Assembly: GCF_000215085.1 (NCBI RefSeq)
Contig: NC_015589.1
Location: forward strand, 1,426,001-1,490,000
Length of the DNA: 64,000 nucleotides
Source of the DNA: Desulforamulus ruminis DSM 2154
GTDB lineage: Bacteria; Bacillota; Desulfotomaculia; Desulfotomaculales; Desulfotomaculaceae
Reading direction: 5' to 3'
A program made the translations under genes and the position numbers. The notes under the pieces were generated by a model. That model made no database searches and had not been told where the DNA came from. It saw only the letters and a list, made by a program, of their open reading frames with translations. Shown one piece after another: positions 1 to 64,000 of the stretch. Each line of letters begins with the position of its first letter. The first letter of the stretch is position 1.

Positions 1-1147
1 GGATTGAAATCTACCTGGCAGGGCGGCGGCACCGTAAAATGCACGTCGCTCTCTAGGTGAGAGCGTGGATTGAAATTGGTTCAGGTTTGCAAAAAAAGCC
101 TCCAGATGCGGTCGCTCTCTAGGTGAGAGCGTGGATTGAAATGCTGCTGCGGGTCATTTTGTGCCTGCATGGCATCGTCGCTCTCTAGGTGAGAGCGTGG
201 ATTGAAATAAATTTTCACCCCCTTTGTTTCGTGAGGAAATATCTGTCGCTCTCTAGGTGAGAGCGTGGATTGAAATTTAGAACGGGGAGGAGATATTGAT
301 ACCATTTTAGGTCGCTCTCTAGGTGAGAGCGTGGATTGAAATCGAAACAAAAATATGCTGCTGCCGGTATGGCTGCGTCGCTCTCTAGGTGAGAGCGTGG
401 ATTGAAATTTTTACTGGTACTCCTGTTCAGTCTGTTCCTTATGTGTCGCTCTCTAGGTGAGAGCGTGGATTGAAATTGTCTTTGCGGCTTCCAGTTGGTT
501 AACTCGCTCAGTCGCTCTCTAGGTGAGAGCGTGGATTGAAATCAGCGTAGCATCCAGTATTCAAGAGAAAGTATCTGTCGCTCTCTAGGTGAGAGCGTGG
601 ATTGAAATACCTAACATATATCGTTACATCTATCCTCATGTGTCGCTCTCTAGGTGAGAGCGTGGATTGAAATCATTTTTGCGTTTACGTATTTCGAGAT
701 CGTACCAGGGTCGCTCTCTAGGTGAGAGCGTGGATTGAAATTTATTTGCTTATTTTATCAACCTTTATGATTATATTGTCGCTCTCTAGGTGAGAGCGTG
801 GATTGAAATTGCCATGGACGCAGAACGGTATAACCAGAAAGATACGTCGCTCTCTAGGTGAGAGCGTGGATTGAAATCTGCAACAACACCGCTACCGGAA
901 TGATACCCTGCCTGGTCGCTCTCTAGGTGAGAGCGTGGATTGAAATGTAAATGCTGGAGATGATCCCACTTATCAACCTCACGTCGCTCTCTAGGTGAGA
1001 GCGTGGATTGAAATATATAAAGAGGTCACGAGTGGGCTTCTAGGTAGTGTCGCTCTCTAGGTGAGAGCGTGGATTGAAATCTAACATTGTTGGAGTAGAT
1101 ATTGGTTGTGGAATGGTCGCTCTCTAGGTGAGAGCGTGGATTGAAAT
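1..1147 (+). CRISPR. CRISPR array 1, type I-C repeats, right-hand end
   Basis: One partial (1-10) and 17 complete 32-nt repeats starting at 45, 111, 177, 245, 311, 377, 445, 511, 577, 642, 710, 778, 846, 915, 983, 1049 and 1116, separated by 17 spacers of about 33-37 nt. All repeats are identical. Each holds a 7-bp stem (CGCTCTC/GAGAGCG) with loop TAGGT and ends in GTGGATTGAAAT, the usual I-C 3' end, so the array reads left to right toward cas3. The leader must lie left of the window. The last repeat is not degenerate and stops only 33 nt before cas3. The repeat differs from array 2 in the loop and at two positions of the 3' handle. Confidence 0.98.
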
Positions 1148-1180
1148 ATAATAGATACATACAGGCGGGGGGAAAGGCAC

Positions 1181-3622
1181 GTGGATTCAGAGCGTTTCAT
1201 TGCCCATATCCGCAAAGCGGATAAGAGCGAACAGTATGTGGATGAACATAATGACCAGGTGGCAGAGCTGGCTTCTGCTATAGCCGAGTCATACGGTTTG
1301 GCTAAGATTGCCAAATTGGCGGGACGACATCACGACGACGGCAAAAACACGCCGGAGTTTACCGCATATATCCGGGCGGCAGTTGAGGGAAAGCGGGTTG
1401 TCCGCGGTTCAGTCATCCATTCTACCCATGGTGCTATACTGGTCAATGAATTGGCTTCTTTAAAGCGGAATTCCCGGTTAACGGCGGAAATCGTTCGGAC
1501 GGCGATTATGAGCCATCACGGGCTGAGGGATTGCCTTTCTCTGGATGGTGATGTTGTGTTTGTAGAGGCGGCGGAAAATATTGCTGATTCCTATGAAAGT
1601 GTGAAAGAAACGGTATACCAGCGTTACGGCAGAGATTTTATCAATCAGGAGTTTATCGATGCCGGCCTTGACACGCACGTTATTACCAAGAACATTCAAG
1701 AATTACAGAAAAAGAGTAAGTTATTAGGTTCGCCCTATTTTTATTTGGCCATGTTCACCCGTTTGATCACCTCCATTGTTATTGATGCCGACCGGACAGA
1801 TACGGCTTGTTTTGAAGATAAGAGGGCTCTGCCGCAGCGCAGAGCATTGGATGAGCGTAAAGAAATGTGGAAAAAGTACTTGGTCCACTATGAAAGCCAA
1901 CTAGAGAAGTTGCAAGAAGGGAAAAAGACATCCAGCCTGGATCCTTACCGGGGGGAAATATCGAGGGCTTGTGCGGAATTTGACGGCGGTGAGGCAGGAA
2001 TCTTCCGCTTAGTGGTGCCCTGCGGAGCCGGAAAAACCTTGGCTGCTCTTCGCTATGCTTTACATACTGCTCGGCGTTACGGGAAAGAGCGCATTTTCTA
2101 TATTGCTCCCTTCAACTCCATTTTGGAGCAAAATGCCACAGAAATTGCCAAGTTCATCGGGGATCCTGATGCTGTACTCGAACATCATTCCAATATTATT
2201 TTTAGTGCTGAAGAGAATAAAGATAAAAGTGAAGATGAGAAGAGGTATCAACTGCTGACGGAAAACTGGGCCCAGTCTCCGGTGGTGGCTACCACCGCTG
2301 TTCAGTTCCTGAATACCTTGTTCGCGGGCCAAACTTCCTGCATACGACGGATGCAGGCTCTGGGAAATTCGGTAATTATTCTGGATGAAATTCAGGCGCT
2401 GCCGATAAAAGTTTTAAAACTGTTTAATGGAGCCATGAATTTTTTAGCGTCCTTTTGTAAGTCCTCTGTAGTCCTTTGCTCCGCGACCCAGCCCCTTTTA
2501 GACAGAGTAGACCATTACCGGATCTTACCGCCTAGGAGCATCATAGAAAATGAAGAAAAATACAACGAAGCTTTCCGGCGGGTGCAAATTGTGAACTGCA
2601 TGAAGGAGCAGGGCTATTCCCGGGAAGAAGCGGCGGACTTCATTGTTAGTCAACTGGAAAGCACCAGGTCTGTGCTGGCCATTGTAAACACAAAACGAAG
2701 TGCTCGTGAGATTTTTAAGCATATACAGGATAAGCTTGGCAATGAAACGCCATATCGGATTTTTCACCTGTCCACTAACATGTGCCCCGCCCATCGCAGC
2801 AGGGTCTTGAAACACCTGCGTGAGCGGCTTAAGGATACGGATTTGGGCGAAAAAATCATTTGCATCAGCACTTCGTTAATTGAAGCAGGTGTGGATGTTT
2901 CCTTTGAACGGGTCGTCCGCTCCTTGACCGGACTGGATAGCATTGTCCAGGCGGCGGGACGCTGTAACCGCAACTATGAAACCTCCTGCGGCATCGTTTC
3001 AATTATCAATCTCCGGGATGAACGGACAAGCGGTCAGGGTTATCTCAAGGAAGCTCAGAAGGCCACACAGGAATTGCTATACAGCATAAAAATATCTCCC
3101 GAAGGTTATCCGGAAGGGGCTTTGTCCAAGGATGCAATGGAGGAGTATTATGCAAGGTATTTCCAACCTTTGCTTGAGGAAATGGCCTATCGCCTGAAGT
3201 TCGATCCGGAGCACACCCTGCTCGATTTGCTTACAAGCAACCCTTCCGGCCAAAGGGGATTTGAAGAAAAATACCCTCAGGAGCGACCTCCTGAGCTAAA
3301 ACAGGCCTTTAAGGAAGCAGGTGGGGCATTTTCTGTGATTGATGATGACGGAAAAGTAGATGTATTTATTGAATATGACGAGGAAGCGAGGAAAAGGCTG
3401 CAAAAGCTGAGGGAGGCAACTACCCTTCAGGAAAAGCGTACAGCTTTGCGGCAGCTACAGCCCTACACCGTGCAGTTAAGAGACAATGACTGGATTAAAA
3501 CGCAGCGGACAGCCCTTGCTCCAGAGGATGGGGGTATCCTGGTGCTTCCCCCCGGTTACTATGATGGGGAGTATGGGGTGGATGAAACCCTGAATATTGA
3601 GATGGAGACGCTGATTATTTAA
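1181..3622 (+). CDS. cas3: CRISPR-associated nuclease/helicase Cas3 (type I-C)
   Basis: Protein of 813 aa with a GTG start preceded by a purine-rich site (GGGGGGAAAGG). The N-terminal HD nuclease domain shows H23, then H51-D52 in HHDDGK and a later HHG. A superfamily 2 helicase follows: Walker A (CGAGKT, about residues 281-286), a DEIQ box near 402 and an SATQP motif near 434, then the helicase C-domain with the arginine-rich GRCNRN motif. Cas3 is recruited by Cascade to the R-loop and degrades the target strand. It is the first gene of the cas operon and begins 33 nt after the last repeat of array 1, leaving little room for its own promoter. Confidence 0.97.
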   Translation: MDSERFIAHIRKADKSEQYVDEHNDQVAELASAIAESYGLAKIAKLAGRHHDDGKNTPEFTAYIRAAVEGKRVVRGSVIHSTHGAILVNELASLKRNSRLTAEIVRTAIMSHHGLRDCLSLDGDVVFVEAAENIADSYESVKETVYQRYGRDFINQEFIDAGLDTHVITKNIQELQKKSKLLGSPYFYLAMFTRLITSIVIDADRTDTACFEDKRALPQRRALDERKEMWKKYLVHYESQLEKLQEGKKTSSLDPYRGEISRACAEFDGGEAGIFRLVVPCGAGKTLAALRYALHTARRYGKERIFYIAPFNSILEQNATEIAKFIGDPDAVLEHHSNIIFSAEENKDKSEDEKRYQLLTENWAQSPVVATTAVQFLNTLFAGQTSCIRRMQALGNSVIILDEIQALPIKVLKLFNGAMNFLASFCKSSVVLCSATQPLLDRVDHYRILPPRSIIENEEKYNEAFRRVQIVNCMKEQGYSREEAADFIVSQLESTRSVLAIVNTKRSAREIFKHIQDKLGNETPYRIFHLSTNMCPAHRSRVLKHLRERLKDTDLGEKIICISTSLIEAGVDVSFERVVRSLTGLDSIVQAAGRCNRNYETSCGIVSIINLRDERTSGQGYLKEAQKATQELLYSIKISPEGYPEGALSKDAMEEYYARYFQPLLEEMAYRLKFDPEHTLLDLLTSNPSGQRGFEEKYPQERPPELKQAFKEAGGAFSVIDDDGKVDVFIEYDEEARKRLQKLREATTLQEKRTALRQLQPYTVQLRDNDWIKTQRTALAPEDGGILVLPPGYYDGEYGVDETLNIEMETLII

Positions 3623-3640
3623 ATTTAGGAGGTGATGGTT

Positions 3641-4384
3641 ATGGAAATCAAGCGGAATACCGTGGAATTTCTGGTCAGGGGCGACAGGGCCTTGTTTTCC
3701 GATCCGGTCACACGGGTGGGAGGGGAAAAAACAAGTTATTATGTGCCCACTTACGAAGCTTTAAAGGGAATACTGGCCTCCGTCTACTGGAAGCCTACCC
3801 TTGTTTGGATCATTGATGCAGTCCGGGTGATGAACATGATCCAAACAGCGTCGGAGGGTATCCGAACTAAAAATTACAATGGCGGAAATGATCTGTCCAT
3901 CTATACCTATCTGAAGGACGTCCGCTATCAGGTTCGAGCCCATTTCGTCTGGAACGAGAACCGGCCTGAACTGGCTGCCGACCGCAATGAGCACAAACAC
4001 CACAATATTGCCCGGCGCATGATTGAGCGGGGCGGACGACGAGATATTTTTCTGGGAGCGAGGGAATGCCAGGGGACGGTGGAACCCTGTGTGTTCGGAG
4101 AGTGCCCCGGGACCTATGATCAGGTGGAGGAACTTCAACTGGGTTATATGTTTCACGGTTTTACCTATGCAGATGAGGCGGTGCGAGATGGAGAAAAAGG
4201 GCATATGAGTGTGCGCTTCCATCATGTTCTTATGAAAAGGGGTGTGATTGAATTTCCCGGCCCGGAAGAGATTTCGGACAAGGACAGACGTATCCTCCAC
4301 AAAATGTCGGTCAAGCCGTTCGGAGAGACCATCGGCAATTTTTCAGGTCTGGCTGAATTTGCTGCAGAGGAGGTAACGGAATGA
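3641..4384 (+). CDS. cas5c: Cas5c (Cas5d) crRNA-processing endoribonuclease
   Basis: In type I-C systems Cas5 replaces Cas6: it cuts the pre-crRNA below the repeat hairpin and stays in Cascade. The protein is 247 aa from the ATG at 3641, chosen because AGGAGG at 3627-3632 lies 8 nt upstream; GTG at 3632 and ATG at 3635 overlap that site. Y49, K119 and H120 fit, with a constant offset of 3, the Tyr-Lys-His catalytic residues known from the Bacillus halodurans enzyme (family knowledge). The stop overlaps the start of cas8c (ATGA at 4381-4384), so translation is probably coupled. Confidence 0.95.
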   Translation: MEIKRNTVEFLVRGDRALFSDPVTRVGGEKTSYYVPTYEALKGILASVYWKPTLVWIIDAVRVMNMIQTASEGIRTKNYNGGNDLSIYTYLKDVRYQVRAHFVWNENRPELAADRNEHKHHNIARRMIERGGRRDIFLGARECQGTVEPCVFGECPGTYDQVEELQLGYMFHGFTYADEAVRDGEKGHMSVRFHHVLMKRGVIEFPGPEEISDKDRRILHKMSVKPFGETIGNFSGLAEFAAEEVTE

Positions 4385-6510
4385 ACTGGGTATCGTCCCT
4401 TTGCGCCTTGTATGATGCCAACGCAGAGCGGGCCGGTCAGGCAGAGAGGTGGAAGAAAAAGAACTTAGTGCTGTTTCCTGTGGGGTACGACACGATGGAG
4501 GCACAAATTGAAATCCATATTGACCAGGAGGGAAACTATCTCGGTGCGCACCTCCTGGAAAAGGATGAAGCAGAGACACTGGTCCCGTATCCAGAGGGCA
4601 GAACCAGTGGACTCAAGGCTTTGCCACTATTTGATTCTTTATCCTATGTTGCCGGCGATCTGCTGGAAGTACTAACCTTTTATTTTCCCGATGCGAAAAA
4701 TGAAAAAGAGAAACAGAGTAAGATAGCAAGACTCAAGGGGGCGTTTCCCCTTTACTTGGCAGGTCTTAAAACATGGTGCGATTCGCCCTTTTCCCATCCG
4801 AAGGTGCAGGCCATTTATCGCTATGTTACCAAACAAACCGTTGCGCAGGATTTAATCCGCAGTCAGGTCCTGCCGATGGATGAAAATGGAATTGTTTCCG
4901 ATAAAGTGAAAGTCCAAAATACTTCTCTGGACAAGGCTTTTGTTCGTTTTCGCGTATTTATGCATGATAAGCGTCTTCCAGAGGATATTCTTGATAATCG
5001 GGATAATGCCCATGACAGTGCCGTATGGCTGGATAGATCGGTGCAGCGCAGCTTTATCAATTATTATTTATCCACCTTTCAGGCAAAGGATCTTTGTTAC
5101 ATGACAGGGGAGTATACGCCCATTGCCAAAACAAATCCTCTAAAAATCCGTGGGAAATGGGATACCAAGGCTAAATTGATTTCTGCCAATGACGACACAA
5201 ACTTTACCTACCGGGGACGGTTCCATACGAAAGAAAAAGAGACCGGCTATAATGAGGCTTTGTCGATTGGGTATGTTGCTTCGCAGAAAGCGCATAATGC
5301 TCTAAAATGGATTATCCGCCGGCAAGGATTTAGCCGAGATGGGGTGTGCATTGTGGCATGGGAAAATGCCTTGCGGGATTTGCCCGATTTCTATGCCAGT
5401 GCGGCCGATATTTTGTCCCAGGTGCCGGAAAATGCGGCAGATGGGGTTGAGGTTGAATTAGAGGAAGAGGTACTGTTTGAGGAGGATGAAGCCGAGATTC
5501 CGGAAACTAATTATGTCAGTGCGAAAAAATTTAATGCGGCATTGGATGGTTATAAGGCAAAATTGAGCGGCATTTCCAGGATGGTCGTTTTAGCCCTTGA
5601 CAGCGCAACCCCTGGAAGATTGGCCATCACTTACTACAAAGAGCTGGCGTCTTCCCGTTATCTTCAAAATATCCGCCAGTGGCATGATAGTTGTTGTTGG
5701 AAACATGAGTATATCCAGGATAAGCAACGAAAGGTCTATGAAGGGATGGCTTCTATCCGGGAGATTGCTTTGGCTATCTACGGTACTGAACAGGGGGAGG
5801 ACAATAATCCTCAGCTTAAGCTGTCCAAAAACAGCGATAATAAGTCCCCCATGCTCGTAGCCGCCTTTGAGCGATTGCGCCCGTGCATCATTGACGGTGC
5901 GGCAATCCCCCGGGACATGGTGCGGGCGGCGGTCCTGAAAGCCTCCAATCCTTTAGCTTATAAAGCTAAGTTTAATTATCATAAAGTTCTGCATATTGCT
6001 TGTTCCATGGTAAAGCGTCTCTATTGGGAGAAGCAGCAGCGCAATGAAAGAGAAGGAGTGATTTTAGGGATGGAGCTGGATAAAACGAACCGGGACAGGA
6101 GTTATCTTTACGGGCGCATGCTGGCTGTGGCGGAACGGGTGGAGAGATCTACCTATGAGAAAGGGGAAACGCGCATTACCAATGCGGAACGATATATGCA
6201 GGCGTTTTCCCGCAGCCCTTTCCGTACATGGAAGATTATCTGGAATAATCTGCAGCCCTATATGAAGCAATTAAAACCTTCTGCGAGAGAATATTACAAG
6301 AATCTGCTGGGTGAGATCACCGAGTTATTTGCATATGAGGATCGCATATCCAACGAACTCCTTGACGGAAAATATCTGATTGGCTATGACTGCCAAAGAA
6401 TGGATTTGAGGCGTTGGCCGAAAGAACAGATTTCTTCGCATGAAGGGACAAATGTTTCACAAAAGAGAACAAACGAGTGTCATCAAGATGATCAAGAAGG
6501 AGAGGAATAA
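4381..6510 (+). CDS. cas8c: Cas8c (Csd1) large subunit of type I-C Cascade
   Basis: Protein of 709 aa, the normal size for Csd1/Cas8c, which recognises the PAM and holds the non-target strand. It sits between cas5c and cas7c as in other I-C operons, overlapping cas5c by 4 nt and ending 2 nt before cas7c. An acidic insertion (EVELEEEVLFEEDEAE) lies around residues 357-373. The last about 146 residues form a helical segment that can be translated separately as Cas11c (see that entry). No motif proves the function; the assignment rests on length, order and overall likeness to Csd1. Confidence 0.95.
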   Translation: MNWVSSLCALYDANAERAGQAERWKKKNLVLFPVGYDTMEAQIEIHIDQEGNYLGAHLLEKDEAETLVPYPEGRTSGLKALPLFDSLSYVAGDLLEVLTFYFPDAKNEKEKQSKIARLKGAFPLYLAGLKTWCDSPFSHPKVQAIYRYVTKQTVAQDLIRSQVLPMDENGIVSDKVKVQNTSLDKAFVRFRVFMHDKRLPEDILDNRDNAHDSAVWLDRSVQRSFINYYLSTFQAKDLCYMTGEYTPIAKTNPLKIRGKWDTKAKLISANDDTNFTYRGRFHTKEKETGYNEALSIGYVASQKAHNALKWIIRRQGFSRDGVCIVAWENALRDLPDFYASAADILSQVPENAADGVEVELEEEVLFEEDEAEIPETNYVSAKKFNAALDGYKAKLSGISRMVVLALDSATPGRLAITYYKELASSRYLQNIRQWHDSCCWKHEYIQDKQRKVYEGMASIREIALAIYGTEQGEDNNPQLKLSKNSDNKSPMLVAAFERLRPCIIDGAAIPRDMVRAAVLKASNPLAYKAKFNYHKVLHIACSMVKRLYWEKQQRNEREGVILGMELDKTNRDRSYLYGRMLAVAERVERSTYEKGETRITNAERYMQAFSRSPFRTWKIIWNNLQPYMKQLKPSAREYYKNLLGEITELFAYEDRISNELLDGKYLIGYDCQRMDLRRWPKEQISSHEGTNVSQKRTNECHQDDQEGEE
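6070..6510 (+). CDS. cas11c: Candidate internal Cas11c small subunit, in frame within cas8c
   Basis: An in-frame ATG at 6070 (Met564 of Cas8c) has AGAAGGAG at 6051-6058, 11 nt upstream; an in-frame GTG at 6058 overlaps the same site. Initiation here would give a 146-aa helical protein equal to the Cas8c C-terminus. Type I-C Cascade is known to contain a small subunit, Cas11c, made from an internal start in cas8c, so a ribosome-binding site at this place supports the same mechanism. The spacing is longer than ideal and the start is not proven. Confidence 0.6.
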   Translation: MELDKTNRDRSYLYGRMLAVAERVERSTYEKGETRITNAERYMQAFSRSPFRTWKIIWNNLQPYMKQLKPSAREYYKNLLGEITELFAYEDRISNELLDGKYLIGYDCQRMDLRRWPKEQISSHEGTNVSQKRTNECHQDDQEGEE

Positions 6511-6512
6511 AG

Positions 6513-7367
6513 ATGAGTACTCTGCAAAATAAGATTGACTTCGCAGCAATTGTTTCAGTCACACGGGCCAATATTAATGGAGATCCCCTCAACGGAAACC
6601 GCCCCCGGGAAGATTATGAAGGGCATGGGATATTTTCCGATGTGGCCATCAAGCGCAAACTCCGCAACCGGCTGCAGGATCTTGGTGAATGCATCTTCGT
6701 CCAGTCGGATGACCGTTCGAACGACGGATATAAGAGTCTGAAAGACCGGGCGGATGGTTATGGGGAATTTAAAACCGAAATGAGTAAAGGGAAGAAAGCG
6801 GATAGAGATAAGTGCATGCAAATCGCTTGCCGTAAATGGTTCGACGTCCGCGCCTTCGGACAGGTTTTTGCTTTTAAAGGGGATGAGGTTTCCGTTGGTG
6901 TGCGCGGTCCGGTGTCGGTGCAGCAAGCGGTGAGTGTTTCCCCCATTGATATTGTGGATATGCAAATCACTAAAAGCGTGAACAGTGAGGCGGGAAAGAG
7001 TGGTAAATCATCGGACACCATGGGAATGAAACATTATGTTAATTTCGGGTTGTATGTGATCCGGGGCAGCATCAATTGCCAATTAGCTGAGAAGACAGGT
7101 TTTACGGCTGGGGATGCGCAAAAGCTTAAAGAAGCGCTGTGTACGTTGTTTGAGAATGACGCTTCCTCGGCGCGGCCGGAGGGTTCCTGTGAGGTCTGCA
7201 GGGTTTACTGGTGGGAGCATGCTGACAAAACACCGAAAGAAACATCGGCGGTAATTCAGCGGGCTTTGCGTATCTCATCCAAAAAAGACATTCCCCAGTC
7301 CTTTGATGATTATGAGATTAAGCTGGACCAAACAGAATGCGTGCCTGAAATTATTAATTTGGTTTAG
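6513..7367 (+). CDS. cas7c: Cas7c (Csd2) backbone subunit of Cascade
   Basis: Protein of 284 aa whose N-terminus matches the Cas7/Csd2 family, with the conserved NGDPLNGNRPR segment. Multiple copies coat the crRNA spacer in Cascade. A good site (AAGGAGAGG near 6497) precedes the ATG. The gene lies 2 nt after cas8c and 19 nt before cas4, so it belongs to the same transcript. Confidence 0.96.
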   Translation: MSTLQNKIDFAAIVSVTRANINGDPLNGNRPREDYEGHGIFSDVAIKRKLRNRLQDLGECIFVQSDDRSNDGYKSLKDRADGYGEFKTEMSKGKKADRDKCMQIACRKWFDVRAFGQVFAFKGDEVSVGVRGPVSVQQAVSVSPIDIVDMQITKSVNSEAGKSGKSSDTMGMKHYVNFGLYVIRGSINCQLAEKTGFTAGDAQKLKEALCTLFENDASSARPEGSCEVCRVYWWEHADKTPKETSAVIQRALRISSKKDIPQSFDDYEIKLDQTECVPEIINLV

Positions 7368-7386
7368 ATGGACTGAGGTATCAACG

Positions 7387-8058
7387 ATGGAATATCAAGA
7401 AGAGGATTTTTTACTCTTGTCCGGCATCCAGCACTACGTGTTTTGCAAACGCCAATGGGCTTTGATCCATATTGAGCAGCAGTGGCAGGAAAACTTACGC
7501 ACCATCGAAGGCGGAATTTTGCACGAGAAAACCCATGACTCTACTATAAAGGAAAAGCGGGGAGCTCTGATCATTTCCCGGGGTATGGGGGTTTTTTCCC
7601 GCACATTGGGGATTACCGGGGCTTGTGATGTGGTGGAATTTCATAAGTCCCGAGATGGAGTCACCTTATACGGTAGGGAGGGAACTTATCAGCCGGTTCC
7701 TGTAGAATATAAACGGGGTAAACCCAAGCAGGGAAATGCGGATGTGCTGCAATTATGTGCTCAGGCTATGTGTTTGGAAGAAATGCTCCTGTGCACTATA
7801 CCTGAAGGGTTTTTATATTATGGGGAACCCAAACGTAGAATGAAAGTCACCTTGGATGAGGAGATCCGGGAGGAAGTCAAAAGGATTTGTCAGGAGATGC
7901 ATGGGCTCTATGACAAGAGATATACTCCCAAGGTCAGAACCACAAAAGCCTGCAAAGCCTGTTCCCTTAGCGAGCTTTGTCTGCCTAAGTTATGTAAAAA
8001 TCCATCGGCCTTGGGTTACATGAAGAAAAATATTTCAGAGATTGAGGCTGATCAATGA
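7387..8058 (+). CDS. cas4: Cas4 adaptation nuclease (Fe-S, RecB-like)
   Basis: Protein of 223 aa; the ATG at 7387 is chosen because Cas4 homology starts there and GAGG lies 9 nt upstream. C20 near the N-terminus and C189, C192 and C198 at the C-terminus are placed to hold the 4Fe-4S cluster. The RecB-like nuclease residues are in the middle (VPVEYKRGK, a QLCAQAMCLEE segment). In I-C systems Cas4 works with Cas1 and Cas2 to select PAM-flanked prespacers. The end overlaps cas1 by 4 nt (ATGA). Confidence 0.95.
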   Translation: MEYQEEDFLLLSGIQHYVFCKRQWALIHIEQQWQENLRTIEGGILHEKTHDSTIKEKRGALIISRGMGVFSRTLGITGACDVVEFHKSRDGVTLYGREGTYQPVPVEYKRGKPKQGNADVLQLCAQAMCLEEMLLCTIPEGFLYYGEPKRRMKVTLDEEIREEVKRICQEMHGLYDKRYTPKVRTTKACKACSLSELCLPKLCKNPSALGYMKKNISEIEADQ

Positions 8059-9086
8059 GAAAATTATTGAATACCCTCTATATAACTTCCCCCAATACCT
8101 ATTTGTCCCTTGATGGAGAAAATATTGTGGTTTTGAAAGATGATGTGGAGGCCCTGAGAGTTCCTCTGCATAATCTGGAGGGCATTATCGCCTTTGGCTA
8201 TACAGGGGCAAGCCCGGCCTTGATGGGTGCCTGTGCCAAACGCAATATTGCTTTGAGTTTTATGAAATCCAGCGGGAAATTCCTGGGCAGAGTGGTGGGG
8301 GAAGTCAGAGGTAACGTCACTTTAAGAAAAGCACAGTACAGACTTTCGGATGATACGGAGGAAAGCCACAAAATCGCCAAGAGTTTCATTCTGGGGAAAA
8401 TATATAACGCCCGTTGGATAGTGGAGCGGGCAACCCGGGATCATGCAGCTAGGCTGGATACGGATAAATTAAAAGGAGTCTGCCAAACCCTAGCCAACGC
8501 TCTAAAACTGGTTGAGAACAGTAAGGATTTGGGGCAGCTTCGCGGTGTTGAGGGGGAAGCTGCGGCCCAATATTTTAGAGTGTTAGATGATTTGATCCTC
8601 CAGCAAAAAGAGGACTTTTATTTCAACTCCAGAAATAAGCGGCCTCCCCTGGATAATGTCAATGCCATGCTGTCTTTTGTCTATACCTTATTGGCCCATG
8701 ATGCGGCCGCGGCCTTGGAAACGGTGGGATTGGACCCTTATGTGGGATTTTTGCACCGGGATAGACCGGGAAGGATTTCCTTAGCTCTGGATCTGATGGA
8801 AGAGCTGCGTGCCGTGTATGCAGACCGGTTTGTCATTTCACTAATCAATAGGCGGGAAGTCAATCCTGGTGGGTTTACCCGGATGGAAAACGGAGCAGTT
8901 ATTATGGATGATGACACAAGAAGAGATATCCTAAAGGCGTGGCAAAGCAGGAAACAGGAGGAGATAAGGCACCCCTTTCTTCAGGAAAAAATGGAATGGG
9001 GGCTTGTGCCCTATGCTCAGGCTATGCTGCTGGCCAGGTTTATCCGTGGGGATTTGGACGGATATCCGGCGTTTATGTGGAAGTAG
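8055..9086 (+). CDS. cas1: Cas1 integrase
   Basis: Protein of 343 aa, typical length for I-C Cas1. The predicted metal-binding residues are E166 (GVEGEAA), H234 (GFLHRDRPGR) and D246 (LALDLMEE), matching the Glu-His-Asp site of the family in order and spacing. With Cas2 it inserts new spacers at the leader end of an array. It overlaps cas4 and lies 16 nt before cas2. All catalytic residues are present, so adaptation should be possible. Confidence 0.97.
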   Translation: MRKLLNTLYITSPNTYLSLDGENIVVLKDDVEALRVPLHNLEGIIAFGYTGASPALMGACAKRNIALSFMKSSGKFLGRVVGEVRGNVTLRKAQYRLSDDTEESHKIAKSFILGKIYNARWIVERATRDHAARLDTDKLKGVCQTLANALKLVENSKDLGQLRGVEGEAAAQYFRVLDDLILQQKEDFYFNSRNKRPPLDNVNAMLSFVYTLLAHDAAAALETVGLDPYVGFLHRDRPGRISLALDLMEELRAVYADRFVISLINRREVNPGGFTRMENGAVIMDDDTRRDILKAWQSRKQEEIRHPFLQEKMEWGLVPYAQAMLLARFIRGDLDGYPAFMWK

Positions 9087-9102
9087 GTGAGATGAAATTT
9101 TA

Positions 9103-9387
9103 GTGCTGATCACGTATGATGTTAACACTCAAACGGCAGCGGGGAGAAAACGGCTGCGTCAGGTTGCCAAGCAATGTGTGAATTATGGGCAACGCGTTCA
9201 GAATTCGGTCTTCGAATGCGTGCTGGATGCGGCAAAATTTCGGGAGGTTCAGCATAAACTTGAGCAAATTATTGATAGGGAGACGGATAGTCTAAGGTTC
9301 TATATGCTGGGCAATAATTACAAGAACAAAGTTGAGCATATTGGTGCAAAAACTTCGTTTAATGTTGAGGATACCCTGATCATTTAG
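9103..9387 (+). CDS. cas2: Cas2
   Basis: Protein of 94 aa starting with GTG at 9103; the TAGGTGAG stretch near 9084 can serve as a ribosome-binding site, and the only nearby ATG (9092) is closed by a stop after three codons. The N-terminus LITYDVNT is the Cas2 signature strand with the conserved Asp. Cas2 bridges two Cas1 dimers in the integration complex. The TAG stop at 9385-9387 shares its G with the left arm of the leader hairpin. Confidence 0.96.
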   Translation: MLITYDVNTQTAAGRKRLRQVAKQCVNYGQRVQNSVFECVLDAAKFREVQHKLEQIIDRETDSLRFYMLGNNYKNKVEHIGAKTSFNVEDTLII

Positions 9388-9555
9388 TGCGAACCCATAG
9401 CGCACATAAAATTCCTAGGAGGTTCGCACTGCAAAACGAGAGGATAATCGTCGAAATAAGATGGAAAATATCGAATTTGTGATATGAATTGAGGAAAATT
9501 TTAAAGAATTGAACAGAAATATAATCAAATAGATGATTTTTTGTTACTTTTTGCT
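9388..9555 (+). promoter_or_regulatory. Leader of CRISPR array 2
   Basis: AT-rich 168-nt stretch between cas2 and the first repeat. It opens with a perfect 9-bp inverted repeat, GTGCGAACC at 9387-9395 and GGTTCGCAC at 9421-9429, whose first base belongs to the cas2 stop codon; a similar hairpin is a recurrent feature of I-C leaders. A TATAAT at 9520-9525, about 30 nt before the first repeat, is a candidate -10 element; no good -35 is visible. The T-rich end (9538-9552) directly abuts the first repeat, where new spacers are expected to enter. Confidence 0.8.
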
Positions 9556-12500
9556 GTCGCTCTCTGTACGAGAGCGTGGATTTAAACTGCTAGGGCACCA
9601 TTAGCAAAACTCTCCAGGTTTACGTCGCTCTCTGTACGAGAGCGTGGATTTAAACCTTATTAAACCATGCGCAATCTATACGACAGTAAGTCGCTCTCTG
9701 TACGAGAGCGTGGATTTAAACTATCAGCCCCCAAAAGGGCCAGATACCGGGGATGGGTCGCTCTCTGTACGAGAGCGTGGATTTAAACTTCAATCCGCGC
9801 AGGAAGCCGGTATATCCATCTCCTGTCGCTCTCTGTACGAGAGCGTGGATTTAAACACTCTTTCCTCACAAACATCATCCCGAACGAATGGTCGCTCTCT
9901 GTACGAGAGCGTGGATTTAAACAGGCCAATCGTGTTTCAAATCCTTATAGGTAGGCTGTCGCTCTCTGTACGAGAGCGTGGATTTAAACTAGGAATGACA
10001 CATAATTTACTGTTGCCTCTAGCCCGTCGCTCTCTGTACGAGAGCGTGGATTTAAACCCACTTGGCAGGGAGGCGGCACCGTAAAATGCACGTCGCTCTC
10101 TGTACGAGAGCGTGGATTTAAACAATGTCACCTCCGGATCATCAATATTCTGTGGCGGTCGCTCTCTGTACGAGAGCGTGGATTTAAACTTTATCATTGT
10201 CCAAATTTGGGCAAAAGTCATTGGTCGCTCTCTGTACGAGAGCGTGGATTTAAACCCATATTTTTACATTTTATTGACTTCAGAGAAAATTTGTCGCTCT
10301 CTGTACGAGAGCGTGGATTTAAACTGCTAGGGCACCATTAGCAAAACTCTCCAGGTTTACGTCGCTCTCTGTACGAGAGCGTGGATTTAAACTCCAGGCG
10401 TCAAGAACCCTATTAAAGTTTGCACCGTCGCTCTCTGTACGAGAGCGTGGATTTAAACGCCCCTGGATACGCTCCACGTATCGGCGGTACTATGTCGCTC
10501 TCTGTACGAGAGCGTGGATTTAAACCTGAACTACTACGGGCAGCATTGTTATATTGATCAGTCGCTCTCTGTACGAGAGCGTGGATTTAAACAATATCCA
10601 TATGGTCACACTCTACCAACGAATAGGTCGCTCTCTGTACGAGAGCGTGGATTTAAACCGTGTCGAAATAAGAGCGATCATGAACAGGGCAAGTCGCTCT
10701 CTGTACGAGAGCGTGGATTTAAACAGAGAGAAAGGACCGTTATTGGCGAAACAGGCCGGTCGCTCTCTGTACGAGAGCGTGGATTTAAACATCCATAAAC
10801 CGGGTCGACTTCGGGGTCTTGTTGGTCGCTCTCTGTACGAGAGCGTGGATTTAAACCCTGATACCGACTACACCAAACACGTTCCGAAAAGTCGCTCTCT
10901 GTACGAGAGCGTGGATTTAAACGCTTCGCCACCATGCCCTCCAACCCCTGGACCTTGAGTCGCTCTCTGTACGAGAGCGTGGATTTAAACTGAAGAACAG
11001 TCTACTATAGAAAAATTAAAAAGTGTCGCTCTCTGTACGAGAGCGTGGATTTAAACCAGGCAACTACTTGATGATGGGAAAGCGAAATACCGTCGCTCTC
11101 TGTACGAGAGCGTGGATTTAAACCATTGTTGTCATTTGCTTGTTTAGCTTTTTTATGTCGCTCTCTGTACGAGAGCGTGGATTTAAACCATGTTCTTTTT
11201 TTGCACATTACATCACATCATGGGTCGCTCTCTGTACGAGAGCGTGGATTTAAACCCTATCTGCTCAGGAGTATACGGCTTAACACCACGTCGCTCTCTG
11301 TACGAGAGCGTGGATTTAAACCGTTATCTTCAGGCCAAAAAGTTAATGTGATTAAGTCGCTCTCTGTACGAGAGCGTGGATTTAAACCCTATCTGCTCAG
11401 GAGTATACGGCTTAACACCACGTCGCTCTCTGTACGAGAGCGTGGATTTAAACCGTGATATCCTGCAGACGCTCCACCCGGACGGCTGGTCGCTCTCTGT
11501 ACGAGAGCGTGGATTTAAACTTTGATCTCTTTTATCATTTCATGTTTGCCAGTAACGTCGCTCTCTGTACGAGAGCGTGGATTTAAACTTGATATATTAA
11601 TACTTGAGACTAAAATTCAAAGTAGTCGCTCTCTGTACGAGAGCGTGGATTTAAACCTATATACCATATCCTGAGCGTGATTGGAACGAAAGTCGCTCTC
11701 TGTACGAGAGCGTGGATTTAAACCTCCTATTTATTCTGGAATTAGAATGTAGGTAAAAGTCGCTCTCTGTACGAGAGCGTGGATTTAAACTTGCACATAT
11801 CAGAAGTAAATTTAGCGTGAGTCGAGTCGCTCTCTGTACGAGAGCGTGGATTTAAACCATACACCGAAATTACTCCTAAAGGCTCGTCCACCGTCGCTCT
11901 CTGTACGAGAGCGTGGATTTAAACACTGTATAGTTCAAGCGCTAAATTATCATCTTTGTCGCTCTCTGTACGAGAGCGTGGATTTAAACTTTCACTGTGG
12001 GATACTTTGTGTTCGCCCACACTGCGTCGCTCTCTGTACGAGAGCGTGGATTTAAACGTATTGAAAAGCTTTGGAGTTTATGTGCTATGGGTCGCTCTCT
12101 GTACGAGAGCGTGGATTTAAACCTGACGAACTCCTGGCCATGATTGAAAACATTCGTCGCTCTCTGTACGAGAGCGTGGATTTAAACTTGCATATACGCT
12201 TTTATATCAGTCCAAATTGTGTCGCTCTCTGTACGAGAGCGTGGATTTAAACTATTCAAACAGTAGATATAGAAAAATTAATTAAAAGTCGCTCTCTGTA
12301 CGAGAACGTGGATTTAAACTGGATGAACCGCAAAGCTTTGCTGGTTAGGTATTCGTCGCTCTCTGTACGAGAGCGTGGATTTAAACATCTGATGGCCACC
12401 CCCACCATCTGTGTGATGACAGTCGCTCTCTGTACGAGAGCGTGGATTTAAACAGAGCAGATGCCGAACGGACGCCGCAATGGAAGGGGTCGCTCTCTGT

Positions 12501-13454
12501 ACGAGAGCGTGGATTTAAACAGGTCCAAACCACAATCTCTTATCCTTGTATCACGTGTCGCTCTCTGTACGAGAGCGTGGATTTAAACAGGAAATGAGAA
12601 ACCGGAAGCGTAAACTGGTAGACGTCGCTCTCTGTACGAGAGCGTGGATTTAAACCTAGAAGGCCGAGGTTTTAAGCACGTGGGAACTTGTCGCTCTCTG
12701 TACGAGAGCGTGGATTTAAACTTTCAAAGAAAGATAGAAAAGATCTAACTATATTAGTCGCTCTCTGTACGAGAGCGTGGATTTAAACCAGAGGAAAGCG
12801 CATGGAATTTCGTATTCCATAAAGTCGCTCTCTGTACGAGAGCGTGGATTTAAACTCAAACCCCATGCTCATCCTTGGTGACGCTGTACGTCGCTCTCTG
12901 TACGAGAGCGTGGATTTAAACCCCGGTTAATGCCTTGGAAGAAAAAACGTGGTGCAGTCGCTCTCTGTACGAGAGCGTGGATTTAAACCCCGGTTAATGC
13001 CTTGGAAGAAAAAACGTGGTGCAGTCGCTCTCTGTACGAGAGCGTGGATTTAAACCCGTTCCAGATGATGCGCCAGTTGAAATACCAAGAGTCGCTCTCT
13101 GTACGAGAGCGTGGATTTAAACTTTTTGTACCATTAATAGTTCTAGAAGATTATAAAGTCGCTCTCTGTACGAGAGCGTGGATTTAAACTGGAATTTCAA
13201 TCCGTGTCCTACTCATACACAATGTCGCTCTCTGTACGAGAGCGTGGATTTAAACTTAGGGAAAAAGGTTTTGCAGCGGCAGAGGTCAATGTCGCTCTCT
13301 GTACGAGAGCGTGGATTTAAACTGTCCAGTTCGTGCCATACTCCTCGGGTTCCTAGGTCGCTCTCTGTACGAGAGCGTGGATTTAAACTTGAGGATAACC
13401 CATGACAGATGTTGCCATTTACGTCGCTCTCTGTACGAGAGCGTGGATTTAAAC
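9556..13454 (+). CRISPR. CRISPR array 2, 59 repeats and 58 spacers, type I-C
   Basis: Fifty-nine 32-nt repeats with spacers of 33-37 nt, first repeat 9556-9587, last 13423-13454. Each repeat holds the stem CGCTCTC/GAGAGCG with loop TGTAC and ends in GTGGATTTAAAC. I saw one variant repeat, at 12288-12319, where G19 is A and a stem pair is lost. Duplicate spacers: 9588-9623 equals 10325-10360; 11256-11289 equals 11388-11421; 12922-12956 equals 12989-13023. The spacer at 10058-10091 differs by three bases from the first spacer of array 1. The leader is on the left, so the newest spacers are near 9588. Confidence 0.98.
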
Positions 13455-13493
13455 CGGTCAACAATCTGAATCGGCGCCCCCAGCCGGAGTTGT

Positions 13494-14222
13494 GGGGTCA
13501 GGCTTGACTCATTGATTTGTTTTGAAACTCACAATACAATGAACTAAGAAAACGATGTCATCAAGGTGATACAGGGGATTCAACAATGTATACACAATAT
13601 TTTAATCAGAGATACAAACATATAGGGCATGTCCTTTTTCAACAGAGGCATAAGGCATTTTTATGTGACAAATGACAGTTACCTAACAGCACTTGCTGTT
13701 TATATCCATCAAAATCCCATACGTGCCAAGCTCCCGGAAGGAGCCGATTACCCGTGGAGTAGCCACAAGGACTATGTCGCCGGAGGTAGCCTGTTGGTAG
13801 ATATTGATTTTATCCTAAACATTCTGCACCCAAACCGTAGTGAAGCCTACAGACGATATTTCGACCTGTGTAAAGAGATCCAGGTTCCACAACTACCGCC
13901 TGAAGTAAGTTTGCCTGATGAAGTCCACGTTGGAAGAGAGGGCAAGCAAAGGGAATCAAGCACAACGAACAAGTTAACTTGGGAAGAAATTATTATAAAG
14001 ATTACGAGAAATAACGTAGAAAAAGAAAAACTTCTAAGTCGATGCCGGGAAAGAAGGATAGTAGCAGCTCGAAATAGGCTTATTTATGAAGCGATTAACC
14101 AGGAAGTGTTATCACGAAGAGAGCTGGCGAAGATACTATAAGTGGACCCAGCAAGAATAACCAGAGGCTTTTAGAAGGTGAAGGAATCAATAAAAATAAA
14201 TCAAAAAGTCAAGCCTGACCCC
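13494..14222 (+). pseudogene. RAYT unit copy A, 5'-truncated Y1 transposase
   Basis: Starts 40 nt after the CRISPR array with the terminal sequence GGGGTCAGGCTTGA (13494-13507) and ends with its inverted copy (14209-14222). Against the intact copy at 17886-18847, the first about 75 codons are lost, including the His-x-His motif: the left end joins directly to sequence equal to the GIQQ region. Further small indels break the frame near 13630-13675, and the final codons contain stops. The remaining open frame (13629-14141, 170 aa) carries the IHQNPIRAKLP segment and the C-terminal helix-turn-helix-like part. Non-functional. Confidence 0.85.
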
Positions 14223-14335
14223 TGTGACCTGTGACCCTGTGACCTGGGGTACATACTATATCATGATAAGTTTAACATCGAAGAAATCAATAAATTAATG
14301 CAAAAAGCCATAAACTGAAAAAGGTGAAATAGTTT

Positions 14336-14371
14336 AACAAGCATCTGCCGGGAGGTAGGTGCTTGTTTATT
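14336..14371 (+). terminator. Hairpin, possible terminator
   Basis: AACAAGCA (14336-14343) pairs with TGCTTGTT (14360-14367), extended inward by further partly matched pairs. Only a weak T-run follows, so the termination role is uncertain. It lies between the RAYT remnant and the IS3 element. Confidence 0.4.
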
Positions 14372-14493
14372 GCTCTGAAAACTAAATCGTAGCAAGGGGA
14401 CGTTTCGTTTGACACTGTGACCTGCTCCCCGAAAACTGGTCCAAAGGAAATGTTAGTCCTGATGTAGTATAACTAAGTCAGGAGGGGACAGTT

Positions 14494-14757
14494 ATGAGAA
14501 AACGTTTCACCGAAGAGCAGATCATTGGAATACTTAACTCCCATGAGAATGGGATGCCGGTAGCTGACATTCTTCGGCAACATGGCATTAGCGAACAAAC
14601 CTTTTATCGCTGGAAATCTAAATACGGCGGAATGGAAGCAAGTGATGCGAAGAAACTTAAGCAGTTGGAAGAGGAAAACCGCAGACTTAAGCTACTCGTA
14701 GGTGAACTAACCCTCGACAACCAGGCTCTAAAGTGGGTTATTGAAAAAAACAAGTAA
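14494..14757 (+). CDS. IS3-family transposase OrfA (copy 1)
   Basis: Protein of 87 aa with an N-terminal helix-turn-helix (FTEEQIIGIL ... GISEQTFYRWKSKYGG) that binds the element's ends, and a C-terminal leucine-zipper-like coiled coil (KKLKQLEEENRRLKLLVGEL). GGAGGGGAC lies upstream of the ATG. The reading frame ends just after the heptamer A AAA AAC, at which a -1 shift would fuse it to OrfB. Confidence 0.95.
   Translation: MRKRFTEEQIIGILNSHENGMPVADILRQHGISEQTFYRWKSKYGGMEASDAKKLKQLEEENRRLKLLVGELTLDNQALKWVIEKNK
14745..14751 (+). other. Programmed -1 frameshift site of the IS3 element
   Basis: The heptamer A AAA AAC sits in the OrfA frame as gaA-AAA-AAC, the X XXY YYZ form known for IS3 elements. 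After slipping one base back, the frame stays open through 14752-14807 into OrfB, giving the OrfAB transposase. The equivalent site in copy 2 is 37005-37011 on the minus strand. Confidence 0.8.
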
Positions 14758-14807
14758 AGCCTGCTCGCAAGCGAAAGCTTGTTAAAGAACTCCAAGATAC
14801 TTTTGGT

Positions 14808-15599
14808 ATGAGTGAACGCAGAGCGTGCAGGCTTGTTGGTATCGGACGCTCCAGTCATAGATATGTTCCTTCTACTTCAGAAGAGAACGAGGCATTGAAA
14901 ACGAGAATATCTGAACTTGCCTTTAAGTGGCGTCGCTTTGGATATAGACGAATCCATGCCTTACTTCAGCGTGAAGGACAGAAAGTTAACCACAAGAAAG
15001 TATATAGGCTATACCGGCTTGCTGGACTCGCTGTCCGTCGCCGCAAAAGAAAACGTGTTCTCTCTGGAAGGGGCCGCCCCCCCACAGTTACGCCTCAACC
15101 GAATGTAAGGTGGTCTATGGATTTTGTTAGTGACTCAACAGCAACTGGGCAGCGATTTAGAGTTTTTGTAGTGATTGATGAAGCAACTCGAGAGTGTCTG
15201 GCCAGCGAAGTGGATACTTCAATAACAGGACGGCGTGTGACAAGAGTACTAGATAGAATTGCTATTTACAGAGGTTATCCCAAAGAAATCCTCTCTGATA
15301 ACGGACCTGAATTTGCAGGACTGACCTTGAATCAATGGGCTTATGAACATAGGGTTATCCAACTGTTTATAGACCCCGGTAAACCAATGCAAAATAGCCA
15401 TGTAGAAAGCTTTAATGGAAAACTCCGAGATGAATGCCTTAATGAACACTGGTTCAGAGGCGTAAGTGAGGCTCGTCGAATTATTGAAGAGTGGCGTCAT
15501 GAATACAATACAGTTCGTCCACATAGCGGACTGAGCAACAAAACACCAGTAGAATATGCTACAGATCTGGCTAAAAAAACCTGTGAACAAATTTCGTGA
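14808..15599 (+). CDS. IS3-family transposase OrfB, DDE integrase (copy 1)
   Basis: Protein of 263 aa from the ATG, though the real product is probably the OrfAB fusion. It has an HTH_21-like region (RRFGYRRIHALLQREG) followed by an rve integrase core with the DDE residues in WSMDFVSD, SDNGPEFAG and HVESFNGKLRDE. It carries out strand transfer. It ends 38 nt before the right inverted repeat and is intact. Confidence 0.95.
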   Translation: MSERRACRLVGIGRSSHRYVPSTSEENEALKTRISELAFKWRRFGYRRIHALLQREGQKVNHKKVYRLYRLAGLAVRRRKRKRVLSGRGRPPTVTPQPNVRWSMDFVSDSTATGQRFRVFVVIDEATRECLASEVDTSITGRRVTRVLDRIAIYRGYPKEILSDNGPEFAGLTLNQWAYEHRVIQLFIDPGKPMQNSHVESFNGKLRDECLNEHWFRGVSEARRIIEEWRHEYNTVRPHSGLSNKTPVEYATDLAKKTCEQIS

Positions 15600-15715
15600 C
15601 TAACATCCCCTGTGGTACAAAACCTGGGGGCAGGTCAACTGATGTAATAAGCAGGCTTGGTAAATTTCCAAACGGCCGGATTTTGGGATAGAGCACCTTA
15701 GAAGGCGGCGATACC

Positions 15716-15744
15716 TTGACAGTGCAAGGCACTCGAATTATAAT
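15716..15744 (+). promoter_or_regulatory. Consensus sigma-A promoter of the abrB-like gene
   Basis: TTGACA at 15716-15721 and TATAAT at 15739-15744 with an exact 17-bp spacer. A small dyad (CCTTG ... CAAGG, 15714-15729) overlaps the -35 element. It points toward the AbrB-like gene at 15812. Confidence 0.8.
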
Positions 15745-15752
15745 AAGTATAC

Positions 15753-15788
15753 AATTCATACTTTTCATACTCACAATACAAATCATAC
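15753..15788 (+). repeat. Four tandem 9-bp repeats, candidate operator
   Basis: Four adjacent 9-mers, AATTCATAC, TTTTCATAC, TCACAATAC and AAATCATAC, begin about 8 bp after the -10 element, at the expected transcription start. Their position and regular spacing suggest a binding site, most simply for the AbrB-like protein encoded next. This is an inference. Confidence 0.5.
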
Positions 15789-15811
15789 TGATAAGGATGT
15801 GAAATAATTCT

Positions 15812-16051
15812 ATGACTTCTCCCGAAGGAAAATATGCCTGGACTGTTAAGGTGGGCGAAAAAGGACAATTTGTCATTCCGAAGGAAGCGAGAACGATTTT
15901 TAATATTAAGCCGGGCGACACACTGATTGTTTTAGCCGATGAGAAGCAGGGTATTGCCATCCCCCCGCCGGATATGTTTACCCAGTTGGCAAAGGCAATC
16001 TTTCCCCAAAACAGGCCTTCGGCAAACGGAGGAAGGGAGGAAGAAGAATGA
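15812..16051 (+). CDS. SpoVT/AbrB-domain transcriptional regulator
   Basis: Protein of 79 aa. Residues 8-50 form an AbrB-type swapped-hairpin DNA-binding domain (KVGEKGQFVIPKEAR, then IKPGDTLIVLADEKQGI); the tail is short and acidic. Such proteins act as dimers or tetramers on AT-rich repeats. It overlaps the next acyltransferase gene by 4 nt and is driven by a consensus promoter with tandem repeats at the start site, so autoregulation is likely. It could be read as an antitoxin, but no toxin gene follows. Confidence 0.85.
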   Translation: MTSPEGKYAWTVKVGEKGQFVIPKEARTIFNIKPGDTLIVLADEKQGIAIPPPDMFTQLAKAIFPQNRPSANGGREEEE

Positions 16052-17121
16052 TGTCCGGCAATACCGCTCTGCCAAGGAAAAACTACATTGATAATATCCG
16101 TTCCGCGACAATCGTACTTGTACTCATTTATCATGTGGTTTATATTTTTAACAGCGTGGGGGTTGTCAGCAATATTCCCGTACAGGGAATCCCGGCGCTG
16201 GACAGTATCTGTTATTTTCTTTATCCCTGGTTCATGTGCCTGCTGTTTGTGGTTGCTGGCATCAGCGCCAGGTATTCCCTGCAGACACGCAGCACCAGGC
16301 AATTCGCGCGGGAAAGGGTGCAAAAACTGATTGTCCCGTACTTGGGCGGCGCAGTTTTACTCGGCTGGCTCAACGGGTGGGTTACGGCGCATTATGTGGA
16401 TATGTTCGGCGGGCATGCGGTTCCGGGTTTTGTAAAATATCTGGTGTATTGCCTGAATATAGGCCCGCTGTGGTTTCTGTTGGAACTGTTCGTAATTTCC
16501 ATGATTCTGCTGCTTATCCTCAGGATTGACCGCCGGGACAGGCTTTGGGCACTGGCGGGAAAAACCGGCCTGCCGCTTATCATTTTGCTCGTCCTGGCGG
16601 TATGGGGTTCTTCGTTTTTGCTCAATCCACCTGTTGTCGTTGTCTTCCGCAACGGAATTTACTGGCTGATGTTCCTGCTCGGTTACTATGTATTTTCCCA
16701 TGACACCGTTTTGGCGAAGCTTAAGCAACATGCTATCCTGTTCTTCATCATTGCCGTCGGATTGGGAGTCGTTGAAGTCTGGTATTTTTTCGGCCAGAAC
16801 TATACATCCGACGCCTGCCTGCAGCATCCGCTCACGAACCTGTACCTTTGGATGATGATCCTCGCTGTTCTGGGATGTGCGCAGAGGTGGCTTGATTTCA
16901 GCAATTCCTTAACGAAGTATCTGCAAAAACGTAGTTTCGCGCTTTATGTGTTCCATTATCCGCTTCTGGTCACGGCGGCGTATTTGATCACGACTTATAC
17001 CGAGCTGCCCATGGCGGCAGTTTATCTGGTTTTGCTGCCGTTCACTTTCGCCGCGCCTATACTCTTCTATGAAATCACCAGCAGAATACCGGTTATCCGC
17101 TATCTTTTATTGGGAAAATGA
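16048..17121 (+). CDS. Membrane acyltransferase 3 family protein
   Basis: Protein of 357 aa with about ten predicted membrane helices. The N-terminus carries the family motif with conserved His (YIDNIRSATIVLVLIYHVVY), as in enzymes that transfer acetyl or succinyl groups to surface sugars. There is no SGNH domain, unlike the gene at 42774. It overlaps the AbrB-like gene, so they form a two-gene operon. The substrate is unknown. GGAAGGGAGGAAG upstream serves as ribosome-binding site. Confidence 0.88.
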   Translation: MMSGNTALPRKNYIDNIRSATIVLVLIYHVVYIFNSVGVVSNIPVQGIPALDSICYFLYPWFMCLLFVVAGISARYSLQTRSTRQFARERVQKLIVPYLGGAVLLGWLNGWVTAHYVDMFGGHAVPGFVKYLVYCLNIGPLWFLLELFVISMILLLILRIDRRDRLWALAGKTGLPLIILLVLAVWGSSFLLNPPVVVVFRNGIYWLMFLLGYYVFSHDTVLAKLKQHAILFFIIAVGLGVVEVWYFFGQNYTSDACLQHPLTNLYLWMMILAVLGCAQRWLDFSNSLTKYLQKRSFALYVFHYPLLVTAAYLITTYTELPMAAVYLVLLPFTFAAPILFYEITSRIPVIRYLLLGK

Positions 17122-17448
17122 GGATCATATCCTTGTTTTCCTTATTATAAACATAAACAGTGTGAGTCATGGAACAATTTCTAAAACAATACCTTGATTG
17201 ACATCTATGAGATTGAATCAGTTTATATAAAATGAGTAGATATGTTTCCGGGACGGGACATCAGAAATAATTATCAAAATGTGTCGAAATTGTCTGTGGT
17301 TGGACGTTATGTGCTTATGGATATTAACATTGGAGCGGCGTATTGATTTGGTCTGATTTTGAGGGTTCAAGCGTTTGCTTTGGTTGAAAGTTTTTATACT
17401 GTATAATATAAATGTGATGGCCTAAAAAATTTTAAAGGGAGTGTATAC
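17122..17448 (+). promoter_or_regulatory. Intergenic region with promoter of the uspA-like gene
   Basis: No gene is seen. A TATAAT at 17402-17407 with TTGGTT at 17380-17385 (16-bp spacer) is a plausible promoter for the following stress-protein gene. The rest of the stretch shows no clear structure. Confidence 0.45.
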
Positions 17449-17868
17449 ATGACGAAAATATTAATACCGGTTGATGGATCGGCGGGTTCCGACAAGGCAG
17501 TTCGTTTTGCGATATCTCTTGCTGAGGGAAAGGATGCGGAGCTCATTGTGTTAAACGTTCAGTTCAATTTTACCCCGAATATAAAGCGTTTTTTTTCGCA
17601 AGAAGAAATCAGATCCTATCAGGAAGAATTAAGCAAAGAGGTATTAGATCACACGCTTGAAATTACCAATGAGTACGCCATTCCGGTCCGCACCGTTGTC
17701 AGAATAGGCGACCCCGGCAAAGAGATTCTGGAGGAAGCAAAAGAGAGTTCTGTTGATTTCATTGTAATGGGCTATCGGGGATTGGGGCCCGTCAAACGGA
17801 CTATCCTAGGGAGTGTTGCAACCCATGTGCTGCACGCGACCCTTAGCCCGGTAATGATTGTGCCGTAA
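17449..17868 (+). CDS. Universal stress protein (UspA family)
   Basis: Protein of 139 aa with the Usp alpha/beta fold: an N-terminal strand and loop (ILIPVDGSAGSDKAV) and the C-terminal nucleotide-binding motif GYRGLGPVKRTILGSVATHVL (positions about 106-126), which predicts ATP binding. Ribosome-binding site AAAGGGAG. A second Usp gene of the same length class lies at 58474. Monocistronic; a RAYT element follows 17 nt later. Confidence 0.93.
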   Translation: MTKILIPVDGSAGSDKAVRFAISLAEGKDAELIVLNVQFNFTPNIKRFFSQEEIRSYQEELSKEVLDHTLEITNEYAIPVRTVVRIGDPGKEILEEAKESSVDFIVMGYRGLGPVKRTILGSVATHVLHATLSPVMIVP

Positions 17869-17885
17869 GCGATTACCCTGGTTAT

Positions 17886-18847
17886 GGGGTCAGGCTTGAT
17901 TTATTGACTTATTATAAATCTCACTATACGATAAACCCAAGAAAACAATATTATCAAGGAGTTCATTATGGTCAGGAAACCGAGGGTTCATTATGCAGGA
18001 GCAATCTATCATGTTATTGCCCGGGGAAATAACCGGGAAAATATCTTTTTGGATTGTTGTGATAAAGAGAAATACCTTGAACTTGTGGCAAGATACAAGA
18101 AAAGATATAACTGTGAAATTCTAGCCTATGTGCTCATGGATAACCATTTGCATATACTTATCCGTATTGACCAGACCCCTTTATCGAAAGTGATGCAGGG
18201 GATTCAACAATGCTATACACAATACTTTAATCAGAAATACAAGCATATAGGACATGTTTTTCAACAGAGATACAAGGCATTTTTATGTGATAATGACAGC
18301 TACCTAACAGCGCTTGTTGTTTACATCCATCAAAATCCCATCCGTGCCAAGCTTCCGGAAGGAACCGACTATCTCTGGAGCAGCCACAAAGACTATACCG
18401 CCGGAAATAGCGTATTGGTAGATATTGATTTTATCTTAAACATGCTGCATCCAAACCGAAGAGAGGCCTACAGAAAATACTTCGACCTGTGTAGAGAGAT
18501 TCAGGTTCCACAAGCACCGCCTGAAGTAAGTTTGCCTGATGAAGTCCACATCGGGAGAGAGGAAGACCAAAGGCAATCCAGCACAATGAACAAATTAACT
18601 TGGCAAGAAATTGTTAAAAAGATTATCATTGAAAATAACATAGAAAAAGAAAAGCTTTTAGGTAGATGCCGAGAAAGAAAGATCGTAGCCGCTCGAAATA
18701 TGCTTATTTATGAAGCGATTAATCAGGAAGTATTATCACGAAGAGAGCTAGCGAAGATACTACAAGTGGACCCAGCAAGAATAACCAGAGGCTTTCAGAA
18801 GGTGGAGGAATCAATAAAAAATAAGTCAAAAAATCAAGCCTGACCCC
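17886..18847 (+). mobile_element. RAYT unit copy B, complete, with terminal inverted repeats
   Basis: A 962-bp unit bounded by perfect 14-bp inverted repeats: GGGGTCAGGCTTGA at 17886-17899 and TCAAGCCTGACCCC at 18834-18847. It contains one Y1 transposase gene whose TGA stop (18841-18843) lies inside the right repeat. Copies at 13494, 21211 and 25713 share the left end and the leader up to the gene. The right repeat is also kept in copy A. Confidence 0.85.
17968..18843 (+). CDS. REP-associated tyrosine transposase (RAYT, Y1/IS200-like)
   Basis: Protein of 291 aa. The N-terminal Y1_Tnp domain holds the HUH motif H60-L61-H62 (MDNHLHILI). A catalytic tyrosine is likely in the SYLTALVVYIHQNPIRA segment (Y112 or Y119). 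The C-terminal about 90 residues resemble a DnaA-type helix-turn-helix (GRCRERKIVAARNMLIYEAI ... LSRRELAKIL). RAYTs cut and rejoin single-stranded DNA at REP hairpins. This is the only intact copy of four here and may have supplied the others. Confidence 0.9.
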   Translation: MVRKPRVHYAGAIYHVIARGNNRENIFLDCCDKEKYLELVARYKKRYNCEILAYVLMDNHLHILIRIDQTPLSKVMQGIQQCYTQYFNQKYKHIGHVFQQRYKAFLCDNDSYLTALVVYIHQNPIRAKLPEGTDYLWSSHKDYTAGNSVLVDIDFILNMLHPNRREAYRKYFDLCREIQVPQAPPEVSLPDEVHIGREEDQRQSSTMNKLTWQEIVKKIIIENNIEKEKLLGRCRERKIVAARNMLIYEAINQEVLSRRELAKILQVDPARITRGFQKVEESIKNKSKNQA

Positions 18848-18885
18848 GTGACTGTAAGCTAAATTTCTCCAAGTATTTGAGTAAC

Positions 18886-18928
18886 AAAAAAAGGGCATGA
18901 AGAAACTTACTGTTTCGGTCATCCCCTT
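18886..18928 (-). terminator. Rho-independent terminator of the SDR gene
   Basis: Read on the minus strand, AAGGGGATGACCGAAAC pairs with GTTTCTTCATGCCCTT around the loop AGTAA, with small mismatches, and is followed by seven T. It lies 100 nt past the SDR stop codon. Confidence 0.65.
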
Positions 18929-19028
18929 ATCTTTATGCATCAATAGATTTTCTTTGGTCATTTTAGACTGAAATATTAATCTTTTTTCGTTTCTTCAAGA
19001 TTCCGATTCTCAGGTCGTCCTGATATTC

Positions 19029-19784
19029 TTAAAGCAAATGTCCGCCAGACACTTCAATGTCCTGGGCTGTAACCCAGCCGAAATCATCGGACAATAGGTT
19101 CACAATGACCTTCGCAAGATCTTCGGGCTGGCCGATTCTGCCAAATACAGATTGCTCTGCCAGCGGCTGGATGAATTCAGGATGTTTATTGAATGCTCCA
19201 TCGCCAAAATTGCTGTGCGTAGGACCGGGCGAAACGGCGTTGACCCGAATTCTGCGCGGTGCCAGTTCTTTGGCGATGTAGCGAGTCCAGGATGAGAATG
19301 CTGCTTTTAACGAGCCGTAGGCGGAGTAGCCTGGAAATGATTGGTTCTTGGCTGTGCTCGTGGTATTTACAATGGCTCCGGCATTATCCATGAATCGGAC
19401 GAGGTGTTGGGTCAAAAAAACGGGTCCTTTGAAGTTCGTATTAAGAATCTTGTCGAAGTACTCTTCGCTCATCTCAGTGAACATCATTGGCCCACCAACC
19501 CCGCCATTATTAACTAAGTAATCAAAAGTTGTTCTGTTCCAAATTTCTTGGAGGCTCTTTTTCACTTCCAGAACGAAACCTTCGAATGTTGATGTTTGAG
19601 TTAGATCCAACTTCAGTGCTACAGCCCGAACTCTTTTATTCTTCTCAATTTCCTTAACGACAGCTTCTGCCCTATCCTTATAGGAATTGTAGGTGAGAAT
19701 GACGCCAATTCCGCGCTTGCCAAGCTCAAGCGCGGTCGCTTTTCCAATGCCATTACTTCCACCGGTTACGATTGCAATTTTCAT
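19029..19784 (-). CDS. Short-chain dehydrogenase/reductase
   Basis: Protein of 251 aa, the classical SDR length. It shows the NAD(P)-binding motif TGGSNGIG near the N-terminus, NNGG in place of the usual NNAG, a catalytic YxxxK (YGSLK preceded by YSA) and the PGPTHSNF segment after the active site. A strong GGAGG lies 8 nt before the ATG. It is divergent from an AraC-type regulator, which probably controls it. The substrate cannot be told from sequence. Confidence 0.93.
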   Translation of the reverse strand: MKIAIVTGGSNGIGKATALELGKRGIGVILTYNSYKDRAEAVVKEIEKNKRVRAVALKLDLTQTSTFEGFVLEVKKSLQEIWNRTTFDYLVNNGGVGGPMMFTEMSEEYFDKILNTNFKGPVFLTQHLVRFMDNAGAIVNTTSTAKNQSFPGYSAYGSLKAAFSSWTRYIAKELAPRRIRVNAVSPGPTHSNFGDGAFNKHPEFIQPLAEQSVFGRIGQPEDLAKVIVNLLSDDFGWVTAQDIEVSGGHLL

Positions 19785-19994
19785 AAGATCCTCCTTTTTG
19801 TTGTTCGGTCTGGGTTCTATTTTAGTCGTTTCTGCTGAAATAACCTAGATCCAATAGTGCTTTTTAATTGCCTAAAACCACCAACAATGCTTTCAAAACA
19901 CCCGTATTATCCGCTGTAATTATTATAGAAAGAGCCTAAAAATGCCGGATGGTTTCAGAGTTGGGTTGGGGAATAGGAAGCCGTGTGATAGAAT

Positions 19995-20888
19995 ATGTAT
20001 ATGAATAAAGTTTTAGATGAAGTTATCGATCTCATGAAAAAGGCAGGCACTCGACCAATCGAAACCGGAGTACCGGGGCTAAGCATGATCAAGGGAGACA
20101 TTCCCGCCCATCAACTCGCAGCGTTCTACAAGCCGATGATTGGTTTTACGGTTCAAGGAACAAAGATTCTTTCAATTGGGGAGCGCAGTACTACCCTGAA
20201 AGGTCCGTCATATCACGTGTTGCCGGTACATGTTCCCGCAACGGCGCGTGTACATTCGGACCGTGATGGCCGTCCCTATATGGCCCTCGGTCTTGAGTTG
20301 AATCAGAATGTTCTTCAGAGCTTATTAAGAGATCTTCCTGAAGATCTAATACCAACTGCTTCTGAACCTTTCGCAGCTTGTGAAATAGACATGGAATTTT
20401 TGGAGGCCTGGCTGCGCTTATTGCGATTAATGAAAGCACCAAGAGATATTCCAGCTCTTGCACCAGCTTATGAACGCGAAATCCTTTATCGCGTTCTGAT
20501 GGGACCACAGGGATGGTATCTGAGGCAACTTGGTTTGCGGGAAAGTAATTTCTCTAGGATTTCTCAGACTGTAAAATGGCTACGCGATAACTATACGAGG
20601 CCAATAGGCATCGGTGAGATGGCATCAAAATCTGGTATGGCTATAAATACCTTTCATCGTCAGTTTAAACGGGCAACGGGTCTAAGTCCGATTCAATTTC
20701 AAAAGCAATTAAGGCTTTTGGAGGCTAGAAACCTCATTGCCTTTGAGGGCTATGCAGTAGCCAGTGCCGCGTATCAAGTTGGCTATCAGAGCCCCTCACA
20801 ATTTAATCGGGAGTACTCCCGATTCTTCGGTTCACCTCCGGCTCGGGACACTGAGAAACTAAGACGAATCGAAAGTGCGAGGGATTAG
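19995..20888 (+). CDS. AraC-family transcriptional regulator
   Basis: Protein of 297 aa. The N-terminal half matches the AraC_N cupin-like domain (GFTVQGTKILSIGERS); the C-terminal about 100 residues contain two helix-turn-helix units (IGEMASKSGMAINTFHRQFK and VASAAYQVGYQSPSQFNREY). It is divergent from the SDR gene, an arrangement typical for a regulator and its target in aldehyde or xenobiotic responses. Starts at 19995 and 20001 are both possible; no strong ribosome-binding site distinguishes them. Confidence 0.92.
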   Translation: MYMNKVLDEVIDLMKKAGTRPIETGVPGLSMIKGDIPAHQLAAFYKPMIGFTVQGTKILSIGERSTTLKGPSYHVLPVHVPATARVHSDRDGRPYMALGLELNQNVLQSLLRDLPEDLIPTASEPFAACEIDMEFLEAWLRLLRLMKAPRDIPALAPAYEREILYRVLMGPQGWYLRQLGLRESNFSRISQTVKWLRDNYTRPIGIGEMASKSGMAINTFHRQFKRATGLSPIQFQKQLRLLEARNLIAFEGYAVASAAYQVGYQSPSQFNREYSRFFGSPPARDTEKLRRIESARD

Positions 20889-20960
20889 CTAGTCGCTTCT
20901 ATCAAAGTAGGGGAATCAATAAAGAGAATAGCGCGCCTGGCGACGGCGGCAGATGAGATA

Positions 20961-21191
20961 TTGCCGATGAGAGATATCCGTATACAGCAAAATCCGGACT
21001 ATTTGATCACAATCACCTTGTCCAGAGTGATTTTCGGCCTAGATGGCGTAAAAACAATTGGTACGGATGTTATTGAAAAGTCCTCTGCTCTCGATTTGGC
21101 CTATTTGCAGGAGTTTTACAGGAAGATCAATGAGTCGGGGGGTTCCCAACCAAGCTGGAGGATTGAGAAATATTATGGAAAGAAAACCTAA
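20961..21191 (+). CDS. Small protein of unknown function, possible gene fragment
   Basis: A frame open from just after the AraC stop gives 76 aa from the first ATG. The peptide has a predicted helical pattern with a segment VIEKSSALDLAYLQEFYRKI that loosely recalls C-terminal parts of phage tail-assembly proteins; this is only a resemblance. There is no convincing ribosome-binding site. It is most likely a remnant of a longer gene, lying between the AraC gene and a RAYT copy. Confidence 0.3.
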   Translation: MPMRDIRIQQNPDYLITITLSRVIFGLDGVKTIGTDVIEKSSALDLAYLQEFYRKINESGGSQPSWRIEKYYGKKT

Positions 21192-21210
21192 GTCCGACCT
21201 GCCGGGTTAT

Positions 21211-21805
21211 GGGGTCTGGCTTGACTTATGACTTGTTGTAAATCTCACTATACAATAAACCCAAGAAAACAATATTATCGAGGAGACCATTATGGCCAGG
21301 AAACCGAGGGTTCATTATGCAGGAGCAATCTATCATGTTATTGCCCGGGGGAATAATCGGGAAAACATCTTTCTGGATTGTTGTGATAAAGAGAAATACC
21401 TTGAACTTGTGGCAAGATACAAGAAAAGATAGTGAAATTCTAGCCTATGTGCTCATGGATAACCATTTGCATATACTTATCCGTATTGACCAGACCCCTT
21501 TATCCAAGGTGATGCCGTACCAAGCTTCGGAACCGGCTACCCCTGGAGCAGCCACAAGGACTATGCAGCCGGAAATAGCGTGTTGGTAAATATTGATTTT
21601 ATCTTAAACATGCTGCATCCAAACCGAAGAGAGGCGTACAGAAAATACTTTCGACCTGTGTAAAGAGATCCAGGTTCCACAAGCACCGCTTGAAGTAAGT
21701 TTGCCTGACGAAGTCCATATTGGCAGAGGGTCACTAAAAGGAAATCTATACAATGAACTATAGAATAGCTGCTTGGCAAAATGAAAATGGAAAAGAACAA
21801 ACTGG
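21211..21805 (+). pseudogene. RAYT unit copy C, internally deleted
   Basis: Left end at 21211-21224 (one base different from copy B) and the same 5' leader; the transposase start is at 21293. A 5-bp loss near 21431 breaks the frame, and a large internal deletion at about 21514 removes the segment with the catalytic tyrosine, joining GGTGATG to CCGTACCAAGC. A further indel lies at about 21648. Homology fades at about 21800 and no right inverted repeat is visible. Non-functional. Confidence 0.85.
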
Positions 21806-21954
21806 TATGCTTGCTTAAACACACCTTACCAAATGATATTTTAAATATATAACTGAAGCAGAATGACAAATTTGTATCATTCTGTGACTTTACTTTTACT
21901 GCTTCCTCGATTAAAATTTAATAAAATTAAATTATGCAAAAGCTGTGAAAGGAA

Positions 21955-22194
21955 GAAGTAGGTCAGTTTTAGTCATTCAGAGAGCATCCGGTTGGTGAGA
22001 GGCTGCAGACACACTGATTCGAATACATCCTGGAGCCGCCGCCTGAATTGATAGTAGGGTTTGACGGGTACGCCCGATACAGCGTGGGAGTGTGTTTGCA
22101 CTTGTTGAGGGGAATTCTGTGAGGAATTTCCGAGTCAGAGGTGGTACCGCAATTTTTGCCCTCTGTTCCAATTGGAGCAGAGGGTATTTTTATT
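21955..22194 (+). promoter_or_regulatory. T-box riboswitch for tyrosine (tyrS leader)
   Basis: Stem I features (AGAGAG and GGTTGGTGAGAGGCTGC) lie at about 21980-22009. The specifier position shows TAC (22024-22026), a Tyr codon. The T-box sequence AGGTGGTACCGC is at 22139-22150. A terminator follows: CCCTCTG (22159-22165) pairs with CAGAGGG (22178-22184), then a T-run. Uncharged tRNA-Tyr should stabilise the antiterminator and switch on tyrS. Confidence 0.92.
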
Positions 22195-22223
22195 ATTAAA
22201 TATTTGACAAAGGAGTCGTTATA

Positions 22224-23447
22224 ATGAAAATTTATGATGAACTGGTAGCCCGTGGACTGATTGCCCAGGTTACCGACGAAGAAGAAATTAAAGAACTTAT
22301 TAATAGCGGGAAAGCAACATTTTATATTGGATTCGATCCAACTGCGGATTCTTTGCATGTTGGTCATTTTATGGCATTATGCCTTATGAAGCGTTTACAA
22401 ATGGCAGGAAACAAACCGGTAGTTCTCTTAGGCGGTGGTACCGGATATATTGGTGATCCATCGGGGCGTACTGATTTGCGTTCCATGATGACACCTGAAA
22501 CAATCCAGCATAACTGCGATTGCTTTAAGAAGCAGATGGAAAGATTCATTGAGTTCGGCGATGACAAGGCAATCCTGGTTAACAATGCAGACTGGCTCTT
22601 AAAGCTGAATTACATTGAATTGCTCCGTGATGTAGGGGCCCATTTTTCTGTAAATAATATGCTGCGCGCAGAATGTTATAAGCAGAGAATGGAAAAGGGT
22701 CTTTCCTTCCTGGAATTAAATTATATGATTATGCAGTCCTACGATTTTTATTATCTATTTCAGAATTACGGATGCAATATGCAATTTGGTGGCGATGACC
22801 AGTGGTCTAATATGTTGGGTGGTACGGAACTGATTCGTCGTAAGTTGGGCAAAAATGCCTACGCCATGACCATTACACTACTAATGAATTCCCAAGGCAA
22901 TAAGATGGGAAAGACTGCAAAGGGTGCTGTTTGGCTTGACCCCAGTAAAACCTCACCTTTTGAATTCTTCCAGTATTGGCGTAATATTGGAGATGCTGAT
23001 GTTCTTAAGTGCATACGTATGCTAACCTTCCTTCCCCTTGAACAGATTGATACAATGGATAAATGGGAAGGAAGCCAGCTAAACGATGCCAAGGAAATTC
23101 TAGCGTATGAACTGACGAAGCTGGTTCACGGTGATGAAGAAGCAAAAAAGGCAAAGAAGGCTTCTCACGCTCTCTTTGCAGATGGCACGGATGACTCCCA
23201 TATGCCAACTACTGAAATAACAGCAGAGCATTTGAGGGATGGAGTTATCGGTATTTTGGATTTGATGGTGGCTTGTGGTATAACTTCTTCTAAGAGTGAA
23301 GCAAGACGTCTGATTCAGCAGGGTGGCTTATTTATTGATGATGTTAAAGTTGAATCCATTGATTGTAATATTACTTCAGAACAATTGAAAAACGGTGTCA
23401 AGATACGTAAAGGGAAGAAAACTTATCATAAGGCTTTGTTGAAGTAA
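22224..23447 (+). CDS. tyrS: Tyrosyl-tRNA synthetase
   Basis: Protein of 407 aa, class I synthetase. It has the HIGH-type motif as HVGH (SLHVGHFMAL), the KMSKS-type motif as KMGKT, and a C-terminal S4 RNA-binding domain (SKSEARRLIQQGGLFIDD). It attaches tyrosine to tRNA-Tyr in the cytoplasm. AAAGGAG lies 9 nt before the ATG. Expression is predicted to be controlled by the T-box just upstream. Confidence 0.98.
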   Translation: MKIYDELVARGLIAQVTDEEEIKELINSGKATFYIGFDPTADSLHVGHFMALCLMKRLQMAGNKPVVLLGGGTGYIGDPSGRTDLRSMMTPETIQHNCDCFKKQMERFIEFGDDKAILVNNADWLLKLNYIELLRDVGAHFSVNNMLRAECYKQRMEKGLSFLELNYMIMQSYDFYYLFQNYGCNMQFGGDDQWSNMLGGTELIRRKLGKNAYAMTITLLMNSQGNKMGKTAKGAVWLDPSKTSPFEFFQYWRNIGDADVLKCIRMLTFLPLEQIDTMDKWEGSQLNDAKEILAYELTKLVHGDEEAKKAKKASHALFADGTDDSHMPTTEITAEHLRDGVIGILDLMVACGITSSKSEARRLIQQGGLFIDDVKVESIDCNITSEQLKNGVKIRKGKKTYHKALLK

Positions 23448-23590
23448 AGGATAAATTAATAACTTCCCACCATAGATTATTTCCAGCAAGCCCTCATCAG
23501 TCAAGCCGCATCTTTTTTAGATCTTCAAGGCACGTGGAAGTTTGTTATCTTTTGTCTAAACAATCAGCAGATAATCAGGTGAATTAAAAA

Positions 23591-24106
23591 ATGGAAATAA
23601 AAGAAGCCATCGAACAATGTGAAAAATCCGGTTTGGAAGGAATTGAATTAATCGAATATGCACAAAGGCTTGTCAATTCAAATATGAAATACTCGTATAC
23701 GAATTCATTTGATTTTCCGCTGAGAGCCTTTCAAAAAGGTCGTGGCTACTGCTGGCAGCAGGCAAGTGCTTTGAATTACATTCTGAGGAAATTAGGTTTT
23801 GAAAGCAAATTGGTATATTCGACCAAAAATATTATTCCTGAGGGAGAATATAATGGGGTCATTGTGAAGGAACATATTTCAGGTCACGTTTGGTGCAAGG
23901 TTCATTATGGGGGAATGGAAAAGGACGTTTGTCCCCGCAACGTCAATAACCGGTTTGGAAAAGTTCATTTTAAAACTGTATCGAAAGTAAGAAGTTGGAA
24001 CATATTTATTTGCTTTTTCTCATATTGGGGGTCCGCAGCAGTGAATTCTAAGAGATTTAAAGAATTAAAAAAGATAAAAAAGTTTATGATTAATGCGAAA
24101 GAGTAA
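23591..24106 (+). CDS. Transglutaminase-like cysteine protease-fold protein
   Basis: Protein of 171 aa. C54 (GRGYCWQQAS), H99 (GHVWCK) and D112 (EKDVCP) form the Cys-His-Asp triad expected of the transglutaminase-like superfamily. There is no signal peptide, so it is probably cytosolic. The substrate is unknown. It stands alone between tyrS and an IS110 element. Confidence 0.75.
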   Translation: MEIKEAIEQCEKSGLEGIELIEYAQRLVNSNMKYSYTNSFDFPLRAFQKGRGYCWQQASALNYILRKLGFESKLVYSTKNIIPEGEYNGVIVKEHISGHVWCKVHYGGMEKDVCPRNVNNRFGKVHFKTVSKVRSWNIFICFFSYWGSAAVNSKRFKELKKIKKFMINAKE

Positions 24107-24159
24107 ATTTTAAGCTTTCAATCGCATACCGGGCACTGTGCCGTACTTCCCTGCTAGGG

Positions 24160-24380
24160 TTGTGGGGTCTACCATGGAAATTGGTAGCGACACCCATAAA
24201 AAGATGATAAACTGACAACAGACGAGGGTGTGGCTCGTGGGGTTAGTTGCTCATGAAAATGAGTTAACTCGGCTCTGAAATGCCGCCCTCGTTTTGTTGT
24301 TATCCATGACATTTACCGGGATGATGCCGTCCTGCGGGAAGTGGCTCTGTTAGTAGACGTGATGTTGGATAACAACAGGG
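24160..24380 (+). ncRNA. Candidate bridge RNA of an IS110 element
   Basis: The noncoding stretch before the IS110 transposase folds into three successive stem-loops. SL1: GGGT-CTACC (24165-24173) with GGTAG and ACCC (24183-24195). SL2: ACAACA and ACGAGGG (24215-24228) with CCCTCGT and TGTTGT (24286-24300), enclosing an internal loop (24229-24241 and 24269-24285) capped by CTCAT-GAAA-ATGAG. SL3: TTATCCA (24300-24306) with TGGATAA (24366-24372) around a large loop. A 5' stem followed by a target-binding and a donor-binding loop is the known layout of IS110 bridge RNAs. No covariation test was possible. Confidence 0.6.
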
Positions 24381-24406
24381 TGGCGCCATAAAGGGAGGGG
24401 TTGTAT

Positions 24407-25697
24407 ATGCAACAACAGCACCTGTTAGTCGGCGTGGATGTAGGGTGCCGCAAGCATCACGTCGCCATTGGTGGACCGGGCGGGATCACAGAACAATTTG
24501 AAATCACACATGACGCTCGCGGCTTTGCGTATTTCTTTGGGCGTGTTAGTGAACAGGCACGACGCCAACGCTTGCCGGTTGTCGTCGGTATGGAAGGCAC
24601 TAACGGCTATGCCCGGCCCTTAGATCAACTTGTTAAAGACAAAGGGTATACCCTCTTGAATGTCAACAACTTAAAATTAGCGCGGTTTAAAGAAATATTT
24701 GCGTCTCCGGCCAAAACGGACAGTATTGATGCACAACAGATGGTCACGCTTATGATGATGGCTCCCTTTATGGAGCAGGTCAAAGAATCCCTGCAACCCG
24801 TATTGACCGTCAGCGAGATCGAACAGCAGCTCAAACGGCTCAGTCGCCGCCGCAGACAATTAGTACAGGAGAAAGTCAATGTGCAAAACCGCATGCAAGT
24901 GGACCTTCAATCTGTGTGCCCAGGATTTCTTGATATCATTCATAAAGTGGATGCGCTCTATGTATTGCGCTTCCTCAGCTTTCGTTCCGATCTACGCCAG
25001 CTAGCCAGACTGAGGCCGGCCACCATCCGAAGCATTCCCGGCATAGGCGTGACCAAAGCGGCGTGTTGGCACGATGGCAGTCCAGCGCCGTCTTTGGATC
25101 GGAAATTGCCTGGGTGGGACCGATGATTATAGAAGACGCCAAACGCTTGCTGCAACTAAAGGAAGCAATTGATTCGCTGGAAGCCCAACTGGAGGCTTTG
25201 GTTAAACAGTCTTTACTAGCAAGAATCCTTGACAGCATCCCGGGGTTCGGGACGATCAGCGCAGCGGAGGTCAGTGGCGAAATTGGGACGATGACACGAT
25301 TTGCGTCAGAAGCCAGTCTAGCTATCTATTTAGGGATGGCTCCGCTTGACAACAGCTCCGGCAAGCATAAGGGAACGAAATCGCCGCAACAAATTAATAA
25401 ACGGGCTAAGGCAGCCATGATGGTAGGCATGGGGCATCATATCCGCAAAGTAGCTGAATCAAAAGCATATTATGAAAAGAAACGGACCGAAGGAAAAAGC
25501 ACAATCAGGCCTTGCGTTCGTTAGGTAGACACATTACCCGTGTCTTTTGGAGCATGGTAAAAAACAACCGTCTATACGAAGAAAAAAACAATCTCCTGTT
25601 ACATAATTTTATGGTAGCTAGGGAGAATGGGATGTCGTTTCAACTGCCTAACTTCCAATATTTTACTGAATTGGCTCTGGCAGATAAAATCTCTTGA
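24407..25697 (+). pseudogene. IS110-family transposase, two frameshifts
   Basis: The N-terminal DEDD RuvC-like domain (VGVDVGCRKHHVAIGG) is open from the ATG at 24407 (AGGGAGG upstream) to about 25060, where a frameshift moves the frame. The C-terminal transposase_20 domain (SIPGFGTISAAEV ... ASEASLAIYLGMAP) runs in the next frame to about 25500. A second frameshift leads into the last 50 residues (LGRHITRVFWSMVKNNRLYEEK). Joined, they make a protein of about 430 aa, normal for the family. As read, it is inactive unless the shifts are sequencing errors. Confidence 0.88.
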
Positions 25698-25712
25698 CAA
25701 ATCGAGCGGGAT

Positions 25713-25987
25713 GTTCAGGCCTGACTTATTGACTTGTTTTAAATGTCATTATACAATAAACCCCAAAAAACAATATTATCAAAGACCATTATGGCCAGGA
25801 AGCCGAGGGTTCATTATGCAAGGCAATCTATCATGTTATTGCCCGGGGAAATAACCGGGAAAATATCTTTCTGGATTGTTGTGATAAAGAGAAATACCTT
25901 AAACTTGTGGCAAGATACAAGAAAAGATATAATTGTGAAATTTTAGCCTATGTGCTCATGGATAACCATTTACATATACTTATCCGT
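25713..25987 (+). pseudogene. RAYT unit copy D, 5' fragment
   Basis: Only the left end, the leader and about the first 65 codons remain. Homology to copy B begins near 25714 (TTCAGGC), the gene start is at 25791, a deletion in the AGGAGC segment breaks the frame, and the match stops at about 25987 just after the His-x-His motif (HLHILI). It directly abuts the IS110 remnant on the left and the C45 peptidase gene on the right. Confidence 0.82.
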
Positions 25988-26013
25988 TCGGTGCTGAACA
26001 ACAAACCTGTGGA

Positions 26014-27021
26014 TTAGTTGAATTTCATCCGGTTATCTTCTTTAAAACATTTCCTTGCGGGATTCCCCTCTACGCGCCAAATCTGCTTTCGCTTGAGGTC
26101 GTAAACAACAGACCAGACAGTATCGGCGTTTTGTTTGCGGTCATATTGACACATGAATCCGTATTTACCGGATAGTACTTCCTGTGCAAAAGCTACGCTA
26201 TAACCACTTTTATGTTGTCTAAGTGCGGCACAAGCATTTAGATAGCGATCCTCCGAGCGCCAGTCGTCGATCTCTGGATTACGGTAAGATCGCATTTTTT
26301 CAGAATTGAAATTATTGGCTGTCGCGACAAACTTCTCCCCAACGCATGGTCGGATGATTTCAATTTCCCTGGGGTTGCATTCTGCCACAGCGATTTCGCC
26401 GCTTTTGTCTGCAATGGTTAGCGTCTGTGCAGATGCGATGGGAAGCCTGTGCAGTTGCTCTATAGCTTCAGCGGTTGTTTTGCATTTCTCCAAAAGATAC
26501 CGCAGCAACATACCGGCGTTGAATCCCGGCTTTCGCAACTTAGGATAGACAAAAGTCAGCCCGACTGCAAGACCGTGCTGGTTGACACCGTCTTCCATCT
26601 GCACAAAGGCGGTTGTGTTTCCATTGAATGAATAACCGTTTTGGAGACGATATAGACAATTCATGTAGAGTTTTTCAAGGCTTACAAGAAAATCGCTGTT
26701 CCTTGCAAAAACGATTTCCTCCCCCGAGCTGAAAGCAAAGCAGGTGCATTTGTTGTCGAATTCAAAACAGTACATGCAAAACAGCAGTGTCTGAATGATT
26801 TGCAGAGGCACTTCATTACCGTCCGCAATCCCTTGAATTTCATCGAGAACCTTGGGAAAATAGGTTTGATATTCTTTGACGCATTCTCTGGCGAAGGCAT
26901 ATTTATCCTCTGTTAGGGCAAAGGTAGGGCAATGGTTCAGATGTTTCCCGTTTTTGAGCAGCATACGCCCCCATTTGTATCCAACCTCATAATGAGTCCC
27001 GGTAAATCTTCCATGATACAT
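26014..27021 (-). CDS. C45-family / acyl-CoA:6-APA acyltransferase-like NTN hydrolase
   Basis: Protein of 335 aa resembling the C45 peptidase / penicillin acyltransferase-like family. The likely nucleophile is C92 in NKCTCFAF, exposed if the proenzyme cleaves itself before this Cys. Later family features are FARNSDF, GVNQHGLAVGLTF and the C-terminal VWSVVYDL segment. Family members hydrolyse or transfer acyl amides; the substrate here is unknown. GGAGAG lies 8 nt before the ATG. No signal peptide is seen. It ends next to the RAYT fragment. Confidence 0.8.
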   Translation of the reverse strand: MYHGRFTGTHYEVGYKWGRMLLKNGKHLNHCPTFALTEDKYAFARECVKEYQTYFPKVLDEIQGIADGNEVPLQIIQTLLFCMYCFEFDNKCTCFAFSSGEEIVFARNSDFLVSLEKLYMNCLYRLQNGYSFNGNTTAFVQMEDGVNQHGLAVGLTFVYPKLRKPGFNAGMLLRYLLEKCKTTAEAIEQLHRLPIASAQTLTIADKSGEIAVAECNPREIEIIRPCVGEKFVATANNFNSEKMRSYRNPEIDDWRSEDRYLNACAALRQHKSGYSVAFAQEVLSGKYGFMCQYDRKQNADTVWSVVYDLKRKQIWRVEGNPARKCFKEDNRMKFN

Positions 27022-27560
27022 TTTTTAACTCTCCATTCGTTGTATTGAGAGTTGACGTCATCTCTTGAATCAAGCGTAGTCGAATAAAAATTTCATGTCA
27101 AGAACTATATTAATTTCAAAAGATCACAACAATTTATGGGAGACTTTCGTTTGACATATGGTGTAATAACAAAGTAAAATAACCTGTTGTGGTAATTTAT
27201 GGAGATTAAATGAAGTATAGAGAAAAAAGCTAAGAGGAATTGATAAGAGGGAAATATTACTTGGTGATAAAATCAAAATAATTTTTGTCATATCTGTCTA
27301 AAGCCAAAGAAAAAAGTAAATATGTTATAAATGGGTATTGCCTAAGGTGAAGGGTAGGAACATCTCGGAGAATCAATAAAGAGTAGCTATTGGTATGTAT
27401 ATTGGCACAATAAAAAATATTCTCGACTGGCCACTTATTTTAGAACAGTGTTAGGCATTGATAGGCGAATCTCAGCCTCCTCTTTTAGAGGCAAACCGAG
27501 TGCGCAGTATTGTTGCAGAAGATTTTTGGTTTAATGAAAAAATCAGATTGGAGGTAAAGC
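27022..27560. other. Gene-free stretch with a REP-like remnant
   Basis: No gene is supported. Positions 27137-27156 (GGGAGACTTTCGTTTGACA) match the REP-like palindrome family also seen at 14394, 29537 and 48676. AT-rich sequence around 27170-27330 has no long frame. GAGGCAAACC at 27499-27508 also occurs at 37353, suggesting a shared decayed repeat. Confidence 0.4.
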
Positions 27561-28175
27561 ATGGGAAATACCGATATTTTTGAAGCAATCGCAAATAAAT
27601 ATGATACTTATGAAAGAATTAAAATAGCAAAGATAACATCAAACGCCATTCGCGAATATATAGTAAACGGTAAAGATAAAAGTGCTATTGATTTTGGATG
27701 TGGAACTGGACTCATTGGGATGAATTTGCTTAATGATTTTTATTCTATGCTTTTTCTTGATACCTCGCAAAAAATGCTTGAACAGATAAAGCAAAAAATT
27801 ACTGACTCCAATATCCAGAATGCAGATACGTTATGCTTTGATTTTGAAACGGCATTCCGATCAGATATACATGCCGATTATGTTTTTATGGCTCAAGTTT
27901 TACTTCATATTAATAATGTGGAGTTGGTTTTATCAAGGTTATATAAAGTACTGAATCCAGAAGGACATTTACTGATTATAGATTTTAATAAAAATGAAGA
28001 AATTATTTCAGATAAGGTTCATAACGGATTTGATCAGGAAAAACTTATTGATCTTATGACTAAAATTGGATTCAAAGAAATTAAATCTAAAACCTTTTAT
28101 TCTGGTAATAAAATATTCATGAATCAAGATGCGTCCTTATTTATACTTGATTCTAAAAAACAAACTTCCCAATAA
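27561..28175 (+). CDS. Class I SAM-dependent methyltransferase
   Basis: Protein of 204 aa with motif I as DFGCGTGLIG, an acidic post-motif II (FLDTSQKML) and motif IV/V around LCFDFET and FMAQVLLHI. This fits a small-molecule methyltransferase; substrate unknown. GGAGG lies 8 nt before the ATG. A strong terminator follows at 28232, so it is a single-gene transcript. Confidence 0.85.
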   Translation: MGNTDIFEAIANKYDTYERIKIAKITSNAIREYIVNGKDKSAIDFGCGTGLIGMNLLNDFYSMLFLDTSQKMLEQIKQKITDSNIQNADTLCFDFETAFRSDIHADYVFMAQVLLHINNVELVLSRLYKVLNPEGHLLIIDFNKNEEIISDKVHNGFDQEKLIDLMTKIGFKEIKSKTFYSGNKIFMNQDASLFILDSKKQTSQ

Positions 28176-28231
28176 GGATTATAACATTGTCTAGAGGAGT
28201 ATGGCCTTTCAAGAGGATGGCAGATACTCCA

Positions 28232-28270
28232 TGCCGCCAAGGCTCAACCAGCTTAGGCGGCAATTTTTTT
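28232..28270 (+). terminator. Rho-independent terminator
   Basis: TGCCGCC (28232-28238) pairs with GGCGGCA (28256-28262), with an inner GCT/AGC, followed by a run of seven T. It ends the methyltransferase transcript. Confidence 0.9.
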
Positions 28271-28306
28271 GACCGTTCAAGGCCGTTGAGTGTATAATTC
28301 TAATGA

Positions 28307-28726
28307 CATTGTGGTTCGAGGGATAAAGCAAGGCCTATTATTGATCTCTCTATTGGTGTTTTACCATTTATGGAGTTGTCCTTTTATAAAGATATATTTA
28401 ACATGAGAAATTATCGTTACACACCCACTGATATGACAGGTAGGTATTTGTTTTCAAAATATACTAAGGGTGTATGGACGCACAACCTGCATATTTTCCC
28501 GTATGATAATGGATTTTATATAAGAAATGAATTTTTGTTTAGGGATTATTTGCGAAAGCATCCGGAACTGGTTTTTAAATATGGAGAAATGAAAAAGAGA
28601 TCTGCAATAAAAAATGGCAGCACCATGGAGGAGTATACACGTTCAAAAACAGAATTTATTCAAAAGGTAATTGATGCGGCGAGAAAAGAAAAAGGCTTAC
28701 CCTTACAAAGCGTTTGGAACATTTAA
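28307..28726 (+). pseudogene. GrpB family protein, 5'-truncated
   Basis: The frame, open from 28307, carries the core and C-terminus of a GrpB (UPF0157) nucleotidyltransferase-like protein: RPIIDLSIGV, then WTHNLHIFPYD, FLFRDYLRKHPEL and the C-terminal YTRSKTEFIQKVIDAAR. About 50 N-terminal residues with the GS motif region are missing or scrambled; a stop at 28304 and the terminator lie just upstream. The first ATG (28370) would give 118 aa. It overlaps the spacing to the next methyltransferase. A complete GrpB gene is at 37833. Confidence 0.65.
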
Positions 28727-28760
28727 AGGGAATAAAGAAATTTCGGAGGATATAAACAAA

Positions 28761-29537
28761 ATGGATTTACTAGATTTAATGATTGATTTTCACAAAGATG
28801 CTCTGCGTCAGGGGCCGGGCAGTGACCAGGAGACCAAGAGGGCGCTTATGTTTATAGATAATCTGAGTGATAACTCAAAAATCATTGATATTGGCTGCGG
28901 AACTGGTGCCCAAACCATGACACTTGCTGAGAATACAAGCGGCAAAATTGTTGCAATAGACATGCTTCCGGTATTTTTAGAAAAATTAAATGAAAAGATT
29001 TTAGATAAAAAGTTGGAAAACAGGGTTACAACAGAATGTCGGTCAATGCTTGAATTGCCTTATCCAGATAATGCTTTCGACCTAATTTGGGCTGAGGGTT
29101 CCATATATAATATTGGCTTTATAAAAGGACTTCAAGATTGGAAAAGAATTTTAAAAGCAGGCGGATACATTGCTGTTTCGGAAATATCGTGGCTTACTGA
29201 TACCCGCCCTCAGGAAGTAGAGAAGTATTGGACTCAAAACTACGCTGAGATTGATACGATTTCTAATAAAATCGCAGTGATCGAGGCCAATGGATATACA
29301 CCGGTTGCTCATTTTGTGCTCCCCGAAAGCTGTTGGATAGAGAATTATTATCAGCCGATACTTGATAGATCGGAGGATTTTTTAAAAAAATATGATTATG
29401 CAGAAGATCTAAAACAGTTTATCGAAGCCGGAAGAATAGAAGCCGATATATATAAACGTTTTAAGGAATATTACAGCTATGTATTTTATATAGCAAAGAA
29501 AAAATATGATCATAATATAACCATATTAGTTGAATAG
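28761..29537 (+). CDS. Class I SAM-dependent methyltransferase
   Basis: Protein of 258 aa from the ATG at 28761, chosen for GGAGG 11 nt upstream; a longer in-frame start at 28671 lies inside the GrpB remnant. Motif I is IDIGCGTGAQT, followed by VAIDMLPVFL and LPYPDNAFDLIWAEG, as in the UbiE/COQ5-like group. The substrate is unknown. It may be co-transcribed with the GrpB remnant. Confidence 0.88.
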   Translation: MDLLDLMIDFHKDALRQGPGSDQETKRALMFIDNLSDNSKIIDIGCGTGAQTMTLAENTSGKIVAIDMLPVFLEKLNEKILDKKLENRVTTECRSMLELPYPDNAFDLIWAEGSIYNIGFIKGLQDWKRILKAGGYIAVSEISWLTDTRPQEVEKYWTQNYAEIDTISNKIAVIEANGYTPVAHFVLPESCWIENYYQPILDRSEDFLKKYDYAEDLKQFIEAGRIEADIYKRFKEYYSYVFYIAKKKYDHNITILVE

Positions 29538-29564
29538 TGGCAAAACGTAATGTCCTCTTGCCAC
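29537..29564. repeat. REP-like palindrome
   Basis: GTGGCAA (29537-29543) and TTGCCAC (29558-29564) form a hairpin whose loop resembles that of the palindrome at 48676-48704. It lies directly after the methyltransferase stop, so it may act as an RNA hairpin, or it may be a dispersed REP-type element. Confidence 0.5.
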
Positions 29565-29632
29565 TTGTAAGGTATTCTTGAAAAGATACATAGTTTATCA
29601 CAATAAACCTAATTAAGTTTGTAAGGACACAG

Positions 29633-30319
29633 ATGGGGTTTAATATGAATAAAATATTAGTTGTTGAAGATGAAGATATATTACGTGAAGTGATAATAGA
29701 TTATCTGATTGAAGATGGATATCAGGCATTAGAGGCCGCAGATGGAGAAACAGCTTTAGAACTGTTTCAATCAAATTCTGTTGATTTAGTTATCTTAGAC
29801 ATTGTTCTGCCAAAGCTTGACGGCTGGTCGGTATGCCGCAGAATACGGAAAAACTCCAGTATCCCTATCATCATTTTAACTGCGCGTTCAGATGAGGATG
29901 ACTCTCTGCTGGGATATGAGCTGGGAGCGGATGATTATCTGATCAAGCCCTATAGTCCCCGGGTTCTAATGGCAAAAGTGAAACGGTTTCTTGAAAAGTA
30001 CTCGGGTACTGTGGATGGAATGCTGATATCAGCCGGCGGTATTGTCATAAATAGGGGATCAAGACTTGTTTCTGTAGATGGTAATACCATTAATCTAACT
30101 CATACTGAATTTGAAATTCTCGCTTACTTAATGCAAAATAAAGGAACTGTCATTACCAGAGAGCAATTAATCGCTAAAATATGGGGATATAATTTTTATG
30201 GTGATGAAAAGACCGTGAACAGCCATATCAGAAACCTGCGCGCCAAGCTGGGCAGTAAAGGCGCTTGCATTGTTACGGTTATCCGTTCGGGATATAAATT
30301 TGAAGAGGAACGGCTATGA
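29633..30319 (+). CDS. OmpR-family response regulator
   Basis: Protein of 228 aa. The receiver domain has DED near the N-terminus, the phosphoacceptor Asp in VILDIVLPKLDGW, T in ILTAR and K in YLIKPYSP. A C-terminal winged helix follows (LTHTEFEILAYLMQNKG ... VNSHIRNLRAKLG). AAGGAC precedes the ATG; an internal ATG at 29645 is an alternative. It overlaps the kinase gene by 4 nt. It probably controls the O-acetylation genes that follow. Confidence 0.95.
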   Translation: MGFNMNKILVVEDEDILREVIIDYLIEDGYQALEAADGETALELFQSNSVDLVILDIVLPKLDGWSVCRRIRKNSSIPIIILTARSDEDDSLLGYELGADDYLIKPYSPRVLMAKVKRFLEKYSGTVDGMLISAGGIVINRGSRLVSVDGNTINLTHTEFEILAYLMQNKGTVITREQLIAKIWGYNFYGDEKTVNSHIRNLRAKLGSKGACIVTVIRSGYKFEEERL

Positions 30320-32052
30320 AAAAAAGTATCGTTTTTAAATGGTTTGTGCTGACAGCTCTATTATTCTCAACGATGTTTTTATTCATTGGCATCACGCAAA
30401 ATTATTTTTTTGAGCAATATTATATTGATAAGAAATCGGATACTCTCAAAATAAATATGGACCAGTACTCGGATCTGGAAGCGAAAAAAGGTGCGGAAGC
30501 AGCATCGGTGGAGCTATATAAGAATAACCATGTCTGGATTACCAAATTGGATGAATATGGACGTGTCCGGGATGTAGAAAATTACTTTATCGAAGTGAAA
30601 TTGAATAATGAATCCCAGGATCATTGGCGAATACCTATGTATTCCTTTACAGGAGAATTTTCTTCTGATGTTCTCTCTTCCTTAAAGGTCGGCGATGAGG
30701 TGATTATTGATACCGTTAATATGGCAGATGAAAGGATACCTTATCACATACAAACTCATTCGACGGGAGTCATAAATTTAAACATTGCCAATAAGCTGCA
30801 TGGGCCTCAGGCCGATCAAGCTTATAGTCACATCAGCACTGGCCTATACAGGGGAACGATCACGAAAACTGTATTTCCGGAACGCAGGGAGGATATATCG
30901 TTTCCCTACCAGGAACGTTATTTTTTGGAACAGGTAAAAGAATTTCAAGCTGGTCTGCTGGCGGATAATGCAAAACCTCTTCAACGTACAGAAGAACTTA
31001 GGGCCACAGAAAATTTTGCGGAATATAAGATCATCGTTAAACCGGTTAGGGAAAATGGCGTAACAGGATATATTTTTGCTATGACCTCTCTGCAACCGGT
31101 GGATGAAGCAATCGCGGTGATCCGGGAATTCTATCCTTACTTTTTTGGCTTGGCTTTTCTGTGTGTTATCGTTTTGGCTTTTATTCTTTCCAAGTGGCTG
31201 GCCAAACCGCTGCTATCCATCAACCGGATCACAGGGAAAATAGCAAAAATGGATTTTACGGAAAAGCTGCCGGTGCGTTCCGGGGATGAAATTGGTCAGT
31301 TATCCCAAAATATCAATGGCCTGTCCAGACGGATGGAAGCGTATATTGGTCAGTTGAAGCAGGATCTGGATAAAGAGAAGCAACTGGAAAATACACGGAA
31401 GGAATTTATTGCCGGGGTGTCTCATGAACTGAAAACGCCGCTTGCTGTTATGAAAAGTTGTCTATCAATTTTAAAAGACGGAATTGCAGTTGAAAAAAGG
31501 GAACATTACTTTCAGGCGATGGAAGACGAAATACAGCGGACGGATTTGCTGATTGTGAATATGCTGGATCTGGCTAAGTTTGAATCGGGTACCTATAAGC
31601 CTGAAATGGCTCCTTTTGAAATCGATAAAGCGATTACCGAAGTATGCGGGTCGCTGGCCGAGCAAATACAGGAGAAAAATCTTTCTCTTACATTAAGCCT
31701 TTGTTCTCAAATGGTGGTGGGGCATAAAGGACTAATCAGTCGCGTTATTACTAATTTTCTCAGTAATGCCATCCGGCATACGGAGAACGGACATGCAATC
31801 CTCATTGCTGTAAGAGGCAATGGACAGACAGCAGAAATCAGCGTAGAAAATCAGGGGAACCCGATAGCAGAGGAAGATAAGAAAAAGATATGGAATCAAT
31901 TCTACCGTGTCGAGGCGCGGACATCCAAAGCAGGTACGGGTCTTGGACTCTCCATAGCCAAGGAAATACTGGAGCTTCATCATGCGGTTTATGGTGTGGA
32001 AAACACGAAAGATGGCGTCCGTTTTTTCTTTTCACTGCCGGTACAGCCATAA
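30316..32052 (+). CDS. Sensor histidine kinase
   Basis: Protein of 578 aa. One N-terminal membrane helix, an extracytoplasmic domain of about 240 residues, a second helix near 275-295, a HAMP linker, HisKA with the phosphorylated His in FIAGVSHELKTPL, and HATPase_c with N box (NFLSNAIRH) and G box (GTGLGLSIAKEI). The large external domain suggests sensing of an envelope signal. It is coupled to the response regulator by an ATGA overlap and followed by surface-acetylation genes. Confidence 0.95.
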   Translation: MKKSIVFKWFVLTALLFSTMFLFIGITQNYFFEQYYIDKKSDTLKINMDQYSDLEAKKGAEAASVELYKNNHVWITKLDEYGRVRDVENYFIEVKLNNESQDHWRIPMYSFTGEFSSDVLSSLKVGDEVIIDTVNMADERIPYHIQTHSTGVINLNIANKLHGPQADQAYSHISTGLYRGTITKTVFPERREDISFPYQERYFLEQVKEFQAGLLADNAKPLQRTEELRATENFAEYKIIVKPVRENGVTGYIFAMTSLQPVDEAIAVIREFYPYFFGLAFLCVIVLAFILSKWLAKPLLSINRITGKIAKMDFTEKLPVRSGDEIGQLSQNINGLSRRMEAYIGQLKQDLDKEKQLENTRKEFIAGVSHELKTPLAVMKSCLSILKDGIAVEKREHYFQAMEDEIQRTDLLIVNMLDLAKFESGTYKPEMAPFEIDKAITEVCGSLAEQIQEKNLSLTLSLCSQMVVGHKGLISRVITNFLSNAIRHTENGHAILIAVRGNGQTAEISVENQGNPIAEEDKKKIWNQFYRVEARTSKAGTGLGLSIAKEILELHHAVYGVENTKDGVRFFFSLPVQP

Positions 32053-32259
32053 AGCATGGTTCTATTCTCAGAGATGTGCCTGTTTAAGATACTCTTATCC
32101 AAATTTTTACCGGTGAAACAGCTATGAAGGATACTTCATGGCTTTTATTTTTGCAAAAGATTAAAACAAAAAGAATATCCGAACTTGATCTCATCTGCAC
32201 CTGGTCTGCATTTTGCTGCTGTAATATCTATGTATCCAATAAAGAAAAGAGGTATTGCT

Positions 32260-32865
32260 ATGAAAAAATTAATGATGTTTTTCTTGATGGGCATTCTTCT
32301 GACGGGTATGACTGCCTGCGGGAATAAAAAGGCTGAAAAAGATGTTGCGGCTCAGTTTACGAACAGTGTATTTATGGGAGATTCCATTACCGAAGGTTTT
32401 GCCATTAATGAAATCCTGCCGGAAGAATGTGTAATAGCAGGGGCGGGAGCCACAGCAGGTTTTACTTATGATGACATTGGCGCTTTGGTTGCAAAGAACC
32501 CGGATAACGTCTTTATCATGCTGGGATCAGTTGATATCCTCATGCCTGTGGATGATCCTAAAGAATTATTTAGAAATGATTTAACGAAACTGATTAACAA
32601 GATAAAGGAAGAACTGCCTGACTGTAAAATATATCTCCAATCCATAACACCTGTAACACAGGAGGCATTAAAACAAGAACCCCGTTATGAAAGAATAGAG
32701 GAATATAACGAGCTTTTAAAGGAGTTGAGGGACAAGTTATCCGTTAATTATGTAGACATAGGAGCATTGGCAGAGGAACCCCCCGATTTATTTGCCGAAG
32801 ATGGTGTTCATTTCAAGAAAGAATTTTATACTCTGTGGCTGAAGAAGCTCTCTGAATCATTATAG
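32260..32865 (+). CDS. SGNH/GDSL-type lipoprotein
   Basis: Protein of 201 aa from the ATG at 32260, selected because it gives a lipoprotein signal with lipobox LTGMTAC and is preceded by AAGAGG. SGNH motifs: GDSITEGF (Ser), GAGATAG (Gly), a GSVD block where Asn is usual, and DGVHF (Asp-His). Such proteins act with MBOAT enzymes in O-acetylation or deacetylation of surface polysaccharide. The gene is 11 nt upstream of the MBOAT gene. Confidence 0.85.
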   Translation: MKKLMMFFLMGILLTGMTACGNKKAEKDVAAQFTNSVFMGDSITEGFAINEILPEECVIAGAGATAGFTYDDIGALVAKNPDNVFIMLGSVDILMPVDDPKELFRNDLTKLINKIKEELPDCKIYLQSITPVTQEALKQEPRYERIEEYNELLKELRDKLSVNYVDIGALAEEPPDLFAEDGVHFKKEFYTLWLKKLSESL

Positions 32866-32876
32866 CGGAGGGACCT

Positions 32877-34283
32877 ATGGTTTTCAGCAGTCTGTTTTTT
32901 ACCTTTGTCTTTTTGCCGGTCACAGTCATTCTATATTATTCGTTAGGAAAGCACTTGAGGAATATTGTCCTGCTTACCGCAAGCCTGTTTTTCTATGCCT
33001 GGGGAGAACCTGTCTATGTATTATTGATGTGCGGTTCCATCATGATTAATTACTGTATAAACACTTTCTTAGGCAGAGATGATACCGGCGGACGAAAAAG
33101 GCAGCTTTATTTAATCATAAGCCTGGTATTCAATTTAGGCTGTCTCGCTTATTTTAAATACTTCGGCATGATCCTAAGTACAATCGCATCTATGGGCGGT
33201 TGGAATTTGAATGCGGGAACACCGGCGCTTCCCATAGGAATTTCATTTTACACCTTTCAGACCCTATCTTATGTGATTGATATATATAGGGGACAAATAA
33301 AGCCGCAGAAAAACCTGATTCTTTTTGCTCTTTATATTGCGATGTTCCCGCAGTTGGTGGCCGGGCCTATTGTGAAGTATGCAGACATTGAATCCCGGTT
33401 AGCGGACAGAAGCATAAATTTCGAAGAATTTTACTCCGGGATGCGGCGCTTCCTGTGCGGTCTGGCGAAAAAAGTGCTTCTCGCCAATCATATAGGCCTG
33501 CTATGGTCCGAAGTAAAAGCCATGCCCGGTACAGAAATTTCAGTGCTCATGGCGTGGGCCGGGATGCTTGCCTTTACCTTGCAGATTTATTTCGATTTTA
33601 GCGGGTATTCAGATATGGCCATCGGATTGGGAAAAATGTTTGGATTCCGTTTCAAGGAAAACTTCCGGTATCCTTATATTGCGCAAAGCATCTCGGAATT
33701 TTGGCGGAGGTGGCATATCTCCCTGGGATCATGGTTTAAGGAATATGTCTATATTCCTCTTGGCGGGAGCCGTGTCGGTAAGTGGAAACTGATACGGAAC
33801 CTGTTCAGCGTATGGTTTCTCACAGGGCTCTGGCATGGTGCAAGCTGGAATTTTGTTTTATGGGGGCTTTATTTTGGAACGTTAATAAGTATAGAAAAAT
33901 TGTTTTTGCAGAAAAGCATGACACGATGGCCAAAGGCTATCCGTCACATGTACTTATTACTGTTGGTTGTTATAGGCTGGGTGTTTTTTGAATTTACCAG
34001 CCTAACGGATGGGTTGAGTTTTCTACGGATCATGTTTGGAGTGGGAGGCAACGAACTTATTGATAACCAAGCCATTGTGAAGCTAAAGGCTTATACCGTC
34101 TTATATATTGTTTGTATCCTTGCCGCTTCACCTTGGCCGAAGAAATTAGCATTATTATTTAAAAGAATTCATGGCAATATTTATAAATTAGCAGTAAACG
34201 TGTACTATTGTGTACTCATGTTTTTTTCAACGGCATATATGGTTGGTTCAACCTACAACCCATTTATCTATTTTCGATTTTAA
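32877..34283 (+). CDS. MBOAT-family membrane O-acyltransferase (AlgI/DltB-like)
   Basis: Protein of 468 aa with about ten to twelve membrane helices. The MBOAT signature is present: DFSGYSDMAIG, FWRRWHISLGSWFKEYVYIPLGG and the conserved catalytic His in LTGLWHGASWNF. AlgI-like proteins carry acetyl groups across the membrane for transfer to exopolysaccharide. GGAGG is 5 nt before the ATG. It is the central gene of the operon between an SGNH lipoprotein and a DHHW-type remnant. Confidence 0.95.
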   Translation: MVFSSLFFTFVFLPVTVILYYSLGKHLRNIVLLTASLFFYAWGEPVYVLLMCGSIMINYCINTFLGRDDTGGRKRQLYLIISLVFNLGCLAYFKYFGMILSTIASMGGWNLNAGTPALPIGISFYTFQTLSYVIDIYRGQIKPQKNLILFALYIAMFPQLVAGPIVKYADIESRLADRSINFEEFYSGMRRFLCGLAKKVLLANHIGLLWSEVKAMPGTEISVLMAWAGMLAFTLQIYFDFSGYSDMAIGLGKMFGFRFKENFRYPYIAQSISEFWRRWHISLGSWFKEYVYIPLGGSRVGKWKLIRNLFSVWFLTGLWHGASWNFVLWGLYFGTLISIEKLFLQKSMTRWPKAIRHMYLLLLVVIGWVFFEFTSLTDGLSFLRIMFGVGGNELIDNQAIVKLKAYTVLYIVCILAASPWPKKLALLFKRIHGNIYKLAVNVYYCVLMFFSTAYMVGSTYNPFIYFRF

Positions 34284-34297
34284 CCTGGAGGATTGAT

Positions 34298-34579
34298 ATG
34301 CGGATAAATAACAATTTTGCTATTATACAAAATATCGTTTATATGTTTCCGCTTTTATTTATACTTGCTATGTTTATATTGCATCTGGCTCTACCGGATA
34401 AAACTTTTTCGAAAGAGGAGCGACGTTACTTAGCACAATGGCCTGTTTTTCATATTGAAAAAGTATTAAATGGCAGTTATGAGGCAAAAGTTGAATCCTA
34501 TTTTTCAGATCAGTTCCCTTTTCGAAACTTTTGGGTTCATATTCAGGAAGAGTCCAATCAAATTTTATTTAATAGGTAA
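34298..34579 (+). pseudogene. DHHW-type (AlgX/AlgJ-like) protein, truncated
   Basis: Only 93 residues remain: one N-terminal membrane helix, then the conserved start of DHHW-family proteins (FSKEERRYLAQWPVF, SYFSDQFPFRNFWV). Family members are about 350-400 aa and hold the catalytic DHHW/SGNH part downstream, which is missing here. The frame stops at 34579. GGAGG precedes the ATG, so a short membrane peptide may still be made. This was probably the third gene of the acetylation set. Confidence 0.7.
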
Positions 34580-35054
34580 TTTTATTACTTCACTGCGGAC
34601 AGCAACTTCTGCACGACGATTGACTTAATTTGAGCGACAAATGCTTGTCTCACGGAACCAATGAACAGTTTTAACCATGGGTATACGGATTTCGAAAAAT
34701 TAAGGGCATTGACCAATTTGATAGAAAGCATCGACTGCCCGGTATTGTGTTTTAAGTCATACAGACCCTTTAACGAAACCGAATCTGTTAGATTATTTAT
34801 TTTCCATCTTAAGTCAAATGAGAACCGTTCGATACGGGGTTCCGTCATTTTATCCTTTGCCGAAAGAGCATTTTCGGAGAGACAAAAATGCCGGGAACCC
34901 GGTTGATTTGCTCGTACAACAATATTCTCCAATACACCGAGAACTTTCCGGGTTGGCTCCTGATGGGGTGCCAGAAGAAAAGATACACACAACTCATGGA
35001 ATGAGTTCATCGTAAGGAACGTTTTAACAGTTGGCCGAATGTTTCATAAAACCA
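34580..35054. other. Unassigned stretch after the broken DHHW gene
   Basis: No recognisable gene. The longest frame is on the minus strand (34585-35010, 141 aa), but it has no ribosome-binding site and no family resemblance that I can name. Plus-strand frames are short. It probably contains decayed foreign or rearranged DNA that replaced the 3' part of the DHHW gene. Confidence 0.4.
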
Positions 35055-35085
35055 TTGACATTGACGCAGCGTAATAGTTTATTAT
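35055..35085 (+). promoter_or_regulatory. MerR-type promoter with 19-bp spacer
   Basis: TTGACA at 35055-35060 and TATTAT at 35080-35085 are separated by 19 bp, the stretched spacing that MerR-family activators correct by twisting DNA. The spacer holds a dyad TTGACGC-A-GCGTAA (35061-35074). It fits autoregulation by the MerR protein encoded 26 nt downstream. Confidence 0.75.
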
Positions 35086-35110
35086 TGCTTTTACAAAGGA
35101 GGGTGAATAA

Positions 35111-35866
35111 ATGGAGTACACCGTCAATAAGCTGGCGAAGCTGGCGGGCGTCAGCACGCGCACGCTGCGATATTACGATGAATTGGGATTGCTTTCGCCT
35201 GCCCGAATCAGTTCAAACGGATACCGGATTTATGGACAAAAAGAGATCGACCGGCTGCAGCAAATTCTTTTTTACCGTGAACTGGGCGTGCCGCTGGAAG
35301 AAATCCGCAATATTCTGGCGTCAAAGGATTTTAACGGGCTTTCGGCGTTGGAGAGCCATTTGTCAGCCCTGCTTGCCAGGCGAAAGCAACTGGATTTGCT
35401 GATCGCCAATGTGGAGAAAACCGTCAAGGCCATGAAAGGAGAAATTGTAATGAGCGATCAGGAGAAATTTGAAGGCTTTCTTCAGAAGCTGGTGGATGAT
35501 AACGAGCAGCAGTATGGAAAGGAAGTCCGGGCAAAATACGGGGACGAGAGCGTCAACCGCTCCAACGCCAAGGTTTTGAACATGAGCAAGGAGCAGTACG
35601 TCGAATTGGAAAAGCTGACGGCAGAACTGAATGAAACGCTGAAGGCGGCTTTTGAACAGGGGGACCCGACCGGCGAGCTTGCGCAAAAAACCTGCGAGCT
35701 GCATAAAAAATGGCTGTGCTTTTATTGGGACGATTATAGCAAAGAAGCCCATATCGGCGTGACGCAGATGTATGTGGATGACCCGCGCTTTACTGCGTAT
35801 TACGACAAAATCGCACCCGGCTGCGCGGCGTTTCTGCGAGATGCGGTAGCAATATACTGCAAATAA
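35111..35866 (+). CDS. MerR-family regulator with TipAS domain
   Basis: Protein of 251 aa. The N-terminal MerR helix-turn-helix (YTVNKLAKLAGVSTRTLRYYDELGLL) and dimer helix are followed by a C-terminal TipAS-type domain of about 120 residues, which in TipA-like proteins binds thiopeptide or other peptide antibiotics. An internal start equal to TipAS is possible at Met113 (positions 35450 and following, AAAGGAG upstream at 35437). AAAGGAGGGTG precedes the main ATG. Probably a drug-responsive activator of its own gene. Confidence 0.9.
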   Translation: MEYTVNKLAKLAGVSTRTLRYYDELGLLSPARISSNGYRIYGQKEIDRLQQILFYRELGVPLEEIRNILASKDFNGLSALESHLSALLARRKQLDLLIANVEKTVKAMKGEIVMSDQEKFEGFLQKLVDDNEQQYGKEVRAKYGDESVNRSNAKVLNMSKEQYVELEKLTAELNETLKAAFEQGDPTGELAQKTCELHKKWLCFYWDDYSKEAHIGVTQMYVDDPRFTAYYDKIAPGCAAFLRDAVAIYCK

Positions 35867-35892
35867 TTTCATATGACATCCGGATGCTGGAA

Positions 35893-35924
35893 AGCTCGCT
35901 TGTTTTTCAGCAAGTGGGCTTTTT
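35893..35924 (+). terminator. Rho-independent terminator of the merR gene
   Basis: AGCTCGCTTG (35893-35902) pairs fully with CAAGTGGGCT (35911-35920), allowing two G-U pairs, followed by TTTT. Confidence 0.75.
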
Positions 35925-36060
35925 CACGTCTTCAAGCCAAAGTATATACGAGAGCAAGACAAACAAGATCAGATGATGGATAAAGTAACCAAAAAAGAAT
36001 TGGAAAACCCTTTCAAGGATAGGCGCTGGCTTAGTAATAAGCCTTTATAGGGCCGGGCAA

Positions 36061-36092
36061 ACCACCCCTTTTAGGGGTGGTCATGACTTTTT
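36061..36092 (+). terminator. Perfect hairpin, possible terminator
   Basis: ACCACCCC (36061-36068) pairs with GGGGTGGT (36074-36081); a short T-run follows at 36088-36092. It lies just before the second IS3 copy. Confidence 0.5.
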
Positions 36093-36156
36093 AATAGTAT
36101 AAAATGTGGGAGTGGCTGTGACCTGCCCCCAGGTTTTGTACCACAGGGGATGTTAG

Positions 36157-36948
36157 TCACGAAATTTGTTCACAGGTTTTTTTAGCCAGATCTGTAGCAT
36201 ATTCTACTGGTGTTTTGTTGCTCAGTCCGCTATGTGGACGAACTGTATTGTATTCATGACGCCACTCTTCAATAATTCGACGAGCCTCACTTACGCCTCT
36301 GAACCAGTGTTCATTAAGGCATTCATCTCGGAGTTTTCCATTAAAGCTTTCTACATGGCTATTTTGCATTGGTTTACCGGGGTCTATAAACAGTTGGATA
36401 ACCCTATGTTCATAAGCCCATTGATTCAAGGTCAGTCCTGCAAATTCAGGTCCGTTATCAGAGAGGATTTCTTTGGGATAACCTCTGTAAATAGCAATTC
36501 TATCTAGTACTCTTGTCACACGCCGTCCTGTTATTGAAGTATCCACTTCGCTGGCCAGACACTCTCGAGTTGCTTCATCAATCACTACAAAAACTCTAAA
36601 TCGCTGCCCAGTTGCTGTTGAGTCACTAACAAAATCCATAGACCACCTTACATTCGGTTGAGGCGTAACTGTGGGGGGGCGGCCCCTTCCAGAGAGAACA
36701 CGTTTTCTTTTGCGGCGACGGACAGCGAGTCCAGCAAGCCGGTATAGCCTATATACTTTCTTGTGGTTAACTTTCTGTCCTTCACGCTGAAGTAAGGCAT
36801 GGATTCGTCTATATCCAAAGCGACGCCACTTAAAGGCAAGTTCAGATATTCTCGTTTTCAATGCCTCGTTCTCTTCTGAAGTAGAAGGAACATATCTATG
36901 ACTGGAGCGTCCGATACCAACAAGCCTGCACGCTCTGCGTTCACTCAT
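36157..36948 (-). CDS. IS3-family transposase OrfB (copy 2)
   Basis: Protein of 263 aa identical to the OrfB of copy 1, with intact DDE residues. It is expected to be made mainly as OrfAB through the -1 slip site at 37005-37011. Confidence 0.95.
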   Translation of the reverse strand: MSERRACRLVGIGRSSHRYVPSTSEENEALKTRISELAFKWRRFGYRRIHALLQREGQKVNHKKVYRLYRLAGLAVRRRKRKRVLSGRGRPPTVTPQPNVRWSMDFVSDSTATGQRFRVFVVIDEATRECLASEVDTSITGRRVTRVLDRIAIYRGYPKEILSDNGPEFAGLTLNQWAYEHRVIQLFIDPGKPMQNSHVESFNGKLRDECLNEHWFRGVSEARRIIEEWRHEYNTVRPHSGLSNKTPVEYATDLAKKTCEQIS

Positions 36949-36998
36949 ACCAAAAGTATCTTGGAGTTCTTTAACAAGCTTTCGCTTGCGAGCAGGCT

Positions 36999-37262
36999 TT
37001 ACTTGTTTTTTTCAATAACCCACTTTAGAGCCTGGTTGTCGAGGGTTAGTTCACCTACGAGTAGCTTAAGTCTGCGGTTTTCCTCTTCCAACTGCTTAAG
37101 TTTCTTCGCATCACTTGCTTCCATTCCGCCGTATTTAGATTTCCAGCGATAAAAGGTTTGTTCGCTAATGCCATGTTGCCGAAGAATGTCAGCTACCGGC
37201 ATCCCATTCTCATGGGAGTTAAGTATTCCAATGATCTGCTCTTCGGTGAAACGTTTTCTCAT
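36999..37262 (-). CDS. IS3-family transposase OrfA (copy 2)
   Basis: Protein of 87 aa identical to the OrfA of copy 1: helix-turn-helix plus leucine-zipper-like helix. GGAGGGGAC precedes its ATG on the minus strand. Confidence 0.95.
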   Translation of the reverse strand: MRKRFTEEQIIGILNSHENGMPVADILRQHGISEQTFYRWKSKYGGMEASDAKKLKQLEEENRRLKLLVGELTLDNQALKWVIEKNK

Positions 37263-37338
37263 AACTGTCCCCTCCTGACTTAGTTATACTACATCAGGAC
37301 TAACATTTCCTTTGGACCAGTTTTCGGGGAGCAGGTCA

Positions 37339-37617
37339 GCTGATGTGATTAGAGGCAAACCAGCAGTGCAAAATAATATGGACAAGCCGGGCAAAATGAT
37401 TAAAACTGCTAAAAAGAAAATAACTTAACTCGAGTGCAGTTAGCTGAGAAAATAAATATTACACCTCTCAAGTGGAGTGCGTAGTAGGAATGCAAAGGAT
37501 ACCATTCGCTCTCTTTTCGCCATGCCGTAGCGATTTCCGTTTCTCAATGCTGAAACTATGTCGTGGATTGCAGGCAGGATTATGGCTGGCTGGTACAGTA
37601 ATCTTTTATAAAGATAA
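37339..37617. other. Gene-poor stretch after IS copy 2
   Basis: No supported gene. Short open peptides end within 20-50 codons. This looks like decayed sequence flanking the insertion. Confidence 0.4.
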
Positions 37618-37776
37618 ATGATTTTTGATTATCCGATTAAGGCTGAAAAACTTTTTAGCATTATCGGAGGCCCGGATAAAACGTTAGAAGAAATATATGA
37701 GGAATGTCCGAAGATTAATGGAATAACACCGGAGCAAGGATATATTTACAATGAATTCTCACCTGAAATTCGATAA
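37618..37776 (+). CDS. Small unrecognised protein, 52 aa
   Basis: The frame from ATG to TAA encodes a mixed-charge peptide (LFSIIGGPDKTLEEIYEECP). There is no clear ribosome-binding site and no family that I recognise. It may be the end of a lost gene. Confidence 0.25.
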   Translation: MIFDYPIKAEKLFSIIGGPDKTLEEIYEECPKINGITPEQGYIYNEFSPEIR

Positions 37777-37832
37777 ATAAGTACGTTCGCTAAAAGCGAC
37801 CATCCCGTTATTTATAAAATTCTCTCTGTTAT

Positions 37833-38438
37833 ATGTTTTGTCAGATGTCATCCATGCAGAATGATCACAGTTTCACGCCAGATGAATATATTCAAAAGGT
37901 TAGGGTGGGAGGGATAAAACCACATAATGCGCCCATTACCCTCGTCGCGTATGATCCGCGTTGGCCCGAGTTATTCGAGCGGGAAGCCAAGCGGATTCGT
38001 TCCGTACTGGGCAATAGGGTATTGCAGTTGGAGCATGTAGGCTCAACCTCGGTGCCGGAATTGTGCGCCAAACCAATTATCGACATGCTGCTGGTCGTGG
38101 CTGATTCTTCAGACGAGCCATCCTATGTTGCCGCCCTGGAGGCAGTCGGTTACACGCTTCGGATACGGGAGCCGGATTGGTTCGAGCATCGTATGTTTAA
38201 GGGTCCCGATACGGACATCAACCTGCACGTGTTCAGCGAGGGCACATCTGAGGTTGAACGAATGCTACGATTCCGCGATTGGCTACGAGCTAACGACACC
38301 GACCGGGATAACTATGCACGCGTCAAGCGCAAACTTGCTCAACATGTTTGGCGACATGTGCAGAACTACGCGGATGCAAAAACTTCGATTGTTCAGGAAA
38401 TCATGGACCGGGCAAATGCAGTCGAACAGGGCGACTGA
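37833..38438 (+). CDS. GrpB family protein (UPF0157)
   Basis: Protein of 201 aa. It has the nucleotidyltransferase-like GrpB pattern: YDPRWPELFEREA, LEHVGSTSVPELCAKPIIDM with the GS motif, INLHVFSEG and FRDWLRAN. This is a full-length member of the family of which 28307-28726 is a truncated relative. The biochemical role of the family is poorly defined. The start could also be the ATG at 37857; neither start has a strong ribosome-binding site. Confidence 0.88.
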   Translation: MFCQMSSMQNDHSFTPDEYIQKVRVGGIKPHNAPITLVAYDPRWPELFEREAKRIRSVLGNRVLQLEHVGSTSVPELCAKPIIDMLLVVADSSDEPSYVAALEAVGYTLRIREPDWFEHRMFKGPDTDINLHVFSEGTSEVERMLRFRDWLRANDTDRDNYARVKRKLAQHVWRHVQNYADAKTSIVQEIMDRANAVEQGD

Positions 38439-38574
38439 CATCACCAAACCCGGTCCGTGCAGTCCCTTCTCGCCCGCCAAAGGGCATAGCAGCATCAGAA
38501 TATTGGGGTAAGGAGAAAATTTCTTTGAACCTAAATCAACAGAATAAGTGGAAGCGGGACTTCCTCACCATCGC

Positions 38575-38754
38575 CGGCGGGCAGAAGGTGCGACTATGCC
38601 TTTGGGATTGCTCATAGCAGGCTCGATTGCCGAAAACAAGGGGGTACCGTTGTGGTTTTTTGTTTCCGGGGTCGTTCTTCTGCTGCTTACGCTAATCAGC
38701 GCTCTGCTCATCCTTCCCCAAAAGGCGGATAAAGCAAGAGAGGAGACAAGTTGA
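38575..38754 (+). pseudogene. C-terminal fragment of an MFS transporter
   Basis: The frame through ATMPLGLLIAGSIAE, then a membrane helix (VSGVVLLLLTLISALLIL) and a charged tail, matches the last two helices of a 12-helix MFS drug efflux protein. The rest of the gene is absent; a short sequence upstream in another frame (about 38540-38590) may belong to it. Confidence 0.65.
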
Positions 38755-38764
38755 ACCAAATGTA

Positions 38765-39382
38765 TTATTGCATAGACATCAGGAGAAAACCACAGAAAGC
38801 AGCATTATCATTTTGGAGTGACGGATCAATTTCCGTTTTCATCTGGTTAATCTGTTCCCGGTAAGCCCGGTAAAAATCATAGGTGGGGGAAGGGCTGTAT
38901 TTGAGCCCCTCCAGCTCAAAATAATTGATCACCCTTTTGGCTGTGGTTGGCTTGATAAACACTTCCACACCAGGCCGGTAATATACAGGACAGGCTGTTA
39001 ACAGCGGCCATTTGGCCAGTTTATATTTGTGTAAAAGCCCGCACATCATTTCAAACCCCGGTTCCTGGTCCCCATGCAGGAATTCCTTAAGTCCAAAGGA
39101 TAAAAGCTCCTTTTCATGATCGCTTAATGCTTTTACCAGATCTCTGAATTTTGGCTTTTCAAAAAGGGAAACCATCGAGGACCGGCTGATGACCCGGACC
39201 ATGGAGTCAACAATCTTCTCCGGGTTTTCAAACTGATCCATGGTGAAACTCTCCCAGACCATTTTGTTCATTTTCTCTAATTTATGCTTCTTAGCAATTT
39301 TCTGCATTTCAGGATTGGAAAATCCACCGGGGTATTGCAGGAAGAAAGTCCTTTCGGCCTCTTTTAGCTTTGTGATGTTCAT
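38765..39382 (-). CDS. Conserved protein of unknown function, 205 aa
   Basis: Soluble, lysine-rich protein beginning MNITKLKEAERTFF with a YPGGF segment. I do not recognise a named domain. It lies 27 nt after the YjbQ-like gene on the same strand, so the two are probably co-transcribed. Its coding appearance is good (long frame, tight spacing). Confidence 0.7.
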   Translation of the reverse strand: MNITKLKEAERTFFLQYPGGFSNPEMQKIAKKHKLEKMNKMVWESFTMDQFENPEKIVDSMVRVISRSSMVSLFEKPKFRDLVKALSDHEKELLSFGLKEFLHGDQEPGFEMMCGLLHKYKLAKWPLLTACPVYYRPGVEVFIKPTTAKRVINYFELEGLKYSPSPTYDFYRAYREQINQMKTEIDPSLQNDNAAFCGFLLMSMQ

Positions 39383-39409
39383 AAAATAATCTACTCCATT
39401 TCATTTGGT

Positions 39410-39826
39410 CTATTCTCCAATAATCTTAACCAGCACCCTTTTCTTCCTTTTGCCGTCGAATTCACCGTAAAATATTTGCTCCCAGGGGCCCAGATCAAGT
39501 TTGCCGCCAGTAATGGCCACCACCACTTCGCGGCCCATGACGGTTCGTTTAAGATGGGCATCGGCGTTGTCCTCATAGCCGTTATGTCGGTACTGTGAAT
39601 AGGGTTTTTCCGGGGCGAGCCCCTCCAGCCACTTCTCAAAGTCTTGGTGCAGCCCGGATTCATCATCGTTAATAAATACACTGGCGGTGATGTGCATGGC
39701 GTTGCACAGCAACAAGCCTTCCTTAATGCCGCTTTCCGCCAGGCATTCTTCAACCTCTGGGGTTATATTTATAAACTCCCGGCGTTTCTTAATTTCAAAC
39801 CACAGTTCTTTCCTAAAATGTTTCAT
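39410..39826 (-). CDS. YjbQ / UPF0047 family protein
   Basis: Protein of 138 aa; the ATG at 39826 is chosen because GGAGG lies 9 nt upstream. It shows the family pattern: [20 protein letters not shown], the [14 protein letters not shown] segment with conserved His, and [13 protein letters not shown]. YjbQ proteins have weak thiamine-phosphate-synthase-like activity reported in some cases; the true role is unsettled. First gene of a two-gene minus-strand unit. Confidence 0.92.
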
Positions 39827-39829
39827 CAA

Positions 39830-40266
39830 AGTAGCCTCCCACTCATGGACATGTTGATTAAAGCTGTTTAACTGTCCATTTATTATTTTTTCTCATAAGT
39901 ATACTTTAACTTGCCATTTTTGTAGCAAAGGTTTTCATTTAGAACTTTGAAATGTTGTGAGCAGTTTCCGGGACTTTTAACTAATAACGTCCCTATTTTT
40001 CAAGACGTGAGTTTCCTGAGAGAGCCTACAATAAAAGTGAAGTAGAGGCTATTTTAGACGCTTTTACGGTGAATCATCATATAAATGCTCTACAGCAAAA
40101 CCTAATGCCGGTATTTTAAAAAAGAAGGAATTTTAGCAAAGTTGTAGAATTTTCAGAGAAATTAACGGACTTTTTGATCAGGATACCGGCATATAACCTG
40201 AAAGAAATTAAAATTGGCTAAGGTTATTGCTAAGTAAACCAATTTACCTAAGAAGGGGCGAGGACT
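39830..40266. other. Intergenic stretch with a faint coding remnant
   Basis: No complete gene. Positions 40009-40119 encode an open peptide (FPERAYNKSEVEAILDAF) faintly like the N-terminus of DivIVA-type proteins but without a start, so it may be a remnant. AAGGGGCGAGGA at 40253-40264 is a strong ribosome-binding site for the next gene. Confidence 0.35.
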
Positions 40267-40290
40267 ATTTTAACAGAACAATTAAAAGAT

Positions 40291-40824
40291 ATGGGTGCGC
40301 GTTTATCCATGCTGCGCGATTCTCTGGGTATTACGCCTGAAAAAATCGCAGAAGCACTGGAGGTTTCGGTAGCTGACTACTTGCTTTATGAAGCCGGGGA
40401 AAAAGACTTTTCTTTTAGTTTTTTGTATAATGTGGCAGGTATTTTAGGGGTCGATGTCCTGGATATTATCAGCGGCGAGACGCCTAAGCTTTCGTTATGC
40501 TGTGTGGTTAGAGCGGGCGGCGGCTATAATATTAACCGCAGAAAAGCCTATAATTACAAGCATCTTGCTTTTACCTTTCGTAATAAAAAGGCGGAGCCGT
40601 TTATGGTTACCGTGGAACCGAACGGCGATACGATACCGGAGCGTCATGCCCACGACGGGCAGGAGTTTAATTATATGGTTTCGGGATGTATGGATTTTTT
40701 TATTGGCGATATGGTTTACACGCTTAGCGAGGGTGACAGCGTCTACTTCGATTCTGCGGTTCCTCACGCCATGAAGACCCATGGCGATACCCCGGCGAAG
40801 TTTCTGGCAATTGTCATGAAATAA
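40291..40824 (+). CDS. XRE-type regulator with cupin domain
   Basis: Protein of 177 aa from the ATG at 40291. A helix-turn-helix (ITPEKIAEALEVSVADYLLYEAG) precedes a cupin_2 sensor (ERHAHDGQEFNYMVSG ... LSEGDSVYFDSAVPHAM). Such proteins often sit beside acyl-CoA synthetase genes, as here (14 nt upstream of one). The start is odd: the frame stays open back to an ATT at 40267 that sits right after AAGGGGCGAGGA, while the ATG has no such site, so the real N-terminus may be eight residues longer. Confidence 0.88.
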   Translation: MGARLSMLRDSLGITPEKIAEALEVSVADYLLYEAGEKDFSFSFLYNVAGILGVDVLDIISGETPKLSLCCVVRAGGGYNINRRKAYNYKHLAFTFRNKKAEPFMVTVEPNGDTIPERHAHDGQEFNYMVSGCMDFFIGDMVYTLSEGDSVYFDSAVPHAMKTHGDTPAKFLAIVMK

Positions 40825-40838
40825 AGGAGGAACCGCTT

Positions 40839-42521
40839 ATGATCATGTATGAGAAGTATATCGGCAGGCATCGTGATGAGTTTGTCACGCTGGAGGATTT
40901 ATATAAAAATTATTCCATAGATTGCCCCGACGATTTTAACTTTGCCTATGATGTGCTCGATGTGCTGGCGGAGAAGAAGCCTGACAAGCTGGCAATGCTG
41001 TGGGTTGGCAAAGACGGCAGTGAAAAGAGAATTACCTTCGGAGATATGAAGCGCTGGTCGAACAAAACAGCAAATTATTTTAAAGCGCTGGGGATTAAAA
41101 AAGGCGATTTTGTCCTGTTGGTACTGAAAAGAAGTTATTTATTTTGGTATGCCATGCTGGCTCTTCACAAAATCGGTGCCGTAGCTGTCCAGGCAACGCA
41201 CCTGTTAACGGCCAAGGATTACGTTTACCGCTGTCAGGCGGCCGGCATAAAAATGGCGGTCATTACGGGCGATGGAGATTGCACCCGAGATTTTGACAAA
41301 GCCGCTCCGGAATGTAACACCGTCGAGCTAAAAGCTGTTACAGGGCATAAGGCAGCGGGGGAAGGCTGGCTGGATTTTGAGGCCGGCATTGAAGCCGCCC
41401 CTGACCATTGGCAGCGTCCAACGGGAGAAGAGGCAACAAAAGTTACGGATATATTGATTACTGCTTTTTCATCCGGCACTACCGGCTATCCAAAGATGGT
41501 TGCCCATGATCATTCCTATCCCTTAGGCCATATTATAACGGGGGTCTTTTGGCACAGGGCGGAGCCGGACGGCCTGCATTTCACCATTTCCGACACCGGA
41601 TGGCTGAAGTCTCTGTGGGGTAAATTTTATGGTCAATGGTTTGCTGAGTCAGCAGTTTTTACCTATGATTTTGATAGCTTTAAAGGGGCCGATATCCTGG
41701 AAAAATTGGCCAAATATCGAATTACTACATTTTGTGCTCCGCCAACCATGTACAGGTTTATGCTGAAAGAAGATGTGGGTACCTACGATTTATCCGCCTT
41801 AAAACACTGCTGCACGGCGGGAGAAGCATTGAATCCCGAGGTTTATAATCAGTGGAAAAGGGCTACGGGGCTGCGCATCTTTGAGGGCTTTGGACAGACG
41901 GAAACAACGCTGTCCTGTTCCACCTTGTACCCATGGGTTCAGCCGAGGCCAGGCTCTATGGGGCTGCCGACCCCGGGTTATGGTTTGGTGATAGTCGATG
42001 AAAACGGTCGCGAGGTCGACCCGGGTGTTACCGGTGAAATTTGTTTAAAAGCCGATAGTATGGAAACCAGAACAAAGGGTATCTTCATGGGTTATTATCG
42101 GGATGAAATGAGCACCCAAAAAGCATGGCACGACGGATTGTACCATACAGGAGATACTGCCTACCGTGATGAACTGGGTTTTTTGTGGTATGTGGGCAGA
42201 AATGATGACATCATCAAATCTTCCGGTTACCGGATCGGGCCCTTTGAGGTGGAGTCGGCACTGGCAGAGCACCCCGCTGTTTTGGAATCAGCGGTGACGG
42301 GCATTCCAGATCCCATCAGGGGGTTTGTGGTGAAGGCCACCATTGTGCTTTCCAAGGGCTACGAACCCTGTGAAGAGTTGGTCAAGGAATTACAGGAACA
42401 TGTGAAAAAAACAACCGCTCCGTATAAATATCCCAGGGTAGTCGAGTTTGTGGCAGAGCTCCCCAAAACAATCAGCGGAAAAATTCGTCGGGTTGCAATT
42501 AGGGAAAAAGACATGAATTAA
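40839..42521 (+). CDS. Acyl-CoA synthetase / AMP-dependent ligase
   Basis: Protein of 560 aa of the ANL superfamily. The P-loop-like motif is SSGTTGYPKMV, followed by GFGQTETT, YHTGDTAYRD and the C-terminal lysine region PKTISGKIRR. It activates a carboxylic acid with ATP to acyl-AMP and then acyl-CoA; overall length and motifs are like medium-chain acyl-CoA synthetases. AAAGGAGG lies just before the start. The XRE-cupin gene upstream probably regulates it. Confidence 0.93.
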   Translation: MIMYEKYIGRHRDEFVTLEDLYKNYSIDCPDDFNFAYDVLDVLAEKKPDKLAMLWVGKDGSEKRITFGDMKRWSNKTANYFKALGIKKGDFVLLVLKRSYLFWYAMLALHKIGAVAVQATHLLTAKDYVYRCQAAGIKMAVITGDGDCTRDFDKAAPECNTVELKAVTGHKAAGEGWLDFEAGIEAAPDHWQRPTGEEATKVTDILITAFSSGTTGYPKMVAHDHSYPLGHIITGVFWHRAEPDGLHFTISDTGWLKSLWGKFYGQWFAESAVFTYDFDSFKGADILEKLAKYRITTFCAPPTMYRFMLKEDVGTYDLSALKHCCTAGEALNPEVYNQWKRATGLRIFEGFGQTETTLSCSTLYPWVQPRPGSMGLPTPGYGLVIVDENGREVDPGVTGEICLKADSMETRTKGIFMGYYRDEMSTQKAWHDGLYHTGDTAYRDELGFLWYVGRNDDIIKSSGYRIGPFEVESALAEHPAVLESAVTGIPDPIRGFVVKATIVLSKGYEPCEELVKELQEHVKKTTAPYKYPRVVEFVAELPKTISGKIRRVAIREKDMN

Positions 42522-42601
42522 GGTATGACATTTTATGAATCATTTTTTAAAGAGTTGATACCGGTAGTTTTTGATGATAGTTTCAAACCTTTGTTGGCAT
42601 T

Positions 42602-42630
42602 AAAGAGCGTTCAATCGCTCTTTTTTTCTT
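42602..42630 (+). terminator. Rho-independent terminator
   Basis: AAAGAGCG (42602-42609) pairs with CGCTCTTT (42616-42623), followed by a T-run. It ends the cupin-regulator/ligase transcript. Confidence 0.92.
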
Positions 42631-42773
42631 TATTATTTCACGATCCGCAATGATTCGTGAAATTTTAACTTTTTCGTAAGAAATTTTAACTATTTTGTAA
42701 AACAATGCAACTCAAAACTTGGTATGGTTAAAAGAAAGAAGCGGCTATGATGGCAATCGGAGGCCCGACATAA

Positions 42774-44801
42774 GTGGAGAGTGAAGAGAACATGAATGGC
42801 AGTAAGGAAACAAATCCCTTGAATCAGCAATCGAACCGAAGGAAAAGGAGGTTGCGGCCGGATTCTATCGGCTACATGCCGGGATTGGACGGATTGAGGG
42901 CCTTGGCGGTGTTTGCCGTAATTGCTTATCATCTCAATCTGACCTGGGCTCCGGGAGGGCTTTTAGGGGTAAGTCTTTTTTTTGTACTGTCCGGATATTT
43001 AATCACCAATATTCTTCTGAAGCAATGGGAGAACTCCGGAACAATTAATTTGAAAGATTTCTGGCTGCGCAGGGCCCGGCGGTTGCTGCCGGCTCTTTTT
43101 GTGATGCTGGCAGGCGTGATGGTCTGGGGGGTGCTTTGCGCTCCGGAACGCTTGGCGGCCTTGAAGCAGGAAGCGCTGGCCGCGGTATTCTATACCAGCA
43201 ACTGGTATCTGATCTTTCATCAGGTATCCTATTTTGAAAGCTTCGGCCCACCGTCTCCGCTGGGCCATCTCTGGTCTTTGGCGGTAGAAGAACAATTTTA
43301 TCTTTTCTGGCCCTTTCTTCTGGGCTGGGGACTGCGCTGCCTACGGCAGCGCAAATGGCTGATCGGGGGTACGGTCGCCTGTGTTTTGATTTCCGCTGCA
43401 GCGATGGCGCTGATTTACATACCGGGTCATGACCCCAGCCGGGTCTATTATGGAACGGATACCCGTGTTTTCGCCCTGCTTGTGGGGGCTGCCCTGGCCA
43501 TGATATGGCCCGGCGGGAAAATGAACGCAGACCTGTCCGGCAAAAAGAGACTGGCGCTGGATGCGGCAGGAGGCCTGGGGTTATTGGTGGTACTTCTGAT
43601 GATCGGCAAAACCAACCAATACCAGCCCTCTCTCTATCAGGGTGGACTCCTGCTATTCTCTTTTGCGGGGGCATGTGTGGTGGCGGTTCTGGCCCACCCG
43701 GCCAGCTATCTCGGCCGGTTCTTCGGTTGGAGGCCCTGGCGCTGGCTGGGAGAGTGCTCCTATGGGATTTACTTGTGGCATTACCCGGTTATCATCCTGA
43801 CCAGTCCGGTTGTCAATACGGAAGGTCCGGACCTTTCCCGCGCCTTCTGGCAGATTGGGGCAAGCATTATCCTGGCGGCTCTTTCCCGCTACATGATTGA
43901 GGAGCCCATCCGCTACGGGCGGCGGAAACCGGTGCGAAGGCGGAGGCAGAGGAGGAGGCAGATCCTTCCCTGGTGGCAAAGACCATTGGCCCACAGAGCC
44001 AAAATTACGGCGTGCATAATGCTGTTCTTGGTGTTGTTGGTAAACCCCAATGAAGGTACGGAAACTTCCGATAAAGCTTTAGCAAACAGTCAGATGAGGA
44101 CAGAACAAATGCAAACTGAAAAGAACCCTGAAACTGAAAATAAAATCGAAGCCGAAGCCCAAACCGAAAATGAAGCTCAAACTGAAAAGGAAACCCAAAT
44201 CGGGACTAAAGCCCAGGAGACAGACAAGGCAGACCCTGCTGCCACCGTGAAACCTGATGCGGCAGATAAAAAGAGTGATGTCGGGGGAGATGAAATTACA
44301 GTCATTGGAGATTCCCTAATGATTAATGTGCAACCTGCTTTGCAAGAACACCTGCCGGGCATTGTCATCGACGCGCAAATCGGCAGACAGATGTATCAGG
44401 CTCCGGAGGTTATTGCCAGGCTCCAGGAAGAGGGCAAGTTGGGGAGAACCGTGGTTATTGAATTAGGCACTAACGGTTCATTTACAGAAAAGCAGTTGAC
44501 AGAGGCTCTGGACTCCTTGCAAGGGACTGCGGAGATCGTGCTGGTAAATACCCGTGTCCCAAAGCCTTGGGAGGGGGTAGTAAATGAGACGCTGAAAAAG
44601 GTGGCGGAGTCTTACCCCAAGGCCAGGCTGATCGATTGGCATTCGGTCAGCAGCGGCCATGACGATTACTTTTATTCGGACGGGGTTCATCTGACCCGGA
44701 CGGGTGTGGCAGCCTACAGGGAAATGCTGATCGAAGCCTTGCTTTCCAATCAAAGCGATGAACATAAATCATGTTATAATAACAAAAAACCTAAGGGATG
44801 A
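42774..44801 (+). CDS. OafA/YrhL-type acyltransferase with C-terminal SGNH domain
   Basis: Protein of 675 aa. Residues about 25-380 are an acyltransferase 3 membrane domain (YMPGLDGLRALAVFAVIAYH, FWLRRARRLLPAL, SLAVEEQFYLFWPFLL). A low-complexity Glu/Thr/Gln-rich linker follows (about 435-490), then an SGNH esterase-like domain (VIGDSLM, GTNG, SDGVHLTRTG). The architecture is that of peptidoglycan or polysaccharide O-acetyltransferases. GTG at 42774 has GGAGG 10 nt upstream; ATG at 42792 is an alternative. It heads an operon with a two-component system and a lipoprotein. Confidence 0.93.
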   Translation: MESEENMNGSKETNPLNQQSNRRKRRLRPDSIGYMPGLDGLRALAVFAVIAYHLNLTWAPGGLLGVSLFFVLSGYLITNILLKQWENSGTINLKDFWLRRARRLLPALFVMLAGVMVWGVLCAPERLAALKQEALAAVFYTSNWYLIFHQVSYFESFGPPSPLGHLWSLAVEEQFYLFWPFLLGWGLRCLRQRKWLIGGTVACVLISAAAMALIYIPGHDPSRVYYGTDTRVFALLVGAALAMIWPGGKMNADLSGKKRLALDAAGGLGLLVVLLMIGKTNQYQPSLYQGGLLLFSFAGACVVAVLAHPASYLGRFFGWRPWRWLGECSYGIYLWHYPVIILTSPVVNTEGPDLSRAFWQIGASIILAALSRYMIEEPIRYGRRKPVRRRRQRRRQILPWWQRPLAHRAKITACIMLFLVLLVNPNEGTETSDKALANSQMRTEQMQTEKNPETENKIEAEAQTENEAQTEKETQIGTKAQETDKADPAATVKPDAADKKSDVGGDEITVIGDSLMINVQPALQEHLPGIVIDAQIGRQMYQAPEVIARLQEEGKLGRTVVIELGTNGSFTEKQLTEALDSLQGTAEIVLVNTRVPKPWEGVVNETLKKVAESYPKARLIDWHSVSSGHDDYFYSDGVHLTRTGVAAYREMLIEALLSNQSDEHKSCYNNKKPKG

Positions 44802-44805
44802 AAAT

Positions 44806-45519
44806 ATGCACGATCATAAGATAAAAGTATTGGTTGTTGAAGATGAAGCTTCGATCCGGCGTTTTATCACCCTCAATCTGGAGATGGCCGGATACGAAGT
44901 GGGAGAAGCGCCCAGCGGGGAGGAGGCGCTGGCTCTGCTCACGTCGTTCCTTCCCGATTTGGTGGTGCTGGATCTGATGCTGCCTGGAATAAACGGCCTG
45001 GAAGTCTGTGGGCGCATTCGTGAAACCATGCCGGAACCGCTCATCATCATGCTGACGGCCAAAGGACAGGATGCGGATAAAATTATGGGTCTTGAACTGG
45101 GAGCGGATGACTATATGGTCAAGCCCTTTAATCCCTTGGAATTGATTGCCAGGATTAAAGCCATGTTAAGGCGCCGGAACCGGTTTGAAGGGAGAAGAAC
45201 GGCCTATACTTACGGCGATCTGTGCCTGGATACGGCCGCCAATAAACTGCTCAGAAACAATCGGGAAGTGGAGCTGACCCCTACGGAATATTCGATCTTA
45301 AAACTGTTTATGGAAAATCCGGGGAAAGCGCTGAAACGGGAAGAGATATTGAATGCGGTCTGGGGAGAAGATTATTTTGGGGACACCAAAACTTTAGATG
45401 TACATATCCGGCGGCTCAGAGAAAAAATCGAAGAGAACCCCTCTGAGCCCCGGCATATTAAAACCGTTTGGGGTTCCGGTTACCGGTGGCAGCCGGAGCC
45501 CGGCAGGAGGCTGACATGA
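44806..45519 (+). CDS. OmpR-family response regulator
   Basis: Protein of 237 aa from the ATG at 44806 (AGGGATG upstream), 4 nt after the acyltransferase. The receiver has EDE, the phosphoacceptor Asp in VVLDLMLPGINGL, T in MLTAK and K in YMVKPFNP. A winged-helix output domain follows (LTPTEYSILKLF ... LDVHIRRLREKIE). It overlaps the kinase gene by 4 nt. Confidence 0.95.
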   Translation: MHDHKIKVLVVEDEASIRRFITLNLEMAGYEVGEAPSGEEALALLTSFLPDLVVLDLMLPGINGLEVCGRIRETMPEPLIIMLTAKGQDADKIMGLELGADDYMVKPFNPLELIARIKAMLRRRNRFEGRRTAYTYGDLCLDTAANKLLRNNREVELTPTEYSILKLFMENPGKALKREEILNAVWGEDYFGDTKTLDVHIRRLREKIEENPSEPRHIKTVWGSGYRWQPEPGRRLT

Positions 45520-46910
45520 GAGGAATCAGAGGGAGACTGACGGCCAATTTCATGATCGTGATTTTGGTTTCGGTGGCCATTCTGGAAGTGATGCTGATTT
45601 ATACGGTGCAGCAGAATTACTACGGCAGCCTAAGGGGTAACCTGACCAATCAGGTTAAGATCAGCGCGGACATGTATTCCAAATACTATTCCGATACCTC
45701 TCTGGAAGATAATATCCTGTATAATGTGGATGCCTTTTGGAATCAAAGCAATGCCGAAGTGGAGATTGTGGATCGAGACGGGAAGATTGTTATGGATTCC
45801 CTGGGACTAATCCCGGAGCAAGGGGAGCCCACGGAGGATATACAGGATGCGCTCAATGACAAGATGGGGGAATGGGTGGGAAAATTAAACGGTCAGAAAG
45901 TCATGGCCGTAGCTTATCCGTTGAAATCCGAGGGTCAAATTGTCGGAGCCTTACGTTTTATTGCGTCTACCGCTGCCATTGATCAGGATATTCAGGACAC
46001 GGCGAAAAATTTTATTGCCATCGGCCTTTTTGTGGTTCTAGTTGTGGGTTTGCTCAGTATCTTTTTAGCCAATACCATCCTTGTCCCACTGAGGGAAGTG
46101 ACCGCCGTTGCCGAGAGCATGGCGGCAGGCAATTTCCAAATCAAGAGCAAGAAAAAGCGGGATGACGAGATCGGCAAGCTTTCGGATACCTTGAACTACA
46201 TGGCAGATGAAATCACCAAAAAAGAGAAGCTGAAAAATGATTTTATCTCTTCGGTTTCCCACGAATTGCGCACCCCGTTGACCTCGATTATGGGCTGGGC
46301 GATTACGCTGCAAAGCGAAAAATTCCAGCACAAAGAAATGTTGAACGACGGCCTAGGTATTATCGCCAAGGAGACTAAGCGGCTCACCCGGATGGTCGAA
46401 GAGCTCCTGGACTTTTCCAAGTTCGTTTCCGGCAGGATTAAACTTGAATATGAAAACGTGAATTTGACCGAGTTGATGGAGCATATCCGCAAACAGTTGA
46501 TGCCGCGGGCGCTGCGGGATAATATCCATTTCACGGTTGATTACCCGGAAGGCCTTCCCGATCTGATGACCGATGCCAACCGTTTGAAACAAGTATTGAT
46601 CAATATTTTAGATAATGCCTTGAACTTTACGAGTGCCGGAGGGTCTGTCCATTTTCAGGTCCAGGTAGGGGAAAAAGAATATACGTTTACGATTGCCGAT
46701 AGTGGATGCGGCATTACTGCCGAGGAGCTGCCGATGGTGAAAGAAAAGTTTTATAAAGGCAGGAGCTCACGTTCCAAAAACGGCATTGGTTTATCCATCT
46801 GTGAAGAGATTGTCACCCTAATGAAGGGGCGGCTGGAAATCAGCAGCGAAGTCAATGTGGGGACAACCGTGGTTATTACTCTGCCCAGAGGGGTGCGTGC
46901 CAATGGTTAA
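45516..46910 (+). CDS. Sensor histidine kinase
   Basis: Protein of 464 aa from the ATG at 45516. Two membrane helices (about 10-30 and 170-195) frame a sensor domain of about 140 residues. HAMP, HisKA (FISSVSHELRTPL) and HATPase_c (ILDNALNF, GIGLSICEEI) follow. The ATGA overlap with its regulator and an 8-nt overlap with the lipoprotein gene show a tightly coupled operon. Confidence 0.95.
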   Translation: MRGIRGRLTANFMIVILVSVAILEVMLIYTVQQNYYGSLRGNLTNQVKISADMYSKYYSDTSLEDNILYNVDAFWNQSNAEVEIVDRDGKIVMDSLGLIPEQGEPTEDIQDALNDKMGEWVGKLNGQKVMAVAYPLKSEGQIVGALRFIASTAAIDQDIQDTAKNFIAIGLFVVLVVGLLSIFLANTILVPLREVTAVAESMAAGNFQIKSKKKRDDEIGKLSDTLNYMADEITKKEKLKNDFISSVSHELRTPLTSIMGWAITLQSEKFQHKEMLNDGLGIIAKETKRLTRMVEELLDFSKFVSGRIKLEYENVNLTELMEHIRKQLMPRALRDNIHFTVDYPEGLPDLMTDANRLKQVLINILDNALNFTSAGGSVHFQVQVGEKEYTFTIADSGCGITAEELPMVKEKFYKGRSSRSKNGIGLSICEEIVTLMKGRLEISSEVNVGTTVVITLPRGVRANG

Positions 46911-48378
46911 AAGACGCCTGCTTCTGTTGCTTCCCTTTTTACTGCTGATGCTTAGCGGATGTGCCGAATCTTCGGGCGCAGCGGCCGGTAAGATTATCCC
47001 GCCGTCCAACTCGGTCTACCCGTTAGTTGGTAAATGGACGGTGCTTCAAGAGTTGGACACCGACCGCAATGGAGAAGAGTCAACCCGGCAATGGGTTGGA
47101 AGTGATGTTCAGTTTGCTGCAGGTGCCGTCTCCTTTGGCGGACATGTCTGGGACAAACTTTCTTATAAAATCAAGAGGGTAAATGCAGCCGATTATCTGA
47201 TGATGAGATACATTCCATCTGACGCTATTTCTGCCCCAAAAACCGGGAAGGTCGATGTCATAACGGTTTATGCCTCGGCTAATTATCTGGGCGAATTTAT
47301 GAAGCTTGATGATACAAACATGATTTTCTTTATGCAAAATAAAAATCTACTCTTGAAAAAAGTTGCCGATCAGGCGGACAGTACGCTGATGAGAGCAGCC
47401 AATGCCAATGCTCAGGATATGAATCAGAACTACAACGAAGGGATTTCCGGTGTCTTGCTGGGACTGAGGATCCCTTCGGGCGCCGGCTATACCTATCAAA
47501 CCCTTTGGATTGCCGTCGAGCATCAGCAACTTCACCCGGTTTTGGCGGCTGAACGGATTTTTTTTCCGCGCACCAGCGGTTTTTGGGAGTTTGATGTCCA
47601 GGATAACTCTGCCGAGGGGGAGAAAGACAATATCCTGACGGCCCGCAATGTGGCAGCCAAGATCCCCGACATGAAAGAAGGGGAAGAAGGAACTGGCGAT
47701 CAAGCCTATAACGATCCGGCGCTAAGAATCATCAATTATATTGGCAATGATTATGTGGCCATCGAAAAGAGAAGCGCCGGGGTTAATCAATTACAGGTGC
47801 TTCCCATAGACAAATTATCATCGCCTACCGAAATAAAGGTGTTCGATTTGCTGGGGGACAATGGATTAAATGCTTATTTGAGCGCCAGGGAACAGGCTGT
47901 TGCAGCTTTAAGGGACAAAGGAGTTACCTCGTTCAAACGGGATGAGTCCGGGGAAAATTTTGGCCTGGTGCGGAAAAACGGCCATTGGTTTCTTGTAGGG
48001 AGAGTCAATTATCAAAGGGGCGGGACCTTTGAGCAAACAGACTTTGATCTCAAGATCATCCCTCCGGCCAATTTGATCTTCTATGACACCCTGGTCTTAA
48101 GCTGGCATAATATCAAAGACCGGGTTCCCGATGCCATGGACGCCTTTACCTCGCCCAATAAGAATATTGCCCTGGTTAAAACTAAAAATAAATTAACGAT
48201 TTACCCCATCGGTACGGAGCAATTAGCAGAAAACCCTTTGGCAGGGCTGGACCTGCCGGAAGGAACGACCGTAATCATGGCTGAGTGGGCCACCGGGTCT
48301 TACGTTGACAGTTGGGAGAAATCTTTTCTCGCTTATGGCGCCCAAGCCTTATCGGGCAACTCTGTTCGGATACGCTGA
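46903..48378 (+). CDS. Large lipoprotein of unknown function
   Basis: Protein of 491 aa from the ATG at 46903. It has a lysine/arginine-rich start, a hydrophobic segment and the lipobox MLSGC, so it should be anchored outside the membrane. The mature part (SGAAAGKIIPPSNSVYPLVG, then WTVLQELDTDRNGEE) has no domain that I recognise; it is rich in beta-type segments. It overlaps the kinase stop by 8 nt, suggesting a joint role, perhaps as a sensor or acetylation-related factor. Last gene of the operon. Confidence 0.75.
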   Translation: MVKRRLLLLLPFLLLMLSGCAESSGAAAGKIIPPSNSVYPLVGKWTVLQELDTDRNGEESTRQWVGSDVQFAAGAVSFGGHVWDKLSYKIKRVNAADYLMMRYIPSDAISAPKTGKVDVITVYASANYLGEFMKLDDTNMIFFMQNKNLLLKKVADQADSTLMRAANANAQDMNQNYNEGISGVLLGLRIPSGAGYTYQTLWIAVEHQQLHPVLAAERIFFPRTSGFWEFDVQDNSAEGEKDNILTARNVAAKIPDMKEGEEGTGDQAYNDPALRIINYIGNDYVAIEKRSAGVNQLQVLPIDKLSSPTEIKVFDLLGDNGLNAYLSAREQAVAALRDKGVTSFKRDESGENFGLVRKNGHWFLVGRVNYQRGGTFEQTDFDLKIIPPANLIFYDTLVLSWHNIKDRVPDAMDAFTSPNKNIALVKTKNKLTIYPIGTEQLAENPLAGLDLPEGTTVIMAEWATGSYVDSWEKSFLAYGAQALSGNSVRIR

Positions 48379-49376
48379 ACAATGCAAAAAGTATATAAAA
48401 TTTAAAACGCACGTTAATTGGAGTTGTAGCATTGTTGAAATATGGAAATTGGTGTAATGAAATCGCTATGTGTCCATTAGTGATCAGTGTCTTGAGGATG
48501 AAATATTAAAGATTTACAATAAATTACGCTTAATCGTAGATTCACCAAAGAAGAAAGAGGCAAAAGTGGTAAAACAAATAAAACAGTGTACAAATGCGAT
48601 CAATCGTCAACTCAGGAGAGTGTTAGGCGTTGGTAAGAGATAGTAGAGCGAATTTAGAGATTATACCAGATCGATGGTGGCAAGCGAAACGTCTCCTTGC
48701 CACCCATATAGAGTGCCTAATATTATTGAAAAAGATGGGCGTGTAAATCTCGCACCCTTTAAAATTGGTTTTTGAAGTTATAATGGATGGTATGTCACTA
48801 TCTTTTGAGACCTCAATTTTGTCAATAAGTTGTAAAGAATTTCTTCATCTGAAAATATCAAGTTTGACAGAACTTCTAACCTCTTTTAGGAACAAACGAA
48901 GACATCGGCTTCAATGAATTCTTAACCCCTGTTATTCCGGTTTTTACCCAGATATTCATATCTTCAAATCTTCCCATAATATTGCAGTTGTTTTACAAGT
49001 CTTCCTTCCTGCATAATCATAACCAAGCTTACTCAGTACAATATTCATTCCGTTGGAAAGGACACGGGATAAACTGAATAATGTAATAAAACCTTTATCA
49101 GTCAATTCCTGCTCAAGAATTGATCCAAAATACAGAACTCGGCCTTTCAACCACTGAAAGAGGTTTTATCCGGCTGACCTTGGCCTCTTCCACCCCTTCG
49201 GCAGCCCCGATGACCTCCCGGTAAAATCCTCATAGCATTCAAGATATTTTTTATTTTCGAAAATAAAAGGAAGTAATATAAAACAGGGCTTTTAAAAAAT
49301 CTGTTGATTAATCATCTACTCTATGTTATTGTGTAGTAGTACTAAATATAATTGATTACCAACGAGATTGAATACC
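48379..49376. other. Long gene-poor stretch with one short frame and a palindrome
   Basis: About 1 kb. A 57-codon frame with GTG start (48470-48643) encodes a lysine-rich helical peptide (IVDSPKKKEAKVVKQIKQ) and could be a remnant. A REP-like palindrome lies at 48676-48704. A minus-strand frame of 64 codons at 48956-49150 has no recognised family. Near 49348 a TATAAT with flanking repeats (TGTAGTAGTACTA) probably belongs to the padR promoter. Confidence 0.4.
48676..48704. repeat. REP-like palindrome
   Basis: GGTGGCAAG (48676-48684) and CTTGCCACC (48696-48704) form a perfect 9-bp stem; the loop CGAAACGTCTC is the core also seen, reverse-complemented, at 14394-14414 and in decayed form at 27137-27156 and 29537-29564. 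Confidence 0.6.
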
Positions 49377-49390
49377 GAGGGGGTGGTATT

Positions 49391-49732
49391 CTGGAGAACC
49401 TAAGCGAAATGCTCAAAGGCGTTTTGGACGGCATAGTGCTTGAGATCATCAGTCGCGATGAAATATACGGATATGAGATTGCTAAAAGGCTACACGCAAT
49501 GGGTTTTGAAGGGCTTGCGGAAGCGACTGTATATGCGTTACTGTTACGGCTGGAAAAAAACAAGTTGGTTCACATTACAAAAAAACCTTCGGAAATAGGA
49601 CCCCCTAGAAAGTTTTATACGCTGAACGAGCGGGGGCTTGAAGAACTGGCGACTTTTTGGGCAAGATGGGATTTTCTAAGTGAGCGTATTCAAATTTTAA
49701 GAAATAATGGGGGGAAAGATAATGAGCTTTAG
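49391..49732 (+). CDS. PadR-family transcriptional regulator
   Basis: Winged-helix PadR protein of about 113 aa (MLKGVLDGIVLEIISRDEIY, GYEIAKRL, ATVYALLLRLEKNKLV, then a C-terminal helix). The start is unclear: GAGGGGGTGG (49377-49386) sits before ATT-CTG, and family members begin at ENLSEMLKG, which would make CTG at 49391 the start. TTG at 49352 and ATG at 49409 are the standard-codon alternatives. It overlaps the next membrane-protein gene by 11 nt, the usual PadR/DUF1700-type pair. Confidence 0.88.
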   Translation: MENLSEMLKGVLDGIVLEIISRDEIYGYEIAKRLHAMGFEGLAEATVYALLLRLEKNKLVHITKKPSEIGPPRKFYTLNERGLEELATFWARWDFLSERIQILRNNGGKDNEL

Positions 49733-50318
49733 CCATGAGGTTAAGGAAAGAATTAACCGGTTTGCAAAGGAACAATCACAGTACTATTTGGAAGAAGCCG
49801 AAATGACCTATATGGAAAAGCTGCGACGGAAAACCGGTCAGACCAAGAGCAAGATTATGGCGAGACTTGCTAAGTTTAAGAACCGCTCGGAGACGTCACT
49901 TGAAGCGCAAAACGATATGATTCTCTATATGAGTGATTATATGAATGATTTGATCGCTGAAGGATGTTCCGAACAGGAAGCCTTTGAACGCGCGAAAGAG
50001 GAACTTAAGTTTCGCAGTGAAACCCCAAAGTCTTTCGATCTGCAGGAGCGGTTTGCAGAGTACTATGAAAACCGCGACCCTGCCGATTACGAGGCCATCG
50101 GTCTGTTTTATGCAGGATTTATGTTCTTTGGGCTCTCTATCGGCGCGCTTGTTGGATTTCTTGGCAGCGGCGGGCGGGAGATGTTCCTCTCCGGCGGTTG
50201 GATTGATACGCTAATTGGCGTTATTGCCGGCGCAATTATCGGAATGGGATTAGGGCTTATCAGCAACGCAATTATTGTATTGAAGAAAAAAGATAAATCG
50301 GGGAAGCATAGGAGTTAG
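49722..50318 (+). CDS. PadR-associated membrane protein (DUF1700-like)
   Basis: Protein of 198 aa from the ATG at 49722 (GGGGGGAAAG upstream), overlapping padR. The N-terminal about 115 residues are soluble and helical (YMSDYMNDLIAEG, EQEAFERAKEEL, like the permease-prefix helical domain); two membrane helices lie near 127-150 and 158-185 (GALVGFLGSGG, GVIAGAIIGMGLGLIS). Its role is probably membrane-stress or regulator anchoring. Function unproven. Confidence 0.8.
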   Translation: MSFSHEVKERINRFAKEQSQYYLEEAEMTYMEKLRRKTGQTKSKIMARLAKFKNRSETSLEAQNDMILYMSDYMNDLIAEGCSEQEAFERAKEELKFRSETPKSFDLQERFAEYYENRDPADYEAIGLFYAGFMFFGLSIGALVGFLGSGGREMFLSGGWIDTLIGVIAGAIIGMGLGLISNAIIVLKKKDKSGKHRS

Positions 50319-50321
50319 ATA

Positions 50322-51014
50322 ATGGAAAAGGTTATCGTATTGGATTTAAAACTTAAATTTGGTCAAACAGAGGATGTAATCCATCCAGTTTTATTAAAAG
50401 ATGATAGGAATATGGTATTGGTAGATTGCGGATATACCGGCTTTCTTCCTGTTATCGAACAGGCAATGGCAGAAAAAAATCTTTCTTGCAGCGAATTGAC
50501 GCATATTTTGATTACTCATCAGGACCATGATCATATGGGTGCATTGTCTGAATTAAAACAGAAATATCCTAAAATACAGGTTGTGGCCAGTGACAAGGAG
50601 TCCCCGTATATTTCAGGTAAATTCAAGTCCCTACGGTTAGAACAAGCCGAGGCCATGCAGCCGAATTTACCTGAAGAACAAAAACCATTTGGATTAGCTT
50701 TTTGTAATATCCTGAAAAATGTTCGGCCTGTTGAAGTAGACCTGGAAGTACGGGACGGAGATGTTTTGGATTGGTGCGGAGGTTGTACCATCCTCGGAAC
50801 GCCGGGACATACGCCAGGTCACATTGCTGTCTATATAAATAAGAAAAAAGTTCTTATAACAGGGGATGCGGCAGCACTTGAGAATGGGGAATTGGTAATT
50901 GCAAATCCTCAATTCACATTAGATATAAAAGAGGCTGAAGAATCCCTTCGCAAAATCATTAATTATGGCGCCAAAGAAATGATATGCTATCATGGAGGCA
51001 TATTTATATCTTAA
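50322..51014 (+). CDS. MBL-fold metallohydrolase
   Basis: Protein of 230 aa with the metallo-beta-lactamase metal motif THQDHDHMG (HxHxDH type, with Gln replacing one position), later HTPGH and a CYHGG near the end. It is likely a zinc hydrolase of glyoxalase II-like type. It begins 4 nt after the preceding membrane-protein gene, so it may be in the same operon. Confidence 0.9.
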   Translation: MEKVIVLDLKLKFGQTEDVIHPVLLKDDRNMVLVDCGYTGFLPVIEQAMAEKNLSCSELTHILITHQDHDHMGALSELKQKYPKIQVVASDKESPYISGKFKSLRLEQAEAMQPNLPEEQKPFGLAFCNILKNVRPVEVDLEVRDGDVLDWCGGCTILGTPGHTPGHIAVYINKKKVLITGDAAALENGELVIANPQFTLDIKEAEESLRKIINYGAKEMICYHGGIFIS

Positions 51015-51340
51015 ATCCCTTGCTGCAGAGTAAAAGAAAAACAGAAATGGAAAGAAAGCGAAGCAGGCTTTGTTGGAAAGTAGTTTTATCTATCCTAGGC
51101 TACAAGTCTGAGTGGTCTATAAACGAAGAAATCCGCTGCTTTCTTTTCAAAAGCTATCCCGTTTGCCTGTCGCGAGCGGGATTTTGCCGTGTATGAGCGT
51201 AATGTTAAGGTGTTTTCCATTTTTACTAGTTAGGCTTTGTGATAAAATTTGATAAAAGAAGGCATATAAAAACGGTTTATTCTTTGTAATACTGACCAAA
51301 AAGAATGTCCCTATTGTCCTATAAGAAGAAGGTGTGTAGT
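51015..51340. other. Intergenic stretch
   Basis: No gene seen. It contains the hairpin described at 51156-51185 and the ribosome-binding site of the next gene (AGAAGGTG at 51327-51334). Confidence 0.4.
51156..51185 (+). terminator. Possible terminator of the padR-mbl transcript
   Basis: ATCCCG (51156-51161) and CGGGAT (51177-51182), extended by TTT; the loop is partly self-paired. Position after the MBL gene fits a terminator. Confidence 0.45.
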
Positions 51341-52060
51341 TTGAAACGAAAAGTATATACGCTGTTAATCATGATTTTTGCTGCTTGTTGTTTTTTCCCA
51401 ACCATTACATATGCCAATTCAGCCGAGCCTCCCGCATTAATCGTGATTATGAAAAATGCCCCCGAGGATGTTTCAGTTGCCATCATTTCCGCAGAAACTT
51501 TGCAGGAAGGGGAAAAAAGCAAGACCGCTTGGGAAACATCCTATGCTTTCTACAATAGAGATATTGGGAGCAATAAAGAAATAAAAATTAAAGTATCGGG
51601 AAACGGCACCAGTTATGATCAAATTATCGGGAAGCAATACTTGACCGGTTATAATAGCATTGTGACCTTAGATTTTTCCGCACAAACCATAACAGCCGGG
51701 AAGCTGTTGTCTCGATCAATCCTTTTAGTGACGCTGCGGGTATTTTTTACTTTAGCGATTGAAGGCGTAATCTTTTTTCTGTTTGGGTTCCGTGATAAAA
51801 ACAGTTGGCTTGCCTTCCTAATTATAAATTTATTGACACAAGGCATTTTAAATGTAGTCCTGAACGGAGCTTCTCCTTTTGCCAGCTATTTGATTTTGAA
51901 CCTCATTTTGATGGAGTTTTGGGTGTTTATAACCGAAATCATAGGAGTCCTTGTTTTTATCAAAGAACATGGGAAATTCCGTCGCCTTTCTTATGTGTTG
52001 GTTGCAAATTTCGCCAGCCTGGTATTAGGCGGTTATTTGATTACTGTTTTGCCAATCTAG
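51341..52060 (+). CDS. Exported/membrane protein of unknown function
   Basis: Protein of 239 aa from the TTG at 51341, chosen because AGAAGGTG lies 7 nt upstream and the resulting N-terminus (MKRKVYTLLIMIFAACCFF) is a clean signal peptide ending near YANSAE; an ATG at 51305 would lengthen it by 12 residues. An external domain of about 90 residues is followed by four or five membrane helices from about 125 on. No family recognised. The opening resembles small membrane sensors. Confidence 0.7.
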   Translation: MKRKVYTLLIMIFAACCFFPTITYANSAEPPALIVIMKNAPEDVSVAIISAETLQEGEKSKTAWETSYAFYNRDIGSNKEIKIKVSGNGTSYDQIIGKQYLTGYNSIVTLDFSAQTITAGKLLSRSILLVTLRVFFTLAIEGVIFFLFGFRDKNSWLAFLIINLLTQGILNVVLNGASPFASYLILNLILMEFWVFITEIIGVLVFIKEHGKFRRLSYVLVANFASLVLGGYLITVLPI

Positions 52061-52206
52061 TTTAAAATAATCAAACTCTATTTTGCCTCAAAATTAGATC
52101 AAGGTTCAAAGAGTTTCGCTAATTTTATTATGAATCCAGACAGGATTCTAGGCGGTTGGTGCAGTAGTGTTTGTGTTATTTGTATAATCTTAATGGAGGA
52201 TAAAAT

Positions 52207-52899
52207 TTGAAGAATACAAATATAGAAAGTTTACATGCTTGGGAAACCAATGCGAAGTTTTGGGATAATCAAATGGGCGATGAATCAAACCGCTTTCATC
52301 GCGAGATTGTCCGCCCGCATACCGAAGAATTATTGGAGATTAAGTCGGACGATTTCGTTTTGGATATAGCCTGCGGCAACGGCAATTTTTCAAAAAGGCT
52401 TGCCGAGCAAGGTGTAAAAGTTGTTGGGTTTGATTACAGTCCTAAAATGATTGAACTTGCGAAGATCCGCAGAGTAAATGTCCTGGACAAAGTAATTTTT
52501 AAAGTTTGTGATGCTACCGATTATGAGCAACTCATGAATTTACGGCAAGAAAGACCTTTTACAAAAGCGGTTGCCAACATGGCAATTATGGATATTTCCG
52601 ATATAGAACCATTGTTTAAAGCAGTTTTTGATCTGCTGTGTGAGAATGGGATTTTTGTATTTGCTACACACCACCCTTGTTTCACCTATCCCAATGAGGA
52701 TTATTTCACTTCTTGCGTTCATAAAGGCGTTGCAATCGAGGGACAACCAGTTTTGCAAAACTATTATCACAGGTCCATTCAAGACATACTTAATCTTGCT
52801 TTTAAATGTGGATTTATAATTGATGGATTTTACGAAGTACCATTTCCTGGCGAAAATACTCCAATAATTATGATAGTACGCTTAAAAAAATTTATATAG
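52207..52899 (+). CDS. Class I SAM-dependent methyltransferase
   Basis: Protein of 230 aa with a TTG start after GGAGG (52195-52199). Motif I is VLDIACGNGNFSKRL, followed by VVGFDYSPKMIELAK; NMAIMDISDIEPLF fits motif IV of small-molecule methyltransferases. There is no DNA-methyltransferase NPPY/DPPY motif, so it is not a modification partner for the nuclease-like gene at 53100. A hairpin follows. Confidence 0.88.
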   Translation: MKNTNIESLHAWETNAKFWDNQMGDESNRFHREIVRPHTEELLEIKSDDFVLDIACGNGNFSKRLAEQGVKVVGFDYSPKMIELAKIRRVNVLDKVIFKVCDATDYEQLMNLRQERPFTKAVANMAIMDISDIEPLFKAVFDLLCENGIFVFATHHPCFTYPNEDYFTSCVHKGVAIEGQPVLQNYYHRSIQDILNLAFKCGFIIDGFYEVPFPGENTPIIMIVRLKKFI

Positions 52900-52904
52900 T
52901 CTAT

Positions 52905-52946
52905 GACGGGAAGCTAGGGGTGTCAGCTCACTGCTTCCCGTCTTCA
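52905..52946 (+). terminator. Hairpin terminator after the methyltransferase
   Basis: GACGGGAAG (52905-52913) and CTTCCCGTC (52934-52942) form a perfect 9-bp stem, followed by TTCAT, so the T-run is weak. Confidence 0.55.
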
Positions 52947-53099
52947 TATAAGTTAAAAATATATTGGTATACTGAATAGAATAGAAGGGACATTCCCTTT
53001 TGTCTCCAATGTATTGCAACGGTAGAGAAAGCGGTAGCTGCCAATTATAAAATTCCGGAGACTCGTTGGTGCGCATGAGAAGTAATAAGGAGGAGAGGC

Positions 53100-54755
53100 G
53101 TGAGATTTCCAGATAGTACGGGTTTATTGCTTACCATTGTCGATGGTTTTATCAAAGGTGAAGAGATGATGGTTCAACCCATTGATAATTACCATTATCC
53201 TTTTCACGATTTTATAGATAAGGCTCAAGCCGGTGAACTAATTTCATCTGATATTGAAGACTGCATTAAGGTCCCTAAGCTTTATATTATTGCTGGGTAT
53301 AGGGATAAGGTTTATCGTGTGGAGCAAACATGGAGAACAAAAATTAAGCAAGCATTTGAACAATTCTGCCAGAATGAGCAGATACTGAAGAGGATTAAGG
53401 GAGAGGTAAAAAAAAGAGAGCACTACTGCTTGGAATCATTCTATTGGCTCTACCTATCAGAATTGATGACTGGTGACCATGTTTATTATCCGAGAGAAAT
53501 GAAGATTGAAAATGAGGATTTAGTGATATTGGCTTTTTACTGGACGCCTAATCTTGATGACAATCTTTTAGACCGCGTGGAACAGACAATTTCTTTTTGG
53601 ATGGATCGCGAGCAACCGGCTTTAAAAGGTTATCAATATTTAAATCGTTCTTTTATTTTGCAAAATATGATTGGCCGCAAAGTATTGGCTACTATTCCCG
53701 ATAGAGAAGGAAACTGGGGTTTGGTACTTGAAGGGGGACTATTTTTACCGCTAGCGGATGATTTTGAAGCTGGTCTATGCAAGTTAAATAGTAATCATAT
53801 TAACCAATGGACTGTTGGCGAGGTAGAAGAAATATTGCTTAATCCTATTTATTCCTTTGGCTACTATTACCAAGATATAGACTTAGTTTGTGAATGGTTC
53901 TATGTTTTTCTTTACGGGTTGGCTACCGTTGACGAGGAAGTATTGGCTACCGTTGATCTTAAATCTTTATACCAAAGCTTTTGTGATTATATAGGGAAAC
54001 ATATTTGTCCTTATACTTTAATTGAGGAAAAAATTTTAGAAGTAAGCCAATTTATAGCAGTACTTAAAATAACATTAGGTAATATAAAAGAGTATCTAAA
54101 AGGGGAAGAGGAAGCAGGCGTTTCTAAAAATATTTTAATGATGATGCGAAACCGGCATGCCTATTTACCGGTGGTTCATAAGTTTATTCGCAGAAATTCT
54201 GACTTGGCTATAATAAACACATCCTGCTCCATTACTTTCGATTATAGATATTGGGAAAATGAGCTTGATAATTTGAGAAAGGCTACCCGTTCTGACGAGA
54301 AGGGAAAAAGACTGGAAGACCTGATACAGTATTTTATTGGCGCTATCCCTGGCTTAAAAGTTACTGATGTCAGGGCAAAAAGGGGAAGGGCCGAAGTGGA
54401 TATTTTCTGCTGCAATATTTCATATGATTCCTGCCTTTGGAAACTTGGCGCATTGGTTCTGATCGAATGTAAGAATAGAAAAGAGAAAGTGGAGGTATCG
54501 GATATCCGGAACATGGTCCCTACGATGGAGGCTAAAGGCATTCATGGGGCCATGATTTATAGTCGAGCAGGCTTTTCATCAGTTGCTATGAGTGAAATTA
54601 AACATCAACTTTTGGGCGGAAAGATCATTGTTCCCGTATCTTTGGAAGAACTGGAGAGAGTAGGCAAGGAGAAGAGTGCTTATGATCTTTTGAGAGAGAA
54701 AATAGATCACTTTGATAAGATTCTGGAAGACGATGATAGGCAATTGTATTTTTGA
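53100..54755 (+). CDS. Orphan PD-(D/E)XK nuclease-like protein (Mrr-type C-terminus)
   Basis: Protein of 551 aa with a GTG start after AAGGAGG (53087-53093). Residues 1-400 have no domain that I recognise. The last 150 residues look like a restriction-endonuclease-like fold: E406 in KGKRLEDL, D434 in AEVDIF and E456-x-K458 in LIECKNRKE, followed by a helix with MEAKGIHGAMIYSRAGFSS, as in Mrr-type nucleases. It stands alone; the neighbouring methyltransferase is not of the DNA type. A defence or DNA-repair role is possible but only inferred. Confidence 0.65.
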   Translation: MRFPDSTGLLLTIVDGFIKGEEMMVQPIDNYHYPFHDFIDKAQAGELISSDIEDCIKVPKLYIIAGYRDKVYRVEQTWRTKIKQAFEQFCQNEQILKRIKGEVKKREHYCLESFYWLYLSELMTGDHVYYPREMKIENEDLVILAFYWTPNLDDNLLDRVEQTISFWMDREQPALKGYQYLNRSFILQNMIGRKVLATIPDREGNWGLVLEGGLFLPLADDFEAGLCKLNSNHINQWTVGEVEEILLNPIYSFGYYYQDIDLVCEWFYVFLYGLATVDEEVLATVDLKSLYQSFCDYIGKHICPYTLIEEKILEVSQFIAVLKITLGNIKEYLKGEEEAGVSKNILMMMRNRHAYLPVVHKFIRRNSDLAIINTSCSITFDYRYWENELDNLRKATRSDEKGKRLEDLIQYFIGAIPGLKVTDVRAKRGRAEVDIFCCNISYDSCLWKLGALVLIECKNRKEKVEVSDIRNMVPTMEAKGIHGAMIYSRAGFSSVAMSEIKHQLLGGKIIVPVSLEELERVGKEKSAYDLLREKIDHFDKILEDDDRQLYF

Positions 54756-55143
54756 TACCTATTTTTCAGGAAAGTTAGTTTCTAGTCTGCTTGGTGGATC
54801 AGAGGTTGAATATGAATTTTGAATAGAGATATGGGAAGCCGACTGGGGTGAGAGATCACTTTGGTTGGCTTATTTTTTGAAGCAAAATTAATTTATATAG
54901 GGGCATGTCTTTAGCTATCAACTTGAAGGTCCAAACTTAAGCTGCCTTATCCTTCATTGGAAGGCCTATCATTACATGATGCGGCATGGTCTCCAAAAGA
55001 AATTTATTATTGGTTATAGAACACTTCTTAAAGATTTATTGACATAATGCTTATCCACTTGATAAAAAAATCATTGACGGATTTGTGAACGTTATTCATA
55101 ATTATAACTATCAGAATAAATACCAAGTATTGGAGATGATGAG
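54756..55143 (+). promoter_or_regulatory. Intergenic region with tetR promoter
   Basis: No gene seen in 54756-55070. A sigma-A promoter with TTGACG at 55074-55079 and CATAAT at 55097-55102 (17-bp spacer) faces the TetR gene; the stretch after it (TTATTCATAATTATAAC) has partial dyad symmetry that may be the TetR operator. Confidence 0.6.
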
Positions 55144-55764
55144 TTGAGAGCAAGGGTAGAACGAGAACGGGAATTCAGAAGAGAGAGCATTATAAAGGCT
55201 ACCGAGGAACTTTTAAACGAAAAGGCTTTTGAGTCAATTACCATGGACGATATAGCTGAAAAATCTGATTTTGCTAAAGCATCCATTTATCAGTATTTCA
55301 AAAACAAGGATGAATTAATGTCCGAGGTTTTTTCAAAGTGTATGGAGACGCAATGTAATTCGATAAAAGAAAGATGTTTGTCGTTGACGGCCCCGGAACA
55401 AGCGATAAGGAATTATATAATGATTGAATTTGAATTTATTCACCAACACCCCTGGGTACCGAAAGTCTCGGCAACCATTCCATTTGAAGGTTTTAATGCG
55501 GAAAGCCGTTTGATTGATCTATACAATCAGAAGAAAAGGCTCCTGGCTGCTATCATCCAACGTGGACAAGCCGAAGGAACATTTATTGAATCCGATCTGG
55601 TTGTTTTGACCAATATGATCCTCTCGGTAAGTATAGGATTTGTAAGCTACATATCTACTCATATGTCTGCTGATTTAAAAAGCCCGGTGACCGAGATGAT
55701 GATTTCAACCATTACTAAAGGAATGACTAGGGGGAGCAGTAATGAATCCAATAGAAGCAAATAA
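55144..55764 (+). CDS. TetR-family repressor
   Basis: Protein of 206 aa with a TTG start after GGAG. The N-terminal helix-turn-helix is ITMDDIAEKSDFAKASIYQYFKNKDEL; the rest is the ligand-binding helical domain. It overlaps the EmrA-like gene by 23 nt and is first in the efflux operon, so it probably represses its own promoter until a drug binds. Confidence 0.93.
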   Translation: MRARVEREREFRRESIIKATEELLNEKAFESITMDDIAEKSDFAKASIYQYFKNKDELMSEVFSKCMETQCNSIKERCLSLTAPEQAIRNYIMIEFEFIHQHPWVPKVSATIPFEGFNAESRLIDLYNQKKRLLAAIIQRGQAEGTFIESDLVVLTNMILSVSIGFVSYISTHMSADLKSPVTEMMISTITKGMTRGSSNESNRSK

Positions 55765-56848
55765 TCATCTGGAAAATCCAAAGAGAAAGTCCATTTCCAA
55801 GATGACCCGCATTGGTATCTTGGCCGTAGTCATTATTGCTGTGGCTATTTTCGGCATTCGCTGGTACATTCAATTAACAACTACGGTTACAACAGATAAT
55901 GCCAAAGTGTCGTCAGATTTGGTTAATATTTGTGCAGATGTTAGTGGCCGACTTACCGAAGTCCATGTTAAGGAAGGAGATACTGTGAAAGTAGGGCAGT
56001 TGTTGGCCCAAGTGGATGAGTCCCAATATCTGATTAATGCTTCCCAAGCGCAAGCAGTGTGGGAAATTAGCAAAATAGCCATTACTAAGTTGCCAAACGA
56101 TATTGAGGCTGCACAAAAGTCCGTTTCAAAGGCAGAGAATTCCTTATCTGCAGCCATCGCTCAAGCCGCTATTAGCAAATTGGCAATGGAAGATAGCAAG
56201 CGTATATTGGACAACAACACGACTTTATACCAGCAAGGAGCGGTTTCCAAAGAAACCTTGGATAAATGTACAACTGAATACGAAACAGCGGTGAAAGCCT
56301 TGGAAGCAGCCAATGCCAATGTTCAGGCTGCTCAAGATTCCGTATCAGCCGCTCAAATCCAATTAGATACCTTGAAAAAAACCGGTGATGCCACCTATGC
56401 CGCCCAGGAAAAGCAGGCCAAAGCCACTTATGATAAAGCTCAACTGGATTTGGCGCATACCACCATTAAATCTCCCATTAGTGGAAATGTAGTAAAAGTT
56501 ACGGCTCTAAAAGGACAAAACGTTAGCTCGGGCAGTTCCTTGTTTACCATCGTAAATCCCGAGCGAGTCTGGATCTTAGCCAACATTGAAGAAAAAAAGG
56601 TAGGACGGATACATATCGGTGATAAGGTCAAGGTTACCGTGGACGCCTACCCTGATATGGTTCTAGACGGCAAGGTTGAAGAGGTTTCTGGAGTCACTCA
56701 ATCAAGTTTTTCCGTATTACCAACAGAGAATGCATCTGGCAACTATACGAAAGTAGCCCAACGCCTGCCCATTAAAATAAGTGTGGTTCAGCAGGGTGAT
56801 AGGTTAAAGCCGGGTATGTCTGCCGTTGTGACGATCAAAACTAAATGA
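55742..56848 (+). CDS. EmrA/HlyD-type efflux adaptor
   Basis: Protein of 368 aa: a cytoplasmic start, one membrane helix (about 22-45), a biotinyl-lipoyl-like half motif (GRLTEVHVKEGDTVKVGQLL), a long coiled-coil hairpin (about 90-225), the second lipoyl half and a beta-barrel domain. It couples an inner-membrane pump to the outside. It begins within the tetR end and is 13 nt before the MFS gene. In a monoderm the adaptor may extend into the wall; a diderm Firmicute is also possible. Confidence 0.92.
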   Translation: MNPIEANNHLENPKRKSISKMTRIGILAVVIIAVAIFGIRWYIQLTTTVTTDNAKVSSDLVNICADVSGRLTEVHVKEGDTVKVGQLLAQVDESQYLINASQAQAVWEISKIAITKLPNDIEAAQKSVSKAENSLSAAIAQAAISKLAMEDSKRILDNNTTLYQQGAVSKETLDKCTTEYETAVKALEAANANVQAAQDSVSAAQIQLDTLKKTGDATYAAQEKQAKATYDKAQLDLAHTTIKSPISGNVVKVTALKGQNVSSGSSLFTIVNPERVWILANIEEKKVGRIHIGDKVKVTVDAYPDMVLDGKVEEVSGVTQSSFSVLPTENASGNYTKVAQRLPIKISVVQQGDRLKPGMSAVVTIKTK

Positions 56849-56861
56849 GTGGGGATTATTA

Positions 56862-58427
56862 ATGAATACCGGTGAACTACAGAATAAAGTCAACTGGCCA
56901 GTAACCTCTGTTATCATAATGGGAACCTTCCTACAAGCCCTAACCGGGAATATTGTTAATGTGGCGCTGCCCAAACTGATGGCTGTTTTTGGTACCAATG
57001 CCAACGACATTCAATGGGTACTCACAGCCTACATGATGACCCAGGGAATCATAATTGCCCTGGCCGGTTATTTAGGGGATAAATATGGATATAAGCAAAC
57101 CTTTGTTTTTGCCCTAATCGCCTTTACTTTGGGTTCCTTCTTATGTGGCTCAGCATTTAATTTTAATATGATGATCATAAGCAGGGTGCTGCAGGGGATA
57201 GGGGCAGGGATTATCATGCCTTTAGGCATGGCCATTTGCTTCAGAGTTACCCCCATATCCAAAATTGGCATGGTGCTTGGCGTATGGGGGATTGCCGGAA
57301 TGGCAACCATGGCTATTGGTCCCTCTTTAGGTGGGTATCTTATTGAAGTAGCCAGTTGGCGAACACTTTTTTATATCAATGTACCGATTGGTTTGCTAGC
57401 CATATTTATGGGAATTACTTTATTGCCGGAAATGGAGAAAAAAGCAACAACAACATTCGATACAATCGGTATTACAACCATCTGCATCGGTTTGTTTTGT
57501 TTAATATTTGCATTAAGCAAGGGCAATCAGATGGGGTGGGGAGATCCTGTGATTGTCGCCATGTTGTTTGTTGGAATTGTTAACCTGCTGGTGATGGTTG
57601 TTCACGAACTTCGATGTCCAGAACCGGTTCTGGATATGCGATTGTTTAAGGATAAGCTTTTCACTTTGTCTACCATTACTTCTTCTTTCATTCAAGTGGC
57701 CATGGTCGTGGTGGTTTATTTATTTCCTCTTTTCATGCAAAGCGTACTCGGGCAGACCGCAATGCAAACCGGCTTGGTCTTATTGCCGTCTGCGGTGGTT
57801 ACGGCGATATTTATGCCCATCAGCGGTAAGCTGTTCGATAAATACGGGGCCCGGTATCTGGTCCTAAGCGGCCTAGTAATTATGGCTGTTTCCTCTTACG
57901 CCATGAAGGACTTTAACGGGTCTACATCTTTTAGCACCATGATGTTTTGGTTATCCATCCGGGGAATAGGAATAGGGCTGGCGTTGTCACCAGCCATTAA
58001 TGTGGGAATGGTAAGTCTTCCGAAAGAATCAACCGGCACCGCCTCTTCCCTGGGAAATGTCATTCGGAGTGTGACAAGCACTTTTGGAATTGCGGTCATG
58101 ACCAATTTAATGCAATCGCGGAGTACCTTCCATTATGCTAATTTGGCTCAGAATGTCGTTTTGGATAAAGCGGACGGCTTGCAAATGCTTTCAGCCTTGC
58201 AAGGGATAGGGTTAAATGCCGGTCTTGGGGCACAAGGAGGCCAGATCCTTAGTATGTCTGTTTTGTACAAGTACGTATCCCAGCAATCCATGGTCATGGC
58301 TATATCCGATTGTTTTATTATCGGTGCTGTGTTGTGCGGTTTGGCATTTATATTAGCCTTATTCTTGCATGATCAAAAGAAAGTCAATGTTGCCGCCGGT
58401 GGTTCTGACATCGCGGAAGTTAAATAA
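56862..58427 (+). CDS. EmrB/QacA-type MFS drug efflux transporter (DHA2)
   Basis: Protein of 521 aa with about 14 membrane helices, as for the DHA2 family. Conserved pieces: ALPKLMAVFGTNANDIQWV, the motif A stretch GYLGDKYGYKQTFVF, motif C with GPSLGGYL. It exports hydrophobic drugs using the proton gradient, working with the EmrA-like adaptor. GGGGATT upstream gives a modest ribosome-binding site. Confidence 0.95.
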   Translation: MNTGELQNKVNWPVTSVIIMGTFLQALTGNIVNVALPKLMAVFGTNANDIQWVLTAYMMTQGIIIALAGYLGDKYGYKQTFVFALIAFTLGSFLCGSAFNFNMMIISRVLQGIGAGIIMPLGMAICFRVTPISKIGMVLGVWGIAGMATMAIGPSLGGYLIEVASWRTLFYINVPIGLLAIFMGITLLPEMEKKATTTFDTIGITTICIGLFCLIFALSKGNQMGWGDPVIVAMLFVGIVNLLVMVVHELRCPEPVLDMRLFKDKLFTLSTITSSFIQVAMVVVVYLFPLFMQSVLGQTAMQTGLVLLPSAVVTAIFMPISGKLFDKYGARYLVLSGLVIMAVSSYAMKDFNGSTSFSTMMFWLSIRGIGIGLALSPAINVGMVSLPKESTGTASSLGNVIRSVTSTFGIAVMTNLMQSRSTFHYANLAQNVVLDKADGLQMLSALQGIGLNAGLGAQGGQILSMSVLYKYVSQQSMVMAISDCFIIGAVLCGLAFILALFLHDQKKVNVAAGGSDIAEVK

Positions 58428-58473
58428 AAATTCCAAAGGCTGATCATAAATTAAGGAGGGAGGGGAGCGCCGG

Positions 58474-58890
58474 ATGTTTAAGAAAATTATGGTCGCAACC
58501 GATGGATCTGCCCAGGCGGAGAAAGCCCTAAAAACTGCTGTAGACCTAGCTAAAACAGAAGAGGCCGTTCTCACCATCTTATCCGTGACTCCGGTGACAG
58601 ATATGGGATCAGAGGGAATGATCGGCTTATCCCGTGCCGAAGCCGCAAAAATGGAAGTTCCTTTTTTACGGAAGGCTCAGGAATATGCTGCCAACCATAA
58701 CGTGGATGCCAGAACATTAACCTTATATGGACATCCAGGACAGGTTATTGTAGATTATCTTAATGGGCATCCCCATGATTTGGCAGTTCTTGGACATCGG
58801 GGAATGTCCAATATCCAAGCTTTTCTGATGGGGAGCGTAGCCTATAAGGTAGCCAACTTAGCTCCTTGTGCTGTACTCATTGTTAAATAA
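58474..58890 (+). CDS. Universal stress protein (UspA family)
   Basis: Protein of 138 aa: MVATDGSAQAEKAL near the start and the ATP-binding GHRGMSNIQAFLMGSVAYKV at the end. GGAGGGAGGGGAG precedes the ATG. It follows the efflux pump by 46 nt on the same strand, so it may share its transcript. It parallels the Usp gene at 17449. Confidence 0.92.
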   Translation: MFKKIMVATDGSAQAEKALKTAVDLAKTEEAVLTILSVTPVTDMGSEGMIGLSRAEAAKMEVPFLRKAQEYAANHNVDARTLTLYGHPGQVIVDYLNGHPHDLAVLGHRGMSNIQAFLMGSVAYKVANLAPCAVLIVK

Positions 58891-59090
58891 TCTGGTGTAA
58901 ATGAGGTATAAAAAATGTCATAGATTTGTGAAAGAATATGTAAAATTGTAAAATTAGAAGGAAACTGGAATTAAAATATCAAAATAAAATTCTAAAAAGT
59001 GAATAATGTTCAATTTTAAAAGGGAGGGGGCAAAGTAGGTTACTTAGGGACCAAAATACTAGATGAATGAATAAATCAAGGAGGTCAAAA

Positions 59091-59678
59091 ATGAGAAAGA
59101 AATTAACAGCAGTATTAACATTATGTCTTCTTTTGTTAAGTACCAGCCTTGCCATGGCGGCGGCGCCACCGACCATTTATATTAATGAGGACAGCCTAGT
59201 TACAGAAAACCCGGCTGTTATTGAAGAAGGCAGAACACTGCTGCCATTAAGGGCTATTTTTGAAGCCATGGGTCAGGAAGTAGGATGGAATGCTGAGGAT
59301 CAGTCAATTACTTCTGGAGGCATATGGTTACAGATCGATAACCCTACTGCCACTGTTGATGGAGTAGAAGTAACTTTAGACGTGCCTGCAAAAATAATTG
59401 ATAATAGTACTTACGTGCCTTTACGCTTTATTGCTGAAAGCTTAGGGAAAGATGTCAATTGGGATGGCGATCAGAATCGCATTGACATCATGGACAAGCC
59501 TGCAACTGACGCAGATCAACCGACCGATGAGGAATTAACTACCGATGAAGAAACAACCACCGATGAAGAAATAGCTACAGATGAAGAAGAAGTAACCGCC
59601 GATGACAACGCAGCCAATGACGAGACAGATGAAGATTCCCCTCAAGAAGACACAGTAGACGTTGATGAGGTAGAATAA
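59091..59678 (+). CDS. Exported protein with copper amine oxidase N-terminal-like domain
   Basis: Protein of 195 aa from the ATG at 59091 (AAGGAGG upstream). Signal peptide about 24 residues (LCLLLLSTSLAMAAAPP). The region 26-135 matches the Cu_amine_oxidN1 stalk domain (GRTLLPLRAIFEAMGQEVGW ... STYVPLRFIAESLGKDV), common in surface proteins of Clostridia. The tail is a repeated acidic stretch based on TDEE, probably unstructured and possibly metal- or wall-binding. Confidence 0.9.
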   Translation: MRKKLTAVLTLCLLLLSTSLAMAAAPPTIYINEDSLVTENPAVIEEGRTLLPLRAIFEAMGQEVGWNAEDQSITSGGIWLQIDNPTATVDGVEVTLDVPAKIIDNSTYVPLRFIAESLGKDVNWDGDQNRIDIMDKPATDADQPTDEELTTDEETTTDEEIATDEEEVTADDNAANDETDEDSPQEDTVDVDEVE

Positions 59679-59714
59679 CCAATTGATTGGATACCTAGTT
59701 GGTTTGGACAGTGG

Positions 59715-59752
59715 AGAAAGTCGTGGATCTTTGATCCCGGCTTTCTTTTTTA
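59715..59752 (+). terminator. Rho-independent terminator
   Basis: AGAAAG (59715-59720) with GGATC (59725-59729), pairing with GATCC (59733-59737) and CTTTCT (59741-59746), then TTTTT. Confidence 0.85.
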
Positions 59753-59927
59753 GTGGTCCGAGGTATTTTTCTACCAAAAGGCATTGCACCCTGGGATCCT
59801 GGGCATAGAATGCGATGAATGAAATTGGATATATTAAAATCACTTAAAATTAATATTTATAATGATAAGAATATCTATAAAGACCACGTAAGTATATATA
59901 ACTCAACTTCCGAAAGGAATGGTATGT

Positions 59928-60302
59928 ATGGAAATCAAAGTGGATCATAAGAACGGTTCAAAAGTGGCGATTATCATAAGTGACGATATTGTTATTAATA
60001 ACGTGAATGATGCGTTAGATTTACTTGCAGTTGTCCATTATGATAACGGGTGTGAAAAAATGCTTGTGAAAAAAGAAAATATAAATGACGATTTTTTTGA
60101 ACTTAAAACAGGGCTTGCGGGTGAAATTTTGCAAAAATATACGAACTATCATATGAAGATTGCTATTGTCGGGGAATTCGAAGGCTATAACAGCAAAAGC
60201 CTGAACGATTTTATTTATGAATGCAATCAAGGGAATAACGTGTTCTTTAAGAGAACATCAGCGGAAGCACTGGCTGAACTTCATGGGCTTAAGCCTGTCT
60301 AA
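59928..60302 (+). CDS. DUF4180 domain protein
   Basis: Protein of 124 aa from the ATG at 59928 (AAAGGA 9 nt upstream; an ATG at 59919 is too close to that site). It has the family pattern FFELKTGLAGEILQKYTNY and KIAIVGEF ... SKSLNDFIYECNQG. The function of DUF4180 is not established. Monocistronic. Confidence 0.88.
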   Translation: MEIKVDHKNGSKVAIIISDDIVINNVNDALDLLAVVHYDNGCEKMLVKKENINDDFFELKTGLAGEILQKYTNYHMKIAIVGEFEGYNSKSLNDFIYECNQGNNVFFKRTSAEALAELHGLKPV

Positions 60303-60487
60303 TAAAGTCTTTCCATACATACTCGGACATACCCAATAAGTATGAGGTAATCACAAGTTGTGCGCGTCACTTGTGAATTTATCCTGCAGGCATTAAAATA
60401 ATAGTAAATATGTAACATGTACACCGATTTTTTCTATAGCAAACGTTATTTCAATTTGATGCATTATCTATAAAAGGAGGGTTCTTT

Positions 60488-60802
60488 ATGCAATGTCCTG
60501 CTTGTAATCAACAGATTCAAGACGAATTTAAATTTTGTCCGCACTGTGGCCATAAAGTAAATAATACTTGCTCCGGGTGTGGGAAAAATTTGCAGCCGGA
60601 ATGGGTTACCTGTCCCTATTGCGGTCTGGCTGCCAAAGGACAGGGAACTGCACAGCCGCTGCCTCCCCAACCTCCTCAAAAGCCTCAATACTCACAACAT
60701 CCTCCGACCTATCCATCCGGTCATCGGGATTATCATTCCGGTTCGTCGGGTCGTTACCGTAAACGGAAAAAAGGTTTGTTTGGCAGTTTTTTTTCCTCTT
60801 AA
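60488..60802 (+). CDS. Double zinc-ribbon protein
   Basis: Protein of 104 aa. C3, C6, C17 and C20 form one zinc ribbon, C28, C31, C42 and C45 a second. A Pro/Gln-rich linker and a basic tail (RKRKKGLFGSFFSS) follow. AGGAGGG lies before the ATG. Its stop (60800-60802) is 5 nt before the TTG of the kinase gene, and the final codons contain a run of eight T that could let ribosomes slip into the kinase frame (see the slip-site entry). Confidence 0.85.
   Translation: MQCPACNQQIQDEFKFCPHCGHKVNNTCSGCGKNLQPEWVTCPYCGLAAKGQGTAQPLPPQPPQKPQYSQHPPTYPSGHRDYHSGSSGRYRKRKKGLFGSFFSS
60787..60794 (+). other. T8 run, candidate -1 frameshift site
   Basis: Eight T in the zinc-ribbon frame as agT-TTT-TTT-T. A -1 slip here gives a frame that is open from 60763 and runs without stop into the kinase, which would make one zinc-ribbon/kinase protein of about 365 aa. 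Alternatively the run is an indel-prone spot and the kinase starts separately at TTG 60808, without a visible ribosome-binding site. Confidence 0.4.
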
Positions 60803-60807
60803 AATCA

Positions 60808-61593
60808 TTGTCGCCAATCAACGGATATTATGTTGATACGCTGATTGGCGGCGGCAGTTACGGAGTGGTGGTAAGAGTCCGTAAAGCGAACCGTTATTAT
60901 GCTATGAAGGTATGTTCCGATGAATTCCTGCGGCAAAGTCTGCAGGTGTCTTGTACCGCCGCTGATTTATGCCGCCGGGAAGCGGCGGTCCTAAAGTGCA
61001 TCCGTCACCCGGAGATTCCCGGTTATATTGATTGCTTCCGGCATAAAGATTTATTTTGCTTAGTGGAGGATTATATACCCGGCCATACACTGGCAACAAC
61101 AATGAATAACGGCTGCTGCTACCGGGAAGAGGAAGTAAAGAAAATTATCTTAAAATTGCTCTTGATCCTGAATTTCCTTCATACTCCCACTGCTCGGAAA
61201 CCTGCTATCATTCACCGGGACTTGCGTTTATCCAACCTGATTATGGAGGATGAGCGCCTTTTTCTAATCGACTTCGGCCTAGCGTACCGTATACCAAATC
61301 ACCATGATATGAAATTATTGTCCCAATGCCGGACTGTCAGATCGGCGGCCAATGCTTCACCCTCTTATGTTGAAAAACGAAATGATTTTTCCCTACAAAG
61401 CGATTTGTTTGGCGCCGGGGTGGTGGCAATTGATCTTTTTACTAATTCCGTTGTATCGGATAATACCATACCCTGGGAACAGAAAATTCCGGTTTCTCTA
61501 CCGTTTAAATCGTATATCCGGAGACTGTTGGGGGTTGAGAGTGGGTTTGGGTCGTGCCTTGAAGCAATTGAACATTTGCGTTCCCTGGTCTAG
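60808..61593 (+). CDS. Eukaryotic-type Ser/Thr protein kinase
   Basis: Protein of 261 aa from the TTG. Glycine loop GGGSYGVV (14-21), lysine K34 (AMK), catalytic loop HRDLRLSNL (H136-D138, N143) and DFGLA (155-159) are all present, so it should be active. There is no membrane segment and no PASTA domain, unlike PrkC. The C-terminus is short. It follows the zinc-ribbon gene closely and either starts by re-initiation or is translated as a frameshift fusion. Confidence 0.85.
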   Translation: MSPINGYYVDTLIGGGSYGVVVRVRKANRYYAMKVCSDEFLRQSLQVSCTAADLCRREAAVLKCIRHPEIPGYIDCFRHKDLFCLVEDYIPGHTLATTMNNGCCYREEEVKKIILKLLLILNFLHTPTARKPAIIHRDLRLSNLIMEDERLFLIDFGLAYRIPNHHDMKLLSQCRTVRSAANASPSYVEKRNDFSLQSDLFGAGVVAIDLFTNSVVSDNTIPWEQKIPVSLPFKSYIRRLLGVESGFGSCLEAIEHLRSLV

Positions 61594-61695
61594 TGTGGAA
61601 GCAGAATACCATCCTGTTGGAAGGCCGTATCTATATCCTTACTGAAAGGAAACATTCTTAAGTAGATGGAAATATTTGGGGAATTTTATAATGAG

Positions 61696-61734
61696 AGCTG
61701 CTCCACATCGCTATGCTGTGAAGCAGCTTTTTTT
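61696..61734 (+). terminator. Rho-independent terminator after the kinase gene
   Basis: AGCTGCT (61696-61702) and AGCAGCT (61722-61728), with an inner CACAT/ATGCTGTG pairing, followed by a T-run. It lies about 100 nt past the kinase stop. Confidence 0.85.
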
Positions 61735-61834
61735 AATAATCTATAGGCAAATGTCAAAGAGAAGGAAAATAATTAAACGTAATTGCCGGCAGAATTGCCG
61801 CTATCGGCATCTGATAGGCCCTGCTAAAAAGGCA

Positions 61835-61884
61835 TTGACAATATAGAATATTTTGAATAAAATAAAACAAAATCTAAACGTTTA
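61835..61884 (+). promoter_or_regulatory. Promoter and operator of the ribose operon
   Basis: TTGACA at 61835-61840 and TAAAAT at 61858-61863 with an exact 17-bp spacer. A palindrome TAAACGTTTA (61875-61884) of LacI type lies at the start site, and a related half, ATCGTTTACATT, recurs at 61983-61994 just before the gene's ribosome-binding site. Both are likely LacI-family operators. Confidence 0.8.
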
Positions 61885-62010
61885 CATTATTTTGTTCCTA
61901 ATCAGAAACAAGAACCCCCATAAAATAGCAATTATTTTACTTTAAATGCCATAAGTGCTTATTTTTAAAGAAATATAATGAAATCGTTTACATTAAGGTG
62001 GGCTTATAAA

Positions 62011-63027
62011 ATGTCTAAACCAACCATTGAGGATGTAGCAAAATTAGCTAAAGTTTCAACGGCCACAGTGTCTAGGGTTATAAATAAACAAGGTGGCGTT
62101 CGGAAAGCCACCGAAGAGCGTATTGCCAAGGCGATCAGTCAGCTAGATTATATCCCAAACGCGGTGGCCAGAAGTATGGTCAAGAAGACAACCAAGACCA
62201 TTGGGGTAATCATTCCGGATATCAATAACCCGTTCTTTCCGTTAGTTGTATCAGGGATAGAGCAGCAGGCCAGGGAAAAAGGCTATTTTACTGTTCTTTG
62301 TAACACAAATGAGTCCCCTGAAATTGAAAGGGAATTAACTCAAATCCTGCTGGAAAGAAGTGTTGACGGCTTAATCGTTACAACTGCCGATGAGGATGGA
62401 AAGCAACTTCAATCTGCCATTGACCGAGGTATTCCCATTGTTGCGGTGGATAGAGCAATTAAAAGTTTTGAGGTTGATACCGTTTTAGTGGGCAATATTG
62501 ATGGTGCCTATCAAGCAACAAGACATTTGATCTTACAGGGTCATAAAAGAATTGCCATTATCTGTGGTCCCCAAAATACAACTCCGGGATATGAGCGTTT
62601 TGTTGGTTTTAAGAAAGCGTTGGAAGAATATCAGATTCCTTTACCCGAAGATTTAGTGCTGGAAGGGGATTTTAAGGAAGAAAGCGGCTTCAAGCTGACC
62701 CAAAAGTTGTATTCAATGCAGGAACGGCCTACAGCCATCTTTTCATCAAATAACCTGATGACTGTGGGTTGTGTAAAGGCCGTTATGGAGACCGGGTGGC
62801 AGATGGGAAAAGAATTAGCCTTCATCGGTTTCGATGATGTTGATATTGCCACTTTTGTTACCCCTTCTCTATCTGTGGTTTCAAGGCCCATGAGACAGTT
62901 GGGGGAGCTGGCGTTTGATATTCTTTATGAAAAAATGACCAGTACAGGTGAATGGGTAAGGCGGCACTATGTTTTATCCCCGGAATTAAAGATAAGGCAA
63001 TCATGTACCATTAAAAATACAAATTGA
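62011..63027 (+). CDS. rbsR: LacI-family regulator, probably ribose repressor
   Basis: Protein of 338 aa; the ATG at 62011 is chosen because AAGGTGG lies 9 nt upstream and LacI homology begins with MSKPTIEDVAKLAKVSTATVSRVINK. An upstream ATG at 61978 would overlap the second operator half. The periplasmic-binding-like sugar domain fills the rest (GVIIPDINNPFFPLV, LEGDFKEESG). The ribose link is inferred from rbsD and rbsA, which follow. Confidence 0.9.
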   Translation: MSKPTIEDVAKLAKVSTATVSRVINKQGGVRKATEERIAKAISQLDYIPNAVARSMVKKTTKTIGVIIPDINNPFFPLVVSGIEQQAREKGYFTVLCNTNESPEIERELTQILLERSVDGLIVTTADEDGKQLQSAIDRGIPIVAVDRAIKSFEVDTVLVGNIDGAYQATRHLILQGHKRIAIICGPQNTTPGYERFVGFKKALEEYQIPLPEDLVLEGDFKEESGFKLTQKLYSMQERPTAIFSSNNLMTVGCVKAVMETGWQMGKELAFIGFDDVDIATFVTPSLSVVSRPMRQLGELAFDILYEKMTSTGEWVRRHYVLSPELKIRQSCTIKNTN

Positions 63028-63049
63028 TGGACAGAAAGGATGTTTCACC

Positions 63050-63448
63050 ATGAAAAAAGGCGGCATTTTAAATCCCGCACTGAACAAGCTAATTGCAGAA
63101 ACGGGCCACACGGATTACATTGTAGTAACCGATGCAGGATTGCCCCTTCCGGAGAATGTCAATACCCGCATTGACTTTGCGCTGAAACCCGGAACTCCAA
63201 CTTTTTTAGAGCTGCTCGATACGGTTCTTAGTGAACTAATTGTTGAAAGAATCATACTGGCCGAAGAAGTAAAGACGATCAGTCCGGAGATGCATGAAGA
63301 AATCCTTAAACGCTTTCCCGGGATTTCAGTTGAATATGTTCCCCATGTTCAGTTTAAACAAAAAACCAAGGAAGCCCGTGGACTGGTTAGAAGTGGAGAG
63401 TTTACCCCCTACGCCAATGTAATTTTAGTGGCTGGAGTTGCTTACTAA
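63050..63448 (+). CDS. rbsD: D-ribose pyranase RbsD
   Basis: Protein of 132 aa, full length. The N-terminus MKKGGILNPALNKLI with catalytic H20 (ETGHTDYIVVTDAG) and the C-terminal RSGEFTPYANVILVAGV match the family. It converts beta-pyranose to beta-furanose ribose for transport and kinase action. It sits 22 nt after the repressor gene and before rbsA. Confidence 0.96.
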   Translation: MKKGGILNPALNKLIAETGHTDYIVVTDAGLPLPENVNTRIDFALKPGTPTFLELLDTVLSELIVERIILAEEVKTISPEMHEEILKRFPGISVEYVPHVQFKQKTKEARGLVRSGEFTPYANVILVAGVAY

Positions 63449-63475
63449 GCCTGTAGAGGGAAGGGGATATGCTCC

Positions 63476-64000
63476 TTGAATAAGACAGCTTTAAAAATGG
63501 TCGGGATCAGCAAATATTTCCCTGGTGTTAAGGCTTTGGATCAAGTGCATATAGAGGTTGCGGAGGGTGAAATACTTGCACTTTTAGGTGAAAACGGTGC
63601 CGGCAAATCAACATTAATGAAAGTGTTGGCCGGCGTTTACCAGCCGGATACAGGTGAAATATATATCCATGGCGACAGGACTAAAATTAATGGTCCCCGC
63701 TCTGCGCAGTCCCTGGGCATAAGTATCATCTATCAGGAATTCAACCTCATTCCCTATTTAAGTGTGGCTGAAAATATTTTTTTAGGGCGTGAGCCAAGGT
63801 TGGTAAAAGGCATACTGGATCTAAAACGCCTTTATAAAGATACTGAAGAGCTATTGCAAAGGGTTGGCTTAGAACGAATATCTCCAAAAACCTTGGTGGA
63901 TGAATTAACCATTGCTGAACAGCAGTTGGTTGAAATTGCCAAAGCATTATCCTTTGCCTCTAACCTTATTATCATGGATGAACCCACCGCAGCCCTGAAT
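63476..64000 (+). CDS. rbsA: Ribose ABC transporter ATP-binding protein RbsA, partial
   Basis: The N-terminal 175 codons only; the gene runs off the right edge. The start is TTG at 63476 after GAGGGAAGGGGA, because the nearby ATG (63469) is closed after four codons. The first ATPase domain is visible: Walker A GENGAGKST, Q-loop IIYQEFNLIPYLS, signature-like ELTIAEQQLVEIAKAL and Walker B LIIMDEPTAA. RbsA has two such domains and powers ribose import. Confidence 0.95.
   Translation, partial: MNKTALKMVGISKYFPGVKALDQVHIEVAEGEILALLGENGAGKSTLMKVLAGVYQPDTGEIYIHGDRTKINGPRSAQSLGISIIYQEFNLIPYLSVAENIFLGREPRLVKGILDLKRLYKDTEELLQRVGLERISPKTLVDELTIAEQQLVEIAKALSFASNLIIMDEPTAALN

Follow-up and report, generated by a model that had tools for sequence, protein, structure and literature searches.

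Two genes or one is the question raised by a locus of Desulforamulus ruminis DSM 2154 (Bacillota, Desulfotomaculia), where the reading frame of a small zinc-ribbon protein is directly followed, in the −1 frame, by that of a protein kinase. We studied it within a stretch of 64,000 nucleotides (contig NC_015589.1, positions 1,426,001 to 1,490,000), hereafter the window; coordinates are counted from its first letter, and the parts of the locus described from 60473 to 61734 lie on the forward (+) strand.

Layout of the locus

The upstream gene is preceded by a strong Shine-Dalgarno sequence (AAAGGAGGG, 60473..60481), and GGAGG-type sites also precede the zinc-ribbon genes of its relatives. It spans 60488..60802 and encodes a double zinc-ribbon protein of 104 aa (Pfam DZR PF12773, E 4.7e-12, residues 3-46), ending at a TAA (60800..60802). 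Abutting this stop is a conserved basic and amphipathic tail, RKRKKGLFGSFFSS (60758..60799), which reads RKGFLGRLFSS in the family, and within the same segment lies a run of eight T (60787..60794) whose first seven letters form a slippery heptamer, T TTT TTT, in frame (60787-60793). The −1 frame is free of stops from 60763 to 61593, its first part, upstream of the kinase (60763..60807), reaching back into the zinc-ribbon gene. The first ATG, GTG or TTG in this frame, and the sole possible kinase start ahead of the ATP loop, is the TTG at 60808..60810, located 5 nt 3' of the zinc-ribbon stop and preceded by CCTCTTAAAATCA, a sequence without a Shine-Dalgarno motif. Counted from this TTG, the kinase ORF covers 60808-61593 and its product would begin with (M)SPINGYYVDTLIGGG...; reached by a −1 slip, the Hanks-type kinase segment would run from 60793 to 61593 (Pfam Pkinase PF00069, E 6.6e-31). 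A preliminary description of this DNA had already pointed out the T8 run, the −1 frame open from 60763 and the TTG devoid of a ribosome-binding site, all of which we confirmed in the sequence; it had also proposed a zinc-ribbon/kinase fusion of about 365 aa, a size that becomes 368 aa when computed from a slip on T TTT TTT.

A predicted terminator-like hairpin with a T tail, GCTGTGAAGCAGCTTTTTTT, was found by consensus scan 3' of the kinase (61715..61734). The neighbouring genes encode a DUF4180 protein (59919-60302) and a LacI-type regulator (61978-63027); judged by eye over 11 homologue loci, no neighbour was common to them, and an Rfam search returned no match.

One has to be careful with such a layout, as T8 runs by themselves are ordinary (four were seen in the 64-kb window for about 1.5 expected from base composition), and a short open −1 frame is likewise not remarkable; it is the homologue evidence that places the window layout above chance. 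A sequencing or run-length error at the T8 is unlikely, because the genome is finished (one contig of 3,969,014 bp) and was published, under the name Desulfotomaculum ruminis DSM 2154, with 221-fold coverage and a stated error of less than 1 in 100,000 (PMC3569383).

Homologues and the conserved UGA

Relatives of the gene were found by an alignment-based search of contigs, a single-sequence search of genome contigs having given no match. The gene was not found in the 8 other genomes examined from the window organism's genus; it is present in other families of the Desulfotomaculum class and, in a patchy manner, elsewhere in the phylum (Bacillota, several classes). Carriers include Pelotomaculum propionicicum MGP, Heliophilum fasciatum DSM 11170, Candidatus Formimonas warabiya DCMF, whose genome is complete, and a metagenome-assembled genome of Dethiobacter alkaliphilus. 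Viral contigs contained no relative and plasmids only distant kinases, while scanning the class twice more and the phylum a second time added no new member. The resulting table holds 21 intact members with an in-frame UGA; two other members, the window and L072 (UBA5324, a metagenome assembly), have the kinase in the −1 frame. No description of the gene turned up in the part of the literature that our search covered.

In all 21 intact homologues, the zinc-ribbon frame ends in ...GFLGRLFSS, with small variations, followed by TGA and then, in the same frame and without any further stop, by the kinase; the TGA falls in one single alignment column, with the kinase directly behind it in frame 0. 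Outside the class, the output of the whole-genome search independently listed "1 TGA" within each of the four fused matches. This uniformity departs from the stop usage of the same loci, where TGA closes 25 of 100 ORFs of at least 150 aa, and from that of the kinases themselves, whose own stops are TAA in 9 members, TAG in 6 and TGA in 6. At a 25% background, the chance of finding UGA throughout is roughly 2e-4 to 1e-6, a rough figure that assumes an estimated six to ten independent lineages; because the members are related, the raw counts overstate the independent evidence. The base after the UGA is a purine in all members, A in 19 and G in the other 2; a U at this +4 position has been linked with tighter termination in bacteria (PMC5289835). 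A leak of about 6% at UGA in a wild-type B. subtilis reporter is quoted from Karow et al. in PMC7918605.

Two further family members are clearly broken (L027/L070 and L034/L073). In L070, from Desulfotomaculum sp. UBA7919, frames are shifted in both parts and FSS-TGA-KEH still lies in one frame; in L073, an internal deletion leaves MQCPG followed directly by the C-terminal half of its kinase.

Start codons and constraint across the junction

A kinase translated as a separate gene needs a start codon, and ATG, GTG and TTG are all absent upstream of the ATP loop in 17 of the 21 UGA-type members; the other 4 have one 13-14 codons after the UGA. Four members (L015, L019, L021 and L028) are also devoid of the near-cognate codons ATT, ATC, ATA and CTG within 50 codons. 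We then have the constraint on the junction itself: over 41 pairs whose kinases share 60% identity or more, pN/pS is 0.24 for codons +1 to +12 after the UGA, 0.25 before the UGA and 0.30 in the kinase. As the value between the UGA and codon +12 matches those of the flanking domains, these codons appear to be translated and selected as protein. Since the kinase stands in frame 0 behind the UGA in 21/21 members, the bypass would be UGA readthrough; judging from these alignments, it is the usual route in the family, and ribosomes must pass the stop. By comparative criteria, we thus take the conserved recoding to be real.

The preliminary description had suggested a recoded zinc-ribbon/kinase fusion made beside the short protein, and the homologues without a kinase start codon strongly support this part. 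It had attributed the fusion to a −1 frameshift, which is not the general route in the family, given the frame-0 kinase of the 21 homologues of the UGA type. For the window, the frameshift is supported by UBA5324, which has the same −1 layout, T TTT TTC and no start codon, even if the TTG of the window still permits a restart. It had also held that homologues with two separate genes, each with its own ribosome-binding site, would speak against a fusion; such sites occur only in distant outgroup kinases (~25-40% identity), which have their own starts, and not in the family.

The −1 variant in the window and UBA5324

The junction of the window, TTT TTT TCC TCT TAA AAT CAT TG, closely parallels that of L028, TTT TTT TCC TCT TGA AAG GAG: its TAA stands where the relatives keep UGA and resembles TGAAAA less one base, so that the window layout may be explained by a TGA turned into TA-A, with one base fewer and the kinase thereby in −1. 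UBA5324 reads CGT TTT TTC TCC TAA, also with the kinase in −1, and its −1 frame is open for 82 nt 5' of the stop. Its first start codon is met 65 nt beyond the stop and already falls within the ATP loop, which leaves the kinase without a usable start; a complete kinase could, thus, only be made there through a −1 shift. The sole evident slip site is T TTT TTC, whose codons are equivalent to those of T TTT TTT in the window. Both −1 members have, ahead of the stop, an X XXY YYZ site in frame, through which the −1 frame is open, and the heptamer T TTT TTY is found in 2/2 members of the −1 type, against 1/21 of the UGA members (p 0.012 by Fisher's test, a value that ignores kinship). As an AU test does not reject a single clade of the window and L072 (p 0.145), these two members may represent one event. 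Beside the UBA5324 gene, we observed by eye a TIR-like stretch, FISFNTAELDWADWIAWLLEERG, in the ORF 5' of it (L072:1983-2462).

It is from the layout of UBA5324, without a start codon, that a −1 slip becomes likely in the window, and we hold it to be the better bet there. RNA polymerase slippage on the T8 is also possible by analogy; bacterial polymerases are known to slip efficiently at 9 T or A (PMC5009743). As to the T run, whose conservation the preliminary description had put forward as a check, L072 has T TTT TTC at the equivalent codons, and L028 has a T8 with the kinase in frame 0 behind TGA. We accordingly do not retain the T8 as a signal of the family, L028 carrying the identical run.

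Could a downstream RNA structure stimulate the slip? The window has a predicted hairpin at 60809..60853, with a main stem of 12 bp (60809-60820/60842-60853), about 15 nt behind the heptamer and covering the TTG. It folds at −28.9 kcal/mol (z −2.78), and 1 in 200 shuffled sequences was as stable. No hairpin was found in L072, and folding of the aligned family junctions revealed no RNA structure common to them; a downstream hairpin as general stimulator, strong in the window and absent from L072 and the family, was therefore discarded. Among the species examined, this hairpin is peculiar to that of the window, where, on the folding model, it could hinder a restart at the TTG, help slippage, or both.

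Weighing the alternatives

For the window, the simplest alternative is that of two coupled genes, in which ribosomes stop at the TAA at 60800 and restart at the TTG at 60808 without any frameshift. The 5 nt between them are short enough for translational coupling, the kinase domain is complete when begun at the TTG, and the distant outgroup kinases are coupled to an upstream small gene, with an ATG at or over its stop. The TTG, however, has no Shine-Dalgarno and lies at the foot of a hairpin that is predicted to be stable, and neither the −1 relative L072 nor 17/21 of the UGA relatives offers a start before the ATP loop; a restart is conceivable in the window, though we rate it well below an even chance. 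In the UGA species, a similar idea would have the kinase begun at non-AUG codons right behind the stop. Many members do have ATT or ATC at codon +6, but the position is not conserved, L015, L019, L021 and L028 have no such codon near the stop, and the protein-level constraint already covers the codons from the UGA to +12, which makes this idea quite improbable. One could also imagine a decaying pseudogene with meaningless broken frames, given the two broken members and the long branch of the window in the tree; a gene-wide pN/pS of 0.24-0.30, kinase residues that are intact throughout the alignment, for the window as for the others, and a single interruption, a TGA at the identical codon in all 21, render decay the most improbable of the explanations that we considered.

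The exclusive use of UGA in the 21 members naturally brings selenocysteine to mind, inserted through SelB and tRNA-Sec. selA is present in 7 of the 9 genome entries tested, and selB in 109/113 genomes of the class, above the cut-off, a frequency at which it does not discriminate. When the aligned junctions were folded, no conserved, SECIS-like stem-loop was found behind the UGA, no homologue has Cys at the UGA position, and there is no redox motif. Moreover, Heliophilum carries the UGA form, yet two copies of its genome (G161 and G498) give no selA match, and the highest tRNA-Sec score in it, 47.3 bits, is about what ordinary serine tRNAs give, where the top matches of other carriers reach 61-74 bits. 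Without a shared structure behind the UGA, and with a carrier that has neither a selA match nor a tRNA-Sec scoring above the serine tRNAs, selenocysteine coding was rejected as very improbable, and the same two observations speak for ordinary UGA readthrough.

Proposed mechanism and protein products

Taken together, the explanation that we find probable as a whole is that of one recoded gene, not two, with UGA readthrough in most of the family and a −1 slip in the window. The zinc ribbon would be translated from its strong ribosome-binding site; a majority of ribosomes would terminate behind ...FSS, yielding the short protein, and a minority would bypass the stop and produce the zinc-ribbon/kinase fusion. 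In most members, the UGA would be read by a near-cognate tRNA, probably tRNA-Trp. In the window and UBA5324, the bypass would most likely be a slip by −1 at the run of U before the stop, giving the 368-aa fusion in the window, where the slipping agent may be the ribosome or an RNA polymerase adding a U within the T8. The occurrence of the bypass, its efficiency, the inserted residue and the function of the products are what we infer here.

The short form consists of the double zinc ribbon, a linker rich in Ser, His and basic residues, and the basic amphipathic tail; the long form adds the Hanks-type kinase. The Gly residues of the ATP loop, K, HRD, N and DFG are all there in every member aligned, the window among them, so that the fusion carries all invariant catalytic residues and is a putative Hanks-type kinase. 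In an AF2 model of the L014 fusion, built with W at the UGA, the kinase is mostly confident and the zinc-ribbon and linker part poorly determined (mean pLDDT 67.7); a helix (98-108) spans the UGA residue with low confidence. Searched with this model, Foldseek matched eukaryotic and bacterial kinases. The zinc ribbon is likely an abundant targeting or zinc-responsive module, only a fraction of which would carry the kinase; the latter would be a soluble enzyme held or controlled by the zinc- and His-rich module and present in smaller amounts than the free zinc ribbon.

Relation to known systems and significance

Stop-codon readthrough of cellular genes is known from Drosophila and mammals, and the present case resembles it, with a stop within a conserved frame, protein constraint beyond it and two predicted products. 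To our knowledge, long-conserved UGA readthrough other than for selenocysteine has rarely been documented in ordinary bacterial chromosomal genes. In-frame stops in bacterial genes have been judged mostly short-lived (PMC7918605, the text of which mentions neither kinase nor zinc); unlike those cases, a single UGA has here persisted at an identical codon in several classes, where it links two domains that are each complete. The −1 members are reminiscent of programmed −1 frameshifting and transcriptional slippage, as in dnaX and IS elements (PMC5009743), by their T TTT TTY before the zero-frame stop and their longer −1 product, but they differ in the run itself (T8 in the window, T6C in L072), in having no conserved stimulator, and in belonging to a family that mostly uses UGA.

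As for the kinase, its fold and catalytic residues are those of bacterial Hanks-type Ser/Thr kinases (PF00069) such as PrkC/Stk1, from which it differs by an N-terminal double zinc ribbon across a recoded junction and by its size, ~260 aa versus 620-630 aa for the PrkC-like kinase of the same genomes. Clostridial "GEGRYG" kinases (L033, L078, L098, L104, L107 and L125) also have a small His-rich or zinc-ribbon gene directly upstream, but start at their own ATG (GTG in L125) placed over the upstream stop, AGTTCATGGTC..TAA. Several of the upstream His-rich genes in these six loci end in SSWS* and overlap the kinase start, an arrangement that suggests tight translational coupling. The existence of such ordinarily coupled related layouts is what makes the loss of the start codon in the present family notable. 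The kinases of L031 and L032 have a similar N-terminal zinc ribbon, but in one uninterrupted ORF.

What we describe is one UGA joining two full domains across several Bacillota classes, with two members swapping in a frameshift layout. Under standard annotation, the gene would be broken in two and the kinase would lose part of its ATP loop, and similar cases elsewhere may be overlooked for this reason. More tentatively, the kinase may be made through recoding only, the family having switched between UGA and −1 modes because the bypass itself is selected, with kinase dose as a sensor of translation termination. If so, the dose of kinase would report on termination efficiency, that is, on the level of RF2, on charged tRNA-Trp or on stress.
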